This document shows, piece after piece, positions 1-64,000 of a DNA stretch of 64,000 nucleotides (positions within the stretch are counted from its first letter, which is position 1; every line of letters starts with the position of its first letter). The notes beneath the pieces are model-generated. The model worked only from the letters and a program-made list of their open reading frames with translations. It was not told the origin of the DNA and ran no database searches. Origin of the DNA: Geothrix edaphica. Lineage in GTDB: Bacteria; Acidobacteriota; Holophagae; Holophagales; Holophagaceae. The translations under genes and the position numbers were made by a program. The stretch is from positions 1,488,001 through 1,552,000 of the forward strand of contig NZ_BSDC01000001.1 in the NCBI RefSeq assembly GCF_030268045.1, in the 5' to 3' direction.

Positions 1-308
1 TTCACCCAGTCCTCGGCGGTCCGCTCCTGCGGGGAGTCAGGATCTTTCTCCTTCTCCTTCTCCCTCGGCGGCGCGGGGGCGGGGGCGGGGGCGGACCTGG
101 GCATCTGCTGCACCAGCGCGAGCCGCTTGCCGGGATCTTTCAAGGTGCTGAACGCCTCCGCCAGCTCCCGGAACTTCCCTTCCGCCTCCTCCTTCGCCGC
201 TCCCGTATACCGGTCCGGGTGCCATTGCTTGGCCAGCCGGTGGTACGCGGCCTTGATGTCCTCGGGCGAGGCATCGGTGGGGATTTCCAGCACATCGAAA
301 GGATTCAT
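1..308 (-). CDS. J-domain (DnaJ-like) protein, N-terminal part
   Basis: The gene starts at 308 and runs off the left edge, so only the first ~102 codons are seen. The product opens with MNPFDVLEIPTDASPEDIKA and has the HPD tripeptide (QWHPDRY) between helices II and III, the signature by which J-domains stimulate DnaK ATPase. After the ~60-residue J-domain comes a linker rich in Ala-Pro repeats and then Glu-Lys repeats, and the frame is still open at the edge. No G/F or zinc-finger region is visible, so it is probably a co-chaperone of restricted role rather than DnaJ itself. It diverges from gatA across a ~210 bp gap that should hold both promoters. Confidence 0.85.
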   Translation of the reverse strand, partial: MNPFDVLEIPTDASPEDIKAAYHRLAKQWHPDRYTGAAKEEAEGKFRELAEAFSTLKDPGKRLALVQQMPRSAPAPAPAPPREKEKEKDPDSPQERTAEDWV

Positions 309-519
309 GGGAGTCCATGGAGCACCCTGCGCCAGCGCATCGCATGGGGATGGAAGAACAGGGCTTGAGCAGAGGATGGTAGCCTATTTCCATCCCGAGT
401 GCAGGCCCAGAGCAACGAAACGTGGCGGAATCTCACCAGGAGAAGATGGTGGCCCCGCCGGTCCAGGCTGGAAGACACTCCGGCGTGGTGGCAAAGTAGA
501 AGGTTCCACGGGAGCGGGC

Positions 520-1980
520 ATGGCGTTGGGCACGGCGATGGACTGGCGCGAAGGCCTGGATGCCGGTGACCTGTCCTCCGAGTCCCTGGTGCGAGGTGCC
601 TTCGACCGCATCCGTACCCTCGACGGGACCCTCCATGCTGTCCTGGCCACCGACGAGGCCCGCAGCCTCGACCTGGCCCGGAAGGCCGATCGGCGCCTGC
701 GGGCCGGGGAGCGCACGCCGGTGCTCGGCCTCCCCATCGTCCTGAAGGACAACCTCCACTGGTCCGGCCTGCCGATGACCTGCGGCTCCCGCGTGCTCGA
801 CGGCTATGTGGCCCCCTACGACGCCACCGTGGTGCGTCGCCTGCTCGAGGCGGGCGCCATCCCCATCGCCAAGGCCAACCTCGACGAGTTCGCCATGGGC
901 TCCAGCGGTGAGTACAGCGCCTTCGATCCCGCCCGGAATCCCTGGGACCCGACCCGGGTTCCCGGCGGCAGCAGCAGCGGCTCCGTGGTGGCCGTCGCCG
1001 CGGGCTATGCGCCCCTGGCCCTGGGCAGCGACACCGGCGGCTCCGTGCGCCTGCCCGCCAGCTTCTGCAACGTGACGGCCCTGCGGCCAACCTACGGCGT
1101 CCTCAGCCGGTACGGCCTCACGGCCATGGCCTCCAGCCTCGATCAGGTGGGACCCATCGCCGCCACGGCCACGGACCTGGCCCTGGCCTTCGGGGTCATG
1201 GCCGGCGTCGACCCCATGGACAGCACTTCCGTGGAGCTGCCGCACCGGGAGCGCCTGGCGGATCTTCGGCCCCTGGATCTGAATGGTCTTCGCGTCGGCC
1301 TCCCCGAGGAGTACTTTGCCGACGGCCTGGAGCCCGGCGTCCGTGGCCTCCTCGACGCCGCCCTCCGGGTGTTCGAGGGCCAGGGCGCGCGGCTGGTCCC
1401 CGTGAGCCTGCCCCACACTCGCTACGCCATCGACACCTACTACCTGCTGTGCACCAGCGAGGTGTCCAGCAACCTCAGCCGCTTCGACGGGGTGCGTTAC
1501 GGCCTGAGGTCGAACTCGGCAGCCTCCACCCTGGCCGGGATGATCTCCGAAACCAGGGATGAGGGCCTGGGCCCCGAGGTCAAACGCCGGATCCTCCTGG
1601 GGACCTTCTGTCTGTCCAGGGGGTACTACGATGCCTTCTACCTGAAGGCCCTGAAGGCCCGGACGCTCATCGCCGCCGATTTCCACGCGGCCTTCGCCCA
1701 GGCCGATATCCTGGCTTCCCCCGTCAGCCCCGGCACGGCCTTCCCCTTCGGCGCCAAGACGGATGACCCCCTCGCCATGTACCTCGCCGACGTCTTCACC
1801 GTCCCCACCGCCCTGGCGGGGCTCCCCTGCCTGTCCATGCCGGCAGGGTTCACCGGCGGCCTGCCGGCCGGCATCCAACTCATCGGGCCGGCCCTTTCGG
1901 ATGTCCGCCTGCTGGAGGTCGCCCGCGCCTTCCAGTCCCTCACCCGCCACCACCTCGAAACCCCGACCCTGTCCGCATAG
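520..1980 (+). CDS. gatA: Amidase-signature GatA (Asp/Glu-tRNA amidotransferase subunit A)
   Basis: A 486-residue amidase-signature enzyme, the normal GatA length. GatA releases ammonia from glutamine so that GatB can amidate misacylated Glu-tRNA(Gln) or Asp-tRNA(Asn) in the cytoplasm. The Ser-cisSer-Lys triad is visible: the Lys in PIVLKDN, the Gly/Ser-rich GGSSSGS segment, and the nucleophile region SDTGGSVR. The frame is open further upstream, but family homology starts only near MALGTAMDWREG, so I take the ATG at 520; the ATG at 538 is an alternative. gatB and gatC are not adjacent, which is common outside Firmicutes. A stand-alone amidase of the same family is possible but less likely given the length and the motif match. 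Confidence 0.85.
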   Translation: MALGTAMDWREGLDAGDLSSESLVRGAFDRIRTLDGTLHAVLATDEARSLDLARKADRRLRAGERTPVLGLPIVLKDNLHWSGLPMTCGSRVLDGYVAPYDATVVRRLLEAGAIPIAKANLDEFAMGSSGEYSAFDPARNPWDPTRVPGGSSSGSVVAVAAGYAPLALGSDTGGSVRLPASFCNVTALRPTYGVLSRYGLTAMASSLDQVGPIAATATDLALAFGVMAGVDPMDSTSVELPHRERLADLRPLDLNGLRVGLPEEYFADGLEPGVRGLLDAALRVFEGQGARLVPVSLPHTRYAIDTYYLLCTSEVSSNLSRFDGVRYGLRSNSAASTLAGMISETRDEGLGPEVKRRILLGTFCLSRGYYDAFYLKALKARTLIAADFHAAFAQADILASPVSPGTAFPFGAKTDDPLAMYLADVFTVPTALAGLPCLSMPAGFTGGLPAGIQLIGPALSDVRLLEVARAFQSLTRHHLETPTLSA

Positions 1981-1989
1981 GAGCGAACC

Positions 1990-3336
1990 ATGGCCTTTGA
2001 CGTCGTCATGCCCCAGATGGGCGAGAGCATCGCAGAAGCCACCGTGCTGAAGTGGCACAAGCAGGCCGGCGACGTGATCGCCAAGGACGAGACCCTCTAC
2101 GAGATCAGCACGGACAAGGTGGACGCGGAGATTCCCGCGCCCGCCGCTGGCACCTTGCTGGAGATCCTCGTGGACGTGAACGCCACGGTCCCCGTGGGCA
2201 CCGTGGTGGCCCGGATCGGCGACGCGTCGGAGAAGCCCTCCGGCGCCACGGCCCCTGCCGCAGCTGCAACCACCGCCCCAGCCGCCAGCGTGGCCCCGGC
2301 CGCCGCGGCCCCTGCCCCGCTGGGGGACGAGGACGACAACAGCCTGGAGGGTCGCCTGCGCACCAAGAGCAGCCCCCTGGTCCGCGAGATGGCCAAGCAG
2401 CACGGCCTCGACCTGGCCAAGGTCCAGGGCACCGGCCAAGCCGGTCGCGTCACCAAGGAGGACCTGGAGGCCCACCTGGCCAAGGGGCCGACCGCGGCAC
2501 CCGCCGCTTCCGCCTCCTCCATCGCGCCGGCGCTGCCCGCGGTCCATGATCCCTCCGCCCCGACCATGGGCCTGGCGCCCGGCATGGCGGTGGCCCCCGC
2601 CCCGGCCATGCCCGCCTTCGCCGCCGGCGAGCGCGTGAAGGTCGAGCCCATGACCCGCATGCGCAAGATCATCGCGGACAACATGGTGGCCAGCCGCCGC
2701 ACCTCGGCCCACGTCTACACGGTCTTCGAGATCGACATGACCCACGTGGCCCAGCTGCGCAACAAGCACAAGAAGGCCTTCGAGGCCCAGTTCGGAACGA
2801 AGCTGAGCTTCATGCCCTTCGTGATGATGGCGGCCTGCAAGGCCCTCCGCGCCTATCCCATCGTCAACGCCTCCGTGGACGGCGACAACATCGTCTACAA
2901 GCAGGACATCAACCTCGGCATCGCCGTGAGCCTGGACTGGGGCCTCATCGTGCCCGTGGTGAAGAATGCCGACATGATGAACCTGGGCGGCCTGGCCCGC
3001 AGCCTCAACGACCTGGCCGAGCGCGCCCGCGCCAAGCAGCTGAAGCCCGACGAGATCAGCGGCGGCACCTTCACCATCACCAACCCCGGGGTCTACGGCG
3101 ACACCTTCGGCCTGCCCGTCATCAACCAGCCCCAGGTGGCCATCCAGGGCGTGGGCGCCATCGTGAAGCGCCCCGTGGTCATCACCGGCCCCGACGGCAC
3201 CGACTTCATCGCCATCCGCCAGGTGATGTTCAGCAGTCTCGGCTTCGACCATCGGATCATCGACGGCGCCATGGGCGACCTGTTCATGGCGTTTGTGAAG
3301 AAAGAGTTGGAGAACTCCACGTTCGGGCTCGAATAG
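1990..3336 (+). CDS. 2-oxoacid dehydrogenase E2 (lipoyl acyltransferase)
   Basis: A 448-residue dihydrolipoyl acyltransferase, the core of a pyruvate, 2-oxoglutarate or branched-chain 2-oxoacid dehydrogenase complex. Residues 1-78 are a single lipoyl domain with the lipoyl lysine in STDKVDAE (K43). An Ala/Pro linker leads to a peripheral-subunit-binding domain at ~128-165 (SSPLVREMAKQHG...). A second linker precedes the catalytic domain, which ends in the active-site motif DHRIIDG (His ~421, Asp ~425). The start has the upstream sequence AGGAGCGAACC and lies 9 bp after the gatA stop, so the two genes are probably cotranscribed. No E1 or E3 gene is near. The sequence alone does not settle which oxoacid is used. 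Confidence 0.85.
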   Translation: MAFDVVMPQMGESIAEATVLKWHKQAGDVIAKDETLYEISTDKVDAEIPAPAAGTLLEILVDVNATVPVGTVVARIGDASEKPSGATAPAAAATTAPAASVAPAAAAPAPLGDEDDNSLEGRLRTKSSPLVREMAKQHGLDLAKVQGTGQAGRVTKEDLEAHLAKGPTAAPAASASSIAPALPAVHDPSAPTMGLAPGMAVAPAPAMPAFAAGERVKVEPMTRMRKIIADNMVASRRTSAHVYTVFEIDMTHVAQLRNKHKKAFEAQFGTKLSFMPFVMMAACKALRAYPIVNASVDGDNIVYKQDINLGIAVSLDWGLIVPVVKNADMMNLGGLARSLNDLAERARAKQLKPDEISGGTFTITNPGVYGDTFGLPVINQPQVAIQGVGAIVKRPVVITGPDGTDFIAIRQVMFSSLGFDHRIIDGAMGDLFMAFVKKELENSTFGLE

Positions 3337-3347
3337 CGGTCCATCCG

Positions 3348-3387
3348 CGCATGAAAACGGCGGCCATCCGGCCGCCGTTTTCATGCG
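3348..3387. terminator. Bidirectional terminator between E2 gene and dnaB
   Basis: A perfect 18-bp inverted repeat (3348-3365 and 3370-3387) around a 4-base loop. The stem is GC-rich in the centre with AAAA/TTTT outside it, so it can terminate transcripts from both convergent genes. The dnaB stop codon (complement 3381-3383) lies inside the stem. Confidence 0.9.
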
Positions 3388-4754
3388 TAGGAGGAGGTCT
3401 CCCGCACCATCTCCCGGTACATGGCGTACTCGCCCTGGAAGTGCAGCTGGATGATGGCGGTGGGGCCGTTGCGGTGCTTGGCCACGATCAGCTCGGCGGA
3501 GGGATCGGGCTCCTCGTTGGCGGAGGGGATCATCTTCCGGTGGATGAAGGCCACCATGTCGGCGTCCTGCTCGATGGCGCCGGAGTCACGGAGGTCGCTG
3601 AGCTGGGGGCGACCGCCAGTGCGGTGCTCCACCTCGCGGTTCAGCTGGGACAGGACCACCACTGGAATGCCGAAGTCCTTGGCCATGAGCTTGAGGCCGC
3701 GGCTGATCTCGCCGATGCGGACAGCCTCGTTCTGCTTGGCGCCGCGGCTGTTCTCGGGGCTGCTGAGCAGCTGCAGGTAGTCGATGAGGACGAACTCCAC
3801 GCGCCGGTTGCTCTGGCTGCCCTGCTTCACGATCATGTTCTGGATCTGGGGCACCGTGATGGAAGCCTGGTCGCAGATGAACAGGGGCATCTGCACCAGC
3901 TCGTCCCGGGACCGCATCACATGATCCAGCCGCCCGGTGGCCCGGCCGGACTGGAGGTCCTTCATGTTGGTCTGGCTCTGGGCCGCAAGCAGGCGCAGGA
4001 AGACCTCCTCGTGGCTCATCTCCAGGCTGAAGAAGGCGCCACAGTGCCCTGGGCGGCCGTCCCGCTCCTGGGCCGCGCGCAGGACCCAGTTCAGGGCCAG
4101 GGCGGTCTTGCCGATGCCCGGACGGGCGGCCAGCACGATGAGGTTGCCGGGCTGGAAGCCCTGGGTCAGCTCGTCGAAGCGGCTGAAGCCCACCCGCACG
4201 CCCGGCGAGAGGCGGCCCTCCAGCCGCTCGTGGAGGCGCTCCATGGCATCGTCCGCCACCGTCTGGATGGGGAGCAGGCCCTTGGCCTTGGCGTCGCCCT
4301 GGGCCAGGTGGAAGAGGCTCTGGGCCGTCTGGTCCACCAGCACTTCGGGCGGTTCATCCTCTTCGGCGGCCTGGCGGACCAGCTGGGCGCCCAGGTGGAC
4401 CAGACGGCGCAGCTTGGCCTTGCGGCGGATCAGGTCAGCCAGCACCTGGGGCCGCTCCACATCCTCGCCCGCCAGCAGCTCCACCAGGCCGGGATAGCCA
4501 CCCACCTTGTTCAGGCTGTCGTCCTGGTCCAGCGCATCCTTCAGGGTGAGGGAGTTGACCTCGACCTGGGCCTCGATGAGCGTGCGGAGGGCGCGGAACA
4601 CGGCCCGATGGGCCGGGTGGACAAAGTCCTCCTCGGCCAGCGCGAACACGGCCTCGCTGGCGGCGAAACCCGCCCCCGGCGCGCAGCACGTGGCCAGGAA
4701 GGCCCGCTCCGCATCAATATCCTCCGGAAGGCGTTCCGGAAGCCAATCCGCCAT
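3381..4754 (-). CDS. dnaB: Replicative DNA helicase DnaB
   Basis: 457 residues, the usual length for the hexameric 5'-3' helicase that unwinds DNA at the fork and recruits primase. The N-terminal domain (~10-115, LPEDIDAERAFLATCC) is the DnaG-interacting part. The RecA-like C-terminal domain has Walker A (ARPGIGKTAL, ~210), a Walker B region (VLIDYLQLL) and the DnaB motif SDLRDSGAIEQDAD near the C-terminus. It begins 17 bp after the stop of the giant lipoprotein gene in the same direction, so the two may share a transcript. The final codons lie inside a terminator stem. There is no sign of an intein or insertion. Confidence 0.95.
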   Translation of the reverse strand: MADWLPERLPEDIDAERAFLATCCAPGAGFAASEAVFALAEEDFVHPAHRAVFRALRTLIEAQVEVNSLTLKDALDQDDSLNKVGGYPGLVELLAGEDVERPQVLADLIRRKAKLRRLVHLGAQLVRQAAEEDEPPEVLVDQTAQSLFHLAQGDAKAKGLLPIQTVADDAMERLHERLEGRLSPGVRVGFSRFDELTQGFQPGNLIVLAARPGIGKTALALNWVLRAAQERDGRPGHCGAFFSLEMSHEEVFLRLLAAQSQTNMKDLQSGRATGRLDHVMRSRDELVQMPLFICDQASITVPQIQNMIVKQGSQSNRRVEFVLIDYLQLLSSPENSRGAKQNEAVRIGEISRGLKLMAKDFGIPVVVLSQLNREVEHRTGGRPQLSDLRDSGAIEQDADMVAFIHRKMIPSANEEPDPSAELIVAKHRNGPTAIIQLHFQGEYAMYREMVRETSSYA

Positions 4755-4771
4755 CAGTCCACCCCTGCCGT

Positions 4772-7700
4772 CTAGAGTCCCGGAGGAGTGTACCCCCCGC
4801 CGTCCACATCCACAAAGACCGGGTTGGTGACAGCGATGGGATAGATGCCCTTCATGATCTTGTTCCAGGGCGTTCCGGCCCGGTAGGCCCCGGTCGTGGC
4901 CAGGGGCACTCCGGCCTCGACCACCACCCAGGCATCCTTGCCGGCGGGCATGGCGATGCCGCTGAGGGTGGCCGTGCGCAGGAGGAAGTCCGAGGTGGAG
5001 GCCGTGAAGCTGGTCATCGGCACCACCTGGACGGCCCCGTTCACCACCACGCGCACCTCATCGACCGGCACCCAGCCCGCCCCGTAGAGCGAAATGGTGA
5101 TGGAGACGGTGGCGGCGGGCCCGGTCACCAGGCCACCCGGCCCGACTCCGTTGACGGTCACGTCGAGCAGGGGCCCCGTGGAGGCCACGGCCGCCCCGCT
5201 GCGGAGGGAGGTCAGCAGGGGATCGAGGGTCGTCTGGGACAGGGTGGATGCGAGCTTGAGGTAGGTGCGCGCCTGGCCCACGGGGGTGTCGAAGCTGAAC
5301 CGTGAGGCGGAGAGCCCGAGGCCCTTGGTGAAGGCGGCCGGCGTCTGCTGACTCAGCAGAGAGAACCAGTCGGCGCGGACGGCCTTGAACTCCGCAAACC
5401 ACGCACTGGGGTCCGCCGGGTCGCAACCCTCGGCCCGGATCAGTTCCAGGGCGTCGAAATCCCCATGGCGCTTGCCCAGGGACACGGGGCCGGTCTGGGT
5501 CCACCAGGCATTGGCGCCGGTCCCGATGGGCACCGCGGGATCGAAACCGCGGACCGTGAACAGCCCCTGGGGGCCCCGGGGCCGGTGGACGATGGTGTAG
5601 GAGCCCTCGGCCTGGGTGATGAAATCCGCCAGTGTCCAGCCCTTGGAGGGGCGAGCCCCGCCATTGCGGGCCCCGGTGGGGGCCGGGGTGAACAGGGCCG
5701 TGACGAAACCATCCGCCAGGGCCGAGCTGCGGGCGCCGACCACGAAGGGGTCGTTGCCGATGGGAGCGCGCTGGGCGTCTGTGACGGAAAGGTTTTCGAT
5801 CTCCGACCGGAATTCCACCCGCAGCGCGGAGGGATCCGTCAGCCTGTCTTCTTCGGTTCTGGCCACCGCCTGCACACCTTCAGCCAGGGCCGAGCTGAGC
5901 ATTTCACCCGGATTAAGGCCGCCGGTGGTGGCCTGGGTGGGCCCCGGGACATCGAAAGCCGTCCAGCCAGCCGGCAGGACCGGCGGGATGGTCACGAAGG
6001 CGTGGGTCACGTCCGCCTGGCCGTCGAATGACTTCACGGGCAGCGCGTCCAGGTGGGACAGCGGGCCGCGGGTGCCGTAGGCTAGGTAGTCCCCGGGAGC
6101 GAAGAAAGCCGTGGCGGACCCACCGGAATTCCGGAAGGACGTCCCGAAGATCTGGTTCCCGGCCGTGTACTGGTAGGCCCCGAGATTGGCGCCCCCGATC
6201 TCCTTGGCCTTGTAGACCTGGTTGAAGTAGCCGGCCAGCCTGCGCAGACGCTTCATGGAGGGATCCGGGGTTCCGCCCTGGCCTGCCAGGGTAATGCGGA
6301 GGGGGTTCAGGCCTCCCAGTTCCAGGGTGCCCGCCTGCCTGACCACGAAGTAGTGGGCCATCTGCTTCTGGTGGATCACGTTGCCCGTGGCATCCACGAC
6401 CTCCGTCCGCTCGGGGCTGAGGTTCTCCGCCAAGCGCCAGATCAGGCTCTTCGACGGCGTGATGGGCGTGGCCAGGTAGGGACGATTGGTGTCGGCGGTG
6501 TTGGTGCCGAGGTAGAGTCTGCTGCTCTGAGTGGCGTTGGTCGCGGTCAGCCGATATGGCTGGGTGGAGCCAGTCCCCCGGGTATCGGTGACGGCCGGGA
6601 GCAGGACGCCGATTGGTCCGCCGCTTGAGGGGATCTCGGTGGCCTCGCGCCACTCCACCCGTTCGGTCACCCAGTGGGAGGGATCCGCATCCGTGGCGGG
6701 ATCGGCATTCAGGCCCGTGTAGCGCTCGAACCGGAACTCCGTCTGGACCGGGCCACCGCGAGCCGCCGTCCCGAAAGAGTCGAACGTCAGAATGCCGAAG
6801 TCCCCGCCGCGGAGAGCGGTTCGCGCCTGCACCATCTCATTGAAGACCCCGGTGGCCTGGGCCGGTTCGATGCTGGCGATGCTGGGTCCCCCCAACAGGT
6901 ACAGGCGGCGCCGGTAGGTGATGGACTGCCCCGCGGGCAGGCCGGCGACGGCGGGGCTGCCCACGACCAGGCGGCCGGGGAAGCGGGGACGCAGCTCGGT
7001 GAGCGCGGGCTGGGGATCCGAGGCCACCAGCACCTGGTCCACATCCAGGGGCAGGATGCCCAGTGAGGAGTGGGCGTCCAGGGTGTCTCCGGCGGATTCC
7101 GCACCCATGAAAGCCACCATGGGGGCCACCACGCTGCTGGTAAGGGGCGCCGAGAAGTCCGATCCGGGGATTTCCACACCCCAGCTGCTGAGCGGCGTTC
7201 CGGTGAAGGTGGACACCGCCGGGACCACGAAGCGGAAGCCACCTCCGCGCTGGGACAGGAAGTCCCCGAGGCTCCGGATGGGAAGGGCCGTGGTCCCGCT
7301 GTTGGTGACCGTGGTCTCCAGGGTGAAGAACACATCCGCCTTGGTGAGCGTGATCCGGTGGACCACACTGACCCCCGCCACCCGGCCCTGGAGGTCCGTG
7401 GCCACACCGAGCTTGCCCTTGGGATCCAGCAGGTAGCCCTGCATGTCCAGGAACACCTCATTGACCCTGGTCCCCGGGGTGTAGCGATCAAAGACCAGCG
7501 GCAGATCCGGATCCTGGTTGGCCACGGGCCCGAGGCGCTCCACCATGTCCGTGGGCATGGACACCCGCTTGTAGTTCTGGTCCAGAGCCACGCTGCCCAT
7601 GTCGAGGATGGCGCCACCGGAGGGCGCGCCGAACTGGCCTTCCCGGTCCCCGAAGGCCGCCCCGTCCACCGCCAGCTGGACGGCATCGTTGCCGAGGTAG

Positions 7701-7918
7701 AAATCGCCGGGTCCCGAGGTGGCCTTCAGACCTGCCAGCCGGTCACCTCCGTTAGCGGGGATCTCTTCCACCGCCACCGTGGGCCGGGCCACACCCGAAG
7801 CCCTGAAGCAGCCTGTTCCGCCCGCGGCCAGGATCAGGGCCAGGGGGGCCAGGATCATCTGCAGGCGGCGGGAGGACAGACGGGCGGGAAGAACTGCGGG
7901 ATCAAGGCTCATGTTCAT
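4772..7918 (-). CDS. Very large lipoprotein with degenerate PHP (CehA/McbA-like) domain
   Basis: About 1,048 residues from the ATG at 7918 (in-frame ATGs at 7948 and 7912 are alternatives; no strong ribosome-binding site decides). A hydrophobic signal segment ends in AGGTGCF, a weak lipobox, so export and lipidation are likely. The first ~640 residues are beta-rich and match no family I recognise. Residues ~650-925 (counted from the 7948 ATG) follow the layout of CehA/McbA-type PHP metallohydrolases: a start like AGWxxADLHxHS, a segment like EGVxxxAxTDHN, then GDFDALEL, RADWFSLL, and a closing RTYL...SGxxVxSTGPLLDV. The metal-binding residues are replaced (FDVPGPT for DLHxHS, TEED for TDHN, LSASR for NSDSH). 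It is therefore probably a non-catalytic envelope protein. It lies just upstream of dnaB. Confidence 0.6.
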   Translation of the reverse strand: MNMSLDPAVLPARLSSRRLQMILAPLALILAAGGTGCFRASGVARPTVAVEEIPANGGDRLAGLKATSGPGDFYLGNDAVQLAVDGAAFGDREGQFGAPSGGAILDMGSVALDQNYKRVSMPTDMVERLGPVANQDPDLPLVFDRYTPGTRVNEVFLDMQGYLLDPKGKLGVATDLQGRVAGVSVVHRITLTKADVFFTLETTVTNSGTTALPIRSLGDFLSQRGGGFRFVVPAVSTFTGTPLSSWGVEIPGSDFSAPLTSSVVAPMVAFMGAESAGDTLDAHSSLGILPLDVDQVLVASDPQPALTELRPRFPGRLVVGSPAVAGLPAGQSITYRRRLYLLGGPSIASIEPAQATGVFNEMVQARTALRGGDFGILTFDSFGTAARGGPVQTEFRFERYTGLNADPATDADPSHWVTERVEWREATEIPSSGGPIGVLLPAVTDTRGTGSTQPYRLTATNATQSSRLYLGTNTADTNRPYLATPITPSKSLIWRLAENLSPERTEVVDATGNVIHQKQMAHYFVVRQAGTLELGGLNPLRITLAGQGGTPDPSMKRLRRLAGYFNQVYKAKEIGGANLGAYQYTAGNQIFGTSFRNSGGSATAFFAPGDYLAYGTRGPLSHLDALPVKSFDGQADVTHAFVTIPPVLPAGWTAFDVPGPTQATTGGLNPGEMLSSALAEGVQAVARTEEDRLTDPSALRVEFRSEIENLSVTDAQRAPIGNDPFVVGARSSALADGFVTALFTPAPTGARNGGARPSKGWTLADFITQAEGSYTIVHRPRGPQGLFTVRGFDPAVPIGTGANAWWTQTGPVSLGKRHGDFDALELIRAEGCDPADPSAWFAEFKAVRADWFSLLSQQTPAAFTKGLGLSASRFSFDTPVGQARTYLKLASTLSQTTLDPLLTSLRSGAAVASTGPLLDVTVNGVGPGGLVTGPAATVSITISLYGAGWVPVDEVRVVVNGAVQVVPMTSFTASTSDFLLRTATLSGIAMPAGKDAWVVVEAGVPLATTGAYRAGTPWNKIMKGIYPIAVTNPVFVDVDGGGYTPPGL

Positions 7919-7985
7919 CAAGGCGTCTCGTTCAGGCGGGAGGTCCATGGGGCTGGGGCGTGCGGAAGGTCTATGCTAACTCACG

Positions 7986-8669
7986 ATGCCGATCTCCGCC
8001 TTTCTTCATCGCTGCAGGCCGCACCGGCGGACCCTGCTCCTGGTCCTGACGCTGCCCCTCCTGGGAGATTTGCTCTGGACCCTGGGAAGGTTCCCAGCCA
8101 TGCACCACCAGCAAATCTACCGGGCAGAGGACATGCCGCCAGTGGGCGGCCCGGTGCTGGTGCTGGGGGCCGGTGTCTATGGCGACGGGGAGCCCACCGA
8201 ACTCCTCCAGGGGCGCCTCCGCACGGCCCTGGATCTCTACCGCACCGGGAAGGTCCGCTGGTTCCTGGTCTCCGGCGACAACCGGCACCCTTCGTACAAT
8301 GAACCCCAGGCCATGCGCCGCTGGCTGGTGAAGCAGGGGGTTCCCCCCACCCACATCGTCAGCGACTACGCGGGGCTCCGCACCTGGGACAGCCTCAAGC
8401 GCGCCCAGGCCGTCTTCGGCCAGCGACAGGTGGTCATCGTCACGTCGGATTTCCACCTGCCTCGGGCCCTCTACCTGGCGGACCGCCTCGGGCTCCAGGC
8501 CTGGGGCGTCCCCGCCTCCACCGAGGACCGGCCGCAGGTGAACCGGTTCCGCTATTGGACCCGGGAGTACATCGCCCGGCACCTGGCCCTCTGGGACGCC
8601 TGGTTCCCGCCGGATGTCAGGCTCGGCCCCAGGGAGCCGACGCCCGACGACTGGGACCCGGCTTCATGA
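7986..8669 (+). CDS. DUF218 (SanA/YdcF-like) membrane-anchored protein
   Basis: 227 residues. One hydrophobic segment near residues 17-33 is followed by a DUF218 domain: VLVLGAGVYGDGEPTELLQGRL, a middle LVSGDNRHPSYNEPQAM, and VIVTSDFHLPRALYLADRLG. This is the SanA/YdcF group, linked in enterobacteria to envelope permeability and vancomycin resistance, with no established enzymatic reaction. The gene starts within 70 bp of the divergent lipoprotein gene. Its stop overlaps the thiolase start (ATGA), so the two are translationally coupled. Confidence 0.8.
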   Translation: MPISAFLHRCRPHRRTLLLVLTLPLLGDLLWTLGRFPAMHHQQIYRAEDMPPVGGPVLVLGAGVYGDGEPTELLQGRLRTALDLYRTGKVRWFLVSGDNRHPSYNEPQAMRRWLVKQGVPPTHIVSDYAGLRTWDSLKRAQAVFGQRQVVIVTSDFHLPRALYLADRLGLQAWGVPASTEDRPQVNRFRYWTREYIARHLALWDAWFPPDVRLGPREPTPDDWDPAS

Positions 8670-9808
8670 GGAATTCCGGCGATCTGCTGATCCTTGCCGC
8701 GGGGCGCCTGCCCCAGGGCCGCTACGGCGGAAGCCTGGCAGGCCTGGGGGCCGTGTCCCTCGGGCTCTCGGCGGTGGAAGGCCTGCTCTCCCGGCCCGCC
8801 CTGCCCCGCCCGGGCAGCCTCCTCTGGGGCATGGCCCGGAGCCACACCCAGGGCATGAACCCGGCCCGCACCCTGGCCCTGAGGGCCGGCCTCCCCCATG
8901 ACACCTCCGCCTTCACCGTGAACATGGCCTGCGGATCCAGCCTCCAGGCCCTCCTCCTCGCCGCCCAGAGCCTGAGGGGCGGCGCCGCGGCGCCCATCCT
9001 CGTGGGGGGCAGCGAGGCCATGTCCGATACGCCCCACCTGGTGCCGGGCCTCCGCTGGGGCTTCCGCATGGGCCACCGCCAGCTCCCGGATGTCATGCAC
9101 CATGACGGCCTGCGTTGCCCGGTGACCGGCCTGCTCATGGGCGAGACCATCGAACGGCTCGCGGCCAAGCGGGGCATCACGCGGCTGGAGGCCGATGCCT
9201 GGGCGATGGAGAGCCACCACCGGGCTGCGGGAGCCGATTTCCACGCGGAGCTGCTGCCCCATCCGAATCTTGATCGCGATGAAGCCATCCGGCCGGAGAT
9301 CACCCCCGAGGCCCTGGCCCGCCTCGCACCGGTCTTCGATCCACAGGGCCAGGTCACGGCGGGGAATGCCTCCGCCCTGTCCGATGGCGCTGCCGCGCTC
9401 CTCCTGGCCCGGCGGGACCAGGCGGGCGATACCAAACCCCTGGCCCGGATCCGGGCGTGGAGCGAAGCGGGTGTGGACCCGCTGGACATGGGCGAGGCGC
9501 CCGTCCCCGCCGTGCGGCGCCTGCTAGAGGTCCAGGGCCTGACCGTGGCCGACATCGACCTGTGGGAGCTCAATGAGGCCTTCGCCGCCCAGCTCCTCGT
9601 CTGCCAGCGGCAGGTGGGCCTTCCGGAGGATCGCCTGAACGTGGCCGGGGGCGGCGTGGCCCTGGGGCATCCCATCGGGGCCACCGGCGCGCGCATCGTG
9701 GTCACCCTGGTCCACCAACTGAGGGCCCGTGGCGGCGGCCTGGGCGTGGCCACCCTCGGCATCGGGGGTGGCCTGGGCCTGGCGCTGCTGATCGAAGCAG
9801 AGCCCTAG
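8666..9808 (+). CDS. Thiolase-family protein lacking the second catalytic cysteine
   Basis: 380 residues, typical of acetyl-CoA C-acetyltransferases. The acyl-accepting cysteine is present (C89, VNMACGSS), as are the NEAFA motif and the active-site histidine (H335, GHPIGATG). The C-terminal motif normally reads CIGGG, with the cysteine that acts as acid/base. Here it reads GIGGG (G365, codon GGC). Without that residue ordinary condensation or thiolysis should be badly impaired, so the protein may use another nucleophile or do another Claisen-type or acyl-transfer step. The start overlaps the DUF218 stop by 4 bp (ATGA), which fixes the ATG at 8666. The nearby acyl-ligase fusion gene suggests lipid metabolism. 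Confidence 0.75.
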   Translation: MRNSGDLLILAAGRLPQGRYGGSLAGLGAVSLGLSAVEGLLSRPALPRPGSLLWGMARSHTQGMNPARTLALRAGLPHDTSAFTVNMACGSSLQALLLAAQSLRGGAAAPILVGGSEAMSDTPHLVPGLRWGFRMGHRQLPDVMHHDGLRCPVTGLLMGETIERLAAKRGITRLEADAWAMESHHRAAGADFHAELLPHPNLDRDEAIRPEITPEALARLAPVFDPQGQVTAGNASALSDGAAALLLARRDQAGDTKPLARIRAWSEAGVDPLDMGEAPVPAVRRLLEVQGLTVADIDLWELNEAFAAQLLVCQRQVGLPEDRLNVAGGGVALGHPIGATGARIVVTLVHQLRARGGGLGVATLGIGGGLGLALLIEAEP

Positions 9809-9811
9809 CGC

Positions 9812-12442
9812 CTAGGCCGGCTCTCCAGTCAGGAGCGCCTTGAGGGCCCGGTAGTCCGTCTTGCCGGTGCCCAGGGTGGGGATCTGGTCGATCTGCCGGA
9901 CCACGCGGATGTTGTGCAGGGAGGAGAGGCCCGCCGCGCGGATCACCGCGTTGGCGTCGTCGCGGCCGATGCCGGCCACGGAGAAGAGGATCAGGTCGGG
10001 GTTGAGATCCTCGGTGGTGGCCTCCACCGCCAGCAAGGGCTCGATCTCATCCTCGCCCTGGAAGCGCTGGGACAGGGCCTCCTCGATGGCCGGCAGGGAG
10101 ACCATCTCGCCTCCGAGCTTCACGAAGCGCTTGAGGCGGCCGGAGAACACCAGGACACCGCGGTCCTGGAACACCAGGTCCCCCGTGCGGTACCAGGACC
10201 GGCCCTCGAAGGTCTCGAAGGGGGACTCCACGTCCGGGTTGAGGTAGCCGGAGAAGATGCTGGGGCCGCGGACGAGCAGCATGCCGGGCTGGCCCGGCTG
10301 CACCCGGCGGCCGGTCTCGAGGTCGACGATGGCCCATTCCACCGACACCAGGGGCTTCCCGATGCTGCCGTTCCGCAGGTCCTCTTCGCGGTTCACCGAA
10401 ACCACGGGAGAGCACTCCGTGATGCCGTAGCCCTCGAGCACGGTGGTCTTCGGCCAGCGCCGGGCCAGGGTGGCGTAGACCGGTTCGGGGCACTTCTCCG
10501 CGCCCGATACCACAATGCGCAGGGATTCCAGGTGCCGGTCCTCCGCCACGCGGAGGATGCCGCCCAGAAAGGTGGGCGTACCCACCAGCAGGGTGGCGTG
10601 GTAGGCCTCGATGAGGCGGGCCAGCATCCTGCCCTCGGTGGGATTGGGATGGTAGACCACCCGCAAGCCGAGCAGCATCGGCAGGATGGTGGTGGTGGTC
10701 AGGCCGAAGGCATGGAAGGGCGGCAGGCAGCCCATGACCCGCTCGTCCTCGCGGAACCGGATGGCCTGGGTGATGTCGCGGATGTTGGCGAGGATGTTCC
10801 CGTGGGTGAGGGGCACGGCCTTCGGATGGCTCTCGCTGCCACTGGTGAAGAGCACCGCGGCCGTGGCCGGAGCCGCGGAGGCATCGAGGGAGGTCCAGCC
10901 CAGGCGGGCCCGCAGGGCCGCGGACAGTTTCGTGGCCAGCGAGATGCGCCTGCCCACGACGTCCAGCAGCACCAGGCGGTCCTTGACGGCCGACAGATCC
11001 ACGCTCTGGGCCTCGAGCCGGTTGATCAGCGTGGACACGCTGATCACGTGCTTCACCCCCACCAGGTCGAGGCCATAGGCCATGCTGCGGACCCCGGCCG
11101 TCCAGTTCACCAGCACGGGCGTCTTGCCCGCGAACAGCAGGGCCAGGTAGAGGATGCTGGCGCCCCCGGAGGCCGGCAGCATCAGGCCCACGTGGGAGCC
11201 TTCCAGGCCCTCGAAGATGGGCTTCAGCACCAGGATGGCCGTGATGACATCCCGGTAGGTCTTCACGCCGCCCAGCTGGTCGGCCAGGACCACCCGGCCC
11301 GGGTCGCGCCGCGCCTGCTTGAGGAAGACCTCGGGGATCGAGTCGCCGTCAGGCATCTCGATGGGCAGATCCGTGCGCGAATGGAACCAGGCATGGGGCA
11401 CGGCCTTCAGCTCGCCCTGGCGGAGGGAGACGGCCGCGCCGGTGGCCGCCAGCAGCAGGTCGCCCACGGTCTGGAGGGAGGCGGGATCGGCGCAGGGGTA
11501 GCCGAAGGCCTGCTCGAGCCAGAGCTCAAGCTCCCGATGGCCCAGGACATCGAGCCCCAGGTCCTTCACCAGGTGGTGATGTTCCTGGATGTCCGAATGG
11601 CCCGTGACCGCCTGCAGGTGGCGCCGCACCGCATCCCGGACCTGGGGCGGCACGTTGCGGGGGTTGCCCTCCACCCTGGGCCGGGGCGGCTCGGGGAGGG
11701 TGCGGGGCGCATGGTCCTTCCAGATCAGGTAGGGGACGAAGGTCCGCGGCGTGGCGTCCGCATTCAGGTGGGCCTCCAGGACCCGGTTGACGGCCTCGCG
11801 GTCCGCGCCCGCCGGGAGGTCCGGGACCTCCTCGAAGGTGACCTGGACCTCGCGCCGGGGCATGAAGAACAGGGCGTTGGCCAGCAGGTAGCCCAGCCCC
11901 TTGAGCAGCTCCACGCCGGTGGATGGACGTCGTCCGGAAGCCGCGCTGAAGCGGCTGCCCCAGAGCCCGCCGAGCCGCACCACCACCACCCGGGTGCCGG
12001 GGGCCTGGCGGAGGATCGCGGCCACGGCGCTGTTGTCGGCGAGGTCCTGGGTCTTCTGCCGCGCCAGGCGGGCCCCGGGAAACATGAGGAGGTTCCGCCC
12101 CGACGCCAGAAGGCGGGCATGGGCCGCCAGCTCCAGGTCCAGCCTCTCCCGGGTCTGCGCACCGTGGTCCGCGGGATCCGGCAGGGGCCTGGCGCCCAGC
12201 GCCCAGGCCAGCCAGCGCAGAGGGGCGGAGGCGCCATGGTCCCGGCCCACCACCAGGACCGGGGCGAAGCGGCCGTGCAGCTCGGCGCCCAGCAGGAAGG
12301 GATCCACGAGGGTCGGATGGTTGGCCAGGAACAGGATTCCGGGGGTTCCGGCAGCGGGAACGGCCTCCAGCCCCCCGGTATGGATTCGGTAGCGCAGCCG
12401 CAACAGCGGCCGACCCAGGGCGCGGATCAGGGAGTCGATCAT
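9812..12442 (-). CDS. Aas-like fusion: acyltransferase + carrier-like domain + acyl-CoA/ACP ligase
   Basis: 876 residues with three parts. Residues ~1-230 are a PlsC-type glycerolipid acyltransferase with the H(x4)D motif as NHPTLVDP (H42, D47) and a weaker glycerol-binding region (MFPGARLARQ). Residues ~265-335 resemble an acyl-carrier domain (DLGLDVLGHREL), but the serine that would carry phosphopantetheine is Val299. Residues ~365-870 are an AMP-binding adenylating domain with the P-loop-like FTSGSESHPKAVPLTHGN (~532-549) and GYGITECSPV. E. coli Aas combines an acyltransferase and an acyl-ACP synthetase to re-acylate lysophospholipids, and this protein probably does the same at the inner membrane. 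It converges on the thiolase gene with a 3 bp gap. Confidence 0.8.
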   Translation of the reverse strand: MIDSLIRALGRPLLRLRYRIHTGGLEAVPAAGTPGILFLANHPTLVDPFLLGAELHGRFAPVLVVGRDHGASAPLRWLAWALGARPLPDPADHGAQTRERLDLELAAHARLLASGRNLLMFPGARLARQKTQDLADNSAVAAILRQAPGTRVVVVRLGGLWGSRFSAASGRRPSTGVELLKGLGYLLANALFFMPRREVQVTFEEVPDLPAGADREAVNRVLEAHLNADATPRTFVPYLIWKDHAPRTLPEPPRPRVEGNPRNVPPQVRDAVRRHLQAVTGHSDIQEHHHLVKDLGLDVLGHRELELWLEQAFGYPCADPASLQTVGDLLLAATGAAVSLRQGELKAVPHAWFHSRTDLPIEMPDGDSIPEVFLKQARRDPGRVVLADQLGGVKTYRDVITAILVLKPIFEGLEGSHVGLMLPASGGASILYLALLFAGKTPVLVNWTAGVRSMAYGLDLVGVKHVISVSTLINRLEAQSVDLSAVKDRLVLLDVVGRRISLATKLSAALRARLGWTSLDASAAPATAAVLFTSGSESHPKAVPLTHGNILANIRDITQAIRFREDERVMGCLPPFHAFGLTTTTILPMLLGLRVVYHPNPTEGRMLARLIEAYHATLLVGTPTFLGGILRVAEDRHLESLRIVVSGAEKCPEPVYATLARRWPKTTVLEGYGITECSPVVSVNREEDLRNGSIGKPLVSVEWAIVDLETGRRVQPGQPGMLLVRGPSIFSGYLNPDVESPFETFEGRSWYRTGDLVFQDRGVLVFSGRLKRFVKLGGEMVSLPAIEEALSQRFQGEDEIEPLLAVEATTEDLNPDLILFSVAGIGRDDANAVIRAAGLSSLHNIRVVRQIDQIPTLGTGKTDYRALKALLTGEPA

Positions 12443-12573
12443 CGTGGATGGAACCTAGCGACAGGATGCCGGATGGAGCCAGGATTGTAGCGGGAATCCG
12501 GGGAAGGCCCTAAACCGGCCCCCGGGCTTCTGCGAAGATGGACCAGGGCCTTCGGTGGCCCCTTGAGGATCCC

Positions 12574-13305
12574 ATGACCGACGCGCCCCTGATCCGGCTC
12601 ACCGACATCACCAAGATCTATCAGATGGGTGACATGGAAGTGCGCGCCCTGGACGGCGTGTCCATGGAGATCCGGCGGGGCGAGTACGTGGCCATCATGG
12701 GCCCCTCCGGCTCCGGCAAGTCCACCATGATGAATGTCATCGGCTGTCTGGATACGCCCACCGGCGGCACCTACGAACTGAACGGCAAGCTGGCCTCCGC
12801 CATGACGGATGATGACCTGGCCCAGATCCGCAACGAGGAGATCGGCTTCGTCTTCCAGACGTTCAACCTCCTGGCCCGCACCACCTCGCTCCAGAACGTG
12901 GAGCTGCCGCTGATCTACGCGGGGAAGACGCCCGTCGAGCGCCACCAGATGGCCCTGAAGGCCCTGGAGAATGTCGGCCTGGGCACCCGCAGCGACCACA
13001 TGCCCAACCAGCTCTCCGGTGGCCAGCGGCAGCGCGTGGCCATCGCCCGTGCCCTGGTGAACGACCCCTCCATCCTCCTGGCGGACGAGCCCACGGGCGC
13101 CCTGGACTCCAAGACCAGCATCGAGATCATGGCCCTCTTCGAGGACCTGTACCAGAAGGGCAACACCATCATCCTCGTCACCCACGAGGAGGACATCGCC
13201 CGCCACGCCCACCGCATCGTGAAGCTGCGCGACGGCAAGATCATCCACGACGAGCCGAACACGCCCATCACCTCCGAAGAGCACCTGGCGCACCTGAACC
13301 TCTGA
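12574..13305 (+). CDS. ABC transporter ATPase, MacB/LolD type
   Basis: 243 residues of a single ATP-binding domain: Walker [11 protein letters not shown]-loop FQTFNLL, signature [15 protein letters not shown], Walker [14 protein letters not shown] and the H-loop histidine in VTHEED. The EPTGALDS form and overall pattern place it with the MacB/LolD/FtsE-like group that powers lipoprotein release or efflux. TTGAGGAT upstream supports the ATG at 12574 over the in-frame ATG at 12538. No permease gene is adjacent, so its membrane partner must be encoded elsewhere. Confidence 0.85.
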
Positions 13306-13349
13306 GCCAGGCCTCCTCTCCCGGCCCTGACCTCAGGTAGACTGGACCG

Positions 13350-14018
13350 ATGCAGAAGCTCGTCCAAGGCATCCACCAGTTCCAGACCCAGATCTTCAGC
13401 TCCCACAAAGAGCTGTTCGAGCGGCTGGACAAGGACCAGGCCCCGGAAACGCTCTTCATCACCTGCTCGGATTCGCGCATCAGCCCGAACCTGATCACGC
13501 AGACCCAGCCCGGGGAGCTGTTCATTCTCCGCAACGTGGGCAACCTCGTGCCCCCGTACGAGCACATGGGCGGCATGAGCGCAGGCATCGAATTCGCCGT
13601 CACCGTGCTCCAGGTGAAGGACATCATCGTCTGCGGCCACTCCAACTGCGGCGCCATGAAGGCCCTGCTGGAGCCGGACCAGCTGGGCGAGCTTCCGGCC
13701 ACCAAGGCCTGGCTGGCCCACGCCCGGAAGACCGAACAGATCATGTGGGAGAGCTACGGCCACCTCCACGGCAACGAGCTGCTGCACGCCACAGTGGAGG
13801 AGAACGCCCTGGTCCAGCTGGAGAACCTGCGCTCCCATCCGTCTGTGGCCAAGGCCGTGACCGCAGGCCGGCTGCACCTGCACGCCTGGGTCTACAAGAT
13901 CGAGACCGGCGAGGTCTTCGCCTTCGATCCGGACCGCGGCCAGTACACCTCGGTCACGGGCACGGATGGTCTGGCGCCGCTCGACCCCGAGCACCGCGCG
14001 ACGGACCTGTCGATTTAG
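13350..14018 (+). CDS. Beta-class carbonic anhydrase
   Basis: 222 residues. It interconverts carbon dioxide and bicarbonate in the cytoplasm. The zinc ligands are in their expected places: C39 and D41 in ITCSDSR, and H97 and C100 in CGHSNCGA. The active-site Asp/Arg pair comes from the same CSDSR motif. The length and the RNVGN segment match bacterial beta-type enzymes (Can/CynT-like). It follows the ABC ATPase gene by 44 bp and overlaps the convergent era gene by 4 bp at the stop codons. Confidence 0.92.
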   Translation: MQKLVQGIHQFQTQIFSSHKELFERLDKDQAPETLFITCSDSRISPNLITQTQPGELFILRNVGNLVPPYEHMGGMSAGIEFAVTVLQVKDIIVCGHSNCGAMKALLEPDQLGELPATKAWLAHARKTEQIMWESYGHLHGNELLHATVEENALVQLENLRSHPSVAKAVTAGRLHLHAWVYKIETGEVFAFDPDRGQYTSVTGTDGLAPLDPEHRATDLSI

Positions 14019-14947
14019 ATAGAAAGCCGGTCCAGCCGGTCGGGGCGGTCCCGCCAGCCTTCGTCCACCTTCACGAACAGTTCCAGGCGCACGGGGCGCT
14101 GGAGGAGCTTCCTCAGCTCGCGCTGGGCGCTCTGGCGGATGTCCTTGATCATCTCGCCCTGGCTGCCCAGCAGGATCTTGCGGTGGCCGTCGCGGTCCAC
14201 CAGGATCCTCGCGGCGATGAAGACGCCCTCAGGCCCCAGGTCCTCGGGGTAGTCCGCGTGGCCCGCCTCGAGCCACTGCTCGATGAGCACCGCCACCCCA
14301 TGGGGAACCTCTTCGCGGGTCTTGCGGAGCACCTTCTCGCGGATGAACTCCGCCGCCAGGGACCGCTCGGTCTGGTCGGTGAAGGTCTCCTCGTCGTAGG
14401 GCCAGCCGGGCTGGGTGGCATCGCGCTCGAGGAGGGTCCAGAGCGGATCGAGGTTCAGCCCCATCTTGGCGCCGATGGGGACGATCTCCTTGAAGGGGAG
14501 CAGGTCCTTGTAGGTGGCGATCTTCTCGAGCAGGCGGCCCTTGGACAGCAGATCGATCTTGTTCAGCAGCAGGTAGGTGGGGCGGCCCAGCTTGCGGAGA
14601 CGCTTGGCCAGGGCGTGCTCCCCCGTCCCCAGGTAGTCGTCCGCATCCACCATCCACAGCAGGAGGTCGGCCTCCTCCAGCGCCTGGTCCACGTGGGCCA
14701 TCATGCGCTCGTTCAGGGCGTGCTTGGGCAGGTGGATGCCCGGCGTGTCCAGGAAGGCCAGCTGCACATCCCCACGGTTCACCACGCCCAGCACCTTCGT
14801 GCGGGTGGTCTGGGGGATCTGGCTCGTGGCCGCCAGCTTCTGGCCCAGCAGGGCGTTCAGCAGGGTGGACTTGCCGGCGTTGGGCAGGCCGATGATGGCG
14901 AGAGTCGCATGGCGGCGCTGCGGGGCCTTGGTAGGCTGGTCAGCCAC
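14015..14947 (-). CDS. era: GTPase Era
   Basis: 310 residues. Era binds GTP and the 3' end of 16S rRNA during small-subunit maturation. The G motifs are clear: G1 GLPNAGKST, G2 in PQTTRTK, G3 DTPG, G4 NKID, and a G5-type GAKMG. A KH domain occupies the last ~90 residues (REEVPHGVAVLIEQW, ILVDRDGHRKILLGSQGEMIK). The start is a GTG at 14947 overlapping the end of lpxA by 8 bp. It is the last gene of a fabZ-lpxA-era operon. Confidence 0.95.
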   Translation of the reverse strand: MADQPTKAPQRRHATLAIIGLPNAGKSTLLNALLGQKLAATSQIPQTTRTKVLGVVNRGDVQLAFLDTPGIHLPKHALNERMMAHVDQALEEADLLLWMVDADDYLGTGEHALAKRLRKLGRPTYLLLNKIDLLSKGRLLEKIATYKDLLPFKEIVPIGAKMGLNLDPLWTLLERDATQPGWPYDEETFTDQTERSLAAEFIREKVLRKTREEVPHGVAVLIEQWLEAGHADYPEDLGPEGVFIAARILVDRDGHRKILLGSQGEMIKDIRQSAQRELRKLLQRPVRLELFVKVDEGWRDRPDRLDRLSI

Positions 14948-15725
14948 GATGCACGCCCCGCTTGGCCTCGCGGATGAACGTGAGCAGGTAGGCCACTTCG
15001 GCGATGTGGCCCACTTCCTTCTCGGTCTGGGCCATGGCCTCGTCCCGAAGCAGCCCCGAGTGGAAGAGAAGACGGTGGGCCTTCTTCAGCCCCTCGACCA
15101 CCTCGATGGGGAAGCCCTTGCGCTGGAGGCCGATGGTGTTCACCCCGTAGCTCTTGGTGTCCCGGGCGCCGGCGGTCTTCATGAAGGGCAGCACATCCTG
15201 AGTGGCCACGGTGAAGCCGCCCATGAAGGCGTGGTGCCCGACCCGGCAAAACTGGTGGACCGCCGAGAAGGCGCCGATGTTGCAGCCGTCGCCCACCTCG
15301 ACATGGCCCGCCAGGGTGGCGCAGTTGGCGAAGATGTTCTTGTTCCCCACGTGGCAGTCGTGGGCGATGTGCGACCCGGTCATCAGGAAGTTGTCGTCGC
15401 CCAGCGTGGTGAGGCCGCCGCCGCCCTCGGTGCCGCGGTGGAGGGTGGAGCCTTCGCGGATCACGTTGCGGTTCCCCACCTGCAGGCGCGTGGGGGCGCC
15501 CTTGAACTTGAGGTCCTGGGGCCCCATGCCCAGGGTGGCGTGGGGGTAGATGTCGTTGTCTTCGCCCAGCACAGTGTGGGGACCGATGACGACATGGCTG
15601 CGCAGCAGGGTGCGGGCGCCGATGACGGCATTGCCTTCGATGACGCAGAAGGGACCCACGACCACGCCCTCGCCCAGCCGGGCCTCCGGACTCACCACGC
15701 TGCTCGGGTGGATCTGCGCGCTCAT
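14940..15725 (-). CDS. lpxA: UDP-N-acetylglucosamine acyltransferase LpxA
   Basis: 261 residues of left-handed beta-helix hexapeptide repeats followed by a helical C-terminal domain. It transfers a 3-hydroxyacyl chain from ACP to UDP-GlcNAc, the first step of lipid A synthesis. The catalytic histidine region SAVHQFCRVGHHAFMGG is present. It overlaps fabZ by 4 bp (ATGA) and era by 8 bp. The fabZ-lpxA order is the classical one and supports an LPS-bearing outer membrane. lpxD, lpxB and lpxC are not in the window. Confidence 0.95.
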   Translation of the reverse strand: MSAQIHPSSVVSPEARLGEGVVVGPFCVIEGNAVIGARTLLRSHVVIGPHTVLGEDNDIYPHATLGMGPQDLKFKGAPTRLQVGNRNVIREGSTLHRGTEGGGGLTTLGDDNFLMTGSHIAHDCHVGNKNIFANCATLAGHVEVGDGCNIGAFSAVHQFCRVGHHAFMGGFTVATQDVLPFMKTAGARDTKSYGVNTIGLQRKGFPIEVVEGLKKAHRLLFHSGLLRDEAMAQTEKEVGHIAEVAYLLTFIREAKRGVHRG

Positions 15726-16192
15726 CGTCCCTCTCCTTCGGCCAGGTCCATCAGCATGGACATGAATTCAGCTTCCGCGACCTTCTGGCCACCCACGAAG
15801 GCTTCGCCCCGCATCTTGCAGATCCGGCCCTTGAGCTGGACCACCTTGACTTCCATCACCAGCTGGTCGCCGGGCAGCACGGGCTTGCGGAACTTCACTC
15901 CGTCGATGCCCATGAAGTAGATCACCTTGCGGGCCCGGTCCTCGATGTCCTGGAGCAGCAGGCAGCCACCGGTCTGGGCCATGGCCTCGACGATGTAGAC
16001 CCCCGGGAACACCGGCCGGCTGGGGAAGTGGCCCTGGAAGATCTGCTCGTTGTAGCTGATGTTCTTGAGCCCCCGGATCCACTGCTTGGGCTCGAAATCC
16101 AGGATGCGGTCCACCAGCAGGATCGGATACCGGTGGGGCAGCAGATCCAGGATTCCTTGCAGGTCGATCGTTCGGGGTTCGCGTTCCGACAT
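15722..16192 (-). CDS. fabZ: 3-hydroxyacyl-ACP dehydratase FabZ
   Basis: 156 residues with a hot-dog fold. It dehydrates 3-hydroxyacyl-ACP in fatty-acid elongation and competes with LpxA for the same substrate pool. PHRYPILLVDRI opens the domain. The catalytic His and Glu are in GHFPSRPVFPG and VEAMAQTGG. I use the ATG at 16192 because GGAG sits 5 bases upstream; an in-frame GTG at 16198 would add two residues. The stop overlaps the lpxA start. Confidence 0.95.
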   Translation of the reverse strand: MSEREPRTIDLQGILDLLPHRYPILLVDRILDFEPKQWIRGLKNISYNEQIFQGHFPSRPVFPGVYIVEAMAQTGGCLLLQDIEDRARKVIYFMGIDGVKFRKPVLPGDQLVMEVKVVQLKGRICKMRGEAFVGGQKVAEAEFMSMLMDLAEGEGR

Positions 16193-16241
16193 GGGCACTC
16201 CAATCCTATAGCCTACCGGCTATGGGCTTCGGCCTCCACCC

Positions 16242-18014
16242 TCAGGACCGCCGGGTCGTCCGCTCGTAGATCCTGGCCTCGATGAAGAGGTCCAGCAGGC
16301 CCCGGTCCAGGGCCCCCTCCCGGGCCTCCTCGTCCAGGATGGCCAGGCTCCGCTCCACGGGGACGGCCCCCTTGTAGGGCCGGTCCTGGGCCGTGAGGGC
16401 GTCGTAGACATCCGCGATGGCCATGGCCCGGCTCTGGACCGGGATGTCCTGTTCCGAGAGCTTCCGGGGGTAGCCGCGGCCGGTCAGGCGCTCGTGGTGG
16501 GCGTAGGCGATGTCGGGGATGCCCGCCAGGTCGCGGGTCCAGGGGATGCGCTCCAGGAACCGGAAGGTGTGGGTCACGTGGCTCTCGATCTCGAGGCGCT
16601 CGGCTTCGGACAGGCTGCCCCGGCGGATCCGGAGGCTGGCCAGGTCCGCGGGCTCTACCAGCGGCCGGCGCTCGCCGGTCCAGTGGGTGAAGGCCAGGTC
16701 CTCCAGCAGGCCCAGGCCTTCGGCCACCTCCTGGGCCAGCACCGTGGGCTCATTGCTCTGGCGCACCAGGTGGATGAGCCGCTCCGATTCAGCCTTGCGA
16801 TCCTGGATGGCGCGCTCCCACAGCCCGGGATCGCCCCCGCCCTTCCAGGCCCGGGCCAGGGCCTCCAGGGCCTCCTCCAGCTCCCGTTGGCGCAGGCGCT
16901 GGAGGATGATCTCGAGCTGGCCGGGATCCAGCTTCTTGGCCTTCACCAGCACCTGCTCGCGGACCCCCACCTTGCCGAAGTCATGCAGCAGGCTGGCATA
17001 GCGCAGCTCCCGGAGCTGGCGGTCGCTGAAGGAGAGGCTCCCATAGGCGCCATTCGGCGTGGCGTTCACGACCTCCGCCAGGCCCACGGTGAGGTCCGCC
17101 ACCCGGCCCGAATGGCCGCTGGTGACCGGGTCCCGGGCCTCGATGGCCGTCACGGAGGCGGCCACGAACCCCTCGAAGAGCCGCTCGATCTCTTCCCGCA
17201 GCTGGGCGTTCTTCACCGCCACCGCGGCCTGCCCCGCCAGGCTCTGCGCCAGCCTCTGGTCCGCGGAGGAGAAGGCGGCGACCTGGCCGTCCTCCTGCAG
17301 GCGGTTGAGGAGCTGCAGGACGCCCAGCACCTGCCCTTCCGTGTCGAGCATGGGCACCACCAGCGCGGATTGGGTGCGGTACCCGGCCTGGCGGTCGAAG
17401 CTGTCATTGAAGCGATAGGGGGCTTCCGGGGAGATCCCGTAGACGTCCGGCAGGTTCAGGCTTTCCCGGCTGAGGGCCACGAAGCCAGCCAGGGCTTCCC
17501 GCGAGATGGGCATGGCGACCCGGGCGAAGGGCAGGCTCACCCGGGCATTCTGGGTGTGGGCGAAGAGCAGCTCGGGATGCTCCTCGTCGCCGGTGAGCAG
17601 GTAGATGGACCCGGCCTCGGCCATCAGCAGCTCGCGGGCCTTGCTGAGGATCAGGTCCAGCAGCCGGTCCAGGTTCTGTTCGGAGGCCAGGGCCCGGCCC
17701 ACCTCGTGGAGCCGCTCCATGTCCCGGCGGTCCTGCAGCCGCGCCCAGGCAGCCCGCACCAGGGCCTCCGCCGCCTCCAGGCCAGGCCAGCACTCGCAGT
17801 CCGCGAAGGTCCCGTCCCCCGGGAGGCCCAGCACCACGTCCGCCGCGCCGCCGTCCACGAAGACCAGGCAGCGGCGCATCTCCCCGGCCGCGCGGTCCAG
17901 GAGGATGCTACGGTGCTCTGGGGGGACGGCGACAGTGAAGCGCAAGGCGGAATCAGGCTCCAGGAAGACGAAGGCGAAAGTCCCGCCAGCATATCGGAAT
18001 TCCCCTGCCCCCAC
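16242..18014 (-). CDS. GAF plus HD-GYP domain signalling protein
   Basis: About 590 residues if it starts at the GTG at 18014; the first in-frame ATG is at 17879. A poorly conserved N-terminal region precedes a GAF domain (EQNLDRLLDLILSKARELLMAEAGSIYLL...), which binds small molecules or forms dimers. The C-terminal part is an HD-GYP phosphodiesterase with LLHDFGKVGV and HHERLTGRGYP, about 160 residues apart owing to an inserted helical stretch. HD-GYP proteins hydrolyse cyclic di-GMP to GMP. No membrane segment is visible, so it is likely a cytoplasmic sensor. If 18014 is right, only ~19 bp separate it from the divergent methyltransferase start, too few for two promoters, so one of the two starts may be wrong. 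Confidence 0.8.
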   Translation of the reverse strand: MGAGEFRYAGGTFAFVFLEPDSALRFTVAVPPEHRSILLDRAAGEMRRCLVFVDGGAADVVLGLPGDGTFADCECWPGLEAAEALVRAAWARLQDRRDMERLHEVGRALASEQNLDRLLDLILSKARELLMAEAGSIYLLTGDEEHPELLFAHTQNARVSLPFARVAMPISREALAGFVALSRESLNLPDVYGISPEAPYRFNDSFDRQAGYRTQSALVVPMLDTEGQVLGVLQLLNRLQEDGQVAAFSSADQRLAQSLAGQAAVAVKNAQLREEIERLFEGFVAASVTAIEARDPVTSGHSGRVADLTVGLAEVVNATPNGAYGSLSFSDRQLRELRYASLLHDFGKVGVREQVLVKAKKLDPGQLEIILQRLRQRELEEALEALARAWKGGGDPGLWERAIQDRKAESERLIHLVRQSNEPTVLAQEVAEGLGLLEDLAFTHWTGERRPLVEPADLASLRIRRGSLSEAERLEIESHVTHTFRFLERIPWTRDLAGIPDIAYAHHERLTGRGYPRKLSEQDIPVQSRAMAIADVYDALTAQDRPYKGAVPVERSLAILDEEAREGALDRGLLDLFIEARIYERTTRRS

Positions 18015-18033
18015 CGAAACCTGGCAAGGCCCG

Positions 18034-19206
18034 GTGGAGCGGCTGGCCTGGGGCGGCAAGGGTGTGGGCCGCGAGGCCGATGGCCGCCTGCTGCTCCTGG
18101 AGGCCCCTCTGGCCCTCTTTCCCGGCGAGGTGGTGGAGGCCACCGTGATCTGGAAGGCCCGCCATGGAGAGGGCCGCGTCACCCGCTGGATCACCCGGGA
18201 TCCCCGCCGCGCCGTGGCCGAGTGCCCGGTGGCCGCGAGCTGCGGCGGCTGCGAGCTCTGGGAGGCCGGCCGCCACGCCCCCGACCTCAAGCGGCAGATG
18301 GTCGCCGACCTCCTGCGCCGCCAGCTGGGCGAAGAAGTGCCCTGGGACTGGCACCCGGCCCCGGCGGAGGCCCTGCGCCACCGCATCCAGCTCCACTGGG
18401 ACGGGTCCTCCCTCGGCTACTTCCGCCGCCACAGCCACGCCCTGGTGCCCGTGTCCGCCTGCCCGGCCGCCGCCGAGCCCCTGTCACTGGCCATTCCGCG
18501 CATGCAGGAAGCCCTGACGGCGCACATCCTCTCCTCCCGGCCCGGCCGCTGGGAGCTGTCCACGGGCACCCCCGCAGGCGAGGTCCTGGCCACCGATGAG
18601 CGGGGCCGCAGCTGGCACCTCGAACCCGACGGCTGGCATCGCACGGAAGCGCCGCTGGCGCACCGCCTGGGAGGGATCACCCTGCATCACGAGCCAGGCG
18701 CCTTCTTCCAGGTGAGCCCGCCCTGGGCGGCCGAGGCCTTCCGGAGCCTCCTGGAAGGCTGGGAGGTGCAGGGCGGCACCCTCTATGACCTCTACGGCGG
18801 GGTGGGCCTCTTCTCCGCCCTGCTGGGCAAGCGCTTCAACCACCGCGTGCTGGTGGAATCCGGCGAAGCCGCCGTGGCCTGGGCCCGGCGCAACCTGGAG
18901 GCCCTGGGCCTGCCCGCAGAGTGCCTGGTGGCCGACGTGGCGGCTTGGGTGCCGGAGGGATTGGGCCAGCCCGACGATGTCGTGCTGCTGGATCCCCCCC
19001 GGGCCGGGCTGGAACCAGCCCTCGCCGACCGCCTCTGCACCGCCCAGGCCGGGACGCTGGTGCTGGTGGGCTGCGATGGCGCGGCTTTCTGCCGGGACCT
19101 GAAGCGGCTGGCCCAGGCCTGGAGCCTCGAGAAACTCGCCGTGCTGGACCTCTTCCCGCTCACCAGCCATGTGGAGTGCGTGGCCCTGCTGACCCGGCGG
19201 CCATGA
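18034..19206 (+). CDS. rRNA (uracil-5) methyltransferase, RlmD/TrmA family
   Basis: About 390 residues from the GTG at 18034; no ATG lies near the start of homology. An N-terminal TRAM-like stretch ([19 protein letters not shown]) precedes the iron-sulfur cysteines of [10 protein letters not shown]. The SAM-binding motif is [14 protein letters not shown]. The catalytic region is LDPPRAGL, then [12 protein letters not shown] with a candidate nucleophilic cysteine, then [13 protein letters not shown]. The family methylates C5 of specific uridines in 23S rRNA or tRNA using SAM. The iron-sulfur cysteines favour an RlmD-like enzyme over TrmA. The stop overlaps the speD start (ATGA). Confidence 0.85.
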
Positions 19207-19574
19207 GCACCCCCGCCAGCGCCCTCGGCCGCCACCTGCTCGCGGAATTCACGGGCTGCGAGGCCGCGGCCCTGGCGGACCTCGCGCGGGTCACCGCCGC
19301 CATGCTGGCGGCGGCGGAGGCTTCCGGCGCCACCATCGTCACGCACAGCTTCCACCACTTCAGCCCCTACGGGGTCAGCGGGGCCGTGATCATCGCGGAG
19401 AGCCACCTGGCCATCCACACCTGGCCCGAGCACCGGTTCGCGGCCGTGGACTTCTTCAGCTGCGGCGACGTGGACATGGACCGGGGCTTGGCCGTGCTCA
19501 AGGCCGCCCTCGGTGCGGAGGCGGAGGTGCGGCTGGAGCTGGAGCGCGGCCCCCTGCGGACGCTCAACCCCTGA
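19203..19574 (+). CDS. speD: S-adenosylmethionine decarboxylase proenzyme SpeD
   Basis: 123 residues, the small prokaryotic class. The chain self-cleaves between E66 and S67 in [12 protein letters not shown], and S67 becomes the pyruvoyl cofactor. H72 in the same motif and C87 (SCGD) are the other expected active-site residues. The product, decarboxylated SAM, donates aminopropyl groups for spermidine synthesis. The start overlaps the methyltransferase stop by 4 bp, and the 3' end overlaps the convergent ogt by 11 bp. It pairs functionally with speA at 62 kb; no spermidine synthase gene lies in the window. Confidence 0.92.
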
Positions 19575-20067
19575 GCGCGCCCTCCAGGCGCAGCAGCCGC
19601 TCCTTCCTGCCCAGACCGCCGGCATAGCCCGTGAGACTGCCGCTGGCGCCGATCACGCGATGGCAGGGCACCAGAATGGAGATGGGGTTGGCGCCATTGG
19701 CCCGCCCCACGGCCCGGCTCAGGTTCGGATCACCAAGGGTCGCCGCCAGCTGGCCGTAGCTGCGGGTCTCTCCGAAGGGGATGCGCTGGAGCTCGGCCCA
19801 GACGCGCTGCTCGAAGGGGCTGCCGTGGAGCCGGATGGGCACCTCGAAGCGGGTGCGGCGGCCCGCGGCGTAGGCCTCCAGCTGCTCCCGCAGGCCGGCC
19901 GTCGCTCCGGCGGGAGGGGCCGCCACTGGCCCCAGGCGGGCCAATTTCGCCAGCAGCCTGTCGCGGAACTCATGGTCGGAGAACCCCAGGTAGATCACGG
20001 CGCCGCCCTGGTCGAAGGCGACCTGGACTGGTCCGAGCGAGGTGTCGAGGCGATGGATTCCCGTCAT
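19564..20067 (-). CDS. ogt: Methylated-DNA-protein cysteine methyltransferase (copy 1)
   Basis: 167 residues. It moves the alkyl group from O6-alkylguanine in DNA irreversibly to its own cysteine. The acceptor motif is intact (LVPCHRVIG), as are the helix-turn-helix region ([18 protein letters not shown]) and the C-terminal [15 protein letters not shown]. Its ATG at 20067 overlaps the stop of the ada-alkA fusion gene by 4 bp, so the two are translationally coupled. This is the last gene of a four-gene alkylation-repair run. Confidence 0.92.
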
Positions 20068-21476
20068 GCGGGCACTCCTTTCAGGCTGGCCCACAAATGG
20101 AAGGTGGCGAGGCTGCGGTGCGGGGCGAAGGGCGCCATGAGGCGCGTGGTCCCGGGACCGTCGGGACGCGCCTCGAGCTTGAACCAGCGCTGGAGGGCCA
20201 GCGTGAGGGCCGCATCTCCCACCGGAACGCAGTCCCGGAAGCCGAGGCCGCGCATCAGCACGTACTGGGCCGTCCAGGGTCCGCAGCCCCGCAGGGCGAG
20301 GAGGGCCTTGCCAGCCCCCGTGGCCGTGAGCATCTCCTCCAGGCGCAGTTCGCCTGCCGCCACCTTCCCCGCGGCGTTCAGGACGTACTCGGCCTTGCGC
20401 CGCGAGAACCGCCGGGCCACCAGCTCCCCGGGCTCCAGCGCCGCGAGGCGCGCCGCCTCGGGATGGGCGATGAGCTCCCCCACGGGTGTTCCCGCCAGGC
20501 AGATCAGGTCGCGCCGCAGGGCATAGGCGAAGGCCAGGTTCACCTGCTGCCCCAGGATCGCCCAGACCAGGGCCTCGAAGGGATCCAGGGTCAACGGCAC
20601 CCGCAGGCCCTCCCGGCCCCGCGCCAGAGCTGGATGCGCTGTTTCGAAGGAGGCTGGATCCCCGTGCCAGGCCAGGAGCCGCAGGGCCGCCCGGTGGGCC
20701 TCCGCCATGGCAGCGGGACCCTGCGCGCCCTCCAGGGTCACGGCGACCGTGTCCGTGCCGAAGGCCAGGCTCAGCACCCCGGGCTTCCCGGCGAAGTGGG
20801 CGCCCTTGCGGAGGATGGGGCCCACCACCCGCTCGGACACGCTCTCCGGATCGCGGCCATGGAAGCGCAGCAGGTCGTCGAGGCGGGTGCCCTCCGGCAG
20901 CGGCAGGGTGAAGCGGGACGAGCCCAGCAGGTCCCGGTAAGCGCCGGGCGCCAGGCCCGTCTGGCGGCGGAAGGCCTCGTGGAAGCCCGAGGGGCTCTCG
21001 AACCCCACGGCGCCCCCCAGGTCCAGCAGGGATCCCTCCCCCGTCTCCAGCCGCGCGCAGGCGGCTTGGATGCGAGCCCGCTGGAGGAAGGCCGCAGGCT
21101 GGGTGTGGGCATGGTCCCGGAGCAGGGTCTTCAGCTTGGTGAGGCCGACGCCGGCCGCCTCCGCCAGGGCCTCCGCCTCGGGGAAGGCTGCGGGATCCGC
21201 CAGGGCCTGGGCCATGGCGTCCTCCAGGCGCGCCAAGTCCGCATCCTCGCCCCGGTAGAAGGCATCGGGCCGGCACCGCTTGCAGGGGCGCAGCCCGGCC
21301 GCCTGGGCGGTACCTTCATCCGCGAAGAACCGCACGTTCCGGGCCAGGGGCTTCCGGGCCGGGCAGGAGGGCAGACAGTAGATCCCAGTGGTGAGGACGC
21401 CCGTGAGCACCCGCCCGTCGAAGGACGCGTCCTTCGCCAGGATCCGTTCGTAGAGGTGCTCATCCGACCAGCGCAT
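20064..21476 (-). CDS. Ada N-terminal/AraC-type regulator fused to AlkA glycosylase
   Basis: 470 residues in three blocks. Residues ~1-75 are the Ada zinc domain with C34, C38, C65 and C68, the same spacing as E. coli Ada; the first cysteine accepts methyl groups from phosphotriesters. Residues ~85-185 are an AraC-type DNA-binding domain (FESPSGFHEAFRRQTGLAPGAYR). Residues ~190-470 are an AlkA 3-methyladenine glycosylase with the helix-hairpin-helix LRGCGPWTAQYVLMRG and catalytic Asp in VPVGDAAL. Such fusions sense methylation, activate the regulon and excise bases. It heads the coupled pair with ogt copy 1 and probably regulates the cluster. Confidence 0.9.
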   Translation of the reverse strand: MRWSDEHLYERILAKDASFDGRVLTGVLTTGIYCLPSCPARKPLARNVRFFADEGTAQAAGLRPCKRCRPDAFYRGEDADLARLEDAMAQALADPAAFPEAEALAEAAGVGLTKLKTLLRDHAHTQPAAFLQRARIQAACARLETGEGSLLDLGGAVGFESPSGFHEAFRRQTGLAPGAYRDLLGSSRFTLPLPEGTRLDDLLRFHGRDPESVSERVVGPILRKGAHFAGKPGVLSLAFGTDTVAVTLEGAQGPAAMAEAHRAALRLLAWHGDPASFETAHPALARGREGLRVPLTLDPFEALVWAILGQQVNLAFAYALRRDLICLAGTPVGELIAHPEAARLAALEPGELVARRFSRRKAEYVLNAAGKVAAGELRLEEMLTATGAGKALLALRGCGPWTAQYVLMRGLGFRDCVPVGDAALTLALQRWFKLEARPDGPGTTRLMAPFAPHRSLATFHLWASLKGVPA

Positions 21477-21544
21477 GCCTCCATGCTAGGAGCCCCCCGG
21501 AGGGAAGTCCTCCGATGGGCGGCGCCGGAATTTTTAGCGTTTGC

Positions 21545-22069
21545 TCAGTCCCACTCCAGCGGCAGGCGGGGCTGGGGCGGGGCCTTGGGCAGCACGCCCT
21601 CCAGGCGCAGCAGGAACTCCTTCATGTCCAGGCCCCCGGCATAGCCCACCAGGGACCCGTCCGACCCGATGACGCGGTGGCAGGGGATGAGGATGGCGAT
21701 GGGGTTGGCGCCGTTGGCCCGGGCCGCCGCGCGGATGCACTTCTCGTCCCCCAGACGCCGCGCCAGTTCCAGATATGAGATGGCCTGGCCGTAGGGGATC
21801 TTCAGCAGCTCCTTCCAGACCCGCCGCTGGAAATCCGTGCCCTCGGCCAGCATGGGGATGTTGAAGTCCCGGAGGTTGCCGGAGAAGTAGGACTCCAGCT
21901 GCCGCTTCAGGTAGGGCAGGCTCTTGGGGACCGGGCTGGCCGGGGCCAGGAGCGGGTGCCCGTGCAGGCGGTCCAGCCGGATCAGGCGTCCCTCCCCATC
22001 GAAGACCGCGCCCAGGTCTCCCAGAGGCGTGGGCAGCAGATGGTAGGGCCCGTTCATGGGCACCAGCAT
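21545..22069 (-). CDS. Methylated-DNA-protein cysteine methyltransferase (copy 2)
   Basis: 174 residues and a second, clearly different O6-alkylguanine alkyltransferase. It has the intact acceptor motif LIPCHRVIG, the DNA-binding helix segment PYGQAISYLELARRLG, and YAGGLDMKEFLLRLEG. Its N-terminal domain diverges strongly from copy 1, so it is not a recent duplicate. It sits 68 bp upstream of the ada-alkA gene in the same direction. The ATG at 22069 is used; the ATG at 22057 is possible. Confidence 0.9.
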   Translation of the reverse strand: MLVPMNGPYHLLPTPLGDLGAVFDGEGRLIRLDRLHGHPLLAPASPVPKSLPYLKRQLESYFSGNLRDFNIPMLAEGTDFQRRVWKELLKIPYGQAISYLELARRLGDEKCIRAAARANGANPIAILIPCHRVIGSDGSLVGYAGGLDMKEFLLRLEGVLPKAPPQPRLPLEWD

Positions 22070-22099
22070 GGCAGAATCACGGTTTTTTGTTGAAGGCGA

Positions 22100-22564
22100 T
22101 CAGGGCCGCCGCCAACCCAGGCCCGATTCCAGTTCCCGCAGGGCCTTCGGCAGGGGTCCCTCGCCGGGCAGGATCACCCGGTGGGCCGGCACGAGCAGGA
22201 CGATGGGATTCGAGGCGCAGGCCATGATGATCAGATCCTCATCCACCCCCAGCCAGGCGCCGAGATCCCCGGGCTGCCGGCACTGTCCGTAGGGGATGGT
22301 CCGCACCGTGTCCCAGATGCGCAGCTGCAGGGGCGAACCCTGCGGATCCACAGGCACCGTGAAGGTGCGCAACGTGCCGGCCAGGTAGGCGTCCAGCTGG
22401 CGGTCCAGATACCGCTTGGCCTCGCGCTGCTCCTTGGGCGGCAGGGGGCTGGTCTTGCGGGGATCAAGCCCTTCCACGGCCAGCTCCCGCAGCCTTCCCC
22501 GGCCGTCGAAGGCGGCACGCATCGGCCCCATCGGGGTATTGAGCTCGTAATGCCAGAGGACCAT
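22100..22564 (-). CDS. Alkyltransferase-like protein with PAHRV in place of PCHRV
   Basis: 154 residues from the ATG at 22564. The fold follows O6-alkylguanine alkyltransferase throughout (PMGPMRAAFDGRG, RIWDTVRTIPYGQ, NPIVLLVPAHRVI), but the acceptor cysteine is Ala127, so it cannot take an alkyl group. The usual Ser-Tyr of the recognition helix is replaced by Gln-Pro, and the C-terminal GYxGG segment is missing. Alkyltransferase-like proteins with Trp or Ala at this site (E. coli YbaZ, Thermus TTHA1564) bind alkylated guanine and hand it to nucleotide excision repair. This one is more degenerate, so decay is also possible. An upstream ATG at 22600 would overlap mqnA. Confidence 0.75.
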   Translation of the reverse strand: MVLWHYELNTPMGPMRAAFDGRGRLRELAVEGLDPRKTSPLPPKEQREAKRYLDRQLDAYLAGTLRTFTVPVDPQGSPLQLRIWDTVRTIPYGQCRQPGDLGAWLGVDEDLIIMACASNPIVLLVPAHRVILPGEGPLPKALRELESGLGWRRP

Positions 22565-22598
22565 CAGGGAATCATCGCAGGGTCGGTAGACTGTTGCC

Positions 22599-23408
22599 AT
22601 GGCCACTGAACCATTCCGCCTGTCCATCATCGACTACCTGAACGCCGCCCCCCTGAACCACGGATTCAAGCACGGCCTCGGCTGGGAGCATTTCCACCTG
22701 AAGTTCCACTACCCCTCGGCCTGCGCCGATCGCCTCCGGTCCGGCGAGGTGGATGCGGGCATCGTCAGCTCCATCGAGTACCTGAGGATCCCCGACCTCC
22801 GCATCGTCCCGGGCCTCTGCATCGCCTCCCCCAAGCGGGTGCGCAGCGTGGTGATCCTGTCCAAGGTGCCCCCGGAACAGATCAGGAGCCTGGCCCTGGA
22901 CACCTCGAGCCGCACCAGCGTGGTGCTGGCCCAGCTGCTCCTCCGGGAGCGCTACGGCGTGATCCCGGCCGTGACCGACATGGGTCCCGATCTCCCCGCC
23001 ATGCTCGAGGCGAACGACGCCGCCCTGATGATCGGAGACTCCGCCATGCGGGCCCCCCGCCAGGGGCTGTTCGTGCTGGACCTGGCCGAGGAGTGGCACG
23101 CCTGGACCGGCCTGCCCTTCGTCTTCGCGCTCTGGCTGGTCCGCAAGGATGCCCCGGAGCTGCCGGTACCCGGCGGCGTGGCCTCCTTCTTCCACAAGAG
23201 CTTCGAGATCGGCCAGGCCCAGCTGCCCGCCATCATCGAAGAGGCCCGACGCACCATCGGCTGGACCAAGATCGAGCTGCACGAATACCTCACCGAGAAC
23301 ATCAGCTACACCCTGGGCGAAGCCGAGCGCGAAAGCCTGGCGCTCTTCTTCGAAAAGGCCGTCCGTCACGGCTTCGCCCCCGAGGTGAAACCCCTGCAGT
23401 TCCTCTGA
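22599..23408 (+). CDS. mqnA: Chorismate dehydratase MqnA
   Basis: 269 residues with a periplasmic-binding-protein-like fold. MqnA removes water from chorismate to give 3-[(1-carboxyvinyl)oxy]benzoate, the first step of the futalosine route to menaquinone. Recognisable segments are IDYLNAAPLNHGF, VDAGIVSSIEYLRI, DTSSRTSVVLAQLLL and ALMIGDSAMRA. No other mqn genes are in the window. It diverges from the alkyltransferase-like gene with only ~34 bp between starts. Confidence 0.9.
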   Translation: MATEPFRLSIIDYLNAAPLNHGFKHGLGWEHFHLKFHYPSACADRLRSGEVDAGIVSSIEYLRIPDLRIVPGLCIASPKRVRSVVILSKVPPEQIRSLALDTSSRTSVVLAQLLLRERYGVIPAVTDMGPDLPAMLEANDAALMIGDSAMRAPRQGLFVLDLAEEWHAWTGLPFVFALWLVRKDAPELPVPGGVASFFHKSFEIGQAQLPAIIEEARRTIGWTKIELHEYLTENISYTLGEAERESLALFFEKAVRHGFAPEVKPLQFL

Positions 23409-23459
23409 TGCCCAGGATGGCCCGATCATCCGCCTGCTGACCACCCCCGAAGGGATCCC

Positions 23460-24770
23460 ATGACCGACCTCTCATCTCTCTTCCACACCCACACTGCCGA
23501 GCGCCAGCGCACCACGGCCGAAGCTCTGGCCGAGACGGGCTTCGACGCGCTGGTGATCTCCAGCGGCAAGGTCTACACCCACTTCGCGGATGACCAGGAC
23601 GCGCCCTTCCACCCCGTTCCCCACTTCGCCCACTGGTGCCCCATGGCGGGACCGCACCATCTCCTCGTGATCCGGCCGGACCAGCGCCCGCGGCTCATCC
23701 GCTATGCCCCCGAGGACTTCTGGTACGAGCAGCTGCCTCTCGGAAATCCCTTCTGGGCCGGCGAATTCGATATCGAGGAGGTGGGCACCGTCGAGGACGC
23801 GTGGAAGCGTCTGGGGACCCTGGCCCGGGCCGCCTACATCGGCAACGAGACCGATCGGGCCGAGGCCGCGAACCTCGAGCTGAACCCCGCCGGCCTCACC
23901 GCCCGCCTGGACTGGCACCGCACCAACAAGTCCGCCTACGAGGTGCAGTGCATCGAGGAGGCCACGGTGCTGGCCGCCCGGGGCCACCTGGCCGCCCGGG
24001 CCGCCTTCCTGGCCGGCGCCAGCGAGCTGGAGATCCACCACGCCTACATCCAGGCCGTGGGCATCGTGGATCACGAGATGCCCTACGGCAGCATCGTGGC
24101 CCTCAACGAGAAGGGCGCCACCCTCCACTACGAAGGCAAGCGCACCCTGAAGAACGGGTTCGTCATGCTCATCGACGCCGGCGCCCAGGTCCGCGGCTAC
24201 GCCGCCGACATCACCCGCACCGTGGCCGCACCCCACTGCGACAGCCGCTTCGCGGACCTCGTGGACGACATGGTGAAGCTCGAGCTCCAGCTCTGCGACC
24301 TGGTGAAGCCCGGCCTGCCCTACGGCGACCTGCACCACCAGGGGCACCTGGCCATCGCCGGCCTCCTGAAGGACCACGGCATCCTGAAGGCCGACCCCGA
24401 TGAGGCCGTGGAGAAGGGCCTGAGCCGTCCCTTCTTTCCCCACGGCCTGGGCCACCACCTCGGCATCCAGGTGCATGACGTGGCGGGACGCCAGGGCGCG
24501 CCCGACGGCACCATGGCGCCACCGCCACCCCAGCACCCCACCCTGCGCACCACCCGCACCATCGACGCGGGCCAGGTGTTCACGGTGGAGCCGGGCCTCT
24601 ACTTCATCCCCATGCTGCTCCGCCCCTTCCGCGAGAACGAGCACAAGGGCCGCTTTGACTGGAAGCTCATCGACGAGCTCACGCCCTGTGGCGGCATCCG
24701 GATCGAGGACAACCTGCTGGTGACCGCAGGCGGACATCGCAACCTCACCCGGCCCCACCTGCCCAACTGA
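23460..24770 (+). CDS. pepQ: Xaa-Pro dipeptidase PepQ
   Basis: 436 residues, a two-domain M24 metallopeptidase that cleaves dipeptides ending in proline. The metal ligands follow family order: Asp in LIDAGAQVRG, Asp in YAADITRT, His in PHGLGHHLG, Glu in TVEPGLY and Glu in GGIRIEDN. The DDQDAPFHPVPHFAHW segment in the N-terminal domain is typical of bacterial PepQ. GAAGGGATCCC lies just before the ATG. It follows mqnA by 51 bp and fits the window's wider theme of peptide use (DPP IV and POT transporter 2-5 kb away). Confidence 0.9.
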   Translation: MTDLSSLFHTHTAERQRTTAEALAETGFDALVISSGKVYTHFADDQDAPFHPVPHFAHWCPMAGPHHLLVIRPDQRPRLIRYAPEDFWYEQLPLGNPFWAGEFDIEEVGTVEDAWKRLGTLARAAYIGNETDRAEAANLELNPAGLTARLDWHRTNKSAYEVQCIEEATVLAARGHLAARAAFLAGASELEIHHAYIQAVGIVDHEMPYGSIVALNEKGATLHYEGKRTLKNGFVMLIDAGAQVRGYAADITRTVAAPHCDSRFADLVDDMVKLELQLCDLVKPGLPYGDLHHQGHLAIAGLLKDHGILKADPDEAVEKGLSRPFFPHGLGHHLGIQVHDVAGRQGAPDGTMAPPPPQHPTLRTTRTIDAGQVFTVEPGLYFIPMLLRPFRENEHKGRFDWKLIDELTPCGGIRIEDNLLVTAGGHRNLTRPHLPN

Positions 24771-24810
24771 GCCCTTGAGGCCGGGACCGCGGGTGGTCCA
24801 GGGGGACACC

Positions 24811-24853
24811 GGGGTTGGACGGCCGCACCCGCCGGGTGTGGCTGCCCAACCCC
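24811..24853 (+). terminator. Strong hairpin downstream of pepQ
   Basis: Arms 24811-24830 and 24834-24853 pair over 20 positions with one A-C mismatch and two G-U pairs, closed by a 3-base loop. There is no T-run after it. It may terminate pepQ transcripts or act as a 3' stabiliser, or it may be part of the leader of the following EF-hand operon. Confidence 0.5.
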
Positions 24854-24967
24854 AACCTCTGCCGTAGTTCCATCTTGTGAGCCGGGCCGTCTTCGGGTCT
24901 GATGGGAAGAGACCTTCTCCACTGCCTTCTCTTCCACCGCCAGGGCCGCAGCCCGAGGAGCACTCCT

Positions 24968-25291
24968 GTGTCTACTGAAGCCTTCGACGCCAACCGCGAC
25001 CACCGCATCAGCCCGGAGGAGGCCGCCGGTCTGGTCCAGGCCTTCCAGTCCAAGGCCGAGGCCGGCGAGCATCGGGCCACCGCCTTCAACCGCAGCGCCT
25101 TCGAGCAGCTCCTCAGCCAGCCGGGTGCCGCCGGCATCCGCATCTACCGTGCCCGGCACGAAGACGGTTCGCCCACCCTGGTGATGGTGGCGGTGGACGC
25201 GGAAGGCCAGGACCTCGCCGCGAAGGATGGCGTGTACATCCAGAAGGGTACGGACTGCCCCCCCTATTGCGTTTCGCAGAGCTGGTTCTAG
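24968..25291 (+). CDS. Small protein with one EF-hand motif
   Basis: 107 residues from the GTG at 24968, which has GAGGAG eight bases upstream; an in-frame ATG at 24902 lacks a site. Residues 7-18 (DANRDHRISPEE) fit the EF-hand loop at positions 1, 3, 5, 9 and 12 (D, N, D, S, E), so calcium binding is plausible, although position 6 is His instead of Gly. The rest is a mixed alpha/beta stretch ending in a Cys pair (DCPPYCVSQSWF). There is no signal peptide. I do not recognise a family. It is 6 bp from the membrane protein gene and so probably in one operon with the histidine kinase. Confidence 0.65.
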   Translation: MSTEAFDANRDHRISPEEAAGLVQAFQSKAEAGEHRATAFNRSAFEQLLSQPGAAGIRIYRARHEDGSPTLVMVAVDAEGQDLAAKDGVYIQKGTDCPPYCVSQSWF

Positions 25292-25297
25292 CTCTCC

Positions 25298-25969
25298 ATG
25301 GACCGTTTCCGGGTCCTCCTGTGGGTCGGGTGGGGCATCCAGTCGGTCTCCCCCCTGGTTCCCGTCCTGGCGGCCGCGGTCCACGCCCGATCGGAGCGGT
25401 TCCAGTCCTTCCCCTGGATGCGGCGCCTGACGGCCCTCCTCATCTTCCAGCTCTTTGTGAACTGGACCATGCTCGGCATGGCCATGAACCGGGTCCGCAA
25501 CGCCTGGGTGGCCGACCTGGCCCACGTGCCCGAGGTGCTCGGCGCCTTGTGGGTGCTGGCGGGGCTGGGTCCGAAGGTCCTTCCCGGGCCGGTCTTCATT
25601 CTCGCCGCCGGCACCATGGTGGCGAGTGCCGCCTGGGAGGCCGCCCAGGCCGGGGTCGGCTCCAGGTGGTCCATGGCCGAGACCGCGGCGAGCCTGGTGT
25701 TGTTCGCGCTGTGCCTGTGGCTGCTCAAGGATCTCGTGACGAAGGCTGACGGACGGTCCCCATGGAATCGGCCCGCCGCCTGGCTGCTCGGGACCTGGGC
25801 GCTGGATCAGGGGATCATGCTGATGTTCTACCCCGTGCAGAATCTCTTCATCCACCAGCTCTCACGCGATTGGGTCCTGATCCCCTGGCTCGTGAGATTC
25901 ATCATCGGGCTGCTCCTCAACCTCGCCCTCGCCAGGACCTACCTGTGCCGGAAAACCAACTCGTACTGA
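25298..25969 (+). CDS. Multi-pass membrane protein of unknown function
   Basis: 223 residues with about six hydrophobic segments (for example VLLWVGWGIQSVSPLVPVLAA, LLIFQLFVNWTMLGMAM, ALWVLAGLGPKVLPGPVFILA, SLVLFALCLWLL, IPWLVRFIIGLLLNLALA). I do not recognise a family. It starts 6 bp after the EF-hand gene and overlaps the proposed histidine kinase start by ~25 bp. By position it could be the membrane sensor partner of that kinase. Confidence 0.7.
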   Translation: MDRFRVLLWVGWGIQSVSPLVPVLAAAVHARSERFQSFPWMRRLTALLIFQLFVNWTMLGMAMNRVRNAWVADLAHVPEVLGALWVLAGLGPKVLPGPVFILAAGTMVASAAWEAAQAGVGSRWSMAETAASLVLFALCLWLLKDLVTKADGRSPWNRPAAWLLGTWALDQGIMLMFYPVQNLFIHQLSRDWVLIPWLVRFIIGLLLNLALARTYLCRKTNSY

Positions 25970-26778
25970 GCTATCTCATGGGTGTCCTCGCCCTGCTGGC
26001 CCTTGGCGGGCTGGCCCTTTACGCCATGGCGCATGCCAAGAACCGCATCATCCGCGAGCAGCGCAAGGCCCTGGAGACGGAGCAGCGGCTTCGCCGCGCC
26101 CAGGAGGCCTTCACGGACAACGCGCACCATGAGCTGCGCACGCCCGTGCAGGTGCTGGCCGGGCACCTCCAGATGCTGCGGGACATGGAACCCACGGCGC
26201 CGCAAGCCGAGATCCTATGCCGGGCCGAGGAGACCACGGTGCGCCTGGGCGGTCTGGTGCAGGGCCTGCTCGACCTCGCCAGCCTGGCCCAGGGCACCCT
26301 CGCCGTCCGTCCGGCCCTGACGGACCTCGGCGCACATCTGGCCCTTCTCGGGAAGGATCTGGAGGCCCGAGCCCGAGCGAAGGGCCTGAAGGCCCAAGTG
26401 GCCCTGGAGCCCCTGCCCCATCCCCTGGTCTGCGATGCCTCCCGCCTCACCCAGGCACTGGGGGCCCTCCTGGACAATGCCACAGGCTTCACAGAGCGCG
26501 GGGTCGTGGCCTTTCGTCTGAGGGCCCGGCCCAAGGGTCGGGCCTGGCACCTGCGGTTCGAGATCGAGGACCAGGGGCCGGGTCTGCCTCCGGACTGGGA
26601 GCGGCTGCTGAGGCCGTTCGAGCAGGAGGAGCGCAGCCTCCGCCGGCGCCGGGGCGGCCTGGGCATCGGCCTGCCCCTGGCCGCCGGCATCCTCCAGCTG
26701 ATGGGGGGCCGGATGGGCCTGGAGCCCCTCGCCACCGGCACGCTGGCCTGGGTGGAAATCGAGCTGGGCGAGGCCTGA
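25945..26778 (+). CDS. Membrane-anchored sensor histidine kinase
   Basis: About 277 residues from a GTG at 25945 with AGGA eight bases upstream; the ATG at 25978 is an alternative. One transmembrane segment (YLMGVLALLALGGLALYAMA) is followed by a short coiled linker, the DHp box with the phospho-acceptor histidine (NAHHELRTPVQ), and a HATPase domain with N-box (LLDNATGF), DQGPGLP and GGLGIGLPLA. There is no extracytoplasmic or PAS sensing domain, so input probably comes from a partner, perhaps the overlapping upstream membrane protein. No response regulator is adjacent. Confidence 0.85.
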   Translation: MPENQLVLSYLMGVLALLALGGLALYAMAHAKNRIIREQRKALETEQRLRRAQEAFTDNAHHELRTPVQVLAGHLQMLRDMEPTAPQAEILCRAEETTVRLGGLVQGLLDLASLAQGTLAVRPALTDLGAHLALLGKDLEARARAKGLKAQVALEPLPHPLVCDASRLTQALGALLDNATGFTERGVVAFRLRARPKGRAWHLRFEIEDQGPGLPPDWERLLRPFEQEERSLRRRRGGLGIGLPLAAGILQLMGGRMGLEPLATGTLAWVEIELGEA

Positions 26779-26830
26779 GGCCAAGCAGCCCTCGCTTCGC
26801 GATATATATAGAACATTCACCGGAGCCTCC

Positions 26831-28993
26831 ATGCCCGTCCGCGCCCTCCTGGCCTGCCTGATCCTCGTCCCCTGCCTGCTGGGACAGGGCTCCGGCCGGA
26901 TCACGCTCGAAAGCATCGCCCACCCCACGAAGAAGGTGGCCTATGGGGGACTGCCCGCCACCCGCCTGGAGTGGCTGCCGGACGGCAGCCTGGTACAGAC
27001 CCGCCGGGAGGGGGACCAGGTGGCCCTCTACCGCCTGGATCCGCTCACCTGGGAACGGAAGCCCCTGCTGGAATCCTCCCGGCTCCACACCGCCCTGGTG
27101 GCAGCCGGGGCCACCGAGGCCGCAGCCAAGGCCGCCCTCGGCCGCGGGAGCTTCGCCTGGAATGGAACCCACAGCGCCTTCCTCGTGGACGTCGGGGAGG
27201 AGCTCTTCCTGGTGGACGTCAAGGCGGCCACGGCCAAGCGGCTGGCGGGCGGAAAGCCCGAGGAGCCGGCCTTCAGTCCCGACGGCACCCAGGTGGCCTA
27301 TCTGCGCGGGAACGATCTCTACCGGGTGGACGTGGCCACGGCCAGGGAGACCCGCCTCACCACCGGCGGCAGCGAGACCGTGTTCAACGGCCGCCTCGAC
27401 TGGGTGTACCAGGAGGAGCTCTACGGGCGCGGCAGCTTCCGCGCCTTCTGGTGGGCACCGGATTCGAAGCGCCTGGCCTTCCTCAGCCTGGACGAGACAA
27501 AGGTGCCGGTCTACACGCTCATGGATGACCGTTTCCAGCCCCAGAGGCCCTTGAAGGCCCGCTATCCCAAGGCCGGGGATCCCAATCCCATCGCCCGCCT
27601 GGGCGTGGTGGATCTCGCCGGGACCACCACCTGGATGGACGCCCCCTACGCGGGCCAGGAAACCCTCATCGTGCAGGTGGGCTGGGATCCTTCTGGCCGC
27701 CTGCTCGCCACTCATCAGGACCGCATCCAGAGCTGGCTGGACCTGCGCCGCTACGAAGGGACCGCCTCCCGGCTGCTCATCCGCGAGAACGGCCGGGCCT
27801 GGCAGGAACGCCTGCCCCTGCCCCACTTCCTGCCGGATGGTGGCTTCCTCTGGGAGTCGGGACGCACCGGACGCCACCACGTCTATCGCTACGGAAAGGA
27901 GGCCCAGCTGCTCGGGGCCGTCACGGCCGGCGACTGGGATGTGCGGCAGGTCCATGGCACGGATGCGGTGGGACGGACCCTCTACTTCGACGCCACGGAG
28001 CGCAGCCCCATCGGCCAGGACGCCTATCGCATCGGGCTCGACGGGAGGGACCTCACGCGGCTGACAGACCGGCCCGGCACCCACCGCGTCCGCTTCAACG
28101 CCACCTTCACCGCCTTCCTCGACACCTGGAGCGATGCCCGGACTCCGCCCCAGCAGGCCCTCCACGACGGCGCCGGGAAGCAGCTCCGCCTCATTGATGC
28201 GAATCCCCCCGACAAGCTCAAGGACCTGAAGCTGGGCAAGGTGAGCTTCCAGCAGGTGAAGACGCGCGACGGCTTCCCCATGGAGACCATGCTGGTGCTG
28301 CCCGCGGACTTCGATCCCGCGAAGAAATATCCCGTGTACCAGTACATCTACGGCGGACCGGCTTCCCCCATGGTGCGGGACAGCTGGAGCCGGGATATGC
28401 CCTGGTACCAGTTCCTGGCCCAGCAGGGCATCGCCACCTGGATCTGCGACAACCGCAGCGCCTCCCACAAGGGTCTGGCCAGCGCCTACGGCATCCACCG
28501 CAACCTCGGGGCCCAGGAGCTCCAGGACCTGCTCGATGGCCATGCCTGGCTGAAGCAGCAGGGCTGGGCCGACATGGACCGGCTCTGCCTGGACGGCTGG
28601 AGCTACGGCGGCTTCATGGTCACCTACGCCCTCACCCACAGCAAAGCCTGGAAGCTGGGCATCGCCGGCGCGCCCGTGACCGACTGGCACCTCTACGACA
28701 GCATCTACACTGAGCGCTACATGGGCCTCCCCGCGGACAACCCGGCCGGCTACGACGCCAGCTCCGTGCTGAAGGCCGCAGGGAACCTCTCCGGCCGCCT
28801 CCTCCTGCTCCACGGCACCCTGGATGACAACGTGCATCCCCAGAACAGCGTGATGCTCATCGACGCCCTGCAGAAGGCCGGCTCCTCCGTGCAGATCGTG
28901 CTGCTGCCCGGCTCGGACCACAGCCCCCGGGCCCCCCAGCACAGCTGGGCGCGCTTCCAGGCCATGTGGGAGTTCCTGTCGAAATACCTGTGA
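26831..28993 (+). CDS. Dipeptidyl peptidase IV (S9B family)
   Basis: 720 residues with a signal peptide (MPVRALLACLILVPCLLGQ), so periplasmic or exported. The N-terminal beta-propeller carries the substrate-amine-binding Glu pair in DWVYQEELYGRGSFRAFWW. The C-terminal alpha/beta hydrolase domain has S591 (GWSYGGF), D665 (LDDNVH) and H697 (SDHS); their spacing matches the DPP IV triad. It releases X-Pro or X-Ala dipeptides from peptide N-termini. The POT-type peptide transporter gene abuts it convergently, stop to stop. Confidence 0.92.
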   Translation: MPVRALLACLILVPCLLGQGSGRITLESIAHPTKKVAYGGLPATRLEWLPDGSLVQTRREGDQVALYRLDPLTWERKPLLESSRLHTALVAAGATEAAAKAALGRGSFAWNGTHSAFLVDVGEELFLVDVKAATAKRLAGGKPEEPAFSPDGTQVAYLRGNDLYRVDVATARETRLTTGGSETVFNGRLDWVYQEELYGRGSFRAFWWAPDSKRLAFLSLDETKVPVYTLMDDRFQPQRPLKARYPKAGDPNPIARLGVVDLAGTTTWMDAPYAGQETLIVQVGWDPSGRLLATHQDRIQSWLDLRRYEGTASRLLIRENGRAWQERLPLPHFLPDGGFLWESGRTGRHHVYRYGKEAQLLGAVTAGDWDVRQVHGTDAVGRTLYFDATERSPIGQDAYRIGLDGRDLTRLTDRPGTHRVRFNATFTAFLDTWSDARTPPQQALHDGAGKQLRLIDANPPDKLKDLKLGKVSFQQVKTRDGFPMETMLVLPADFDPAKKYPVYQYIYGGPASPMVRDSWSRDMPWYQFLAQQGIATWICDNRSASHKGLASAYGIHRNLGAQELQDLLDGHAWLKQQGWADMDRLCLDGWSYGGFMVTYALTHSKAWKLGIAGAPVTDWHLYDSIYTERYMGLPADNPAGYDASSVLKAAGNLSGRLLLLHGTLDDNVHPQNSVMLIDALQKAGSSVQIVLLPGSDHSPRAPQHSWARFQAMWEFLSKYL

Positions 28994-30259
28994 TCAGGCT
29001 TCCCCTGTCGCGGGCAGCATCCGGTCGTACACCCACAGCAGCGCGGCCGTGAGCACGCCCACGCCGGTGATGGTCCAGAGCATGCCGGCCGGCTTGTGGG
29101 TCACCTCGCCGAAGTGGTGCATCAGCTTCCCGCCGAACCAGCCGCCGATCAGCGAGCCAAGACCGATGGGGAGGAAGGCGAAGCCCATGTAGGTGCCCTG
29201 CTGGCCCGGAGGGGCGAGGCGCGAGATGTACTCGTAGTAGCGCGGCGACTGCACGATCTCCCCCAGTGCGACGCAGATGAGCGTGAGGATCACGCCCGTC
29301 ACGGTCGGCTTGAAGATCAGCACGATCCAGGCAAGGGAGGACATCAGGGTTCCGATCGTGACGGCCTTCACCGAGGCGATCTTCTGGGTGGCCAGGTTGA
29401 TCAGGACCGTCAGCGAGATCACGACCAGCGGGCCCGTCATCAGCAGAAGCTCCGTATCCGCCTTCGGGTCGATGTACTTGGCGACATACAGGGGCAGCGT
29501 GATGAACTCCTGCCAGTACACCACCCAGTACCCCGTGAAGATCACCAGGAACAGCATGAACTTGGGATTCGAGAGGACGGTGAGGAAGTTCCGGCCGGTC
29601 TCCGCCAGGGAGGGAGGGGGCACGTCCCCCTCTTTGCGCGGCTCCTTGAACATCAGCAGCACCGCGAAGAACATCAGGAACACGCTGATGGCGGCCACCC
29701 GGAAGACGTTCTCGACACTCATGTGCCGGTGGACGTACGACGCGACAAAGGGGCCAGCGGCGCCGCCGATGTTCACCAGGGTGTAATAGATCGAATAGCC
29801 GATCGAGCGAACGTTGTCCTTCGAGGCGCGGGCGGTCGTTCCGACCACGGCCGGCTTCACCAGCGCGATGCCGAGGGCCGGCAGCATCAGCAGGAAGGCG
29901 ACGAGGGCGCCGAGGGGCACCAGGCCGCGCACCGGCAACATCCAGGACGACCCCAGCGACCCGAGCAGGAAATAGGAGCAGCTGAGGATGAGGTAGGCGA
30001 GGGAGAGGGCCCGGCGGAAGCCGAGGCGGTCCGCGATCGCCCCGCCAAAGGCCGCCAGGAACCAGACCAGCCCGCCGAACAGGCCGGCCAGGCTGCTGGC
30101 ATCCTGCGTGGGAAAGCCGAGGGACTCGTTCAGGTAGCGCGCCAGGGACGCAAAGGCCGCGTAGTACGAGAGGCGCTCGAACAGCTCGCTGATGTTGGCC
30201 ACCCAGAAGGGGCGCTCAAACCCGTCGCGGATATCGCGCAAACGCTGAGCTGTGCTCAA
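28994..30259 (-). CDS. MFS transporter, POT/PTR2-like peptide permease
   Basis: 421 residues with ~12 membrane segments. The first helix has the proton-coupled oligopeptide transporter motif ExxERxxYY (E25, E28, R29, Y32, Y33 in ELFERLSYY). The MFS loop GGAIADRLGFRR follows. It starts at a TTG with GGAGG upstream. It probably imports di- or tripeptides with protons and would suit the products of the neighbouring dipeptidyl peptidase. It is shorter than most POT proteins (450-500), so a related MFS subfamily is possible. Confidence 0.75.
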   Translation of the reverse strand: MSTAQRLRDIRDGFERPFWVANISELFERLSYYAAFASLARYLNESLGFPTQDASSLAGLFGGLVWFLAAFGGAIADRLGFRRALSLAYLILSCSYFLLGSLGSSWMLPVRGLVPLGALVAFLLMLPALGIALVKPAVVGTTARASKDNVRSIGYSIYYTLVNIGGAAGPFVASYVHRHMSVENVFRVAAISVFLMFFAVLLMFKEPRKEGDVPPPSLAETGRNFLTVLSNPKFMLFLVIFTGYWVVYWQEFITLPLYVAKYIDPKADTELLLMTGPLVVISLTVLINLATQKIASVKAVTIGTLMSSLAWIVLIFKPTVTGVILTLICVALGEIVQSPRYYEYISRLAPPGQQGTYMGFAFLPIGLGSLIGGWFGGKLMHHFGEVTHKPAGMLWTITGVGVLTAALLWVYDRMLPATGEA

Positions 30260-30372
30260 GGTGCCTCCTGGGCAGGGAAACCGACCTTCGATCTTCCCGG
30301 GGATCCGGGCGGGCGGTCAACCCGGTCCGCCGCAAACACTCGCGGGGCCGACCCAGCCCCATGGCACAGAAA

Positions 30373-30396
30373 GGCAGGGGGCCGAGGCCCCCTGCC
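30373..30396 (-). terminator. Terminator of the liv/CBS operon
   Basis: A perfect GC-rich inverted repeat (30373-30383 with 30386-30396) 16 bp downstream of the CBS gene stop. On the minus strand it is followed by a short TTTCTGTG stretch. It closes the six-gene liv operon. Confidence 0.7.
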
Positions 30397-30411
30397 CTCG
30401 GACCGGCCCGC

Positions 30412-30834
30412 CTACGCCCGGGCCTTGGCGAACTCCACCACGGCCTTGAGCATGTCGCCCACGGACATGATGCCCACCAGCTGGCCCTTGGCATCCACCA
30501 CGCACAGCCCGTAGAGCTTGTGGTCGAGGATGGCCTGGGCCGCGGTGGCCAGGTCCGTGTCCGGAGTCACGGTCTGGGGGCTCTGGTTCATGACCTCCTT
30601 CACGGCGGTCTTGGACAGCAGGTAATGCACTTCCCAGGTGTCCAGCGAGGTGGCCTTGCCCGGGGTGTAGTCCTTGATCATCCGTTCCGTGATCAGGCCC
30701 ACGAAGCGGCCCCCTGCCATGACGGGAAGGCGCCGGATGCCCTTCTCCTTCATGAGGTGGATGGCCTCGATGATGGAGGCCTCCTCCTGGATCGTGATGG
30801 GGTTCTTGGTCATCCACTTGTCGACAGTGGTCAT
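30412..30834 (-). CDS. Tandem CBS-domain protein
   Basis: 140 residues made of two CBS domains (VDKWMTKNPITIQEEASIIEA...RRLPVMAGGRFVGLITE and VKEVMNQSPQTVTPDTDLATA...GLCVVDAKGQLVGIMSVGDML). Such pairs bind adenosine nucleotides or SAM and tune partner proteins. The ATG at 30834 is preceded by GAGGAGATCCCG. It is the last gene of the branched-chain amino acid transporter operon, 10 bp after livF. By context it may sense energy charge for the transporter or its pathway, which is inference. Confidence 0.88.
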   Translation of the reverse strand: MTTVDKWMTKNPITIQEEASIIEAIHLMKEKGIRRLPVMAGGRFVGLITERMIKDYTPGKATSLDTWEVHYLLSKTAVKEVMNQSPQTVTPDTDLATAAQAILDHKLYGLCVVDAKGQLVGIMSVGDMLKAVVEFAKARA

Positions 30835-30844
30835 CGGGATCTCC

Positions 30845-31549
30845 TCACATGCCCAGGAAGGCTTTCTTGATGTGTTCATTGTTGAGCAACTCGTCGCCCC
30901 GCCCCGTCAGCACCACCCGGCCCGTCTCCATGACGTAGGCGCGGTGGGCAATGCGGAGGGACTGGTAGACATTCTGCTCCACGAGAAGGATGGTAACGCC
31001 CTCCTTGTTGATGCCGGTGATGATGTCGAAGATGTTCTTCACCAGCAGGGGTGAGAGGCCCAGGGAGGGCTCATCCAGGAGCAGCACCTTGGGATTGGCC
31101 ATGAGACCCCGGGCGATGGCCAGCATCTGCTGCTCGCCGCCGGACATGGTGCCGCCCAGCTGCTTCTCCCGCTCCTTGAGGCGCGGGAACAGCTGGAACA
31201 CCCAGTCGATGTTCTTCTGGCGATCCCCCCGGGTGGCCTTGACGTAGGACCCCATGCGGAGGTTCTCCATGACGGTCATCTCCGGGAAGATCCGGCGGCC
31301 CTCGGGCACCTGCACCAGTCCGGCCTCGACCACATGGTGCGGCAGCATCTTGCTGAGTTCCTTCCCTTCGAAGGTGATGCTCCCCGAAGTGGGCTTGACC
31401 AGGCGGGAGATGTTCTTGAGGGTGGTGGACTTCCCGGCGCCGTTGGCGCCGACCACGGTGACGATCTCCCCCTGGTGAACTTCCAGATCCACATCCCACA
31501 GGACCTTCAGATCGCCGTAGGCGAAATTCAGCTTCTCGATCTTAAGCAT
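30845..31549 (-). CDS. livF: Branched-chain amino acid ABC transporter ATPase LivF
   Basis: 234 residues: Walker A GANGAGKST, the signature MSGGEQQMLAIARGL and Walker B VLLLDEPSLGLSP. LivF and LivG form the ATPase pair that drives high-affinity Leu/Ile/Val uptake. The ATG at 31549 overlaps the livG stop by 8 bp; an upstream in-frame start at 31570 would intrude further into livG. Confidence 0.92.
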   Translation of the reverse strand: MLKIEKLNFAYGDLKVLWDVDLEVHQGEIVTVVGANGAGKSTTLKNISRLVKPTSGSITFEGKELSKMLPHHVVEAGLVQVPEGRRIFPEMTVMENLRMGSYVKATRGDRQKNIDWVFQLFPRLKEREKQLGGTMSGGEQQMLAIARGLMANPKVLLLDEPSLGLSPLLVKNIFDIITGINKEGVTILLVEQNVYQSLRIAHRAYVMETGRVVLTGRGDELLNNEHIKKAFLGM

Positions 31550-32261
31550 GGCTCTCACCCAGGTAGGCATCGATCACGTCCTGATTGCTCACCACCTCCT
31601 GGGGGGTGCCTTCGGTCAGCTTCTCGCCGGAGGTGAGGACGACGATCCGGTCGGAGATGCGCATGATGGCCTTCATGTCGTGCTCGATGACCATCTGCGT
31701 GAGGCCGCGCTGCTTGATGTCCAGGATGAGCTGGATGATCTCCTCGCTCTCGGCCGGGTTGAGGCCGCCCATGACCTCGTCCAGCAGCAGGAGCTTGGGC
31801 AGCGTGGCAAGGGCCCGGGCCACTTCAAGCTTCTTCCGCTCCCCGATGGGCAGGCCACCGGCCAGGAAGTCCACCCGGTGCTCCATGCGGACCACCTTGA
31901 GCTGCTCCATGGCCACTTCGCGGGCGTGCTTCAGAGACGAGGTGCGCGCCAGGGCGCCCACCATGACGTTGTCCACCACGGACAGCTTGGCCAGGGGGCG
32001 CACCTTCTGCCAGGTCCGGACCATGCCGAGCATACAGACCTTGTCGGGCTGGAGCCCGTTCATCCGCCGACCGTCGAAGATGATCTCGCCCTTGGACGGC
32101 GGGTAGTAGCCGGTGATGCAGTTGAAGAGGGTGGTCTTGCCCGCGCCGTTGGGCCCGATGAGGCCCATGATCGAGCCCTCCTCCACGGAGAAGGACACGT
32201 CTGAATTGGCCGCAAGGCCACCGAAGAACTTGCTGACGTTCTTGATCTCCAGGATGGCCAT
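31542..32261 (-). CDS. livG: Branched-chain amino acid ABC transporter ATPase LivG
   Basis: 239 residues: Walker A GPNGAGKTTLFN, the LivG-type signature region GLPIGERKKLEVARAL and Walker B LLLLDEVMGGLNPAE. It has the insertion of the LivG branch (YYPPSKGEIIFDGRRMNGL...). The start shares one base with the livM stop, so translation is coupled. Confidence 0.92.
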   Translation of the reverse strand: MAILEIKNVSKFFGGLAANSDVSFSVEEGSIMGLIGPNGAGKTTLFNCITGYYPPSKGEIIFDGRRMNGLQPDKVCMLGMVRTWQKVRPLAKLSVVDNVMVGALARTSSLKHAREVAMEQLKVVRMEHRVDFLAGGLPIGERKKLEVARALATLPKLLLLDEVMGGLNPAESEEIIQLILDIKQRGLTQMVIEHDMKAIMRISDRIVVLTSGEKLTEGTPQEVVSNQDVIDAYLGESHA

Positions 32262-33310
32262 CAGACCGCCTCCCGATTCCGGCGCGCGGCCATCTTCTTG
32301 ACGAAACCCATGAGCCCTTCAGGCATGAAGAGGATCACCAGCACGACGAGGATGCCGTAGAGCAGGACATGCGCGTGGGCGAGGTTCTCCTTGAGGAAGA
32401 GCCCGATCCGCGAATCCGCGCTCACGAGGCCGATCTTCACCAGCCCTTCGGTGATCATGTTGCTCCGCAGGGCCTCGGACAGCGGCACCAGGATCAGGGA
32501 CCCAAGTACCGGGCCCCACAGAGTGCCCATGCCGCCGATGATGCAGATGAGCATGATCTGGACAGAGACATCCAGTCCCAGCACCGTGGGCGGATCGACG
32601 AACCCCACATAGATGCCGTAGAAGGCGCCGGCCAGCGACGTCAGCACCGCCGAGATCACCAGGCCGATGTTCTTGTAGACCGTGATGTGGATGCCGAGGG
32701 AATGAGCCGCGTCCTGGTCCTCGCGGATGGCCTGGAAGTAGTAGCCAAGCTTGGAGTGCTGCACCCAGTACGTGATGGCGATGGTGAGCAGGGCCAGGAC
32801 GAGGCCGATGTAGTAGAAGGGCACCTTGGTGAGGAAGTCCGTCACCACCCGCTCCCCGATCTTGAAGGCGGGGATCTCGGTGGCCAGGATGCCCTCGGCG
32901 CCGTTGGTGAGGGTCGTCAGGTTGATGGCGGAGAGCCGCATGATCTCCGCCACGGCGATGGAGGCGAGCACGAAGTAGGGGCCGCGCAGCCGGAAGCAGA
33001 TGCTCCCGATCACGAGGGCCACCACGACCACGATCGCCACGCCGGCCCAGACGCCCACCCAGGGGACGACCTGCTTGGCATGCATGAGCATCATGGTGGT
33101 GTAGGCGCCCACACCGAAATAGGCGGCATGGCCGACGGAATGCTGGCCCGCATAGCCGCCGAGGATGTTCCAGCTCTGGCCCTGGGACACGCTGAGGAAG
33201 AGCAGGATCATCATGTGCAGCGCGTAGGGGCTCTCCACATACCGGGGGACAACCAGCAGGGCCGCCAGGACGATGAGGCCGGTCGCAGCCTTGAGAATGG
33301 TCTTGGTCAT
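32261..33310 (-). CDS. livM: Branched-chain amino acid ABC permease LivM
   Basis: 349 residues, hydrophobic throughout with ~9 membrane segments. Family motifs include NILGGYAGQHSVGHAAYFGVGAY and IGGMGTLWGPVLGSL. It forms the channel with LivH. A short basic tail (FVKKMAARRNREAV) is cytoplasmic. It lies 10 bp after livH. Confidence 0.92.
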   Translation of the reverse strand: MTKTILKAATGLIVLAALLVVPRYVESPYALHMMILLFLSVSQGQSWNILGGYAGQHSVGHAAYFGVGAYTTMMLMHAKQVVPWVGVWAGVAIVVVVALVIGSICFRLRGPYFVLASIAVAEIMRLSAINLTTLTNGAEGILATEIPAFKIGERVVTDFLTKVPFYYIGLVLALLTIAITYWVQHSKLGYYFQAIREDQDAAHSLGIHITVYKNIGLVISAVLTSLAGAFYGIYVGFVDPPTVLGLDVSVQIMLICIIGGMGTLWGPVLGSLILVPLSEALRSNMITEGLVKIGLVSADSRIGLFLKENLAHAHVLLYGILVVLVILFMPEGLMGFVKKMAARRNREAV

Positions 33311-33320
33311 GTCGTCCTCC

Positions 33321-34190
33321 TCAGGTCCGCGACTTGCCCATCAAGCCCGAGGGCTTGAAGAGGAGTACGAGCAGGAAGAGCACGAAGACCACCACATCCT
33401 TCCAGCCGGAGGAGATGTAGACCGCGCTCATGGATTCGGTGACGCCGATGAGGATCCCGCCCAGGGTGGCGCCCACCACGCTGCCCATGCCGCCGAGCAC
33501 CGTGATGACGAAGGCCTTCAGGGTGAAGGTGCCGCCCACCTGCGGGAAGATGTAGTAGGTCGGGGAGATCAGCGCCCCCGCGGTCCCCGCCAGGGCGGCG
33601 CCGAGACCGAAGGCGATCACGGACATGCGGCTGACGTTGATGCCCATCAGCTGCGCCGCGTCCCGGTCCTGCGCCGTGGCCCGGATGGCCTGGCCCGTGT
33701 CAGTCTTCAGCAGGAACCAGCCCAGCGCCCCGGTGATGGCCGCCGTGATCAGGAAGGAGATCAGCAACGGCGCGGAGATCGAGACCCCACCCCCCACCTG
33801 GATGGTGGAGGAGGAATATGAGGTCGTGAGGATCTTGTAGTCCGAGGTGAAGATCAGCATCACCGTGTTGCTCATGATCAGTCCCAGGCCGATGGTCAGC
33901 AGGATCTGGTTCTGGGAGACGGCGTTGAGCACGCGGTTGATGAAGACCTTCTGGAGGAAGCCCCCGAAGAAGAACATCAGCGGGAAGCTGATGAGGACGG
34001 AGACGAAGGGATCGATGCCCATCAGCGTGAACAGCAGATAGGTGAGGTACATCCCGACCATCATGATGTCGCCGTGGGCGAAGTTCACGACCCGCATCAC
34101 GCCGAAGATGAGCGTGAGCCCGATGCCGATGAGCGCGTACACGCCACCGATCAGGATGCCGCTGATAAGGGATTGAAGGAATACGGCCAT
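33321..34190 (-). CDS. livH: Branched-chain amino acid ABC permease LivH
   Basis: 289 residues with ~8 membrane segments. It opens with QSLISGILIGGVYALIGIGL and contains the permease coupling region (DRDAAQLMGINVSRM) and LGGMGSVVGATLGGI. It is the partner of LivM in the transmembrane pore. Confidence 0.92.
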   Translation of the reverse strand: MAVFLQSLISGILIGGVYALIGIGLTLIFGVMRVVNFAHGDIMMVGMYLTYLLFTLMGIDPFVSVLISFPLMFFFGGFLQKVFINRVLNAVSQNQILLTIGLGLIMSNTVMLIFTSDYKILTTSYSSSTIQVGGGVSISAPLLISFLITAAITGALGWFLLKTDTGQAIRATAQDRDAAQLMGINVSRMSVIAFGLGAALAGTAGALISPTYYIFPQVGGTFTLKAFVITVLGGMGSVVGATLGGILIGVTESMSAVYISSGWKDVVVFVLFLLVLLFKPSGLMGKSRT

Positions 34191-34223
34191 GGGCGTCTGG
34201 AACTCCTGGAGGGGATGGAAAAG

Positions 34224-34245
34224 GGGGGCGCCACAAGGCGCCCCC
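34224..34245 (-). terminator. Intercistronic hairpin between the binding-protein gene and livH
   Basis: A perfect 9-bp GC stem (34224-34232 with 34237-34245) and 4-base loop, followed on the minus strand by CTTTTCC. Such partial terminators after the binding-protein gene give more binding protein than permease. Confidence 0.7.
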
Positions 34246-34258
34246 GCTCAGGGAGGAG

Positions 34259-35404
34259 TCACTTCCACTTGGGGAAGGGGTACACAGCCTTCTTGGTGGC
34301 GAACTTGGCGGGCAGCACCGTTTCGTAGTTCCCCTGGAGGATCTGCTGCACGAGCATCTGGTGGTTGTTCTGGTTCGTGAAGCCTTCGTAGTCGGCGAAC
34401 TGGACCTCGCCCATGACGCCGTTCCACTTGCCGGACTTAAGCGCATCGCGGGTCTTGGCGCGGTCACCGCCGGCATTCTTGGCCGTCTCCGCCATGATCA
34501 TCATGGAGGCGTAGGCGCAGGCGGCGTGATAGGTGGGTTCCTTGCCGAACTTGGCCTTGTAGCGGGCCCCGAACTCCTTCGCGCCGGGCCAGTTCACATC
34601 GTTCGTCCACTGGGTGCAGGAGATGACGTTCTCGGAGATCGCGCGTTCCTTGGCGAACTCGGTGGTGGTGAAGCCCGCGCCGGCGCCGAGGAAGGCCTGG
34701 GGCTGGAGGCCCACTTCCTTCGACTGGCGCATGAGCAGGATGGCGTCGGCCACATAGGACACCATGAAGACCAGGTCGGGGTTCTTCGACTTCACCTTGG
34801 CGAGGGTGGACCGGTAGTCCGCCGCGCCCTTGGGATAGGGTTCGTCCGCGACGACCTGGATGCCCTTCTTGGCCACGTACTCCTTGGCGGTCTTGGTGGT
34901 GGAGGTGCCGAAGTCGGTGTTTTCGTAGATGAACGCGATGGACTTCGGCTTGCCCAGGGAGCTCGCCGCGTCGATGAGGCTGGAGGCGTACTTGTCCGCG
35001 GGGGCGTTCATGCGGAAGACGTACTTGAGGCCCTGGCGCGTGATCTCCTCTTTGGCCGCGGCGGGAATCAGCAGGGGCACGCGGTACTTTTCAGCCAGCT
35101 TCGCCACGGCGTTGGAGCAGGCCGAGGTGTAGGGCCCCACCACCCCCACGACGTTGTCGCGGGTGGCCAGCTTCTCCATGGCGCTCATGGAGATCTGCGG
35201 CTTGCCCGTATCGTCCTCCCACACGAGCTGCAGGTTGATGCCCTTCTTCTTGAGGTCCTCGTCGGCGAGCTTGATGCCGTTGGTGATGTTCTCCCCGATG
35301 GGCGCTTCGGGGCCGCTCATGGAGTTGATGACGCCGATCTTCTGCGCCATGAGACACGGAGAGAGGGCGAGAACGGCGCCCAGGGCCAAGAGGTGCTTTC
35401 GCAT
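34259..35404 (-). CDS. livJ: Branched-chain amino acid ABC substrate-binding protein
   Basis: 381 residues with a signal peptide (MRKHLLALGAVLALSPCLMA, ending before QKIGVINSM). The mature part is a type I periplasmic binding protein of the Leu/Ile/Val family: MSGPEAPIGENITNGIKLA, VGPYTSACSNAV, and hinge segments IAFIYENTDFG and DLVFMVSYVADA. GGAGCTGCC precedes the ATG. It heads the liv operon. Related binding proteins also take amides or aromatics, so the ligand is not certain. Confidence 0.88.
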   Translation of the reverse strand: MRKHLLALGAVLALSPCLMAQKIGVINSMSGPEAPIGENITNGIKLADEDLKKKGINLQLVWEDDTGKPQISMSAMEKLATRDNVVGVVGPYTSACSNAVAKLAEKYRVPLLIPAAAKEEITRQGLKYVFRMNAPADKYASSLIDAASSLGKPKSIAFIYENTDFGTSTTKTAKEYVAKKGIQVVADEPYPKGAADYRSTLAKVKSKNPDLVFMVSYVADAILLMRQSKEVGLQPQAFLGAGAGFTTTEFAKERAISENVISCTQWTNDVNWPGAKEFGARYKAKFGKEPTYHAACAYASMMIMAETAKNAGGDRAKTRDALKSGKWNGVMGEVQFADYEGFTNQNNHQMLVQQILQGNYETVLPAKFATKKAVYPFPKWK

Positions 35405-35468
35405 GGCAGCTCCAGTGCAAAAGAGATGTGGGTGGAAGGTATGGTGGATTCTACACCCAAGGTCCGAC

Positions 35469-35513
35469 AAAAAAACCACGGAACCCATGGGTTGTGACCC
35501 ATGAGTTCCGTGG
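35469..35513 (-). terminator. Rho-independent terminator of porin gene 1
   Basis: 17-bp arms (35476-35492 and 35497-35513), fully paired on the minus-strand RNA with one G-U pair and a 4-base loop, followed by seven U (complement of 35469-35475). It ends the transcript of the porin at 35551-36813, upstream of livJ. Confidence 0.92.
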
Positions 35514-35550
35514 TGTTGCAGCGGCAAGAACCGCTAGGTGGAAGCGGCTA

Positions 35551-36813
35551 TCAGAAGCCGACCATGAGCGAAGCCACGAGGCTGTCGCCGCCCTGCTCGC
35601 CGGTCTGGCCGGCGCGCGGAGCCAGGAAGTTCTTGCTGCGATGGACGTAGTCCAGCTTCAGCTTGCCCGCGCCGTACTTGGCGGGGTTGAACACGTAGTT
35701 GTAGCCGACGGTGATCTCCGTGTACTTGGGGCTGAAATCGCCGCCAGCCGCGGGCTTGTAGGGATTGGCGGCCGTGTACCAGTCGTCGCCGGTGTTGTAG
35801 TTCAGCATGTCGTAGCGGGCCGTGAACCAGTGGTTGCCCATCTTGTAGGCGCCGTCGACGGCATAGCCCAGGAACTTCTGGTCGAGGTGCTCGCGGGAGG
35901 GATTCGTCGTGGCGGCCGCGAAGAGGGTGGGGAAGCGGCGGCCCAGCAGGCCCGTGGCGGCTTCGGCGCTGGCGTGCCAGGTGGCCGTGTCAAAGGCGTA
36001 GTAGGCGCCCATGATGGTCGTCTTGTCCTTGTTGTCCTTGATCTGGGCGGCGCTGACGTAGCCGGCAGTCGTCCAGGCAGAGGCGGCGTTGAAGGTCGAA
36101 TCCTTCAGGCCGGTCACGCCTTCGCGGTAGTAGGCGCCGAACTTGTGCTCGGGGCCGTAGGCGAACTCGAGGCGGGTGGTCCAGTCCTTCTGGGCATTGC
36201 CGGAACCGGCCACGGTGTTCTCGTTGTTCTTGCCGCCGCTGCCGTCATCGGTGGTGCCGTTGGAGACGGCGAGGTTGACCTTGCCGCTGAAGCCCTTGGG
36301 ATCGCCGAAGGCGTAGATGCCCCAGATGCCGCGGTCGCGCTTGTCGCCGAACACGCGGTTGATCTGGTTGCGCTCGAAGAACAGGATGTTCGTGGCCGCG
36401 ACCATGGTGGCCTCATAGGTCGTGGGCATCTTGAACTGGCCGGCCTTCACGGAGATCCCGTTGCCCGCGTTCCAGGTGATGACCAGATCCTGCAGGACGT
36501 TGTTGGGCACCGTCGCGGTGTTGCTGTTGTTGGGGTCGAACATCGCATTCCAGGTGATGTCGTCGGTGATCTTGCCGTTCAGGTAGATCTCGGCGCGCTT
36601 GACGGCGAAGTTGTTCTCCTGGAACCGGGAGTCGAGGCCGTAGTACTTGGAGGCCCCGGCCGTAGCCGTCGCGTTGTTGCGCAGGTTGCTGTCCAGCATC
36701 TGGGTCTGCCAGAACTCGAAGAGGACGCCGGTGAGCTTGATGTCCTGCGCCTGGGCCTGGGTGACCCCGGCGGCGAGAAGGGCGGCAATGCCGGCAAGGC
36801 GGGTGATCTTCAT
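35551..36813 (-). CDS. Outer-membrane porin, OprO/P-like (copy 1)
   Basis: 420 residues with a clear signal peptide ending AQAQA before QDIKLTG, alternating beta-strand pattern and a C-terminal phenylalanine (LMVGF), the outer-membrane insertion signal. The layout (FWQTQMLDSNLR, FAVKRAEIYLNGKITDDI, MFDP, VKAGQFKMPTTYE, RDRGIWG) fits phosphate-selective porin O/P relatives. It has its own strong terminator and stands beside the liv operon. It is a paralog of the divergent porin at 37275. What it lets through cannot be read from sequence. Confidence 0.82.
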   Translation of the reverse strand: MKITRLAGIAALLAAGVTQAQAQDIKLTGVLFEFWQTQMLDSNLRNNATATAGASKYYGLDSRFQENNFAVKRAEIYLNGKITDDITWNAMFDPNNSNTATVPNNVLQDLVITWNAGNGISVKAGQFKMPTTYEATMVAATNILFFERNQINRVFGDKRDRGIWGIYAFGDPKGFSGKVNLAVSNGTTDDGSGGKNNENTVAGSGNAQKDWTTRLEFAYGPEHKFGAYYREGVTGLKDSTFNAASAWTTAGYVSAAQIKDNKDKTTIMGAYYAFDTATWHASAEAATGLLGRRFPTLFAAATTNPSREHLDQKFLGYAVDGAYKMGNHWFTARYDMLNYNTGDDWYTAANPYKPAAGGDFSPKYTEITVGYNYVFNPAKYGAGKLKLDYVHRSKNFLAPRAGQTGEQGGDSLVASLMVGF

Positions 36814-37274
36814 GGATGGGCTCCTAGTGAGGGAGGGTTGGGAGGGATTGAGGGCGGAGTTCAGGTCAGACCACCTGATGTCTGGGACACCAGTCGTTCC
36901 AAATCGATGAATGGATCAAACGGATTCAAGCTAAACGGGGGAGCCCGCTGCGTCTATCAAAAATGAAGCAAAGGTTCCGACGGTTGTGATGCGAGACACA
37001 AAGGTGTGCTGACACCCCCCTGGCAGAGGGCTCAACGGAGGGCCGGGGCCCCCGCGCGCGAAGACCTCCGGCCGGTGTCTTCAGGCGAAGGGACCTCGGA
37101 GTCGCTGGTCAAATACAGACCTGTCGCAGGGCAGGTCCTCGAAGGCATATTGAGAATCAAAATCATCAACACCAATTCACAGATCCAGCACACACCCGGA
37201 GCAGCGTCTTCGCGACCACGTCACAGGCGGCCGGGAACCTTTCTCCATCGGCCTGACGGCCCCTAGGAGACCCC
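36814..37274. promoter_or_regulatory. 460-bp divergent regulatory region between two porin genes
   Basis: No gene is visible here. The region must carry promoters for both porins and is more AT-rich than its surroundings. It has small dyads that could be operators: GGTCAGACC at ~36865, a TGTC-N3-GACA dyad at ~36879, and two overlapping alternatives around 36996-37016 (ACAC-N4-GTGT and GGTGT-N4-ACACC). I cannot assign a regulator or a confident -35/-10 pair. Confidence 0.5.
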
Positions 37275-38516
37275 ATGAAGCGCACGTGCAACCTCGGCCT
37301 GGCCGCCTTCCTCCTCGCCGCCCTGCCGGCCTCGGCCCAGACAGTGAAGATCGGCGGGGACATCCAGCTCTGGTACACCCAGATGCTGGACAGCAACCTC
37401 CGGTACAACAGCGCGGCTCCCGGCGGGTACTACAACCTCCGCAGCGAGTTCAAGGAGAACACCTTCTCCGTCCGCCGTTCCGAGATCAAGCTCTCCGGCA
37501 GCGCGGCCGAGGGCGTGGACTACGAAGTGATGTTCGACCCCTCCATTTCCACCGGGACCTCGAACCCCATCATCCTCCAGGATGCCTTCGTCACCTGGAA
37601 GCCCTTCGCCGGCCTCGACGTGAAGGCCGGCCAGTTCAAGAACCTCCAGACCTACGAGGGCGTGACGAGCTCCACCGAGCTGCTCTTCGCCGAGCGCAGC
37701 CAGCTGGGCCGGATGTTCGGTGACAAGCGTGACCGCGGCCTGGCCCTCGGCTTCTCCTACGGTGATCCCAAGGGCTTCGCCGGCAAGGTCACCGCGGCCG
37801 TGTTCAACGGCATGAACGACGCGACCTCCGGCAAGACCAACGACACCAACGCCCAGAAGGACGTTGTCCTCCGCGTGGACTTCAGCCTCGGCCAGACGCA
37901 CAAGTTCGGCGCCTACACCCTCCAGGGCGGCACGGACGTGGCCGACAAGGGGAATCCCCCCGCCACCATCGCCGCGAACCCTGGAGGCGCCTGGCCCACC
38001 CAGGCCGCCATCTACGACAACAAGGACAAGACCACCAACCTGGGCGCCTTCTATGCCTACCAGGATGGCACCTGGACCCTCACCGCGGAGTACATGACCG
38101 GCCTGCTGGGCCGCCGCTTCGCCACCCTCGCCGCCACCGCCCCCGCCGTGAAGCGCGAGCACCTGGACCAGAAGTTCACGGGCTACTACGTGACCGGCGG
38201 CTACACCTCCGGCCACCACAGCATCCTCGCCCGCTACGACCTGATGAACCTCAACAGCGGGGACGACTGGTACACCGCCACCAACCCCTACACCACGAAC
38301 GTGGCCACCGGCCTCCCCACCGGCGCCGACTACAGCCCCAAGTACACGGAGGTCACCGTCGGCTACACCTACGCCTGGATCCCCGAGAAGGTGAAGGCCG
38401 CCAACCTCAAGGTCAACTACATCGCCCGCAGCAAGAACTTCCTCCGGCCCTTCGGCACCGAGACGGGCGAGCAGGGCGGCAACACCGTCGTGGCGGCCCT
38501 GCTGGTCGCGTTCTGA
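37275..38516 (+). CDS. Outer-membrane porin, OprO/P-like (copy 2)
   Basis: 413 residues with signal peptide MKRTCNLGLAAFLLAALPASA and C-terminal phenylalanine (ALLVAF). It shares a block order with the neighbouring porin: WYTQMLDSNLRYN, FSVRRSEIKLSG, MFDPS, VKAGQFKNLQTYE, FGDKRDRG, FGDPKGFAGKV-type segments, LLGRRFATL, REHLDQKF and YSPKYTEVTVGY. The pair arose by an old inverted or divergent duplication. Different loop sequences suggest different substrates. AGGAGACCCC precedes the ATG. Confidence 0.82.
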   Translation: MKRTCNLGLAAFLLAALPASAQTVKIGGDIQLWYTQMLDSNLRYNSAAPGGYYNLRSEFKENTFSVRRSEIKLSGSAAEGVDYEVMFDPSISTGTSNPIILQDAFVTWKPFAGLDVKAGQFKNLQTYEGVTSSTELLFAERSQLGRMFGDKRDRGLALGFSYGDPKGFAGKVTAAVFNGMNDATSGKTNDTNAQKDVVLRVDFSLGQTHKFGAYTLQGGTDVADKGNPPATIAANPGGAWPTQAAIYDNKDKTTNLGAFYAYQDGTWTLTAEYMTGLLGRRFATLAATAPAVKREHLDQKFTGYYVTGGYTSGHHSILARYDLMNLNSGDDWYTATNPYTTNVATGLPTGADYSPKYTEVTVGYTYAWIPEKVKAANLKVNYIARSKNFLRPFGTETGEQGGNTVVAALLVAF

Positions 38517-38537
38517 TCCCTCCGGAAAGCCCATGCG

Positions 38538-38562
38538 AGCCCCCGGGAGACCGGGGGCTTTT
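38538..38562 (+). terminator. Rho-independent terminator of porin gene 2
   Basis: A perfect 9-bp stem (38538-38546 with 38551-38559), GAGA tetraloop and a T-run to 38562, 22 bp after the porin stop. Confidence 0.9.
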
Positions 38563-38704
38563 CATGGACCGGCCGGCCTCAGCCCTCCGGGGGCGTTTGG
38601 AGCCCCTGGCGATTGCCCTCGCAGTCGCCCTTTGCCGAGAGCGCGTCGCCGCCCCACCCATTCGATCCATTGAAGCACCCGGTGGGAACGGGCTCCATCT
38701 CTCC

Positions 38705-40153
38705 TCAAAGCCAATAGGAGAGGAGCCGGGCAAACCACTCCGTGAAGCGCTGACCCACGGGTCGATGCTTCCACTGCGCGAGGGTGATCTCGTTGGAATC
38801 CTTCAGGTCTTCGCTGAAGGCGTCCTCCATCTCCCGCCCGAAGGCATCCCCCATGACGACCACGTTGACCTCCTTGTTGTGGAGGAAGCTCCGCGTATCC
38901 ATGTTGGTGGAGCCGACCGTGGACCAGCTCCCGTCGATGACGGCGGTCTTGGCATGCAGCACCGAGCTCTTGAGTTCATGGACCTTGATGCGGCCCTTGA
39001 GCATCTGGGTGTAGAAGGAGCGCCGGGCCTGGGTGGTGAGCCAGCTGTCGGAGACCTTGGGCAGCATGATCCTCACCTCCACGCCGCGTTTGGCTGCCTC
39101 CAGAAGCGCCTTCATGATCTGGACATCCGGGACGAAATAGGCCGCGGTGATGTGGATGGTTTTCGTGGCCCCCTGGATGGCCAGGAAATAGGCCTTGAAG
39201 ATCTCGTGGTTGCTTCCCGGCTGGCTCCTGAGAACCCGCAGGACCTTGTCGCCCGCGGGCGAGAGTGTGGGGAAGTAGTCCCTCTCGGGCAGATCGCCCT
39301 CCTTCTGGCTGGCCCAGTTGTCGAGGAACATCCATTGCAAGGCGGCCACGGCCGGGCCCTCGATCTGGAGGTGGGTGTCCCGCCACCCCACCGGAGCGGT
39401 GCCCTGGGGTGGGGCCCGGAACGACGAGCCGCGTGCGTAGGCCACCGTGATGTTCACGCCCCCCGCGAACGCCACCTTGCCGTCCACCACCAGGATCTTC
39501 CGGTGGTCACGGTTGTTGAGCTTCCAGCGCCAGGGGCGGTGGAGGGGATTGACGGGCTGGAAGGGGAGGAGCCGGATGCCCGCGTCCTGCATGCGGTCGA
39601 AGAAGGCCTGCGGGGTTCCCAGCGTACCGACGCAGTCGTAGATGATGCTGACCTGCACCCCCTCCTTCTGCTTGGCGATGAGCAGCTCCGCGAACTTCAT
39701 CCCCAGGGGGTCCTGATCGAAGAGGTAGGTCTCCAGGTTGATGGTGTCCTTGGCCTTGGACACCGCGGCCATCATCGCCGAGATGGTTTTCGGACCGTCG
39801 AAGAGGAGGGTGACCTTGTTGCCCGCGATGAGTGGCCGCCCCGTGGCGGCCTCCTCGAGCCCCGCCAGCATCTTGGCATCCACCTTGGAGTGGCCGAGGC
39901 GCTTGGGGAGCAGGGACGCAGCATCCCCCTGGCTGAGCGTCCCCTGGCCATCGACGACGACCGGCGTCGCTGGCGCGTTGAGAGGCACCTTCAGGTAGTT
40001 CACTTCAGGCAGGCGCGCACAGGCCAAGGTGAGCAGGCCGGCGAGGGCGAGGGGGAGGCCCGTCCGCGCGCGCGCCCAGCCCGCCGGCCGGCGCCGCGGA
40101 TGGGAAGACGGCGGGTGAACACGAGAGGCCGCCTTGGGAGGGTGGGCGTTCAA
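38705..40153 (-). CDS. Phospholipase D/cardiolipin synthase-like protein
   Basis: About 482 residues if it starts at the TTG at 40153, which overlaps the DUF1003 stop (TTGA). A basic N-terminus and hydrophobic stretch end in LLTLAC, a weak lipobox, so it may be a lipoprotein. Two PLD-type catalytic motifs are present: NRDHRKILVVDG (HxK) with GGVNI, and LHAKTAVIDG with GSTNMDTRSF. Enzymes of this type join phosphatidylglycerols to cardiolipin or cut phosphodiesters at the membrane. Coupling to DUF1003 suggests a membrane-stress role. Confidence 0.8.
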   Translation of the reverse strand: MNAHPPKAASRVHPPSSHPRRRPAGWARARTGLPLALAGLLTLACARLPEVNYLKVPLNAPATPVVVDGQGTLSQGDAASLLPKRLGHSKVDAKMLAGLEEAATGRPLIAGNKVTLLFDGPKTISAMMAAVSKAKDTINLETYLFDQDPLGMKFAELLIAKQKEGVQVSIIYDCVGTLGTPQAFFDRMQDAGIRLLPFQPVNPLHRPWRWKLNNRDHRKILVVDGKVAFAGGVNITVAYARGSSFRAPPQGTAPVGWRDTHLQIEGPAVAALQWMFLDNWASQKEGDLPERDYFPTLSPAGDKVLRVLRSQPGSNHEIFKAYFLAIQGATKTIHITAAYFVPDVQIMKALLEAAKRGVEVRIMLPKVSDSWLTTQARRSFYTQMLKGRIKVHELKSSVLHAKTAVIDGSWSTVGSTNMDTRSFLHNKEVNVVVMGDAFGREMEDAFSEDLKDSNEITLAQWKHRPVGQRFTEWFARLLSYWL

Positions 40154-40707
40154 GAGGTGGCCGCCTTCCCGGGGCCCAGCCTGGCCAGGAGCTCGAGCTG
40201 CTCCTTCTGGATGGCCAGCAGTTCCTCCCACTGCTTCTCCCGGAGGAGATCCAGTTTCTCGTGCAGCAGCATGATGTCCAGTTCGGCCTTGAGGTTCACT
40301 TCGTAGTCATGCTCGGCGTGGATCCGGTCCTTCTCCGATTGGCGGTTCTGGGACATGAGGATCACCGGGGCCTGGATGGCCGCCAGCATGGAGAGGAAGA
40401 GGTTGAGGAGGATGTAGGGATAAGGATCGAACGTCCTGCCGCGGTTCATGACGAGGAACGCGTTGAGCCCGACCCAGACGACCATGGTGCCGGCGAAGAG
40501 CCCGACGAAGATCCAGGACCCTCCGAAGGACGCCACGGCATCCGCCGCACGCTGGCCGAAGGTGGTGCTGGCATCGGCCTCTTTCGCGACGTTCCGCGCG
40601 ATGTGCTTGCGCCCGGCCACATGCTGCGCCACCTTCTGCGCCCGCTCGTCCAGGGCCTCGAAGGGCATGCCCAACAGCTTGGCCGCGACCTCATGGGGTT
40701 CGCGCAT
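40150..40707 (-). CDS. DUF1003 membrane protein
   Basis: 185 residues. DUF1003 is recognisable from FGQRAADAVASFGGSWIFVGLF, the aligned helix WVGLNAFLV, and DPYPYILLNLFLSMLAAIQAPVILMSQNRQSEKDR. There are two membrane helices and a long charged C-terminal coiled coil (KAELDIMLLHEKLDLLREKQWEELLAIQKEQ). The function is unknown; the family is often near stress genes. GGGAGATCACC precedes the ATG. Confidence 0.85.
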   Translation of the reverse strand: MREPHEVAAKLLGMPFEALDERAQKVAQHVAGRKHIARNVAKEADASTTFGQRAADAVASFGGSWIFVGLFAGTMVVWVGLNAFLVMNRGRTFDPYPYILLNLFLSMLAAIQAPVILMSQNRQSEKDRIHAEHDYEVNLKAELDIMLLHEKLDLLREKQWEELLAIQKEQLELLARLGPGKAATS

Positions 40708-40767
40708 GGTGATCTCCCTGGGAATCCTCCGGTTTGCTGGCGGTTCGGGCTCCTGTGGCTGGCAAGG

Positions 40768-41601
40768 TCAACCTGGCTGATGGCTGGCAGAAATGGTCCC
40801 CCTGAAGCCGGGCGCGGAGCTCCTGGACTCAAGCCAGCCGTTCAAGGCCTCGTTGAACGCATCGGCACGCTCGAAGGCCACCAGGTGGCCGGCCTCGGGG
40901 ATGACCGTGAGCTGGGCGCCGGGAATGGACTCGGCCAGGATGACGGATTCGCTGGGCGGAATGACCGTGTCATCGGCGCCGGTGATCACCAGGGTGGGCA
41001 CCCGGATCTGGCCGAGGCGGGCGCTCGCATCCGGCCGGTCCGCCATGCCCCACAGGGCCCCCATGACCCCGTCCGGCTTGGAAGCAGCCATGAAGCCGTG
41101 GACGGACGCCGCCATGGCAGGATCCGCATGGCTCGCAGAGAGCATCTTGGGCGCCATGGCGTCCACCACCACCGAAACCCCCTCCGTCCGGACCTTTTCA
41201 GCGGTGGCCCGGCGGGCGGCGGCCACCTCGGGCGAATCCTTGCCGGCCTTCGTGCCAACCAGCACCAGCCCGCTCAGGGCGTTGGGGTACGCCATGGCGA
41301 AGGCGAGCGCCACATAGCCGCCCATGGAGTGCCCCACGAGGACGACCGGCCCCGTGGACAGGCGCTGCACCAGGTCGTGGAGATCCTCGGCGAACCGGCT
41401 CATGGAGACCGGTCCCGGCCCCGACGCGCTTTCGCCCAGCCCCCGCAGATCCGGCGCGATCACGCGGTGATTCGCCTTGAAGAACGCCACCTGCTTGGAC
41501 CAGGTGGCCCGGCTGAGGGGAAAGCCGTGGACGAAGAGCAGAGGAGCCCCCTGGCCCTCATCCGTATAGGCTATCCGGATGCCATTGATATCTTTGAACA
41601 T
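40768..41601 (-). CDS. Alpha/beta hydrolase
   Basis: 277 residues. The nucleophile elbow is GHSMGGY, the acid is probably in ITGADDTVIP, and the histidine is in PEAGHLVAFE. The oxyanion segment LLFVHGFPLS and DLRGLGES match the soluble hydrolase/haloperoxidase-like group (small esters or lactones). GGAAGGCAAC precedes the ATG at 41601. No signal peptide. The substrate is unknown. Confidence 0.85.
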   Translation of the reverse strand: MFKDINGIRIAYTDEGQGAPLLFVHGFPLSRATWSKQVAFFKANHRVIAPDLRGLGESASGPGPVSMSRFAEDLHDLVQRLSTGPVVLVGHSMGGYVALAFAMAYPNALSGLVLVGTKAGKDSPEVAAARRATAEKVRTEGVSVVVDAMAPKMLSASHADPAMAASVHGFMAASKPDGVMGALWGMADRPDASARLGQIRVPTLVITGADDTVIPPSESVILAESIPGAQLTVIPEAGHLVAFERADAFNEALNGWLESRSSAPGFRGTISASHQPG

Positions 41602-41794
41602 GTTGCCTTCCCTTCCGTCACCCCCGCTCGGGAGGCCATGGGTTCCTGGATGTTCCGGGTGGTCTTTCAAGAGGAGGGCCCAGGCAGATCAGCCCCGAAA
41701 GGCCCTGGGGGCGCCCCGATCCACAGCTGCAGGATGGGTCCACCCGTGGAGAATGCCAGTCGCCTGGATCCCCACGGGTGGCTCGGGATGGAAG

Positions 41795-41817
41795 CCCGGA
41801 TCCAGGAAGGATCCGGG
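41795..41817 (-). terminator. Hairpin downstream of the OmpA gene
   Basis: A perfect 9-bp stem (41795-41803 with 41809-41817) and 5-base loop lying 4 bp beyond the OmpA stop on the minus strand. The following T-tract is weak. Confidence 0.55.
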
Positions 41818-41821
41818 AATC

Positions 41822-43345
41822 TCAGAGCCCCGCGGTCTTCCGGCCGGTAATGCCTTCACCGGATACGACCAGTTCCACACGCCGGTTCTCCTGACGACCC
41901 GAAGCCGTTTCATTGGTGGCGATGGGGTTTCCCTTCCCGAAGCCCCTGGAGGTGACCGAGCTGCGGGGGACACCCTGGCTCACGAGGAAATCCATCGTGT
42001 TCTTGGCGCGCTGCTCCGACAGGCGCTGGTTGAGGGCCTCGCTGCCTTCGCTGTCCGTGAAGCCGTCCGCTTCGACCATCAGCCCTTTGTGGGTCGAGAG
42101 GATCCCCGCGATCTTGGAGAGCTTCTCGCGCGCGGCGGGGAGCAGCTCTGCCTTCCCGTTCTGGAACAGCACGCCGGACATGTTCACGATGAGCCCACGG
42201 GCGGTGGCCCGGGTCTCAAGGACCGCATTGAGCTGATCCATCAGCTGAGTCCGAAGCCCTTCGTTATTCGCCTCGAGCCCTTCATTATCGGCCTTGAGCC
42301 CTTCGTTGCTGGCCTTGAGCCCGTCATTCCTGGATTGGAGGCCTGCATTCCGGTCCCGGAGGCCGGCGTTCTCCTGCTCAGCCTGCCGGGTCTTCAGGAC
42401 GGCGGAATCTTCAGCGTCGGTGGCCTTGGCGGTCTCCCGCCGGGAATCGTCCAGCTTGTCCTGGGCCGCCTGGCGCTCCGCGGTGAGCCCTTCGGCAGCC
42501 TGCTTCTGGACCGAGATCAGGCGGGCATCTTCAGCCCGCTGGACGGATTCCTTCGCGGCCACGGCCCGGACCTTCCGGCCGCCCTCCTTGTTTTCCGCCT
42601 GGGCAAGGAAGGTCTCGGCCTTCCCGAGCGCCTCCGGCGCGTAGGTCGAGGCCCCCGTGGCCCGGGCGATCCGCACCGCGTTGCGCGCCTGGAAGACATG
42701 GAACGGCGTCTTTGGATCCATGGCCACCGGCTCCACGGTCTCCAGGTTCTGGGCGTACTGGCCCCGCTTCAGCAGCTCGAACTTGGCATCGATGAACTCG
42801 AACTGTTCTGCCGAGCCCTTGCGGACCTCGTTCTCCATCACGACCACATTGCTGGGCTGGCTCACCGCAAAATAGGGCTCGGCAGTCACGATGAGGCCGA
42901 AGGTCTGGCGTTTTTCGGTGACCTTGACCTTGCCTCGACCCTCTTCGAGGATGAGTTCCCCCAGGTTCGTGGCACTGCCTTCGGGGGAGATGCTCCACAC
43001 CACGTAGGTCAGGAACTCCCCGCCAAAAGTCGAGGCGGGAGGCAGGTTCTTGAACTTCGCGGTGATCTGGACCGCACCGTCTTCGTTCTTCACCTTCGCC
43101 TCACCCGAGGCATTCGAGACGAGCACCGTGCCCAGGAGATCAATCTCCGTGGCGTGCTTCAGATTCCGGTAGTTGATGGCCTTGGCCGAGCCCTGGACCA
43201 CGGTCACCCGATACAGGGGCACGGTCACGGGCTGGGCCTGGGGCGAAAAGGAGACATGGCGGTAGAGACTGCCCGCCACGGCCGGTGTGCCCGCTTGGGC
43301 GACCAGGAGCGCAGTCATGAATGGGATCGTTTTCCAATGGTTCAT
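41822..43345 (-). CDS. OmpA-family protein with DUF4398-like and coiled-coil regions
   Basis: About 507 residues. A signal peptide (MNHWKTIPFMTALLVAQAGTPAVA) precedes ~200 residues of beta-rich sequence of unknown fold. A helical segment like DUF4398 (APEALGKAETFLAQAENKEGG) comes next, then a coiled coil of seven-residue repeats (GLKASNE, GLKADNE, GLEANNE, GLRTQLM). The C-terminal ~120 residues are an OmpA domain that binds peptidoglycan (VEADGFTDSEGSEALNQRLSEQRA). It is probably an envelope tether. The ATG at 43345 is favoured; one at 43369 also exists. Confidence 0.85.
   Translation of the reverse strand: MNHWKTIPFMTALLVAQAGTPAVAGSLYRHVSFSPQAQPVTVPLYRVTVVQGSAKAINYRNLKHATEIDLLGTVLVSNASGEAKVKNEDGAVQITAKFKNLPPASTFGGEFLTYVVWSISPEGSATNLGELILEEGRGKVKVTEKRQTFGLIVTAEPYFAVSQPSNVVVMENEVRKGSAEQFEFIDAKFELLKRGQYAQNLETVEPVAMDPKTPFHVFQARNAVRIARATGASTYAPEALGKAETFLAQAENKEGGRKVRAVAAKESVQRAEDARLISVQKQAAEGLTAERQAAQDKLDDSRRETAKATDAEDSAVLKTRQAEQENAGLRDRNAGLQSRNDGLKASNEGLKADNEGLEANNEGLRTQLMDQLNAVLETRATARGLIVNMSGVLFQNGKAELLPAAREKLSKIAGILSTHKGLMVEADGFTDSEGSEALNQRLSEQRAKNTMDFLVSQGVPRSSVTSRGFGKGNPIATNETASGRQENRRVELVVSGEGITGRKTAGL
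42240..42375 (-). repeat. Tandem 21-bp repeats encoding a coiled coil
   Basis: About six consecutive 21-base units within the OmpA gene encode GLxxxNx heptads (GLRDRNA, GLQSRND, GLKASNE, GLKADNE, GLEANNE). The middle units are the closest to each other at the DNA level, which points to recent slippage or recombination and possible copy-number variation between strains. Confidence 0.8.
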
Positions 43346-43432
43346 GTGTCGAGCTTTCAAAAGGTCCATGAATGGGTCGGCCCACGCCTCCGGACCCGGA
43401 TGGCGAGGGCCAATGGCAGAACTTCCGTTCGA

Positions 43433-43720
43433 TCAGCCGCGCAGATCGCTGGCCGCGTCGGTCACGCCGCGCTTCAGGTCACTGGCCGCCAGGGCCGTCC
43501 GGCCCCTCAGGCTGTCCCAGGCCTCGCTCGCGTTGTCGGCCAGCTCGCCGGTCCTGCGCTTCGCACGGGTGGCGAGATCCTTCAGGTTCCCGCGAAGCTC
43601 GGGGCCGGTCTTGGGGGTGGTCAGGGCCACCACCACCGCGCCGACGGCGGCACCTGCGAGGAAGGTGAGAAGCGTGGGGCCGTAGGAGGAAGTCTTGGGT
43701 TCGGTCGTGGTCATGGTCAT
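43433..43720 (-). CDS. YtxH-type small membrane protein
   Basis: 95 residues. One membrane helix near the N-terminus (LLTFLAGAAVGAVVVALTTPKTGPELR) is followed by an amphipathic helical tail (LKDLATRAKRRTGELADNASEAWDSLRG), the standard YtxH arrangement. YtxH is a general-stress protein in Bacillus; its mechanism is unknown. AGGACGACGACC precedes the start (ATG 43720 or 43714). It lies 10 bp after the DUF948 gene. Confidence 0.8.
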   Translation of the reverse strand: MTMTTTEPKTSSYGPTLLTFLAGAAVGAVVVALTTPKTGPELRGNLKDLATRAKRRTGELADNASEAWDSLRGRTALAASDLKRGVTDAASDLRG

Positions 43721-43730
43721 GGTCGTCGTC

Positions 43731-44120
43731 CTATTCAGGTTCGAGTTCGGTTGGCTTGCTTTTGAAGAAGGCCAGCGCGGCGCTGATCCCCCCGATGAGG
43801 CCTCCGATGTTCCTGGAGGCCGATTCAATGGTGTTGCGAAAGCGGACGTGCCATTCGTTCACGGTGCTGCCCAGCTCGCCGACCGATTTGGCGAAGGCGG
43901 AAAACCCGCTCAGGGACTCCGTGATGGAGCCCGCCAGGAGGTCCATGCGCAGCCGGGAGGCATGCACGTCCTGCGCGATCTGGGCGAGGTCCTTGCTTGT
44001 GGAGAGTAGGAATAGATCCAGTCCTCGGGCCGTCCGGCGCAACTGATGAAGCAGCGGCACCAAGGCGGCCGCCAGGGCGACCAGGACCAGGATGAGCGTG
44101 ATCTCAAGGGCGACGGGCAT
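43731..44120 (-). CDS. DUF948 membrane protein
   Basis: 129 residues. An N-terminal helix (ALEITLILVLVALAAALVPLLHQL) precedes a helical stretch (DLAQIAQDVHASRLRMDLLAGSI) that fits DUF948. DUF948 and YtxH genes are often paired in stress operons, as here. GGAGG five bases upstream fixes the ATG at 44120. Confidence 0.8.
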   Translation of the reverse strand: MPVALEITLILVLVALAAALVPLLHQLRRTARGLDLFLLSTSKDLAQIAQDVHASRLRMDLLAGSITESLSGFSAFAKSVGELGSTVNEWHVRFRNTIESASRNIGGLIGGISAALAFFKSKPTELEPE

Positions 44121-44230
44121 GGGCGCCTCCAAAGGTGTTCAGGTTTCCTGATGGGCGGACAGCATCAAGGCGCCTTAGGTCTGGACCCGGGCGGGCTGGG
44201 CCCTTTGCCGGCAATGACAGATGGTGAAGG

Positions 44231-44518
44231 TCAGTAATGGAGGGATGGATCTTGAACGATCGCCGTGAAATCCATCCAGCTTGTTTCGGTGCTCGCCTTC
44301 ACGCTCTGCCAGGCATCATCGCTGGCACCCCTCAGGCTGCTCAGGTGATAACTGGTCATATCGTGCTTGTGCTGCAGGGCTTCAATGGACTCGTCGTGCT
44401 GGGATGCGGCATCGATTTCGGCCGGCCGCAGCTTGGCCTTGAGGATCGCGAGATCGGCCTTCCAGCGCGCCAGCTGAGCTTCCAGGTTGCTTTCGTAGAG
44501 CCAGCGGTTCTGGAGCAA
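44231..44518 (-). CDS. Small coiled-coil stress-type protein
   Basis: 95 residues if it starts at the TTG at 44518, which has AAGGGGGCC upstream. The product is charged and helical (NLEAQLARWKADLAILKAKL, HDESIEALQHKHDMTSYHLSSL), resembling the sll1863-type stress proteins. Codon pattern and the amphipathic repeat support it being real. It follows the lmo0937-type gene by 11 bp, so the two are coupled. The start is not certain. Confidence 0.6.
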   Translation of the reverse strand: MLQNRWLYESNLEAQLARWKADLAILKAKLRPAEIDAASQHDESIEALQHKHDMTSYHLSSLRGASDDAWQSVKASTETSWMDFTAIVQDPSLHY

Positions 44519-44529
44519 GGAGGCCCCCT

Positions 44530-44679
44530 TCAGATGATTTTCCTGCCCTGGATGACCCGGACGAGCACGAGGACGATGGCGAGCACCAGCAGGATGTGGA
44601 TGAAACCACCCATCGTGTACGCGCTGACGAGGCCAAGGGCCCAGAGGACGATCAAGACGACTGCAATGGTCCACAACAT
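44530..44679 (-). CDS. lmo0937-family 49-residue membrane protein
   Basis: 49 residues: a first hydrophobic helix MLWTIAVVLIVLWALGLV, a turn with SAYTMGGF, and a second helix IHILLVLAIVLVLVRVI ending in QGRKII. The LWALG...GGFIHILLVLA pattern is the family signature. AGGAGGAACC directly precedes the ATG. Function is unknown; homologs sit in stress and biofilm-related loci, consistent with this neighbourhood. Confidence 0.85.
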   Translation of the reverse strand: MLWTIAVVLIVLWALGLVSAYTMGGFIHILLVLAIVLVLVRVIQGRKII

Positions 44680-44703
44680 GGTTCCTCCTGGTGGGGTCGT
44701 GAA

Positions 44704-44736
44704 CCCCGGCCCGCTGAAAGGATCAGAGGGCCGGGG
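44704..44736 (-). terminator. Hairpin after the BON gene
   Basis: Arms CCCCGGCCC (44704-44712) and its complement (44728-44736), extended by an inner CTGA/TCAG stem and a 5-base loop. It sits 8 bp past the BON stop codon on the minus strand. There is no long T-tract. Confidence 0.6.
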
Positions 44737-44743
44737 GGAAGGT

Positions 44744-45505
44744 TCAGGACGGCTTGACGGTCATCTGGTTGACCACGCGCTTCACGCCATTGATGTCCTC
44801 GGCAAGCTTGGACACCAGGTCCCGCTCCGCGGCATTCTTGGCTTCGCCGTGCAGGGTCACCACACCATCCTTGGTGACCACTTTGGTGGCCAGGGCATGG
44901 GTGGACTTGTGGAACAACAGGGCCGACTTGACCTGGGCCGTGATGGAGGTGTCATCCACCTTCTCTCCCATCGTCCGGTGGGCGCCCTTCGTGACGACGA
45001 GGTGGTTGCGAACCTCCGTGACGCCCTCCACATCCTTGGCATATTCGCCGGTCAGCTGCTTCTGGGCCTCCGAGTCGGCCTTGCCGGTGAGGGTGACGAC
45101 GCCGTTTTCCGTGTTCACCTCAGTGGCGGTGGCGCTGACATTCCGATGGAAGGCCAGGACACCCTTCACTTTCATGGTCATCCAGCCGTCTGAATGTTCC
45201 GAGGGCTGGTCGCCGACGATCGTGAGCTGGTTGTCCACCCTCTTGACGCCGGGCAGTCCGGCGACGGTGTCCTGGGCCAGAGACTTGTGGTAGTCGTGGG
45301 CGACGGTGCCCTTCAGAGTGACCACGCCATCTTCAGACTCGACCTTGATGTGGTCGCCCTTCAGGTAGGTCTTGAAGTTGTAGCTGCTCTTGGCTGAGGC
45401 CTCGATGCGATGGTCCTGGTCAGAAGCCTGGAGGGGCAGGCCGACCATGATCAGTGCTGAAGAGGCCAGGAGGGCGGTGTGGAGATTCAGTTCGATGTGT
45501 CGCAT
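44744..45505 (-). CDS. Periplasmic BON-domain protein (OsmY-like, three BON domains)
   Basis: 253 residues with a signal peptide (ALLASSALIMVGLPLQA). Three BON domains follow at ~32-97, ~105-172 and ~185-250, each with the pattern VxxEDGVVTLxGxV...A...A...GVxxVxNxLxV. BON domains bind phospholipid surfaces; OsmY, which has two, is induced by osmotic stress. It is probably a periplasmic membrane-protective protein. Confidence 0.9.
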   Translation of the reverse strand: MRHIELNLHTALLASSALIMVGLPLQASDQDHRIEASAKSSYNFKTYLKGDHIKVESEDGVVTLKGTVAHDYHKSLAQDTVAGLPGVKRVDNQLTIVGDQPSEHSDGWMTMKVKGVLAFHRNVSATATEVNTENGVVTLTGKADSEAQKQLTGEYAKDVEGVTEVRNHLVVTKGAHRTMGEKVDDTSITAQVKSALLFHKSTHALATKVVTKDGVVTLHGEAKNAAERDLVSKLAEDINGVKRVVNQMTVKPS

Positions 45506-45927
45506 GCTGCTCTCTCTTTCTGCCCCATGGGGCTTTGGGTTTGAAAGGCCGCGGCCTTTTTCTTGCGGTTGGTGGTGTTGGGGATGGTTGATGATGCTGA
45601 TGACTCGACGGTTGTCCTGCCGCCCATCGCGGGTCGTGCTGTAGGCGAGGCCCCCTCGTCCTCCCTTGGCACTCAGCCGTCAACTGAACTGGGAGCCCAC
45701 CAGTGCGAGGCCCGTCAGCATGGCGGTCCAGAACGCGACCCGTCGAACGATTGCCTCTCGAGACCTCAAGGTGGGGGCTCCTCATCCGGAGTCTTTCAGC
45801 GCAGGATTCGAGCCAAGTGTTTACATCCATTATTTCTATGTTTAAATTCGGGCTGCATCGTTTGCGCGGTGGTATGCTCCATCAAGATGAAAGACCACTC
45901 CTTCAGTCCGAAGGATGAAGGCCACCA
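45506..45927. promoter_or_regulatory. Divergent control region between the BON gene and the sigma-54 activator gene
   Basis: About 420 bp. Next to the BON gene are two perfect palindromes, GCCCCATGGGGC (45522-45533) and AAAGGCCGCGGCCTTT (45544-45559). They fall in the BON leader or operator region. The 45810-45870 part is AT-rich (TGTTTACAT, TATGTTTAAATT) and should hold the activator promoter. I found no convincing -24/-12 (GG-N10-GC) element by eye. A possible tiny frame lies at 45680-45769. Confidence 0.5.
45680..45769 (-). CDS. Possible 29-residue single-helix peptide
   Basis: A TTG-started frame of 30 codons with AGGAG eight bases upstream. The product would have a basic N-terminus (RSREAIVRRV) and one short hydrophobic helix (AFWTAMLTGLALVG). 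It resembles small membrane peptides near stress genes, but a frame this short can occur by chance. Confidence 0.25.
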   Translation of the reverse strand: MRSREAIVRRVAFWTAMLTGLALVGSQFS

Positions 45928-47589
45928 ATGCGTGCCGGCGATTTGGACCACAAGGAATTGCTGGAACTGGATCCGGAGGGCGGGCTGATCCGCTTCGCCG
46001 GGCAGCGGGCCATTCTGCTGGACGCGGTTGCGATGGGCCTCCTGCGCAAGTACCTCGTCGAGAACTTCGGCTTCACCGCCGCCCGGACGGTCCTGACCCA
46101 GTTCGGCTTCGCCCACGGGTGGCGGATGGCCGAGGCCATGAGGACCGAGTTCAAATGGGATGATGAAGCCGAGTGGCGCCGGGCCGGCAATCGCATCCAC
46201 ACCCTCGGGGGCCTCTTCAGCGTCCAGACGGAGGACAAGGACCCCCTCTCCAAGGAAGGGATGATGCTCGTGACCTCCTACGAGGCGGAGCAGCATCTCC
46301 TGCACTTCGGCCGGGCCGATGCACCCATGTGCTGGACCATCTGCGGCCTCATCAGCGGCTACCTCAGCCGGATCGCCGGCCAGGAGATCTTCGTCCTCGA
46401 GGACCGCTGCCAAGGCAAGGGGGATGCGGGGTGCCACCTGTTCGGGCGCACCCGTGAGGAGTGGGGCGATACCCGGGCCGAGGAGCTCTGGTTCTACGAC
46501 AAGAGCCGCTTGTCGGATGCCCTCGATGTGTCGATCCACCGCGTCACGGAGACCCTGAAGGCCGCGGAGCGGAAGCTCAAAGAGCACCGCAAGGCGATGG
46601 TCAGCACGATCCGGGAGAGTGGCGAACCGATGTACGGGATCGTCGCCCGGAGCGCGGCCATGAGGCAGGTCGTGGATCTCGCCTGCCGCGTGGCCAAGGT
46701 CGATTCCACGGTCCTCATCACGGGCGAAAGCGGCTCAGGCAAGGAGCGGATCGCGCGCCTGGTCCACGATGAATCGACACGCATGTCCGGTCCGTTCATC
46801 GCGGTCAACTGCGGCGCCATCGCCGAGACGCTGTTGGAAAGCGAGCTCTTCGGCCACGCGCGGGGCGCATTCACGGGCGCCACCCATGACCGTCCGGGCC
46901 TGTTCGAGTCGGCCAACGGGGGCACCCTGCTGCTGGATGAGGTCGGCGAGGTTTCACCGGGCATGCAGGTCAAGCTGCTGCGCGCGCTCCAGGAACGGGA
47001 GATCCGACGGGTGGGCGAGAACAAGAACCGGAAGGTGAATGTGCGCATCATCGCCGCCACCAACCGCGACCTGGCCCTGGGCGTCACGGATGGCAACTTC
47101 CGCCAGGACCTCTACTACCGGCTCAAGGTCGTGGAGCTGCACGTGCCGCCCCTCCGGGAGCGCCGGGACGACATCCTGCCCCTGGCCCGGGTGCTGCTCG
47201 CCGGGTCAGCGCTGTCCATGAAGCGCAAGATCACGGGCCTGACCCCAGGCGCGGCCGATCAGCTCCTTCGTTACCCGTGGCCGGGCAATGTACGCGAACT
47301 CGAAAATGTCATGGAGCGGGCCGTCGCACTTTCGCCAGGCAACCGCGTGGAGCTCGAGGACCTGCCCGAAGAGGTCCGGCAGGCCTGCGCCCTTCCCCCG
47401 ACCGCCGATGGGACGGTCCGGCCGCTGGAGGTCATCGAGAAGGAGTACATCCTCGCGGCCCTGGCCTTGAATGGCGGCAATCAGACGCGCACGTCCGAGC
47501 AGCTCCACATCGGCTCCGCCACGCTGTACCGCAAACTCAAGAGCTATGGGTTGATCGGCGGAGAACGGGCCAACAACCAAAGTCTCTAG
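45928..47589 (+). CDS. Sigma-54 activator with XylR/DmpR/MopR-type aromatic-sensor domain
   Basis: 553 residues. The N-terminal ~175 residues are a XylR_N plus V4R sensor. C135, E158, C161 and C169 reproduce the spacing of the zinc-binding C155/E178/C181/C189 set in the phenol sensor MopR. A short linker (B-linker, ~205-228) leads to the AAA+ domain with Walker A GESGSGKE (~266-273), the sigma-54 contact loop GAFTGA (~313-318) and Walker [12 protein letters not shown] Fis-type helix-turn-helix ends the protein ([25 protein letters not shown]). It should activate sigma-54 promoters when an aromatic-like ligand binds. No aromatic catabolic genes are in the window. Confidence 0.9.
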
Positions 47590-47682
47590 GATCGACTTCC
47601 AAAGGAGGCGGCCCCGCGACAGGGATGCCGCCGCGGGGTGGTGCGCTCCACCCCGGGGAAGCGGCTGAGGCTCAACGGCGGC

Positions 47683-47871
47683 TCACCAGGTCCTGCGCAG
47701 GGTGGCGACGAAATAGCTGATCATCTCCTGGGTGCGCCGCTGGAGGGACGCCCACCGCTCCTCGGGAGTCGGCGTGGTGCGCAGCAGCGGGTGGGCTTTC
47801 GGCGATTCGTTCATCGGGATGGCCCGGGACGCGAGCGCCTGGCTCCGCAGGATCGACCTTGGTGGTTGCAT
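47683..47871 (-). CDS. Small hypothetical protein
   Basis: 62 residues from the ATG at 47871, which has AAGGTGAGCG just upstream; a shorter form from 47814 is possible. The C-terminal half is helical and basic (TPEERWASLQRRTQEMISYFVATLRRTW). I recognise no family. It sits between the sigma-54 activator gene and the response regulator gene, with an AT-rich upstream region (~47915-47965) that could be its promoter. Confidence 0.4.
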   Translation of the reverse strand: MQPPRSILRSQALASRAIPMNESPKAHPLLRTTPTPEERWASLQRRTQEMISYFVATLRRTW

Positions 47872-48072
47872 CGCTCACCTTCTCTCTTGATGAGCACCCA
47901 GCAGCATGAATCAGTCCAAACCGTAAATGATTGTATATATGCACCTTATCAATCATTTCCTGCTCTGCGCCTCGAGTTGGCCGTCAAGATGAAGCAGGGA
48001 GCCGATCAGATTGAACGACCGGCGTCAGCTTGATCCGGCGGCACCAGAGCCGACCGACCCGGCCGCCCCACC

Positions 48073-48984
48073 CTAGAAATCGCAGACGATGTTGCGCTTG
48101 TGGACGATGCTGGAGACCTCGCTCCCGATGTCGAGCCCGATGCGCAGCTTCAGCTTGTACTTGCTGCGCTCGTTGAAACGATCCACGGCTTCGACGATGT
48201 CCAGGGCCTTCTGCGAGGCCTTGATCGTGTGCTCGATCACCGGATCGGACAGGCCGATGGAAGCCAGATAGGCATTGCCGATGGTCCTGGTCTTGTCCAG
48301 GCCTGACTGGCCACCCTGGGCATCGAAGCGGATTGCCATTTCGTCGAGCACCCCCAGCAGGACTTCGGCATTCGCCCCCTCCACGAACCTGGTGAACTCC
48401 AGGATGTCCGCGAACAGCAGCGTCACTTCCGCGTAGCTTTCCGTGACCAGTTCCGTGAAGACGCCGGCCTTGACCTCGGACTGCCCTTCGAGGCGCCCGG
48501 CCAGGGAAGTCGGCAGCACGTTGAGCAGCAACCGCTGCGATACCTTCTGCTCGGCGGCGATCCGTTCGTACAGCCGCTTCATCTCCAGATGCAGCAGGCG
48601 GACTTCGAGCATGTTGTGCACCCGCAGCAGCACTTCCGCCAGGTCGAAGGGCTTGCTGATGAAGTCCTTGGCTCCCGCTTTGAGCGCCCGCAGCTTGTGC
48701 GCGGGCTGCGCCGTGATCACCAGGACGGGGAGGTAGCCGCCCTTTTCGAGGTCCTTCAGGTTCTCCATCACCTGGAACCCGTCCATGCCGGGCATCTGAA
48801 GGTCGAGCAGAATCAGGTCGTAGTGGTTGATGAGGTGGAGCTCGCAGACCTTGCTTGAATCCATGGTGGAGGTGATGGAGGTGTAGCCGGCCCCGCGGAG
48901 CATCTGTTCGAGCAGGAGCACGTTGGCCTCCTGATCGTCGACGACCAGGATCTTGCCGTGGAGGATATCGGTTGGACTGATCAT
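48073..48984 (-). CDS. Response regulator with truncated class III cyclase domain
   Basis: 303 residues. Residues 10-125 are a receiver domain with D61 (LLDLQMPG) as phospho-acceptor and the usual Lys in SKPFD. Residues ~135-170 form a coiled linker (LLLNVLPTSLAGRL), the usual lead-in to adenylate/guanylate cyclase domains. The cyclase domain has the first metal Asp (D193, LFADILEF), but the second is Asn (N237, TIGNAY). The protein ends at CDF, where related proteins continue with a Trp-Gly-Asp-type segment and the catalytic Asn/Arg. The stop is TAG where TGG (Trp) would be expected. It is likely not an active cyclase. It overlaps the kinase gene by 4 bp (ATGA). Confidence 0.82.
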   Translation of the reverse strand: MISPTDILHGKILVVDDQEANVLLLEQMLRGAGYTSITSTMDSSKVCELHLINHYDLILLDLQMPGMDGFQVMENLKDLEKGGYLPVLVITAQPAHKLRALKAGAKDFISKPFDLAEVLLRVHNMLEVRLLHLEMKRLYERIAAEQKVSQRLLLNVLPTSLAGRLEGQSEVKAGVFTELVTESYAEVTLLFADILEFTRFVEGANAEVLLGVLDEMAIRFDAQGGQSGLDKTRTIGNAYLASIGLSDPVIEHTIKASQKALDIVEAVDRFNERSKYKLKLRIGLDIGSEVSSIVHKRNIVCDF

Positions 48985-51578
48985 GTGTGCCTCGATGGCG
49001 CCGTTGCGTGTTCCAGGGCCACGTCCATCGCCGCCATGAACTCGGTGACGTTGATCGGCTTCGTGAGGTAGCGGAAGAATCCCGCCTCCAGGCCCTTCTT
49101 GATGTCCCCGACCATGGCATTGGCACTGATGGCCACCACCGGGATGTGCGCGGTCGCGGGATCCTCCCGCAGGATCTTCAGTGCCTGGAGGCCGCTGATC
49201 CCAGGCAGGTTGATATCCATCAAGATCACGTCCGGCTGCCTCTCCCGTGCCAGCTCGATGCCGAGGATCCCGTTCCCCGCGCTCACCAGGCGCAGGTCCG
49301 GCCGGCGCGCGATGAGCTGCTCGACGAGGCTCAGGTTGGCCGGGTTGTCCTCCACATACAGCAGGGTCCGAAGCGGCGTATCGAGCCGGATCGGCACCTT
49401 CACCAGAGCACCGGCATCAGCCTTGTCCCCCGTGAGCTGCGGGGCCGCCACCGAGTTCAGCTCGCACCAGAACCGGCTGCCCACGCCGACCATGCTCTCC
49501 ACGCCGATCGAACCGCCCATCAGCTCCACCAGCAGCTTGCTCATCACCAGGCCGATGCCCGTGCCCTCTTCCCCGCCCTGTTCCTGGCCCAGGCGATTGA
49601 AAGGCTGGAAGAGCTGCCTCAGCTTATCGGGGGGCAGTCCATGGCCTGTGTCTCTGACGTTGATGCGGATGCGGCCGGGAGTGGTCGTGTCACAGTCCAC
49701 GACGACCGCCCCTGCCGGCCGGTTGTACTTGATCGCGTTCGACAGGATGTTGATGAGGACCTGCTTCAATCGGATCCGGTCGGCCCGCACGAAGGCAGGA
49801 TGATCGAACCGGGGGAAGGTCATCGTGAGGCCGCGCTTCACGCCTTGGGGCTCGATCATGGCCTGGCAGTCGAGCATGAGATCCGCCAGCGACACGGGTT
49901 CCTCCGAGAAGGACAGCTTCCCGGATTCGATCACCGCCAGATCGAGGATCTCGTTGATGAGCTCCAGCAGGTACCACCCCGCATGCAGGATCTGATCGAT
50001 GCTCGCCTTCTGGGGCAAGGTGGGGGGCGGAGACTCGGAATCCATCAGCTGGGCGAAACCCAGGATCGCGTTGAGGGGCGAGCGGAGCTCGTGGCTCATG
50101 CTGGAGAGGAACTCGGATTTCGCGAGGTTGGCCTTCTCGGCGGCGATCTTGGCGCTCATCAGCTCGGCGTTCTTGTCCTGGAGGGCCTGGTCGAGGAGGG
50201 CCCGCTCGGCTTCGACCCGCTGGCGCGCCGTGTTGTCGATGCCGATCAGCAGGTAGCCGATGGTGGCGCCCTGAGGATCGCGCAGCGCCGTGACCGAGAC
50301 CACCGCCGGAAACCGGCTGCCATCCTTCCGGATGTAGGTCAGGTCATAGATGTCCTCGATGCCGCGCGAGGCCTTGAATGCCAGGGCATCGAAGCCCGGT
50401 GCGATGGGGGTGCCCAGCTCCAGGCTCAGCGCCTCGGCGCGCAGGATCAACTCCCTGGGATCGGAGATGTCGGCGGGGGTGATCTGGTTCTGGACCTCTG
50501 TGGCCGAGTAGCCCAGCATCCGCTCCGCGCCGACATTGAAGATCTGGATGACGCCCCTGGCATCGGTCGCGATGCTGGAGAAGTTGGCGCTGTTGAAGAT
50601 CGCGTTCTGCAGGGCCCCGGCCTTCAGCAGCGCTTCTTCCGCCTGTTTCCGGGCGCTGATATCCCGCAGGATGCCCGTGAAATAGCGCTGGCCGCCGAGC
50701 CACATCTCGCTGACGGCGATCTCCAGGGGGAAGCGCTGGCCATTCTTGCGCAGGCCCAGCACCTCGCGACCTAGGCCGCTGGCCCGGGCCTCCTCGCTCG
50801 CCCTGAAATACTCGAGGGAACCTGCCGCCTCGTCCCGGTCCAGCTCGGGGATCAGCGAACGGAAGGGTTGCCCGATGAGCTCGGCCGCGGCGTAGCCGAA
50901 CATCCGCTCCGTGGCCGGGTTGACCGTCTCGATGATCGCGCCCCGGGCCTGGACGGTGATGATCCCGTCCACCACGGTGTTGAGGACCGCCTGGACCAGG
51001 GCCGCAGAGTCCCGCAGGGACCTCTGCGCGGCATATTCTTCGGTGACGTCGCGGAACACCAGCACAGCCCCGACCACCCGCCCGTCCCGGCCGCAGATGG
51101 GCGCGCAGCTGTCGGCGATGGGGCATTCCCGGCCATCCCGGGCGATCAGCACCGTGTGGTTGGCCAAACCCTGCACCGTGCCATGCGCGAGGGTGTCCAT
51201 GACCGGGGCCACGGCGGGCTGGCGGGTCTCCTGGTTGATGATCCGGAAGACCTCGTCCACGGTGTGGCCTTCGGCTTCGGCCATGGTCCAGCCGGTGAGC
51301 CGTTCCGCCACGGGGTTCAGGATCCTGACCCGTCCCCCGGCATCCGTGGCGATGACCGCATCGCCGATGGAATGGAGGGTGACGGCGAGTTTCTCCTCGC
51401 TTTCCTGAAGGGTCGCGTTGATCCGCTGGAGCCGCTCGTTCGTCTCTTCCTGGCTTCTGAGCAGGCGCTGGGTCTCCAGATGGAGGAGCTTCCTGGTCCG
51501 CAGCTGCATCTTCCGCAGATCCCCTGCCAGATCGCCGACGGGGCTCGACATGGCGTGAATGCGGATCTTTCTGGGCAT
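48981..51578 (-). CDS. Hybrid histidine kinase with three PAS domains and a receiver
   Basis: 865 residues with no membrane segment. After a coiled N-terminus come three PAS domains (~60-180, ~190-310, ~320-450), a DHp box with H496 (SMSHELRSPLNAIL), a HATPase domain (NILSNAIKYN, DTGHGLPP, GTGIGLVMSKLL) and a C-terminal receiver (YVEDNPANL, VILMDINLPG). GAGGTCG precedes the ATG. It is coupled to the cyclase-type response regulator downstream, and the two probably form one pathway. PAS cofactor and signal are unknown. Confidence 0.92.
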   Translation of the reverse strand: MPRKIRIHAMSSPVGDLAGDLRKMQLRTRKLLHLETQRLLRSQEETNERLQRINATLQESEEKLAVTLHSIGDAVIATDAGGRVRILNPVAERLTGWTMAEAEGHTVDEVFRIINQETRQPAVAPVMDTLAHGTVQGLANHTVLIARDGRECPIADSCAPICGRDGRVVGAVLVFRDVTEEYAAQRSLRDSAALVQAVLNTVVDGIITVQARGAIIETVNPATERMFGYAAAELIGQPFRSLIPELDRDEAAGSLEYFRASEEARASGLGREVLGLRKNGQRFPLEIAVSEMWLGGQRYFTGILRDISARKQAEEALLKAGALQNAIFNSANFSSIATDARGVIQIFNVGAERMLGYSATEVQNQITPADISDPRELILRAEALSLELGTPIAPGFDALAFKASRGIEDIYDLTYIRKDGSRFPAVVSVTALRDPQGATIGYLLIGIDNTARQRVEAERALLDQALQDKNAELMSAKIAAEKANLAKSEFLSSMSHELRSPLNAILGFAQLMDSESPPPTLPQKASIDQILHAGWYLLELINEILDLAVIESGKLSFSEEPVSLADLMLDCQAMIEPQGVKRGLTMTFPRFDHPAFVRADRIRLKQVLINILSNAIKYNRPAGAVVVDCDTTTPGRIRINVRDTGHGLPPDKLRQLFQPFNRLGQEQGGEEGTGIGLVMSKLLVELMGGSIGVESMVGVGSRFWCELNSVAAPQLTGDKADAGALVKVPIRLDTPLRTLLYVEDNPANLSLVEQLIARRPDLRLVSAGNGILGIELARERQPDVILMDINLPGISGLQALKILREDPATAHIPVVAISANAMVGDIKKGLEAGFFRYLTKPINVTEFMAAMDVALEHATAPSRHT

Positions 51579-51972
51579 GATCGACCTCTGGGAAGCCGCG
51601 AGGAGTCCTGCGGATCGCGAGACCGGAGGTGCGAAGAATGCTCACCTGCTGATACGCCCAGCCTGCAGCAGATCGTCATCGCTGCCGAGATGGACGGGAA
51701 TATGCTCGCGGTGCTTGCGGCAGGACCCGTTGCGCCAAACAACCTGACACTGGTTCCCCTGGATGGGGGATCGTCAGATCCAAACGTGGTGGCGACCCGA
51801 CCACCGGTATGTAGCGGTTTCCATTCCAAATCGTAAATAAACTGATATGAATCATTTGCGACATATCCATTTCTTCATCACTAGGCGCTAATCCACCAAA
51901 ATGAGTACCCTTCCCATCAATGTGACCAGACATTGGGCGGCTTCTGCCCGGAGCTCATGGGAGGGAAACCGC
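51579..51972. promoter_or_regulatory. Intergenic region upstream of the hybrid kinase
   Basis: About 390 bp with no convincing gene. The stretch 51826-51890 is AT-rich (CCAAATCGTAAATAAACTGATATGAATCATTT) and shares the core CCAAA(C/T)CGTAAAT with 47915-47935, upstream of the small gene at 47871. It probably contains the kinase promoter. Confidence 0.4.
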
Positions 51973-53607
51973 TCAGAACCGCATAGCATTGCCGATGGTG
52001 AACTGCCAGCGGGACAGGTAGGGCTCCCGGTTCAAGGGCATTGCCACGCTGAGGAGGATCACGCGGCCCGCGGAGCTCTTGAGGTTCCCCAGCCGGAGCC
52101 CGACCCCCACATCCGAGTACGTGCGGGACCACCCCTGCCCGTCCATCCGGCGGACGGAACCCAGGTCCAGGAAGGCGGTGTAACCCAGCCGCACCAGACC
52201 CCACCAGCGCTTTTCCGTCAGGAGGCGGTAGTCGAAGGAGGCGGTCCAGCGGGCATCCCCCGGATGGAGCTGGTTGGGAAAGCCTCTCAAGCCCTGCTCA
52301 CCCCCCAGGTAGTACCAGGTTTCGGGGTCAGGACGCCGGGCCTGATCCACCGTCACCATGCCCGCGAGGATCTGGTTCGAGGTCAGCTTCCGGTACTGCA
52401 CCAGGGAGAGGGCAAGATGGGTGTTTTCCAGACCGGTGGCGGGTTTCCGGCCCTCCCAGGATGCCGTCAGGAGGGTGAGGTTCTCGCTTGAGGAGGACCA
52501 GCCCCGGCCCACCTGGATCCGGAAGAAGGGGGCGTTCATGGTCGAACCCAGGGAGCGCAGGTAGGTGCCGAGTTCCACGTTGCCGGTCCAGGCCAGGTTG
52601 TAGTCCTCCGGAGTATCCATGCCCAGCAGGTCCTCGAAGGTCTCGAAGGCGTCCTCCTGAGTGGAGAGCGTGAGCGCGGGCCCCCGGAGACGCCGGCCGG
52701 TCAGGGTGGGCGGCGGCAGCGGCCCCAGGGGACCCGTCTGGATGATGGCTCCATAGCTGGTGTCCTGCCGCTTGAGGAGAAGGCCTCCCCGCCAGACCCG
52801 GTTCCCGGATTCACGCAGCGCCACGGCTCCGGACAAGCGGACCTCGTTCTGGATGAAAGGGGCCTGGAAGACCTGGGCCCCCTGGTCATAGAGGTAGAGG
52901 CTGGCATGGCTCTGCGACAGGGCCACGCCCGTGGACCAGGGGGTGTCCAGGGCGAAGAAGGGCCGCTCGACCTGGAGACTCCGCGTGTACCCATCCGTGA
53001 GGTACTGAATGTGGGTGGCCAGGGTCCAGCGGCTCCCGAACAGCTGAGGGTCCCCGTAGGCCAGGCCCCAGGTGCTGCGCTCATGGTCCTTGGAGAGATC
53101 GAAGGCCACGCTCTTGCCCAGGCCCATGAAGTTCTTTTCATCGACGCCGAAGCTCGTGGTCCGCTGGCCGCCCACCTGCGAGTAGTTGGCGCTCAGCTGG
53201 GTAGTCCAGGCATCCCGGATCCGGACCCGAGCCACCACGGTGCCATCAGGCTCGACCACCGGATCGATGTGCGCGTTCTTCACGAAGGGCAGCGCCCGCA
53301 GAAGGCGTTCGGTTTCATAGATGCGCCGCTCCCGCACCCGATCCCCCTCCGCGAAGAGGAGCACCCTCCGGATGACGCCTTCCCGGGTGAGGGCATGAAG
53401 ATGGTTGGCGGTGCGGCCGATCCAGGTGTTCTCATCGGGCTTGGCGAGATCGAAGACATCGCCGATCTCCAGATCAATTCTTCCGATGGAGGCCTGGCGG
53501 GCCTCCAGGGCATTCCAGGGCCGGCCCGGCCGGGCCGCCAGAAGGGGCACAGCCAAGGCCACCAGGACGCTCGCAAGGGAGCGTCCGAACCCGTGAATGC
53601 CGCTCAA
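51973..53607 (-). CDS. Omp85-superfamily outer-membrane protein
   Basis: 544 residues starting at a TTG with GGAGGTCCC upstream. After a signal peptide, ~residues 40-130 look like POTRA-type sequence (RRIYETERLLRALPFVKNAHIDPVVEPDGTVVARVRIRD). The rest is a 16-strand-type barrel with the Omp85 loop-6 motif as GLRGFP and a C-terminal phenylalanine (GNAMRF). BamA and TamA relatives insert proteins into the outer membrane, but with only about one POTRA domain this is probably a smaller accessory or lipase-associated type. Confidence 0.8.
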   Translation of the reverse strand: MSGIHGFGRSLASVLVALAVPLLAARPGRPWNALEARQASIGRIDLEIGDVFDLAKPDENTWIGRTANHLHALTREGVIRRVLLFAEGDRVRERRIYETERLLRALPFVKNAHIDPVVEPDGTVVARVRIRDAWTTQLSANYSQVGGQRTTSFGVDEKNFMGLGKSVAFDLSKDHERSTWGLAYGDPQLFGSRWTLATHIQYLTDGYTRSLQVERPFFALDTPWSTGVALSQSHASLYLYDQGAQVFQAPFIQNEVRLSGAVALRESGNRVWRGGLLLKRQDTSYGAIIQTGPLGPLPPPTLTGRRLRGPALTLSTQEDAFETFEDLLGMDTPEDYNLAWTGNVELGTYLRSLGSTMNAPFFRIQVGRGWSSSSENLTLLTASWEGRKPATGLENTHLALSLVQYRKLTSNQILAGMVTVDQARRPDPETWYYLGGEQGLRGFPNQLHPGDARWTASFDYRLLTEKRWWGLVRLGYTAFLDLGSVRRMDGQGWSRTYSDVGVGLRLGNLKSSAGRVILLSVAMPLNREPYLSRWQFTIGNAMRF

Positions 53608-53676
53608 GGGACCTCCTGGATGTCGTCCATGGGCCCTCAGGTTCTGGCCTTCCCTCCGGACCCATTCTGAATGGAG

Positions 53677-53707
53677 CGGGTCGACCGGAGACCTCCCGGT
53701 CGACCCG
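53677..53707 (-). terminator. Hairpin downstream of the small lipoprotein gene
   Basis: A perfect 12-bp stem (53677-53688 with 53696-53707) and 7-base loop, just after the lipoprotein stop on the minus strand and before the Omp85 gene. No T-run, so it may be a stabiliser or partial terminator. Confidence 0.6.
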
Positions 53708-53713
53708 ATTCAC

Positions 53714-53986
53714 CTAGCGCCACCCCCCGCCGCGCCGGTGGACCTCTCTGGGCCAGTGGGACCGGGGCAGTTCCCTCCGGTCGCCGTCTCTCGAAGAGGA
53801 GTAGTACCAGCGATCGCCGGTATAGAAGTAGTGGTAGCCCCCCTGCGAGTAGTAGTCGTCATCGCCGATCTCCACGACCACCGGCAGGATGGGAACGACT
53901 TCCAGCCCTCCGCCCCGCCTGGGTCCAACCAGACACGCCGAGAGCATGAGAATCGAGAAGATCGGGACAATCACTTTGCCTGTCAT
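53714..53986 (-). CDS. Small lipoprotein
   Basis: 90 residues. The lipobox LSAC follows MTGKVIVPIFSILM. The mature part has Gly/Arg, a hydrophobic strand (LEVVPILPVVVEIG) and a Tyr-rich stretch (DDDYYSQGGYHYFYTGDRWYYSS) followed by Arg/His. AAGGAGAAAAAC precedes the ATG at 53986. No family is recognised. The Omp85 gene follows 107 bp downstream. Confidence 0.75.
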   Translation of the reverse strand: MTGKVIVPIFSILMLSACLVGPRRGGGLEVVPILPVVVEIGDDDYYSQGGYHYFYTGDRWYYSSSRDGDRRELPRSHWPREVHRRGGGWR

Positions 53987-54511
53987 GTTTTTCTCCTTCA
54001 CGGCCTGGCGATTCGAAGAGCGCCCGCTCCTGCAGCGCAGGAGGGGAAACCAGCGGGGAGCACCTTGCGGTTGCCATCCCTGGAGGGTCACGCCTCGATC
54101 CGAAGGTGATCCCGCCTGTTGGATCGCATAATTCAAGCCATATATTAAATATTTTGTTTATATATATTTACAACAAATTATCAAACCCTTCGCCAGCTTG
54201 GGCCCCATCAAGATGATGTGGGGGTTCCTCTATTTTGATCGGATCCAGGTCCGCATTCCTTTGAACCGAAACCGAACGGAATGAATATCAAGCTTGTTTT
54301 CAGTGTGTTGCGTGCCACGAATCGTTCGGAATGGAAGCTGCGTTTGACACCTGGTCTTCCGGTGGCCTTTGGGGGACCTGCGCGAGCCCGTTCCCCGCAA
54401 CCCCAGAGTGTCGCCCCAACCTGCGGGTGATCCCATGGCACATGACCACAGCCTCGGCCCGGCCACCTTGAGCTTCCCCGGGAGCACAGAGGCCATCCCG
54501 ACAGGGTTGCC
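53987..54511. promoter_or_regulatory. 525-bp region with very AT-rich core
   Basis: No gene is supported. The segment 54128-54187 is almost pure AT (ATATATTAAATATTTTG, TATATATATTTAC) in an otherwise GC-rich genome. It separates the divergent lipoprotein and PerM genes and is a good place for promoters or a nucleoid-protein site. The remainder (54190-54511) shows nothing I can name. Confidence 0.5.
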
Positions 54512-55762
54512 ATGAGCACACCAGAGCCGCCAGCCAAGGCCTCCCAGCCAGCCCCGGGCCCACCGCAGCCTCCGCCATCCGGGCCGCGGACCCTGCGCCT
54601 GGAGATTCCCCCGTCGACGCTGCTGCGGCTGGTCCTCCTCGGCCTCGCACTGTGGGGATTGATCCGCCTGTGGCCCGTGATCCTCGTGCTGGTCGTCGCC
54701 CTTCTCATCGTGGGGACCCTCAGCCCTGCCGTGCAGTGGCTCGAGTCCAGAGGGATCAGCCGCGGATGGGGGATCGCGATCGTCTTTGCCAGCCTCTTCA
54801 CGGTGGCGGTCCTCACGGTGACCTTGACGATCCCCTCACTCCTCGCCCAGGCCTCGGCGCTCCTCGAGCGGGAACCCATGGCCCGCGCAGGTCTGGCCGA
54901 CTACCTCGCCCGGTACCCCCTGAGCACCCCCTTTGCGAACTGGCTGAAACACCTGGATTACAGCGCGTCATGGAACCAGGTCGGCGCCACCGCCCTGTCC
55001 TACTCGATGCGCCTCTTCGAGGTCGCAGCCTACGGAATGAGCGCCCTCTTCCTCGGGCTCTACATGATGATCGACCGGGATCGCCTGCGGGGCGGGCTGT
55101 TCGCCGTGGTGCCGAGGACCCATCACATCCGGCTCTCCCGGGTCCTGCTGAACCTGGAGACCATCGTCGGCGCCTACATCCGCGGGCAGCTGATCACCTG
55201 CCTGCTCATCGGCGCGTTCACCTTCGTCCTGCTGACGGCCTGCGGCGTGAAGAACGCGATGGCCCTGGCGGTATTCGCCGGGATCGCCGATGTCCTGCCC
55301 TATGTCGGCGCCATCATGTCGGTGGTTCCCGTGGTCCTGGTCGCGCTCGGCCACAGCCCGGCGATCGCGGCCATCGTCCTGGTGATGATGCTCGCGTACG
55401 AGGAATTCGAGGGCCGTGTGCTCATTCCGCGGATCTACGGCCGGGCGCTCCGCCTGCCCTCCTCCGTCGTGTTCTTCGCCCTCCTGGCCGGGGGAACCCT
55501 GATGGGGCTGCTGGGCGCGCTGCTCGCGCTACCGGTGGCCGCGACCGTCATGATGCTGATCGAGGAGCTGCGCGTCGAGCTGCCGGGCGAGCAGGAACAA
55601 GTCGCCGATACGGTGCTGCGCGCCCGGGACGACCTTGCGGAGGAGGAATACGAGCGCCGGACCGAAGGCGTGGCGGCCGAGCAGGCCGCTGCCATCGCCG
55701 TGGAGATCTCCGTGGATCGGAAGAAGGAAGAGCACCAGGCTCCCCCTCCTTCAGGCACATAA
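54512..55762 (+). CDS. AI-2E/PerM-family membrane protein
   Basis: 416 residues. A Pro-rich N-terminus precedes ~8 membrane helices in the PerM arrangement. The amphipathic middle (LARYPLSTPFANWLKHLDY) lies between helices 3 and 4, and the conserved motifs MMIDRDRLRGGLFAVVP, GAYIRGQLITCLLIGAFTF, ADVLPYVGAIMSVVP and EEFEGRVLIPRIYGRALRLPS are all visible. Family members export AI-2 (TqsA) or act as antiporters; the substrate here is unknown. A charged cytoplasmic tail follows. Confidence 0.88.
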   Translation: MSTPEPPAKASQPAPGPPQPPPSGPRTLRLEIPPSTLLRLVLLGLALWGLIRLWPVILVLVVALLIVGTLSPAVQWLESRGISRGWGIAIVFASLFTVAVLTVTLTIPSLLAQASALLEREPMARAGLADYLARYPLSTPFANWLKHLDYSASWNQVGATALSYSMRLFEVAAYGMSALFLGLYMMIDRDRLRGGLFAVVPRTHHIRLSRVLLNLETIVGAYIRGQLITCLLIGAFTFVLLTACGVKNAMALAVFAGIADVLPYVGAIMSVVPVVLVALGHSPAIAAIVLVMMLAYEEFEGRVLIPRIYGRALRLPSSVVFFALLAGGTLMGLLGALLALPVAATVMMLIEELRVELPGEQEQVADTVLRARDDLAEEEYERRTEGVAAEQAAAIAVEISVDRKKEEHQAPPPSGT

Positions 55763-55829
55763 ATCCCTGCTTGCTCAGAGTCCGAGCCCCCGCGCACCCA
55801 CAAGTCTCTGGATAGGGGATGTAGAACAA

Positions 55830-55860
55830 CTTGGGCCCAGGTGCATGACCTGGGCCCAAG
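55830..55860 (-). terminator. Terminator of the tRNA-Arg gene
   Basis: A perfect 13-bp stem (55830-55842 with 55848-55860) and 5-base loop, 12 bp beyond the tRNA 3' end on the minus strand, followed by TTGTTCT. Confidence 0.8.
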
Positions 55861-55872
55861 GGTTGCATCGAT

Positions 55873-55949
55873 TGGTGGTCCCGGAGCGACTCGAACGCCC
55901 GACCCTCAGATTCGTAGTCTGATGCTCTATCCAGCTGAGCTACGGGACC
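55873..55949 (-). tRNA. tRNA-Arg (anticodon ACG)
   Basis: A 77-base cloverleaf with the 3' CCA encoded. The acceptor arms are GGTCCCG and CGGGACC, the D-arm is in AGCTCAGCTGGATAGAGC, the anticodon loop is CTACGAA on a TCAGA/TCTGA stem, and the T-arm contains GTTCGAGTC. A34 is normally deaminated to inosine to read CGU, CGC and CGA. A terminator follows and the GlpD-like gene ends 16 bp upstream. Confidence 0.96.
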
Positions 55950-55965
55950 GCGTGAAGAAATGATT

Positions 55966-57198
55966 CTACCGGATCTCCGCCGCCTGTCCATCCCAAAGGC
56001 GCAGGGGCGCGGTGGTGGAGGCCTCGCAGCGCAGGCCGGTGAGGTCCGTGGCCAGGCGGTCCATGAGGGCCCGGGCGGTGGTGAGCTTGCCGCCCAGCAC
56101 GAGGGTGAGGTTCGGGATGCGGGCATGCCGCTCCAGGACAGCCTCGCGGCTCAGGTGCGTGGTGGCGCCGGTGGCGGCCACCAGGGGCCGTACGCCCAGC
56201 TCCTCGGCCCACACCAGCATCTCACGCCAGGGGAGGCTGGGCAGGTTGGCCTCCAGGGCGCCGAAGAGCTCCTCCCGCTCCGCCTCGAGGATGGGCACCC
56301 AACCGTCCTCCACCTCACGCTCGGTGGTGCCCACCTGGAGCAAGCCATCCCGGGGGACCACGAAGAGGATGCGCCCCTTGGGCCGCCGGATGGCCCAGGG
56401 CCGCTCGCAGCCCGGCACGGCGTCGAACCAGAGGTGGATGCCGGAAGACAGCCGCAGCCGCTTCCGTGTCTCGCCGAACCACTGCGCCATGGCGCCGTCC
56501 GTCCAGGGCCCCAGGGCGAAGACCCAGCGGCGCGCCCGCAGCTGGCGTGCTGATCCGTCCCGGCGGTCCCGCAGGTGCAGGAGCTTCAGGCCGCCGTCGC
56601 CCTGCTCGAAGCCCTCCGGCTCGTGGAAATCCAGCAGCATGGCCTCGCTGGAGGCCGCCAGATCCCTCGTCAGTTCCCGGTCCCAGGTCATGAGGTCGGC
56701 GTAGGCCGTGGCGCCGCGGAAGGGGCCGAGGACGCCCCGCGGATCGGCCAGGAAGGCTTCCTTCGGAACGTGGCCGAGGCTCAGGCCCGCGGGCCAGCCG
56801 GGCCGCTCGGCGCCCCAGTGGTCGTAGAGGCCGATGCCGACGCGGTGCGCCAGGCCCTCGGCCCAATACCGGTGGGGCATCCAGAAAGCCTCCCAGCGGC
56901 AGCGGCGGGGCGCGATGCGGGCCCAGGTGGCGCGCTCGGCCAGGCCCTCCCGCATCTGGCGGATATCGCCCGTGAGCATGTAGCGGATGCCGCCATGCAG
57001 GAGCTGGCTGGACCACTGGCTGGTGCCGCCGCCCACCTCGCCCTTGTCCACCAGGGCGCAGGTGACGCCCCGCAGGGTCAGCTCCCGCGCCAGGGCCGCG
57101 CCGTGGATGCCGGCGCCCAGGATGGCCACCTCCGCCTCCACGCTGGCTGGAAGGGTGCAGGACCCTTGGGGTGGCGCGGGCCAGGCTGCATCCGACAT
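55966..57198 (-). CDS. FAD-dependent glycerol-3-phosphate dehydrogenase-like protein
   Basis: 410 residues. It begins with a Rossmann FAD motif (AILGAGIHGAALARELTLRG) and has the GlpD-type segments TSQWSSQLLHGGIRYML, GPWTDG and LTLVLGGKLTTARALMDRL. It is shorter than E. coli GlpD (~500 residues) and lacks most of the C-terminal cap, so it is a family member of less certain substrate. GAGG five bases upstream favours the ATG at 57198 over the GTG at 57204. Confidence 0.8.
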   Translation of the reverse strand: MSDAAWPAPPQGSCTLPASVEAEVAILGAGIHGAALARELTLRGVTCALVDKGEVGGGTSQWSSQLLHGGIRYMLTGDIRQMREGLAERATWARIAPRRCRWEAFWMPHRYWAEGLAHRVGIGLYDHWGAERPGWPAGLSLGHVPKEAFLADPRGVLGPFRGATAYADLMTWDRELTRDLAASSEAMLLDFHEPEGFEQGDGGLKLLHLRDRRDGSARQLRARRWVFALGPWTDGAMAQWFGETRKRLRLSSGIHLWFDAVPGCERPWAIRRPKGRILFVVPRDGLLQVGTTEREVEDGWVPILEAEREELFGALEANLPSLPWREMLVWAEELGVRPLVAATGATTHLSREAVLERHARIPNLTLVLGGKLTTARALMDRLATDLTGLRCEASTTAPLRLWDGQAAEIR

Positions 57199-57249
57199 GA
57201 GCACCTCACCAGCAGTGTGCCGGGTTCTGACAAGGTTTCGTATGGTTCA

Positions 57250-58479
57250 ATGGCCCCCATGACTCAGACTCGCCTGCGCACCGTCCTGAACCTCACGGTC
57301 CTCGTGGCCGCGCTGGGGTACTTCGTCGACATGTTCGACCTGCTGCTCTTCCCCATCGTCCGCCAGCCCAGCCTCACGGCCCTGGGCGTCCCCGCGGCCA
57401 TGCAGATCGACGTCGGGGCCCACCTCCTGAACTGGCAGATGGCGGGCATGCTGCTCGGCGGCATCTTCTGGGGCATCCTGGGCGACAAGAAGGGCCGCCT
57501 CTCCACCCTGTTCGGCAGCATCGCCCTCTACTCCGTGGCGAACCTCGCCAATGCCTTCGTCCAGTCCGTCCCGGCCTATGCGATGTGGCGCTTCCTGGCG
57601 GGCCTGGGGCTGGCGGGCGAGCTGGGCGCGGCGGTCACCATGGTGTCCGAGATCCTGCCGAAGGACCTCCGCGGCTATGGCACCGCCATCGTCGCCGCCG
57701 TGGGGATCTTCGGGGCCGTGACCGCCAAGCTGGTGGGCGACTTCTTCCCCTGGCGCGTCACCTATGCGGTGGGCGGCCTGCTGGGCGTGGCCCTGCTCTT
57801 CCTGCGGGTGGGCCTGCGGGAGAGCTTCATGTTCGCGAAGACCCACGAGGCCACCGTGACCCGCGGGGACTTCCTCAGCCTCTTCACGGACTGGGGTCGC
57901 CTGGGCCGCTATGTCCGGTGCATCCTCATCGGCCTCCCCACCTGGTACGTGGTGGGGATCCTCATCACCTTCTCGCCGGAGTTCGCCCCGGTGCTGAAGG
58001 TGACGGGCCCAGTGAAGGCCGGCACCGCCGTCGCCTTCTGCTACACGGGAATCACCCTCGGCAGCGTGCTGAGCGGCTTCCTCAGCCAGGCCCTGCAGAC
58101 CCGGAAGAAGGTGGTCGGGTGGTTCGCCGCCGGGGCTTTGGCAGGAGTCGCGGTGTACCTGACGACCCGGGGGCTGACTCCGGGGGCGTTCTACGTGCTG
58201 GCCGGCTACCTGGGCCTGGCCACGGGCTACTGGGCCGTCTTCGTGACCGTGGCCGCCGAGCAGTTCGGCACCAACCTCCGGGCCACCGTCGCCACCACGG
58301 TGCCCAATTTCGTCCGGGGCGCAGTGCCGCTCATCACGGGCAGCTTCCTCTTCTTCCGGCCGTCCATGGGCCTGGTGCGCTCCGCCTGGATCGTGGGGAT
58401 CGCCTGCTTCGTCCTGGCCTTCGGCGCCCTCTGGGGCCTGCCGGAGACCCATGGGCGGGACCTGGATTTCGTCGAGTAA
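57250..58479 (+). CDS. MFS transporter (metabolite/proton symporter type)
   Basis: 409 residues with 12 hydrophobic segments. Sequence features are YFVDMFDLLLFPIVR in helix 1, the MFS loop GDKKGRLSTLFGS, and RFLAGLGLAGELGAAVTMVSEILP, which together suggest the sugar/metabolite proton symporter subfamily. Starts at 57250 and 57259 are both possible. The substrate is unknown. It diverges from the GlpD-like gene. Confidence 0.85.
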   Translation: MAPMTQTRLRTVLNLTVLVAALGYFVDMFDLLLFPIVRQPSLTALGVPAAMQIDVGAHLLNWQMAGMLLGGIFWGILGDKKGRLSTLFGSIALYSVANLANAFVQSVPAYAMWRFLAGLGLAGELGAAVTMVSEILPKDLRGYGTAIVAAVGIFGAVTAKLVGDFFPWRVTYAVGGLLGVALLFLRVGLRESFMFAKTHEATVTRGDFLSLFTDWGRLGRYVRCILIGLPTWYVVGILITFSPEFAPVLKVTGPVKAGTAVAFCYTGITLGSVLSGFLSQALQTRKKVVGWFAAGALAGVAVYLTTRGLTPGAFYVLAGYLGLATGYWAVFVTVAAEQFGTNLRATVATTVPNFVRGAVPLITGSFLFFRPSMGLVRSAWIVGIACFVLAFGALWGLPETHGRDLDFVE

Positions 58480-58488
58480 CTGGCGAGC

Positions 58489-59217
58489 CTAGTAGACCGC
58501 GTCAGCTCCGCCGTCGAGCGGGATCACAGCCCCCGTCGTCCATCCGCTCTCGCCGCCGAGCAGGTGCGCGGCCAGGGCGGCCACCTCGGCTTCGGTGCCG
58601 AGGCGCCCCAGGGGATTCACGGCCGACAGCGCGGCCAGATCGCCCTCGGGATCCGCGCTGGCAGCCAGGCGGGCGTCCACCATGGCCGTGCGGATGGGGC
58701 CCGGCGCAATGGCATTGCAGCGGATGCGCCGCGGCGCCCACTCCAGGGCCAGCACCTTCGCCAGCATGTGGACCCCGGCCTTGGCCACGCTGTAGGCCGC
58801 GCTGTCCGGGATGGCCCGGAGGCCGATGTTGGAGCCCACGAGCACGACACTTCCACCATCCTTCAGTCGGCTTGCCAGATGGTGAGCCATGAGCCAGGGA
58901 CCGCGGAGGTTCACAGCGATGGCCGCATCGAAATCCGCGGTGGACGTGGAAGCCACGGAGCCCAGCACCAGGCCGCCCGCGTTCAGGAACATCCCATCCA
59001 ATTCCGGGCATTCCCGGGCGTAGGCCGCCACGGCCGCATCATCCGAATGATCCAGGACCACGTGGACCGCATCCGGCAGCGTGTCCCGGAGTGTGTCCAG
59101 ATGCCGGCCCGCCAGGATCAGGTCCGCGCCGCGGTCCCTGAAGAGTCGCGCCGCCGCCCGTCCGATGCCGCTTCCGGCGCCCGTGACGAGGATGCGCCGA
59201 CCCTGCAGGCTGTTCAT
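58489..59217 (-). CDS. Short-chain dehydrogenase/reductase
   Basis: 242 residues of the classical SDR type. The cofactor motif is TGAGSGIGRAA, NAGG marks strand 4, and the catalytic residues are in VLVGSNIGL and AYSVAKAG (S, Y, K). GRH after strand 2 suggests preference for NADP. GGESGWTTGAVIPLDGGAD ends it. It overlaps the DUF502 gene by 4 bp (ATGA), making it the last gene of the pgsA operon. Confidence 0.88.
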   Translation of the reverse strand: MNSLQGRRILVTGAGSGIGRAAARLFRDRGADLILAGRHLDTLRDTLPDAVHVVLDHSDDAAVAAYARECPELDGMFLNAGGLVLGSVASTSTADFDAAIAVNLRGPWLMAHHLASRLKDGGSVVLVGSNIGLRAIPDSAAYSVAKAGVHMLAKVLALEWAPRRIRCNAIAPGPIRTAMVDARLAASADPEGDLAALSAVNPLGRLGTEAEVAALAAHLLGGESGWTTGAVIPLDGGADAVY

Positions 59218-59852
59218 GGTTTCTCCGGCAGCCGGAAGGAACCGGTGCCCGTCCGGGGCGGCACCACGACGCCGCCGCTGATGGCCCAGGTCAGGGCCTG
59301 GTCGGCGCTGAGGTCCGCCGGCCTCACCTTCGAAGCCTCGATCATGATCACGTAGCCGGAGGTGGGGTTGGGGGCGGTCGGAATGTAGACGGCCAGCATG
59401 CCCTGTCCCCCCGGGATGGCCCAGGAGCAGTCCCGGCTGGCCACGAAACCCAGGGTGTAGGAGCCGGGATGGGGCCACTCCACGACCACCACCTCCTTGA
59501 AGCTGCCGCCGCGGCCCGACTGGATGGCGCCCATGAGCTGCCGGGTGGCGCCGTAGACGGTCTTCACGACGGGCACGGACATCATCAGCTCATCCAGCCA
59601 GGACAGCAGCTGGCGGCCGATGAAGTTGCCCATCAAGGCGCCCACCACCACCAGCAGCATCACGGTGGCCAGGCCGGAGAACAGCGCCAGCGCCCAGGTC
59701 GGCGGGTCCGGCACGTGGATCAGGTGGGCCAGGAAGGTCAGCGGCTCCCGGAAGATGCCCACCAGGGCCGTGAAGATGCCCCGGAGGATCCAGAGCGTCA
59801 CCACCAGGGGCAGCAAGGTGAACAGGCCCGCGAGGAGGTACTTCCGAATCAT
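59214..59852 (-). CDS. DUF502 membrane protein
   Basis: 212 residues. Two membrane helices (LLAGLFTLLPLVVTLWIL and ALALFSGLATVMLLVVVGALMGNFIG) precede a conserved cytoplasmic domain (SVPVVKTVYGATRQLM, EVVVVEWPHPGSYTLGFVAS, LAVYIPTAPNPTSGYVIM). The family has no proven function. Its ATG overlaps the stop of a 35-codon leader whose opening copies this gene's first 11 codons. Confidence 0.88.
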   Translation of the reverse strand: MIRKYLLAGLFTLLPLVVTLWILRGIFTALVGIFREPLTFLAHLIHVPDPPTWALALFSGLATVMLLVVVGALMGNFIGRQLLSWLDELMMSVPVVKTVYGATRQLMGAIQSGRGGSFKEVVVVEWPHPGSYTLGFVASRDCSWAIPGGQGMLAVYIPTAPNPTSGYVIMIEASKVRPADLSADQALTWAISGGVVVPPRTGTGSFRLPEKP

Positions 59853-59956
59853 CGGTACACCCCATGTCGACACACGAACCACGCTCCACCGAGCGTCTCG
59901 CGCATCCCTGCAGGGGATGCCGAGAACAGGCCTGCGAGGAGATACTTGCGGAACAT
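59849..59956 (-). CDS. 35-residue leader with duplicated DUF502 start
   Basis: The ATG at 59954-59956 directly follows the pgsA stop (TGAATG), and the TGA at 59849-59851 overlaps the DUF502 ATG. Residues 1-11 are MFRKYLLAGLF against MIRKYLLAGLF in DUF502. Outside codon 2, every difference in these codons is a silent third-position change. The remainder (SASPAGMRETLGGAWFVCRHGVYR) is unrelated. Two back-to-back hairpins (59881-59896 and 59897-59924) lie inside. It is either the remnant of a tandem DUF502 copy or a functional coupling leader. Confidence 0.5.
   Translation of the reverse strand: MFRKYLLAGLFSASPAGMRETLGGAWFVCRHGVYR
59881..59924 (-). promoter_or_regulatory. Two adjacent hairpins inside the DUF502 leader
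   Basis: ACGCTC-CACC-GAGCGT (59881-59896, 6 bp, 4-base loop) is immediately followed by a larger stem (59897-59924: CTCG plus GCATCCC against GGGATGC plus CGAG, one bulged base, 5-base loop containing the centre of CTGCAG). They could form on the pgsA-DUF502 transcript. Confidence 0.55.
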
Positions 59957-60610
59957 TCAGTGTCCTTCGGAATCCTTGTGCCCGGTGAGGCGGCCTTCTT
60001 CGGCCAGGATGCTTGGTCCCACCACCTTCCAGAAGCCGTGGAAATAGGAGATGGCGCTCCAGATGGCGAGGATGACGGCACCCCAGAGCAGCAGCACGCC
60101 CATGCCCCAGAAGAAACTGTAGGGCCGGTTGAGCTGGATGAAGAGGTGGAAGATCTCCTTGTGGGTCCAGTCGTAGAGCCAGTAGTCGAGCCGCGGGCCG
60201 AGGATGAGACAGGAGATGGCCGCCACCTGGAAGCCCATCTTCCACTTGCCGATGGCGCCGGCCGGAATGGTCATGCCCTCTTCGCTGGCGATGCCCCGCA
60301 GGCCCGTCACGGCGAACTCCCGGGAGAGGATGATGAAGGTCATCCAGGCCGGGGCCAGGTTCAGCTCCACCAGAGAGATCAGGGCTCCGGACACCAGCAG
60401 CTTGTCCGCCAGGGGATCCAGCAGCTTGCCGAGGGTGGTCACCTGCTTCCAGCGCCGGGCGAAGTAGCCGTCCAGGGCGTCCGTGATGGAGGCGGCCCAG
60501 AACACCAGCACACCGATGACTTCGTGATTCGTCACCTTGGTCATGAGCACCACGACCAGGACTGGGACCATGAGGATCCGCGCGAGCGACAGGAAATTGG
60601 GCAGGTTCAT
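59957..60610 (-). CDS. pgsA: CDP-diacylglycerol-glycerol-3-phosphate phosphatidyltransferase
   Basis: 217 residues with ~5 membrane helices. The CDP-alcohol phosphotransferase motif D-x2-DG-x2-AR-x8-G-x3-D-x3-D is complete (DALDGYFARRWKQVTTLGKL, then LDPLADK). It makes phosphatidylglycerol phosphate, the precursor of PG and cardiolipin, so it fits the PLD-type gene at 38.7 kb. It heads the pgsA-leader-DUF502-SDR operon and ends against the leader ATG. A C-terminal extension (~residues 175-217) is longer than in E. coli. Confidence 0.92.
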   Translation of the reverse strand: MNLPNFLSLARILMVPVLVVVLMTKVTNHEVIGVLVFWAASITDALDGYFARRWKQVTTLGKLLDPLADKLLVSGALISLVELNLAPAWMTFIILSREFAVTGLRGIASEEGMTIPAGAIGKWKMGFQVAAISCLILGPRLDYWLYDWTHKEIFHLFIQLNRPYSFFWGMGVLLLWGAVILAIWSAISYFHGFWKVVGPSILAEEGRLTGHKDSEGH

Positions 60611-60709
60611 GACGGGCGTTCGGCTCCGCCTCTAGCCTACCGCCATTTGGGGAACCACCACGCGGCCCCGCCCCGGAAGCCCGTGACATCGGCCATCCCG
60701 GAGGCGAGG

Positions 60710-61678
60710 ATGATCCTGGGAGGTGGCCTGCGCGTGCCCGTCGAACACCCGGATCCAATGGCATTCAGGGCCTGGCTTCGGTCTGAGGCCCTGGCCGCCG
60801 GGTTCGCCCGGGCGGGGTTCGCCGACTGCGAGCCCTTCCGGGATGAGGAAGAGCATCTCCGGGCCTGGTTCCAGGAAGGCCGAGGCGCCCTGCTCCCCTA
60901 CCTGGACCCAGCCGCGCTCCTGGACCCGCGAGCCCTCTGGCCCCAGGCCCGCACGGCCCTGGTGGGTTTCTTCCCCTATGCCCGGCCGGAGGCCGTGCCC
61001 GGCGCGGCTCCGGGCAGCCTCAAGCTGAGCCGCTACCTGTGGGGCCCGGACTACCACATGATCCTGAAGCCCCGCCTGACCCGGGTGCTGGAGGCGGCCC
61101 AGGCCCGCTGGCCGGGGCTGGAAGGCCGAGTCTGCGTGGACACGGCCCCCCTGCTGGAGCGCCAGCTGGCCGCCCGGGCCGGCCTGGGCTGGCAGGGCAG
61201 GCACACCCTCCTCATCGCCGGAAAGGACGGCTCCTGGGGCTTCCTGGGCGTGCTGCTGCTGTCCATCGAGCTGCCGCCGGACGAGCCGTTCGGGACCCAG
61301 CAGTGCGGAACCTGCACCGCCTGCCTGGAAGCCTGCCCCTCCGGCGCCCTGGAGGCCTTCCGGCTCGACCCGGCCCGCTGCCTCACCACCTACACCATCG
61401 AGACCGAGACCGAACCACCCCCGGACATTGCCTCGGCGTTGGCGGAGAGCCGCTGGGCGGCGGGCTGCGACGCCTGCCAGGAGGTCTGCCCCTGGAACCG
61501 GGTGCCCATCTGGGGAGATCCCACTCTCTGGGGCGGCCCCAGCCCCCTCCACACCCGCTCTGCCGGGGACCTGCCCCGGGGCGCGGCCCAGTGGCGGAAG
61601 CTCACCCGGCGGACCGCCCTGAGGCGCGTGAGGGACCGCCACTGGCGGGCCACCCTGGGCCGAATCCTGGGAGAGTGA
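60710..61678 (+). CDS. queG: Epoxyqueuosine reductase QueG
   Basis: 322 residues. It reduces epoxyqueuosine to queuosine in tRNA using cobalamin and two 4Fe-4S clusters. The cluster cysteines are in CGTCTACLEACPSGAL and CDACQEVCPWN. The N-terminal cobalamin-binding domain has RYLWGPDYH and CVDTAPLLERQLAARAGLGW, both typical. GGAGG precedes the ATG at 60710. It is divergent from pgsA with ~100 bp between them. Confidence 0.92.
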   Translation: MILGGGLRVPVEHPDPMAFRAWLRSEALAAGFARAGFADCEPFRDEEEHLRAWFQEGRGALLPYLDPAALLDPRALWPQARTALVGFFPYARPEAVPGAAPGSLKLSRYLWGPDYHMILKPRLTRVLEAAQARWPGLEGRVCVDTAPLLERQLAARAGLGWQGRHTLLIAGKDGSWGFLGVLLLSIELPPDEPFGTQQCGTCTACLEACPSGALEAFRLDPARCLTTYTIETETEPPPDIASALAESRWAAGCDACQEVCPWNRVPIWGDPTLWGGPSPLHTRSAGDLPRGAAQWRKLTRRTALRRVRDRHWRATLGRILGE

Positions 61679-61685
61679 TTTTTCA

Positions 61686-61715
61686 TTGGAACTATTGGAC
61701 TTTTTTCCATATAAA
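61686..61715 (+). promoter_or_regulatory. Candidate speA promoter
   Basis: TTGGAA (61686-61691) and TATAAA (61710-61715), 18 bases apart, in a locally AT-rich stretch. Transcription would start near 61722, giving a leader of about 310 bases. A 6-bp hairpin (61724-61739) would sit at the 5' end. Assigned by eye. Confidence 0.45.
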
Positions 61716-61748
61716 CAAACTTCCGGCCAAAGGTGGCCGCCCCGGTAT

Positions 61749-62017
61749 GAGTCTGCATTCGAAGTGGGGTGCGGTCGCGCAAGGGGCGCCGCCCAAGCGA
61801 GCCAAGGAGAACGACGATGGCAATAGGGGCACTATGGACGAGGAGTTCGACGCGGGATCGCGCCGGGCGCCGCCCCTTGCCCTCCGGGACGTGGCCAGCC
61901 GCACCCTTGGCTTCGTTACCGGCCTTGAACGATGTGCCGCATCGCCCGGCGGCCGGTGCCTTGCCAAGGGCGCGGCTGGCCGGCGTCGCGGCCATATCCC
62001 ACTTCGAATGCAGACTC
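61749..62017 (+). ncRNA. Structured leader of speA with three long helices
   Basis: P1 pairs 61749-61779 with 61987-62017: 30 of 31 positions pair, the first 20 as perfect Watson-Crick, and three are G-U. P2 pairs 61779-61794 with 61865-61880 (15 pairs, one C-C mismatch; 61779 could join either P1 or P2). P3 pairs 61892-61911 with 61963-61982 (19 of 20, one G-U). Inside P3 are P4 (61918-61924/61951-61957) and P5 (61930-61934/61940-61944). P1, P2 and P3 form a three-way junction. P1 ends 1 base before the speA ribosome-binding site. No known riboswitch or housekeeping RNA motif is evident. A mobile inverted-repeat element is the main alternative. Confidence 0.65.
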
Positions 62018-62020
62018 TAA
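61817..62020 (+). CDS. Possible Arg-rich leader peptide upstream of speA
   Basis: 67 residues (MAIGALWTRSSTRDRAGRRP...ISHFECRL) with nine arginines. AAGGAG at 61804-61809 is seven bases before the ATG, which is good spacing. The TAA stop (62018-62020) overlaps the AAGGAGG that serves speA, so translation of this frame could control initiation at speA. The frame runs through helices P2, P3 and the P1 3' strand, so its codons may just reflect RNA structure. It could be a leader that senses arginine or polyamines. Confidence 0.4.
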   Translation: MAIGALWTRSSTRDRAGRRPLPSGTWPAAPLASLPALNDVPHRPAAGALPRARLAGVAAISHFECRL

Positions 62021-62033
62021 GGAGGCACCTCGG

Positions 62034-63929
62034 ATGCCCATGAAGCACTGGACGGTCCAGGACGCCGCGACCCTGTACGGCGTGAAGGAGTGGGGGAATG
62101 GCTACTTCGGCATCAACGCCAAGGGCCATCTGGAGATCACGCCCACCAAGGACGAGTCCCTCAGTTGCGACGTCTACGAGATCGTCCAGCACCTGAAGAA
62201 GAAGGGCATCCGCACCCCGGTGAACCTGCGCTTCCCGCAGGTGCTGGATCATCGGGTGGTCGAGGTCAACGAGGCCTTCCGCCGCTCCATCATCGAGTTT
62301 GGCTACGAGGGCAGCTACCAGGGCGTCTATCCGGTGAAGACCAACCAGACCAAGGAAGTGGTCGAGGAGATCGTCCGCTCCGGCAACAAGTACCACTACG
62401 GCCTGGAGGCGGGCTCCAAGCCCGAGCTCATGATCGCCCTGAGCCTCGACCTGCACCCCGAGGCCCTGGTGCTCTGCAACGGCTACAAGGACGAGTCGTT
62501 CATCCGCATGGCCCTGCTGGCCCGCAAGGCCGGGCGCAAGGTGGTCATCACCGTGGAGAAGATGACCGAGCTGCCCCTGATCCTGAAGGTGGCCAAGGAG
62601 CTGAAGGTGGAGCCCCTCATCGGGCTGCGGGCCAAACTCAATGCCCAGGGCAGCGGCAAGTGGGAGACCAGCGCCGGCGATCACGCGAAATTCGGCCTCA
62701 CCACCCGCGAGATCCTCGACGCCATCGAGGTGCTGGAGAAGCGCGACCTCCTGGACAGCGTCATCGAGCTGCACTTCCACATCGGCAGCCAGATCACGGA
62801 CATCCGCAAGATCAAGTCGGCCATGAAGGAGGCCACCCGCATCTACGCCAAGCTCCGCAAGATGGGCGTGCCCATCCGCTACTTGAACGTGGGCGGCGGC
62901 CTGGGCGTGGACTACGACGGCAGCAAGACCACCTTCAGCAGCTCCATGAACTACACCATCGCCGAGTACGCGGCGGATGTCGTGTACACCACCAAGGACA
63001 TCTGCACCCAGGAGCAGGTGCCCATGCCCGACCTGCTCAGTGAGTCCGGCCGCGCCATCGTGGCCTACCACGAGGTGGTGGTGGTGGACATCATCGGCCT
63101 CATCGACACCACCCACACCAAGTACACGGTGACCCTCACCGGCAATGAGCCCCAGATCCTCAAGGAGCTCGCCTACACCCGCGACAACATCTCCGTGAAG
63201 AACTTCGCCGAGATGTACCACGACGCCATCACCCAGAAGGACGAACTGCTCACCCTCTTCAACCTGGGCTACCTGGGCCTGGAGGATCGCAGCAAGGGCG
63301 AGACGCTGTTCTGGGAGGTCTGCCGCAAGCTCTCCCGCATCCTCAGCAGCAAGAGCCTGAAGTACGTGCCCGAGGAGTTCCAGGACCTCAACAAGAGCCT
63401 GGCCGACAAGCTCATCGCCAACTTCAGCCTCTTCCAGTCCATGCCGGACCACTGGGCCATCGAGCAGCTCTTCCCGGTGATGCCCATCCACCGGCTCAAG
63501 GAGAAGCCCGGCCTCTCCGCCACCCTCTGCGACATCACCTGCGACAGCGACGGGAAGATGGAGAAGTTCATCGACCTGAAGGACGTGCGCGACGAGCTCC
63601 CCTTCCACGAGCCCCGCGGCGGCGAGTCCTACTACGTGGCCTTCTTCCTCACGGGCGCCTACCAGGACATCCTGGGCATGCGCCACAACCTCTTCGGCGC
63701 CCCCAACGAGGCCCACATCGTGGTGGACGAGGACGACACCTTCAAGATCCAGCACCTCGTCAGAGGCGACACGGTGGATCACGTGCTCCGCAGCGTCCAC
63801 TACGACCCCGATATTCTGATCCAGGGGCCCCAGACCAAGCGGAAGGCCAGCGCCAAGAGCGACGCCGCGGAAGCTCTGCGGGCGCTGCTCACGGAAGAGC
63901 GGAAGCTCCACACGTATCTGGAAATATAG
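62034..63929 (+). CDS. speA: Biosynthetic arginine decarboxylase SpeA
   Basis: 631 residues, the usual length. It turns arginine into agmatine, the entry to putrescine and spermidine, with pyridoxal phosphate. K102 in YPVKTNQ is the PLP-binding lysine; the fold type III barrel motifs LHFHIGSQ and NVGGGLGVDYDG follow, and SESGRAIVAYH closes the active site. AAGGAGG is eight bases before the ATG at 62034. It is preceded by a ~300-base structured leader. speD at 19 kb supplies the later aminopropyl donor. Confidence 0.95.
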   Translation: MPMKHWTVQDAATLYGVKEWGNGYFGINAKGHLEITPTKDESLSCDVYEIVQHLKKKGIRTPVNLRFPQVLDHRVVEVNEAFRRSIIEFGYEGSYQGVYPVKTNQTKEVVEEIVRSGNKYHYGLEAGSKPELMIALSLDLHPEALVLCNGYKDESFIRMALLARKAGRKVVITVEKMTELPLILKVAKELKVEPLIGLRAKLNAQGSGKWETSAGDHAKFGLTTREILDAIEVLEKRDLLDSVIELHFHIGSQITDIRKIKSAMKEATRIYAKLRKMGVPIRYLNVGGGLGVDYDGSKTTFSSSMNYTIAEYAADVVYTTKDICTQEQVPMPDLLSESGRAIVAYHEVVVVDIIGLIDTTHTKYTVTLTGNEPQILKELAYTRDNISVKNFAEMYHDAITQKDELLTLFNLGYLGLEDRSKGETLFWEVCRKLSRILSSKSLKYVPEEFQDLNKSLADKLIANFSLFQSMPDHWAIEQLFPVMPIHRLKEKPGLSATLCDITCDSDGKMEKFIDLKDVRDELPFHEPRGGESYYVAFFLTGAYQDILGMRHNLFGAPNEAHIVVDEDDTFKIQHLVRGDTVDHVLRSVHYDPDILIQGPQTKRKASAKSDAAEALRALLTEERKLHTYLEI

Positions 63930-63953
63930 CTGTCGGCCGTCAGCTCCCGGCGG

Positions 63954-64000
63954 TCAGTAGGGGATCTTGTCGGTCTTCCGGTCCCAGGACTGGAAGACCG
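63954..64000 (-). CDS. C-terminal end of an unidentified protein
   Basis: Reading in from the right edge gives VFQSWDRKTDKIPY followed by TGA at 63954-63956. The residues look protein-like and the frame is 24 bp past the convergent speA stop. Only 14 codons are in view, so the product cannot be named. Confidence 0.4.
   Translation of the reverse strand, partial: VFQSWDRKTDKIPY

Follow-up and report, generated by a model that had tools for sequence, protein, structure and literature searches.

Genome organization at the thiolase locus

The window analyzed here is a stretch of 64,000 nucleotides from the genome of Geothrix edaphica (assembly GCF_030268045.1, contig NZ_BSDC01000001.1). A predicted thiolase gene in its left part is preceded by a DUF218 gene transcribed in the same direction, which overlaps the thiolase start by four bases (ATGA), and is followed by a convergently transcribed gene for a fused acyltransferase, carrier-like and AMP-ligase protein (AAS-like). 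The coordinates of these genes and of the active-site codons are given in Table 1. Seven neighbors of the thiolase in the window were examined; the DUF218, AAS-like, ABC ATPase, carbonic anhydrase and CehA/McbA-like products were assigned by profile and the rest by reading of the open reading frames. A protein of 1058 residues encoded leftwards at 4772-7948 has, by eye, a lipoprotein-like start and is a constant neighbor in Holophagaceae; it has no Pfam match, and its C-terminus weakly resembles CehA/McbA metallohydrolases (50.9 bits, with a cut-off of 80).

Table 1. Predicted genes and active-site codons at the thiolase locus, in window coordinates
Feature	Coordinates	Strand	Basis or conservation
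DUF218 protein (SanA/ElyC-like, below the SanA cut-off)	7986..8669	+	PF02698, 101.8 bits
Thiolase with Gly at the CxG site (G-type), 380 aa plus stop	8666..9808	+	TIGR01930, Pfam, AF2 and structure matches
C89 codon, nucleophile, CxS motif (NMACGSS)	8930..8932	+	C in 59/59 G-type sequences covering the site
L157 codon, place of Zoogloea H156	9134..9136	+	L in 58/58 G-type sequences
N303 codon, NEAF motif (ELNEAF)	9572..9574	+	N in 61/61 sequences
H335 codon, GHP motif (GHPIG)	9668..9670	+	H in 61/61 sequences
G365 codon (GGC), place of the acid/base Cys (Zoogloea Cys378)	9758..9760	+	G in 57/57 distinct sequences
AAS-like acyltransferase/carrier-like/AMP-ligase fusion, convergent neighbor	9812..12442	-	PF00501, 222.2 bits; PF01553, 27.4 bits

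The thiolase gene product matches the profile TIGR01930 with 367.5 bits (cut-off 240.55) and the Pfam families Thiolase_N and Thiolase_C with 193.5 and 154.7 bits, respectively. Its AF2 model has a pLDDT of 94.0 and a pTM of 0.94, and the closest solved structures, among the matches listed, are biosynthetic thiolases (VIA Z 57.0-58.6, about 40-46% identity). The protein is a thiolase by descent and fold. It has in common with the biosynthetic thiolases of Zoogloea ramigera, E. coli (5f0v) and Bacillus cereus (7cw4) the full-length fold, C89, and the NEAF and GHP motifs, and, by motif, most of the pocket wall (F, M, S and I residues; PMC7337054), but differs from them in having Gly for the CxG cysteine, Leu for H156 and Met for Q64, and in the loss of a hairpin. 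Among the features of classical thiolases (TIGR01930), the profile match, the CxS cysteine, NEAF and GHP are all present; the acid/base cysteine of CxG is absent, which sets the protein apart from that group.

Replacement of the acid/base cysteine by glycine

The first-pass annotation had described C89, NEAF and GHP as intact and the CIGGG motif as changed to GIGGG, and this is confirmed both by the translation, in which residues 365-369 are GIGGG, and by a HMMER alignment that places G365 on the Cys of CIGGG in the E. coli thiolase 5f0v. In the Zoogloea enzyme, Cys378 is described as the residue that gives a proton to the alpha carbon and takes one from it (PMC3406046). The 3.16 Mb host genome codes for three further thiolases (L002, L003 and L004), all with the CxG cysteine.

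Glycine is present at position 365 in all 61 Holophagaceae sequences of a first pass in which duplicates were counted, and, once identical sequences are removed, in all 57 that cover the site, one of the 58 stopping short of it; we refer to these proteins as G-type, and to thiolases with the cysteine as Cys-type. It had been envisaged that orthologs might have Cys here, but none of the 57 distinct orthologs covering the site does. Among 124 other thiolases, which are relatives picked by similarity and no random thiolase sample, the CxG site is Cys in 121, Gly in one and a gap in two. The Gly365 codon is GGC in 46 sequences, GGG in four, GGA in four and GGT in three, and the use of four codons across distinct sequences rules out a read error or the decay of a single strain as the cause. 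That the glycine is a sequencing or assembly error in the window genome can thus be given practically no credence. Glycine is fixed in the Holophagaceae clade, and the second catalytic cysteine has been permanently lost.

The single Gly among the 124 other thiolases belongs to a Burkholderiales MAG (L108:4869-6113). This thiolase (TIGR01930, 394.6 bits) reads CCTIGGGGG around the CxG site, with Gly aligned to the cysteine, and is apparently of independent origin from the Holophagaceae clade; the same stretch also carries a second thiolase of the Cys-type.

Distribution and genomic context in Holophagaceae

A family-wide search at E <=1e-100 finds the G-type thiolase in 56 of 77 Holophagaceae genomes, and a DNA pattern adds G015, with a broken copy, and G068, where the gene lies in two contig pieces, giving 58 genomes. 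The exact pattern (GHPxG...GIGGG) has matches in 58 of 93 genomes of the class, all Holophagaceae, one match (G023, contig 11) being no thiolase. A looser pattern applied to 396 genomes of the phylum gave no thiolase-like match outside Holophagaceae, as judged by eye among the matches listed. No G-type thiolase was found by pattern in 50 genomes of other phyla, a weak result since the pattern is blind to Leu CTN codons at the second place and to the L108 gene, and no plasmid-borne relative was found at E 1e-60. The G-type thiolase is absent from one genome of the genus Geothrix that is 99% complete (G032) and from four genomes of genus g9, in which the DUF218 and AAS-like genes stand adjacent; given its absence from a near-complete genome and several sister genomes, the gene is dispensable.

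The DUF218 gene is located directly upstream of the thiolase and on the same strand in all 56 loci that hold both genes (59 were examined, the remaining three being cut by contig ends). The four-base overlap is present in 46 of the 56, counted with the thiolase start at the place of Met1 in the window; one overlap value of minus 137 (L248) carries no meaning, since the gene there is incomplete. DUF218 itself is present in all 14 Holophagaceae genomes searched, some of which are without the thiolase, and was not found in the two genomes searched from another family of the class. With a variable slot behind the DUF218 gene, the thiolase is best described as an accessory gene, predicted from the gene arrangement to be translationally coupled to a core envelope-type gene.

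The slot itself, between the DUF218 and ABC ATPase genes (8666-12442 in the window), is a presence/absence site that can hold the thiolase, the AAS-like gene, both, or neither. Both are found in the window and in G068 (two contig pieces), the thiolase only in G005, G007 and G011, the AAS-like gene only in the four g9 genomes, and neither in G032. The AAS-like gene is present in 9 of 22 Holophagaceae genomes searched, including genomes without the thiolase. It was rejected as an obligatory partner, being missing from the three thiolase-bearing Geothrix genomes and present in the g9 genomes without thiolase, and because it is not always present we claim no shared function for the two genes. In the carrier-like domain of the AAS-like protein, the Ser expected to bear phosphopantetheine (codon 299, approximately 11546-11548) is lost in all nine Geothrix-genus sequences examined, with Val, Ala or Thr in its place, and the usual DSL is found in seven of seven sequences from two sister genera. 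Five of the nine AAS-like matches in other genomes (L261, L262, L263, L265 and L266) have one in-frame stop within the match, possibly the gene end.

Descent and selection

In a tree of 139 sequences, the 18 sampled G-type thiolases form one clade (SH-aLRT 100) on a stem of 1.03 changes per column, and in a careful tree of 58 sequences, 14 G-type thiolases again form one clade (support 100/100) on a stem of 0.94 changes per column. The change from cysteine to glycine took place a single time, in the ancestor of a Holophagaceae clade, and has been retained since.

The nearest Cys-type group by identity consists of 21 sequences with a CxSGG motif, mostly from Acidobacteriota (L184-L201 and L038-L040), which are among the closest to the G-type proteins at about 45-53% identity. 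Most of them share the loop DG[FL].[CD]PL...M with the G-type thiolases and they have no His at the H156 place, but unlike the G-type all 21 keep the cysteine. Their sisterhood to the G-type clade has an SH-aLRT of 82 in the 139-sequence tree and is recovered in 30% of 200 bootstrap trees for the 58 sequences, and the sister group of the G-type clade remains unsettled. No DUF218, DnaB, AAS-like or other reference neighbor was matched at E 1e-6 in the 21 CxSGG stretches; in one of these (L184), the neighboring genes look by eye like a CoA-transferase pair and a 3-hydroxyacyl-CoA dehydrogenase.

Compared with the 21 CxSGG sequences, the G-type thiolases have a different residue fixed (at least 95%) at 23 columns, including H60, T61, M64, T69, D121, E277, W300, G365 and G367. 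Eight residues after position 200, forming a hairpin in the loop domain, are missing in 18 of 18 G-type sequences and present in 36 of 38 others, the two exceptions being Cys-type. Given where it lies and the lysines and arginines it contains, the lost hairpin is probably what has been described in the Zoogloea enzyme as the cationic loop (PMC3406046). A further change affects the place of H156, to which the anchoring of the pantetheine arm is ascribed in biosynthetic thiolases (PMC7337054). The G-type thiolases have Leu there, and only 21 of the 124 other thiolases have His; since a residue other than His is common at this place among Cys-type thiolases, the change alone says little.

The dN/dS values (NG86) are 0.11-0.24 in 11 G-type pairs, compared with 0.10-0.18 in six pairs of Cys paralogs, which bears out the claim of the first-pass annotation that selection has kept the rest of the protein; among 54 full-length G-type sequences, 113 of the 380 columns do not vary. 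These data bear on whether the protein could be a non-catalytic or regulatory acyl-CoA-binding protein that is on its way out and is kept for another role. Such a role would fit a dispensable gene, absent from G032 and the four g9 genomes and broken in G015, whose product has lost the loop-domain hairpin, but C89, N303 and H335 show strict conservation and the dN/dS values are as low as those of the Cys paralogs, and we regard such a role as quite improbable.

Candidate replacement residues

The G-type thiolase of the window has gained no new cysteine; C89, C151 and C313 are the whole set, and C151 and C313 are invariant in all 54 full-length G-type sequences. The option that a second nearby cysteine fills the role, left open in the first-pass annotation, finds little support: E. 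coli 5f0v has a Cys at the C151 place as well, together with an intact CxG, so that C151 is not a clade-specific replacement.

Three other residues, E277, H60 and D121, are candidates for a substitute base, which may lie near C89. H60 is found in 55 of 55 G-type sequences and 2 of 124 others, D121 in 56 of 56 and 0 of 124, and E277 in 55 of 57 and 2 of 124. E277 sits in the segment that matches residues 280-292 of the C. acetobutylicum thiolase, described as packing against the catalytic cysteine loop (PMC4595758). However, its place is occupied by Ala and Arg in two G-type sequences (L136 and L137) and by Glu in two Cys-type sequences, and with exceptions in both groups E277 is neither necessary nor specific, which weakens it as a new base.

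The enzyme might still be a thiolase, perhaps a weaker or slower one, carrying out thiolysis or Claisen condensation with bound water or another residue, such as E277 (beside the VMG loop) or H60 of the partner subunit, moving the proton. We consider this unlikely, given the exceptions at E277 and the lack of an acid nearest the place of Glu117 in OleA, which we take, by spacing to the nucleophile, to be M64-N65-P66. In its favor, the fold, C89, N303 and H335 match those of biosynthetic thiolases, H60 is invariant, E277 belongs to the segment next to the catalytic cysteine loop, and SCP2-thiolases and OleA, as described, show that the base can move within the superfamily (PMC7682436, PMC7064751).

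Comparison with other thiolase-fold enzymes

A decarboxylating condensing enzyme similar to KAS III, in which acyl-Cys89 would be attacked by the carbanion of a malonyl-thioester after loss of CO2, was also considered. Cys, Asn and His suffice for such a reaction without a second cysteine, and exactly those residues are kept in the G-type thiolases; furthermore, the matching place in the host FabH proteins is, by eye, Ala (SAFGAG, TALGSG). Nonetheless, the Asn and His occur in thiolase order (NEAF, GHP), an hhalign comparison of the G-type profile with FabH aligned residues 79-125 only (14% probability), and the host has its own FabH above the cut-off together with further FabH-like matches, leaving no gap for the G-type protein to fill. 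A role as substitute for FabH was rejected because of the host's own FabH, and we find a KAS III-like condensation improbable. A FabH profile has five matches in the host genome, none at the thiolase locus (contig positions 1496666-1497805), and the Pfam family ACP_syn_III matches G-type residues 83-121 only, with 24.8 bits against a cut-off of 24.

OleA is not known to have the CxG cysteine. Where it has Glu117-Pro, the thiolase of the window has, by spacing, Met64-Asn65-Pro66 and no acid. OleA is described as taking its base from the partner subunit, a Glu117 with Pro behind it, for Claisen chemistry (PMC7064751). SCP2-thiolases are described as having no CxGGG cysteine and as using the Cys of an HDCF motif instead (PMC7682436), whereas the thiolase of the window has ELNEAF at that place. 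TLP1 of Mycobacterium smegmatis, with about 15% identity to the Zoogloea thiolase, has NGG for CxG (PMC3406046) and so shares the loss of the cysteine, but its nucleophile, NEAF and GHP are also replaced, and all three are kept in the G-type. By the features tested, the predicted G-type protein is thus not an SCP2-thiolase, OleA, TLP1 or KAS III enzyme.

PhlC, of the Pseudomonas protegens PpATase, is described as a thiolase-fold protein with acyl-Cys88 and His347 that performs acyl transfer and no condensation, functioning in a complex with PhlA and the DUF35-type PhlB and with Tyr298 and His56 in its pocket (PMC6392133). The G-type thiolases resemble it in fold and in a residue pattern that appears compatible with acyl-Cys transfer without the CxG cysteine, but no DUF35-type partner is found among the seven neighbors scanned in the window. 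A literature search, with most subscription journals lying outside it, found nothing on a C378G or otherwise Gly-replaced thiolase or on a Geothrix thiolase.

A possible acyl transferase

The G-type thiolase probably carries out a changed reaction. The residues kept are those for acyl uptake and oxyanion stabilization and the residue lost is the proton mover, and an acyl transferase is the simplest reading of this pattern; we tentatively favor, at somewhat less than even confidence, a thiolase-fold enzyme that forms acyl-Cys89 and passes the acyl group on without proton transfer of the Cys378 type. Cys89 would be acylated by a CoA (or carrier) thioester, backbone amides would hold the acyl oxygen, and N303/H335 would provide a second oxyanion hole. 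Since position 365 offers no thiol, the usual deprotonation or protonation of the acetyl-CoA alpha carbon would be unlikely in the second half-reaction, and the acyl group would most likely be handed to an already activated nucleophile, by analogy with PhlC and phloroglucinols.

Consistent with an acyl transferase are the retention of C89, N303 and H335, the fixed glycine, purifying selection, and a long stem followed by conservation; the loss of the hairpin and the change of the H156 anchor to Leu; and the lack of an HDCF cysteine, a Glu-Pro or a gained cysteine. The host has three Cys-type thiolases left for ordinary beta-ketothiolase work, and PhlC, described as transferring an acyl group from its cysteine with no classical base, offers a precedent (PMC6392133). 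Against it stand E277, H60 and D121, which may lie near C89. The coupling to DUF218, an envelope-type gene, in 56 of 56 loci also supports the acyl transferase and is a weak hint at an envelope or lipid-linked function; counting against a partnership, DUF218 is present in all 14 Holophagaceae genomes searched, including some that have no thiolase of this type.

We put forward with greater doubt the reading that a CIGGG thiolase lineage has given rise to a new enzyme, one that transfers acyl groups or condenses them with decarboxylation and uses only Cys, Asn and His, the changes being one Cys-to-Gly step and the loss of the H156 anchor and loop hairpin. Variants of Cys378 in the Zoogloea enzyme were reportedly described in 1991, and if this reading is true, the Holophagaceae proteins would be a natural counterpart of such laboratory variants and a further route around the second cysteine, besides those of SCP2-thiolase, OleA and PhlC.

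Implications

Automatic annotation will name the G-type protein an acetyl-CoA acetyltransferase and so give models of Geothrix a beta-ketothiolase step that may not exist. A clade in which the Cys, Asn and His are kept and only the acid/base cysteine is lost is a clean natural test of the need for that residue, and also of how transferases arise from thiolases.

Follow-up and report, generated by a model that had tools for sequence, protein, structure and literature searches.

The 35-codon open reading frame (ORF) wedged between pgsA and the DUF502 gene of Geothrix edaphica is probably the footprint of a mobile hairpin, called H hereafter, with a target duplication of about 73 nt and recombination thereafter. 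H would have inserted by transposition at a CNTYWT site within the first codons of DUF502, giving a product T-H-T' in which the hairpin is flanked on each side by the target stretch of about 73 nt. The left copy would retain the original ribosome-binding site and start and be truncated by H, while the right copy would restore the complete gene. The truncated copy reads through H, stops on the ATGA of the real start, and could thereby pass ribosomes to DUF502 by termination-reinitiation. Later recombination between the repeats would remove the unit exactly, leaving a bare junction, would multiply it (three units in one species), and would keep the copied codons similar to the gene, so that only silent differences are seen. 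This account draws on features legible in the sequences of many genomes: a family of H copies, empty and filled sites, a fixed geometry, a target motif, the positions of frames and stops, and tandem arrays.

The locus lies on the minus strand of the window (the whole stretch of 64,000 nt that was analyzed). The upstream gene, pgsA, encodes a CDP-alcohol phosphatidyltransferase (59957..60610, minus strand; Pfam PF01066, E = 1.1e-41) and ends with a TGA at 59957 (minus strand); its 3' end holds a ribosome-binding-like stretch, GAAGGA, that now stands ahead of the leader ATG. The leader ORF (59849..59956, minus strand; MFRKYLLAGLFSASPAGMRETLGGAWFVCRHGVYR) has no match in Pfam and is intact in 8 of 8 carrier species. 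As an earlier, sequence-only reading of the locus had described, its ATG at 59956 directly follows the pgsA stop and its TGA (59849-59851) overlaps the DUF502 ATG (59852-59850) as ATGA. The DUF502 gene itself is intact (59214..59852, minus strand; 212 aa; Pfam PF04367, E = 9.8e-31). The same reading had noticed that the ORF opens with a copy of the DUF502 start, and this holds: the 31-nt left copy (59926..59956, minus strand; ATGTTCCGCAAGTATCTCCTCGCAGGCCTGT) is identical at 26 of 31 nt to the right copy, which is the functional DUF502 start (59822..59852, minus strand; ATGATTCGGAAGTACCTCCTCGCGGGCCTGT). Codon 2 differs (TTC/ATT), and the remaining differences (CGC/CGG, TAT/TAC, GCA/GCG) are indeed all silent. 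Overlooked at the time was the element between the two copies, a 31-nt hairpin of family H (59895..59925, minus strand; TCTCGGCATCCCCTGCAGGGATGCGCGAGAC; model R1, E = 1.5e-13) that reads TCTCG GCATCCCC.. / ..GGGATGC G CGAGA, with a single bulged G. The left copy ends in the target motif CCTGTT, the final T of which is the first base of the hairpin. Between the hairpin and the functional start lies a 42-nt tail, X (59853..59894, minus strand), which would form the left part of the right-hand copy; from the end of the hairpin to the end of that copy there are 73 nt.

The consensus of H (TCTCG-GYATCnnC-nnn-GnnGATRC-G-CGAGA-C) spans 31 nt and forms a 13-bp stem with a triloop and one bulged G. In an alignment of 22 variants, 95.8% of the stem cells were paired and 19 cells had changed on both sides, with none of 500 shuffles as high; as a DNA strand, H folds at about -12 kcal/mol (z -4.8). 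A covariance model search of the genomes recovered about 15 strong copies in the window's genome, 7 to 21 in close relatives, and at least one copy in 67 of the 77 genomes of the order. When GTDB contigs were scanned with H, the matches listed were nearly only Geothrix/Holophagaceae records, and five loci gave no Rfam match at the gathering score. The family has the general features of REP-like elements, namely, a palindrome of 20 to 40 nt, many dispersed copies, and compensatory changes in the stem. In three genomes (G024, G034, and G037), several H copies are found no more than a few hundred bases from the end of a contig, which suggests longer tandem arrays that break short-read assemblies.

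The insertion geometry was read from 192 H copies in the fetched loci, a set that includes orthologues and a few chance hits, using the distance D from H to the end of the right-hand copy of the sequence lying just left of H. The left flank recurred on the right in 93 of the 192 copies, and D was 72 to 76 in 77 of these 93; among randomly re-paired flanks, 1.4% passed. Other classes of D were 36 to 37 (add), 121 (the second DUF502 site of genome G052, from another genus), and 126 to 139 (biotin-carrier genes). Younger insertions show a near full-length duplication (66/68 nt in manC, 63/64 and 60/62 in rpsT), and in older ones it is mainly the coding part that is still recognizable. At the DUF502 locus, X is identical at only 7 to 18 of 42 positions to the pgsA end of its own genome and can no longer be aligned with it, a point against the mobile-hairpin model; it is from the other loci and the constancy of D that we infer a full 73-nt duplication there. 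Tandem arrays of H have a period of 103 to 107 nt or of 68 nt. One array of six H with the 68-nt period stands behind the adenosine deaminase gene, add (L126; G001:C7, 98247-98620), where the spacers are copies of the 3' end of the gene.

Copies of H are located just inside the starts or ends of genes such as uppS, polA, manC, cydB, rpsT, and efp. By Pfam, the genes hit comprise uppS, polA, a nucleotidyl transferase (manC-like), ThiF, CydB, a MacB-type permease, an amino-acid kinase, S20, EF-P, biotin carrier, adenosine deaminase, NFACT, a FAD-binding protein, a 2-oxoacid dehydrogenase acyltransferase, and NADH dehydrogenase chain 6. In every case examined of the class with the duplication of about 73 nt (class 1), the gene is intact beside the insert. 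The target motif 5' of H, CNTYWT, was derived from 21 distinct sites (C in 20/21, T in 19/21, Y in 20/21, and the last T in 21/21). At gene starts, H invariably occupies one codon phase. Among CNTYWT-like sites in the coding DNA of the window, 95% of those in sense orientation fall in the observed phase, as do 63% of the antisense sites for the phase seen at gene ends. The fixed phase was considered as a sign of peptide function and rejected, since base composition largely explains it; in our reading, third codon positions seldom hold T or A in so GC-rich a genome. The gene body of class 1 cases always lies 3' of H, both at gene starts (sense) and at gene ends (antisense). This constant polarity counts against the mobile-hairpin model, as a simple target duplication does not predict it. 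A right-anchored search for mirror-image insertions, with the gene body 5' of H, gave no clear case; the match at L170 resembles an old tandem unit.

A second class of copies has a tail of 11 nt, making inserts of 41 nt, and lacks the long duplication; any duplication around these inserts is very short. Copies with a tail like AAACTGATATC occupy a constant position within dispersed inverted repeats of the CACCAAGACACCAAG type (L053, L055, L057, L230, L231, and others). The window has an intergenic, GC-rich palindromic repeat without H at 61749-62017, upstream of an arginine decarboxylase-like gene, with inverted arms at 61749-61779 and 61987-62017. A copy elsewhere in the same genome that is 91% identical (G000:C1, about 1463769) contains H and the 11-nt tail (41 nt in total) at the point matching 61962, and the repeat of the window is thus an empty site for the H family. 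The class 2 outcome also counts against the mobile-hairpin model, under which one mechanism must yield two products.

We found DUF502 in 42 of the 47 Geothrix genomes and could read its junction with pgsA in all 42. The junction is bare in 34 species, the two genes abutting or overlapping by a few bases; 7 species, including that of the window, carry a single additional unit of exactly 104 nt, and in genome G003 three of these units follow one another in tandem (312 nt). Bare and filled junctions (34 versus 8) thus differ by exactly 104 nt per unit. Seven other species share the unit and its site, one of them with three in tandem, and the duplication is therefore not a chance event. In other genera of the order, 21 junctions were examined, and the only one with anything similar is that of G052, with two hairpins upstream of DUF502 (contig C7; L329 / L164). 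The first lies at the same DUF502 codon as in Geothrix, with D = 73 and an unrelated tail X (7 to 13 of 42 positions identical); the second lies at codon 26, with its own duplication and D = 121. Given the unrelated X at the shared codon and the second H at codon 26 in this genome, the DUF502 gene can be hit independently.

That observation bears on how the Geothrix units came about. H units may have been inserted repeatedly at the same codon, by site-specific homing or by homologous exchange between species, instead of once in an ancestor with frequent loss; we regard this as rather unlikely. Besides the G052 copy, the specific target motif and the scattered presence of carriers on the pgsA+DUF502 tree (7 changes, versus 7.5 for shuffled labels) speak for it. 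Against it, the tails are homologous in the 8 Geothrix carriers (24 to 41 of 42 positions identical between species), and a unit can readily be lost exactly when its copies recombine; a single ancestral gain would need 17 losses on this tree. Moreover, the empty sister of the window species is closer to the leader copy than to the gene copy (2 versus 4 differences), as expected after loss. The homology of X among the Geothrix carriers favors either one old insertion with many exact losses or exchange between species.

The sequence-only reading had placed the leader for translational coupling, and this extends well beyond the DUF502 locus: at 10 of 10 distinct gene-start sites, the stop of the leader frame lies between -9 and +8 nt relative to the start codon of the gene proper, and at each site the actual frame is the only one to stop there; for random frames at real gene starts of the window, the expected rate is about 0.20 per gene and frame. 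Tail X has accumulated 53 inferred substitutions in the 8 species and no indels. Because the frames stop near the starts at all ten sites and X lacks indels, the leader is kept in a position suited to coupling. Close relatives with a bare junction would use the GAAGGA near the pgsA end for DUF502; at the window junction it precedes the leader start, and DUF502 would there depend on reinitiation.

Such placement could also mean that the leader peptide or a regulatory upstream ORF is under selection and that the hairpin serves DUF502 as an RNA structure resembling an attenuator. We consider this improbable. Frame, length, and ATGA overlap are kept without an indel in all 8 carriers, stop adjoins start at the ten gene-start sites, and the hairpin structure is conserved, all of which it would explain. 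The junctions themselves answer the earlier suggestion of a conserved leader in two ways, since every carrier keeps the frame but 34 of 42 species do without the segment. The scattered presence on the tree further speaks against it, as do the antisense copies of the same hairpin at the ends of genes and its copies within intergenic repeats. The selection on the peptide that had been proposed from the silent-only differences finds no support in the substitutions either: across the 8 species, the copied codons had a pN/pS of 0.20, as against 1.53 for the codons of the hairpin and 0.83 for X. The hairpin part keeps base pairs and not amino acids, and the tail is near neutral. For DUF502 codons 1 to 10, pS was 0.327 and pN 0.053. 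Copied codons differed on average by 3.88 nt from the gene of their own genome and by 5.14 nt from the genes of other genomes (permutation P = 0.001), and the leader-to-leader distance was larger still (5.46). Since the copies track their own gene, as from unequal exchange, the silent-only pattern is best attributed to recombination that would homogenize them; a mixture of homogenization and weak constraint is possible, and the numbers are small.

Also counting against a mobile hairpin, no transposase family recurs near H, the recurrent neighbors being only target genes and common domains. The Y1 transposase (PF01797), the sole transposase family searched genome-wide, was not found in the window's genome and is absent from 42 of the 47 Geothrix genomes. 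H could nevertheless be an ordinary REP element mobilized by a RAYT, with the duplications secondary: it is a short, imperfect palindrome that prefers certain sites and occurs both between and within genes. This is very unlikely, as H has no GTAG tag, Y1_Tnp occurs in only 5 of 47 Geothrix genomes, H is single or directly repeated and not arranged in inverted pairs, and the CGTC REP pairs of one Sphingomonas genome showed no long flanking duplication. More tentatively, and with somewhat less than even confidence, we propose a hairpin without a recognizable transposase and with a new mechanism, by which CNTYWT would be recognized and a near-constant target stretch copied (usually about 73 nt, sometimes about 37 or 121 to 139 nt), rebuilding the gene and creating coupled mini-cistrons. 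One guess is a single-strand process in which the length is set by the footprint of a DNA-binding protein. The internal deletion of a tandem DUF502 paralog, offered earlier to explain why the first 10 to 11 codons copy the gene start with mostly silent changes, was rejected as extremely improbable, being contradicted by the junctions of relatives, which lack a second full gene in 42 Geothrix and 21 other genomes of the order, and by the supposedly deleted middle, which is a foreign, dispersed hairpin with the same geometry at many other genes.

Insertion of H leaves a readable signature, made of a target motif, a duplication of constant length, and a polarity, and this bears on the question of how transposase-less REP-like hairpins spread. 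It accounts for one type of phantom short ORF and of duplicated gene start seen between conserved genes, and it shows how a repeat can strike essential genes (polA, uppS, rpsT, efp) and still leave them intact. In addition, copy number at operon junctions can vary naturally as the unit is exactly lost or multiplied.

The insertion sequences IS1549 and IS1634, which are complete and encode a transposase, have long direct repeats of widely varying length, well beyond the 2 to 14 bp that are usual for target duplications. H resembles them in its unusually long duplication and differs in being a 31-nt hairpin with one preferred length. Literature searches for long target duplications and for repeats of Geothrix turned up nothing close to H. 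The Rickettsia palindromic elements (RPE; 105 to 146 bp) interrupt the protein (PMC2229807). Like these and other bacterial miniature elements (MITEs), H is a small hairpin-forming repeat read in frame within coding regions; unlike in RPE, the gene is rebuilt by duplication, and H comes to lie in a separate leader or behind the gene. Compared with MITEs, which have terminal inverted repeats and a short target duplication, H is a single hairpin, with a duplication of about 73 nt in class 1 and 41-nt inserts with a very short duplication at most in class 2. YPAL/RU-2 is a 168-bp palindromic element whose target duplications, of variable length (3 to 26 bp), adjoin dyad symmetry (PMC2229807); it shares with H the palindrome and the target duplication, but H has 31 bp and duplicates about 73 bp. 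REP elements are GTAG- or CGTC-tagged palindromes of 20 to 40 bp, present in many copies in and outside genes (PMC3733652). H is likewise an imperfect palindrome with many copies, and its class 2 copies lie within larger palindromes, as some REPs do. In contrast to GTAG REPs, it has neither a RAYT nor an unpaired GTAG tag (in the 22-sequence alignment, the outer stem is TCTCG/CGAGA and the 5' flank CNTYWT). CGTC REPs have the tag CGTC (or TGTC/CCTC), a stem of 8 to 9 bp, a loop of 4 to 5, and a CCA tail; the class has no dedicated transposase, its spread is raised as a question, and the word "duplication" is absent from the main text of that paper (PMC3733652). H differs from them in lacking the CGTC tag and in its longer, bulged 13-bp stem, its triloop, and its other flanks, and from REPs in general in lacking inverted pairs and in its long, near-constant target duplication. 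We class H as a new family of REP-like elements, unusual in that its insertion product holds a long and nearly fixed duplication.
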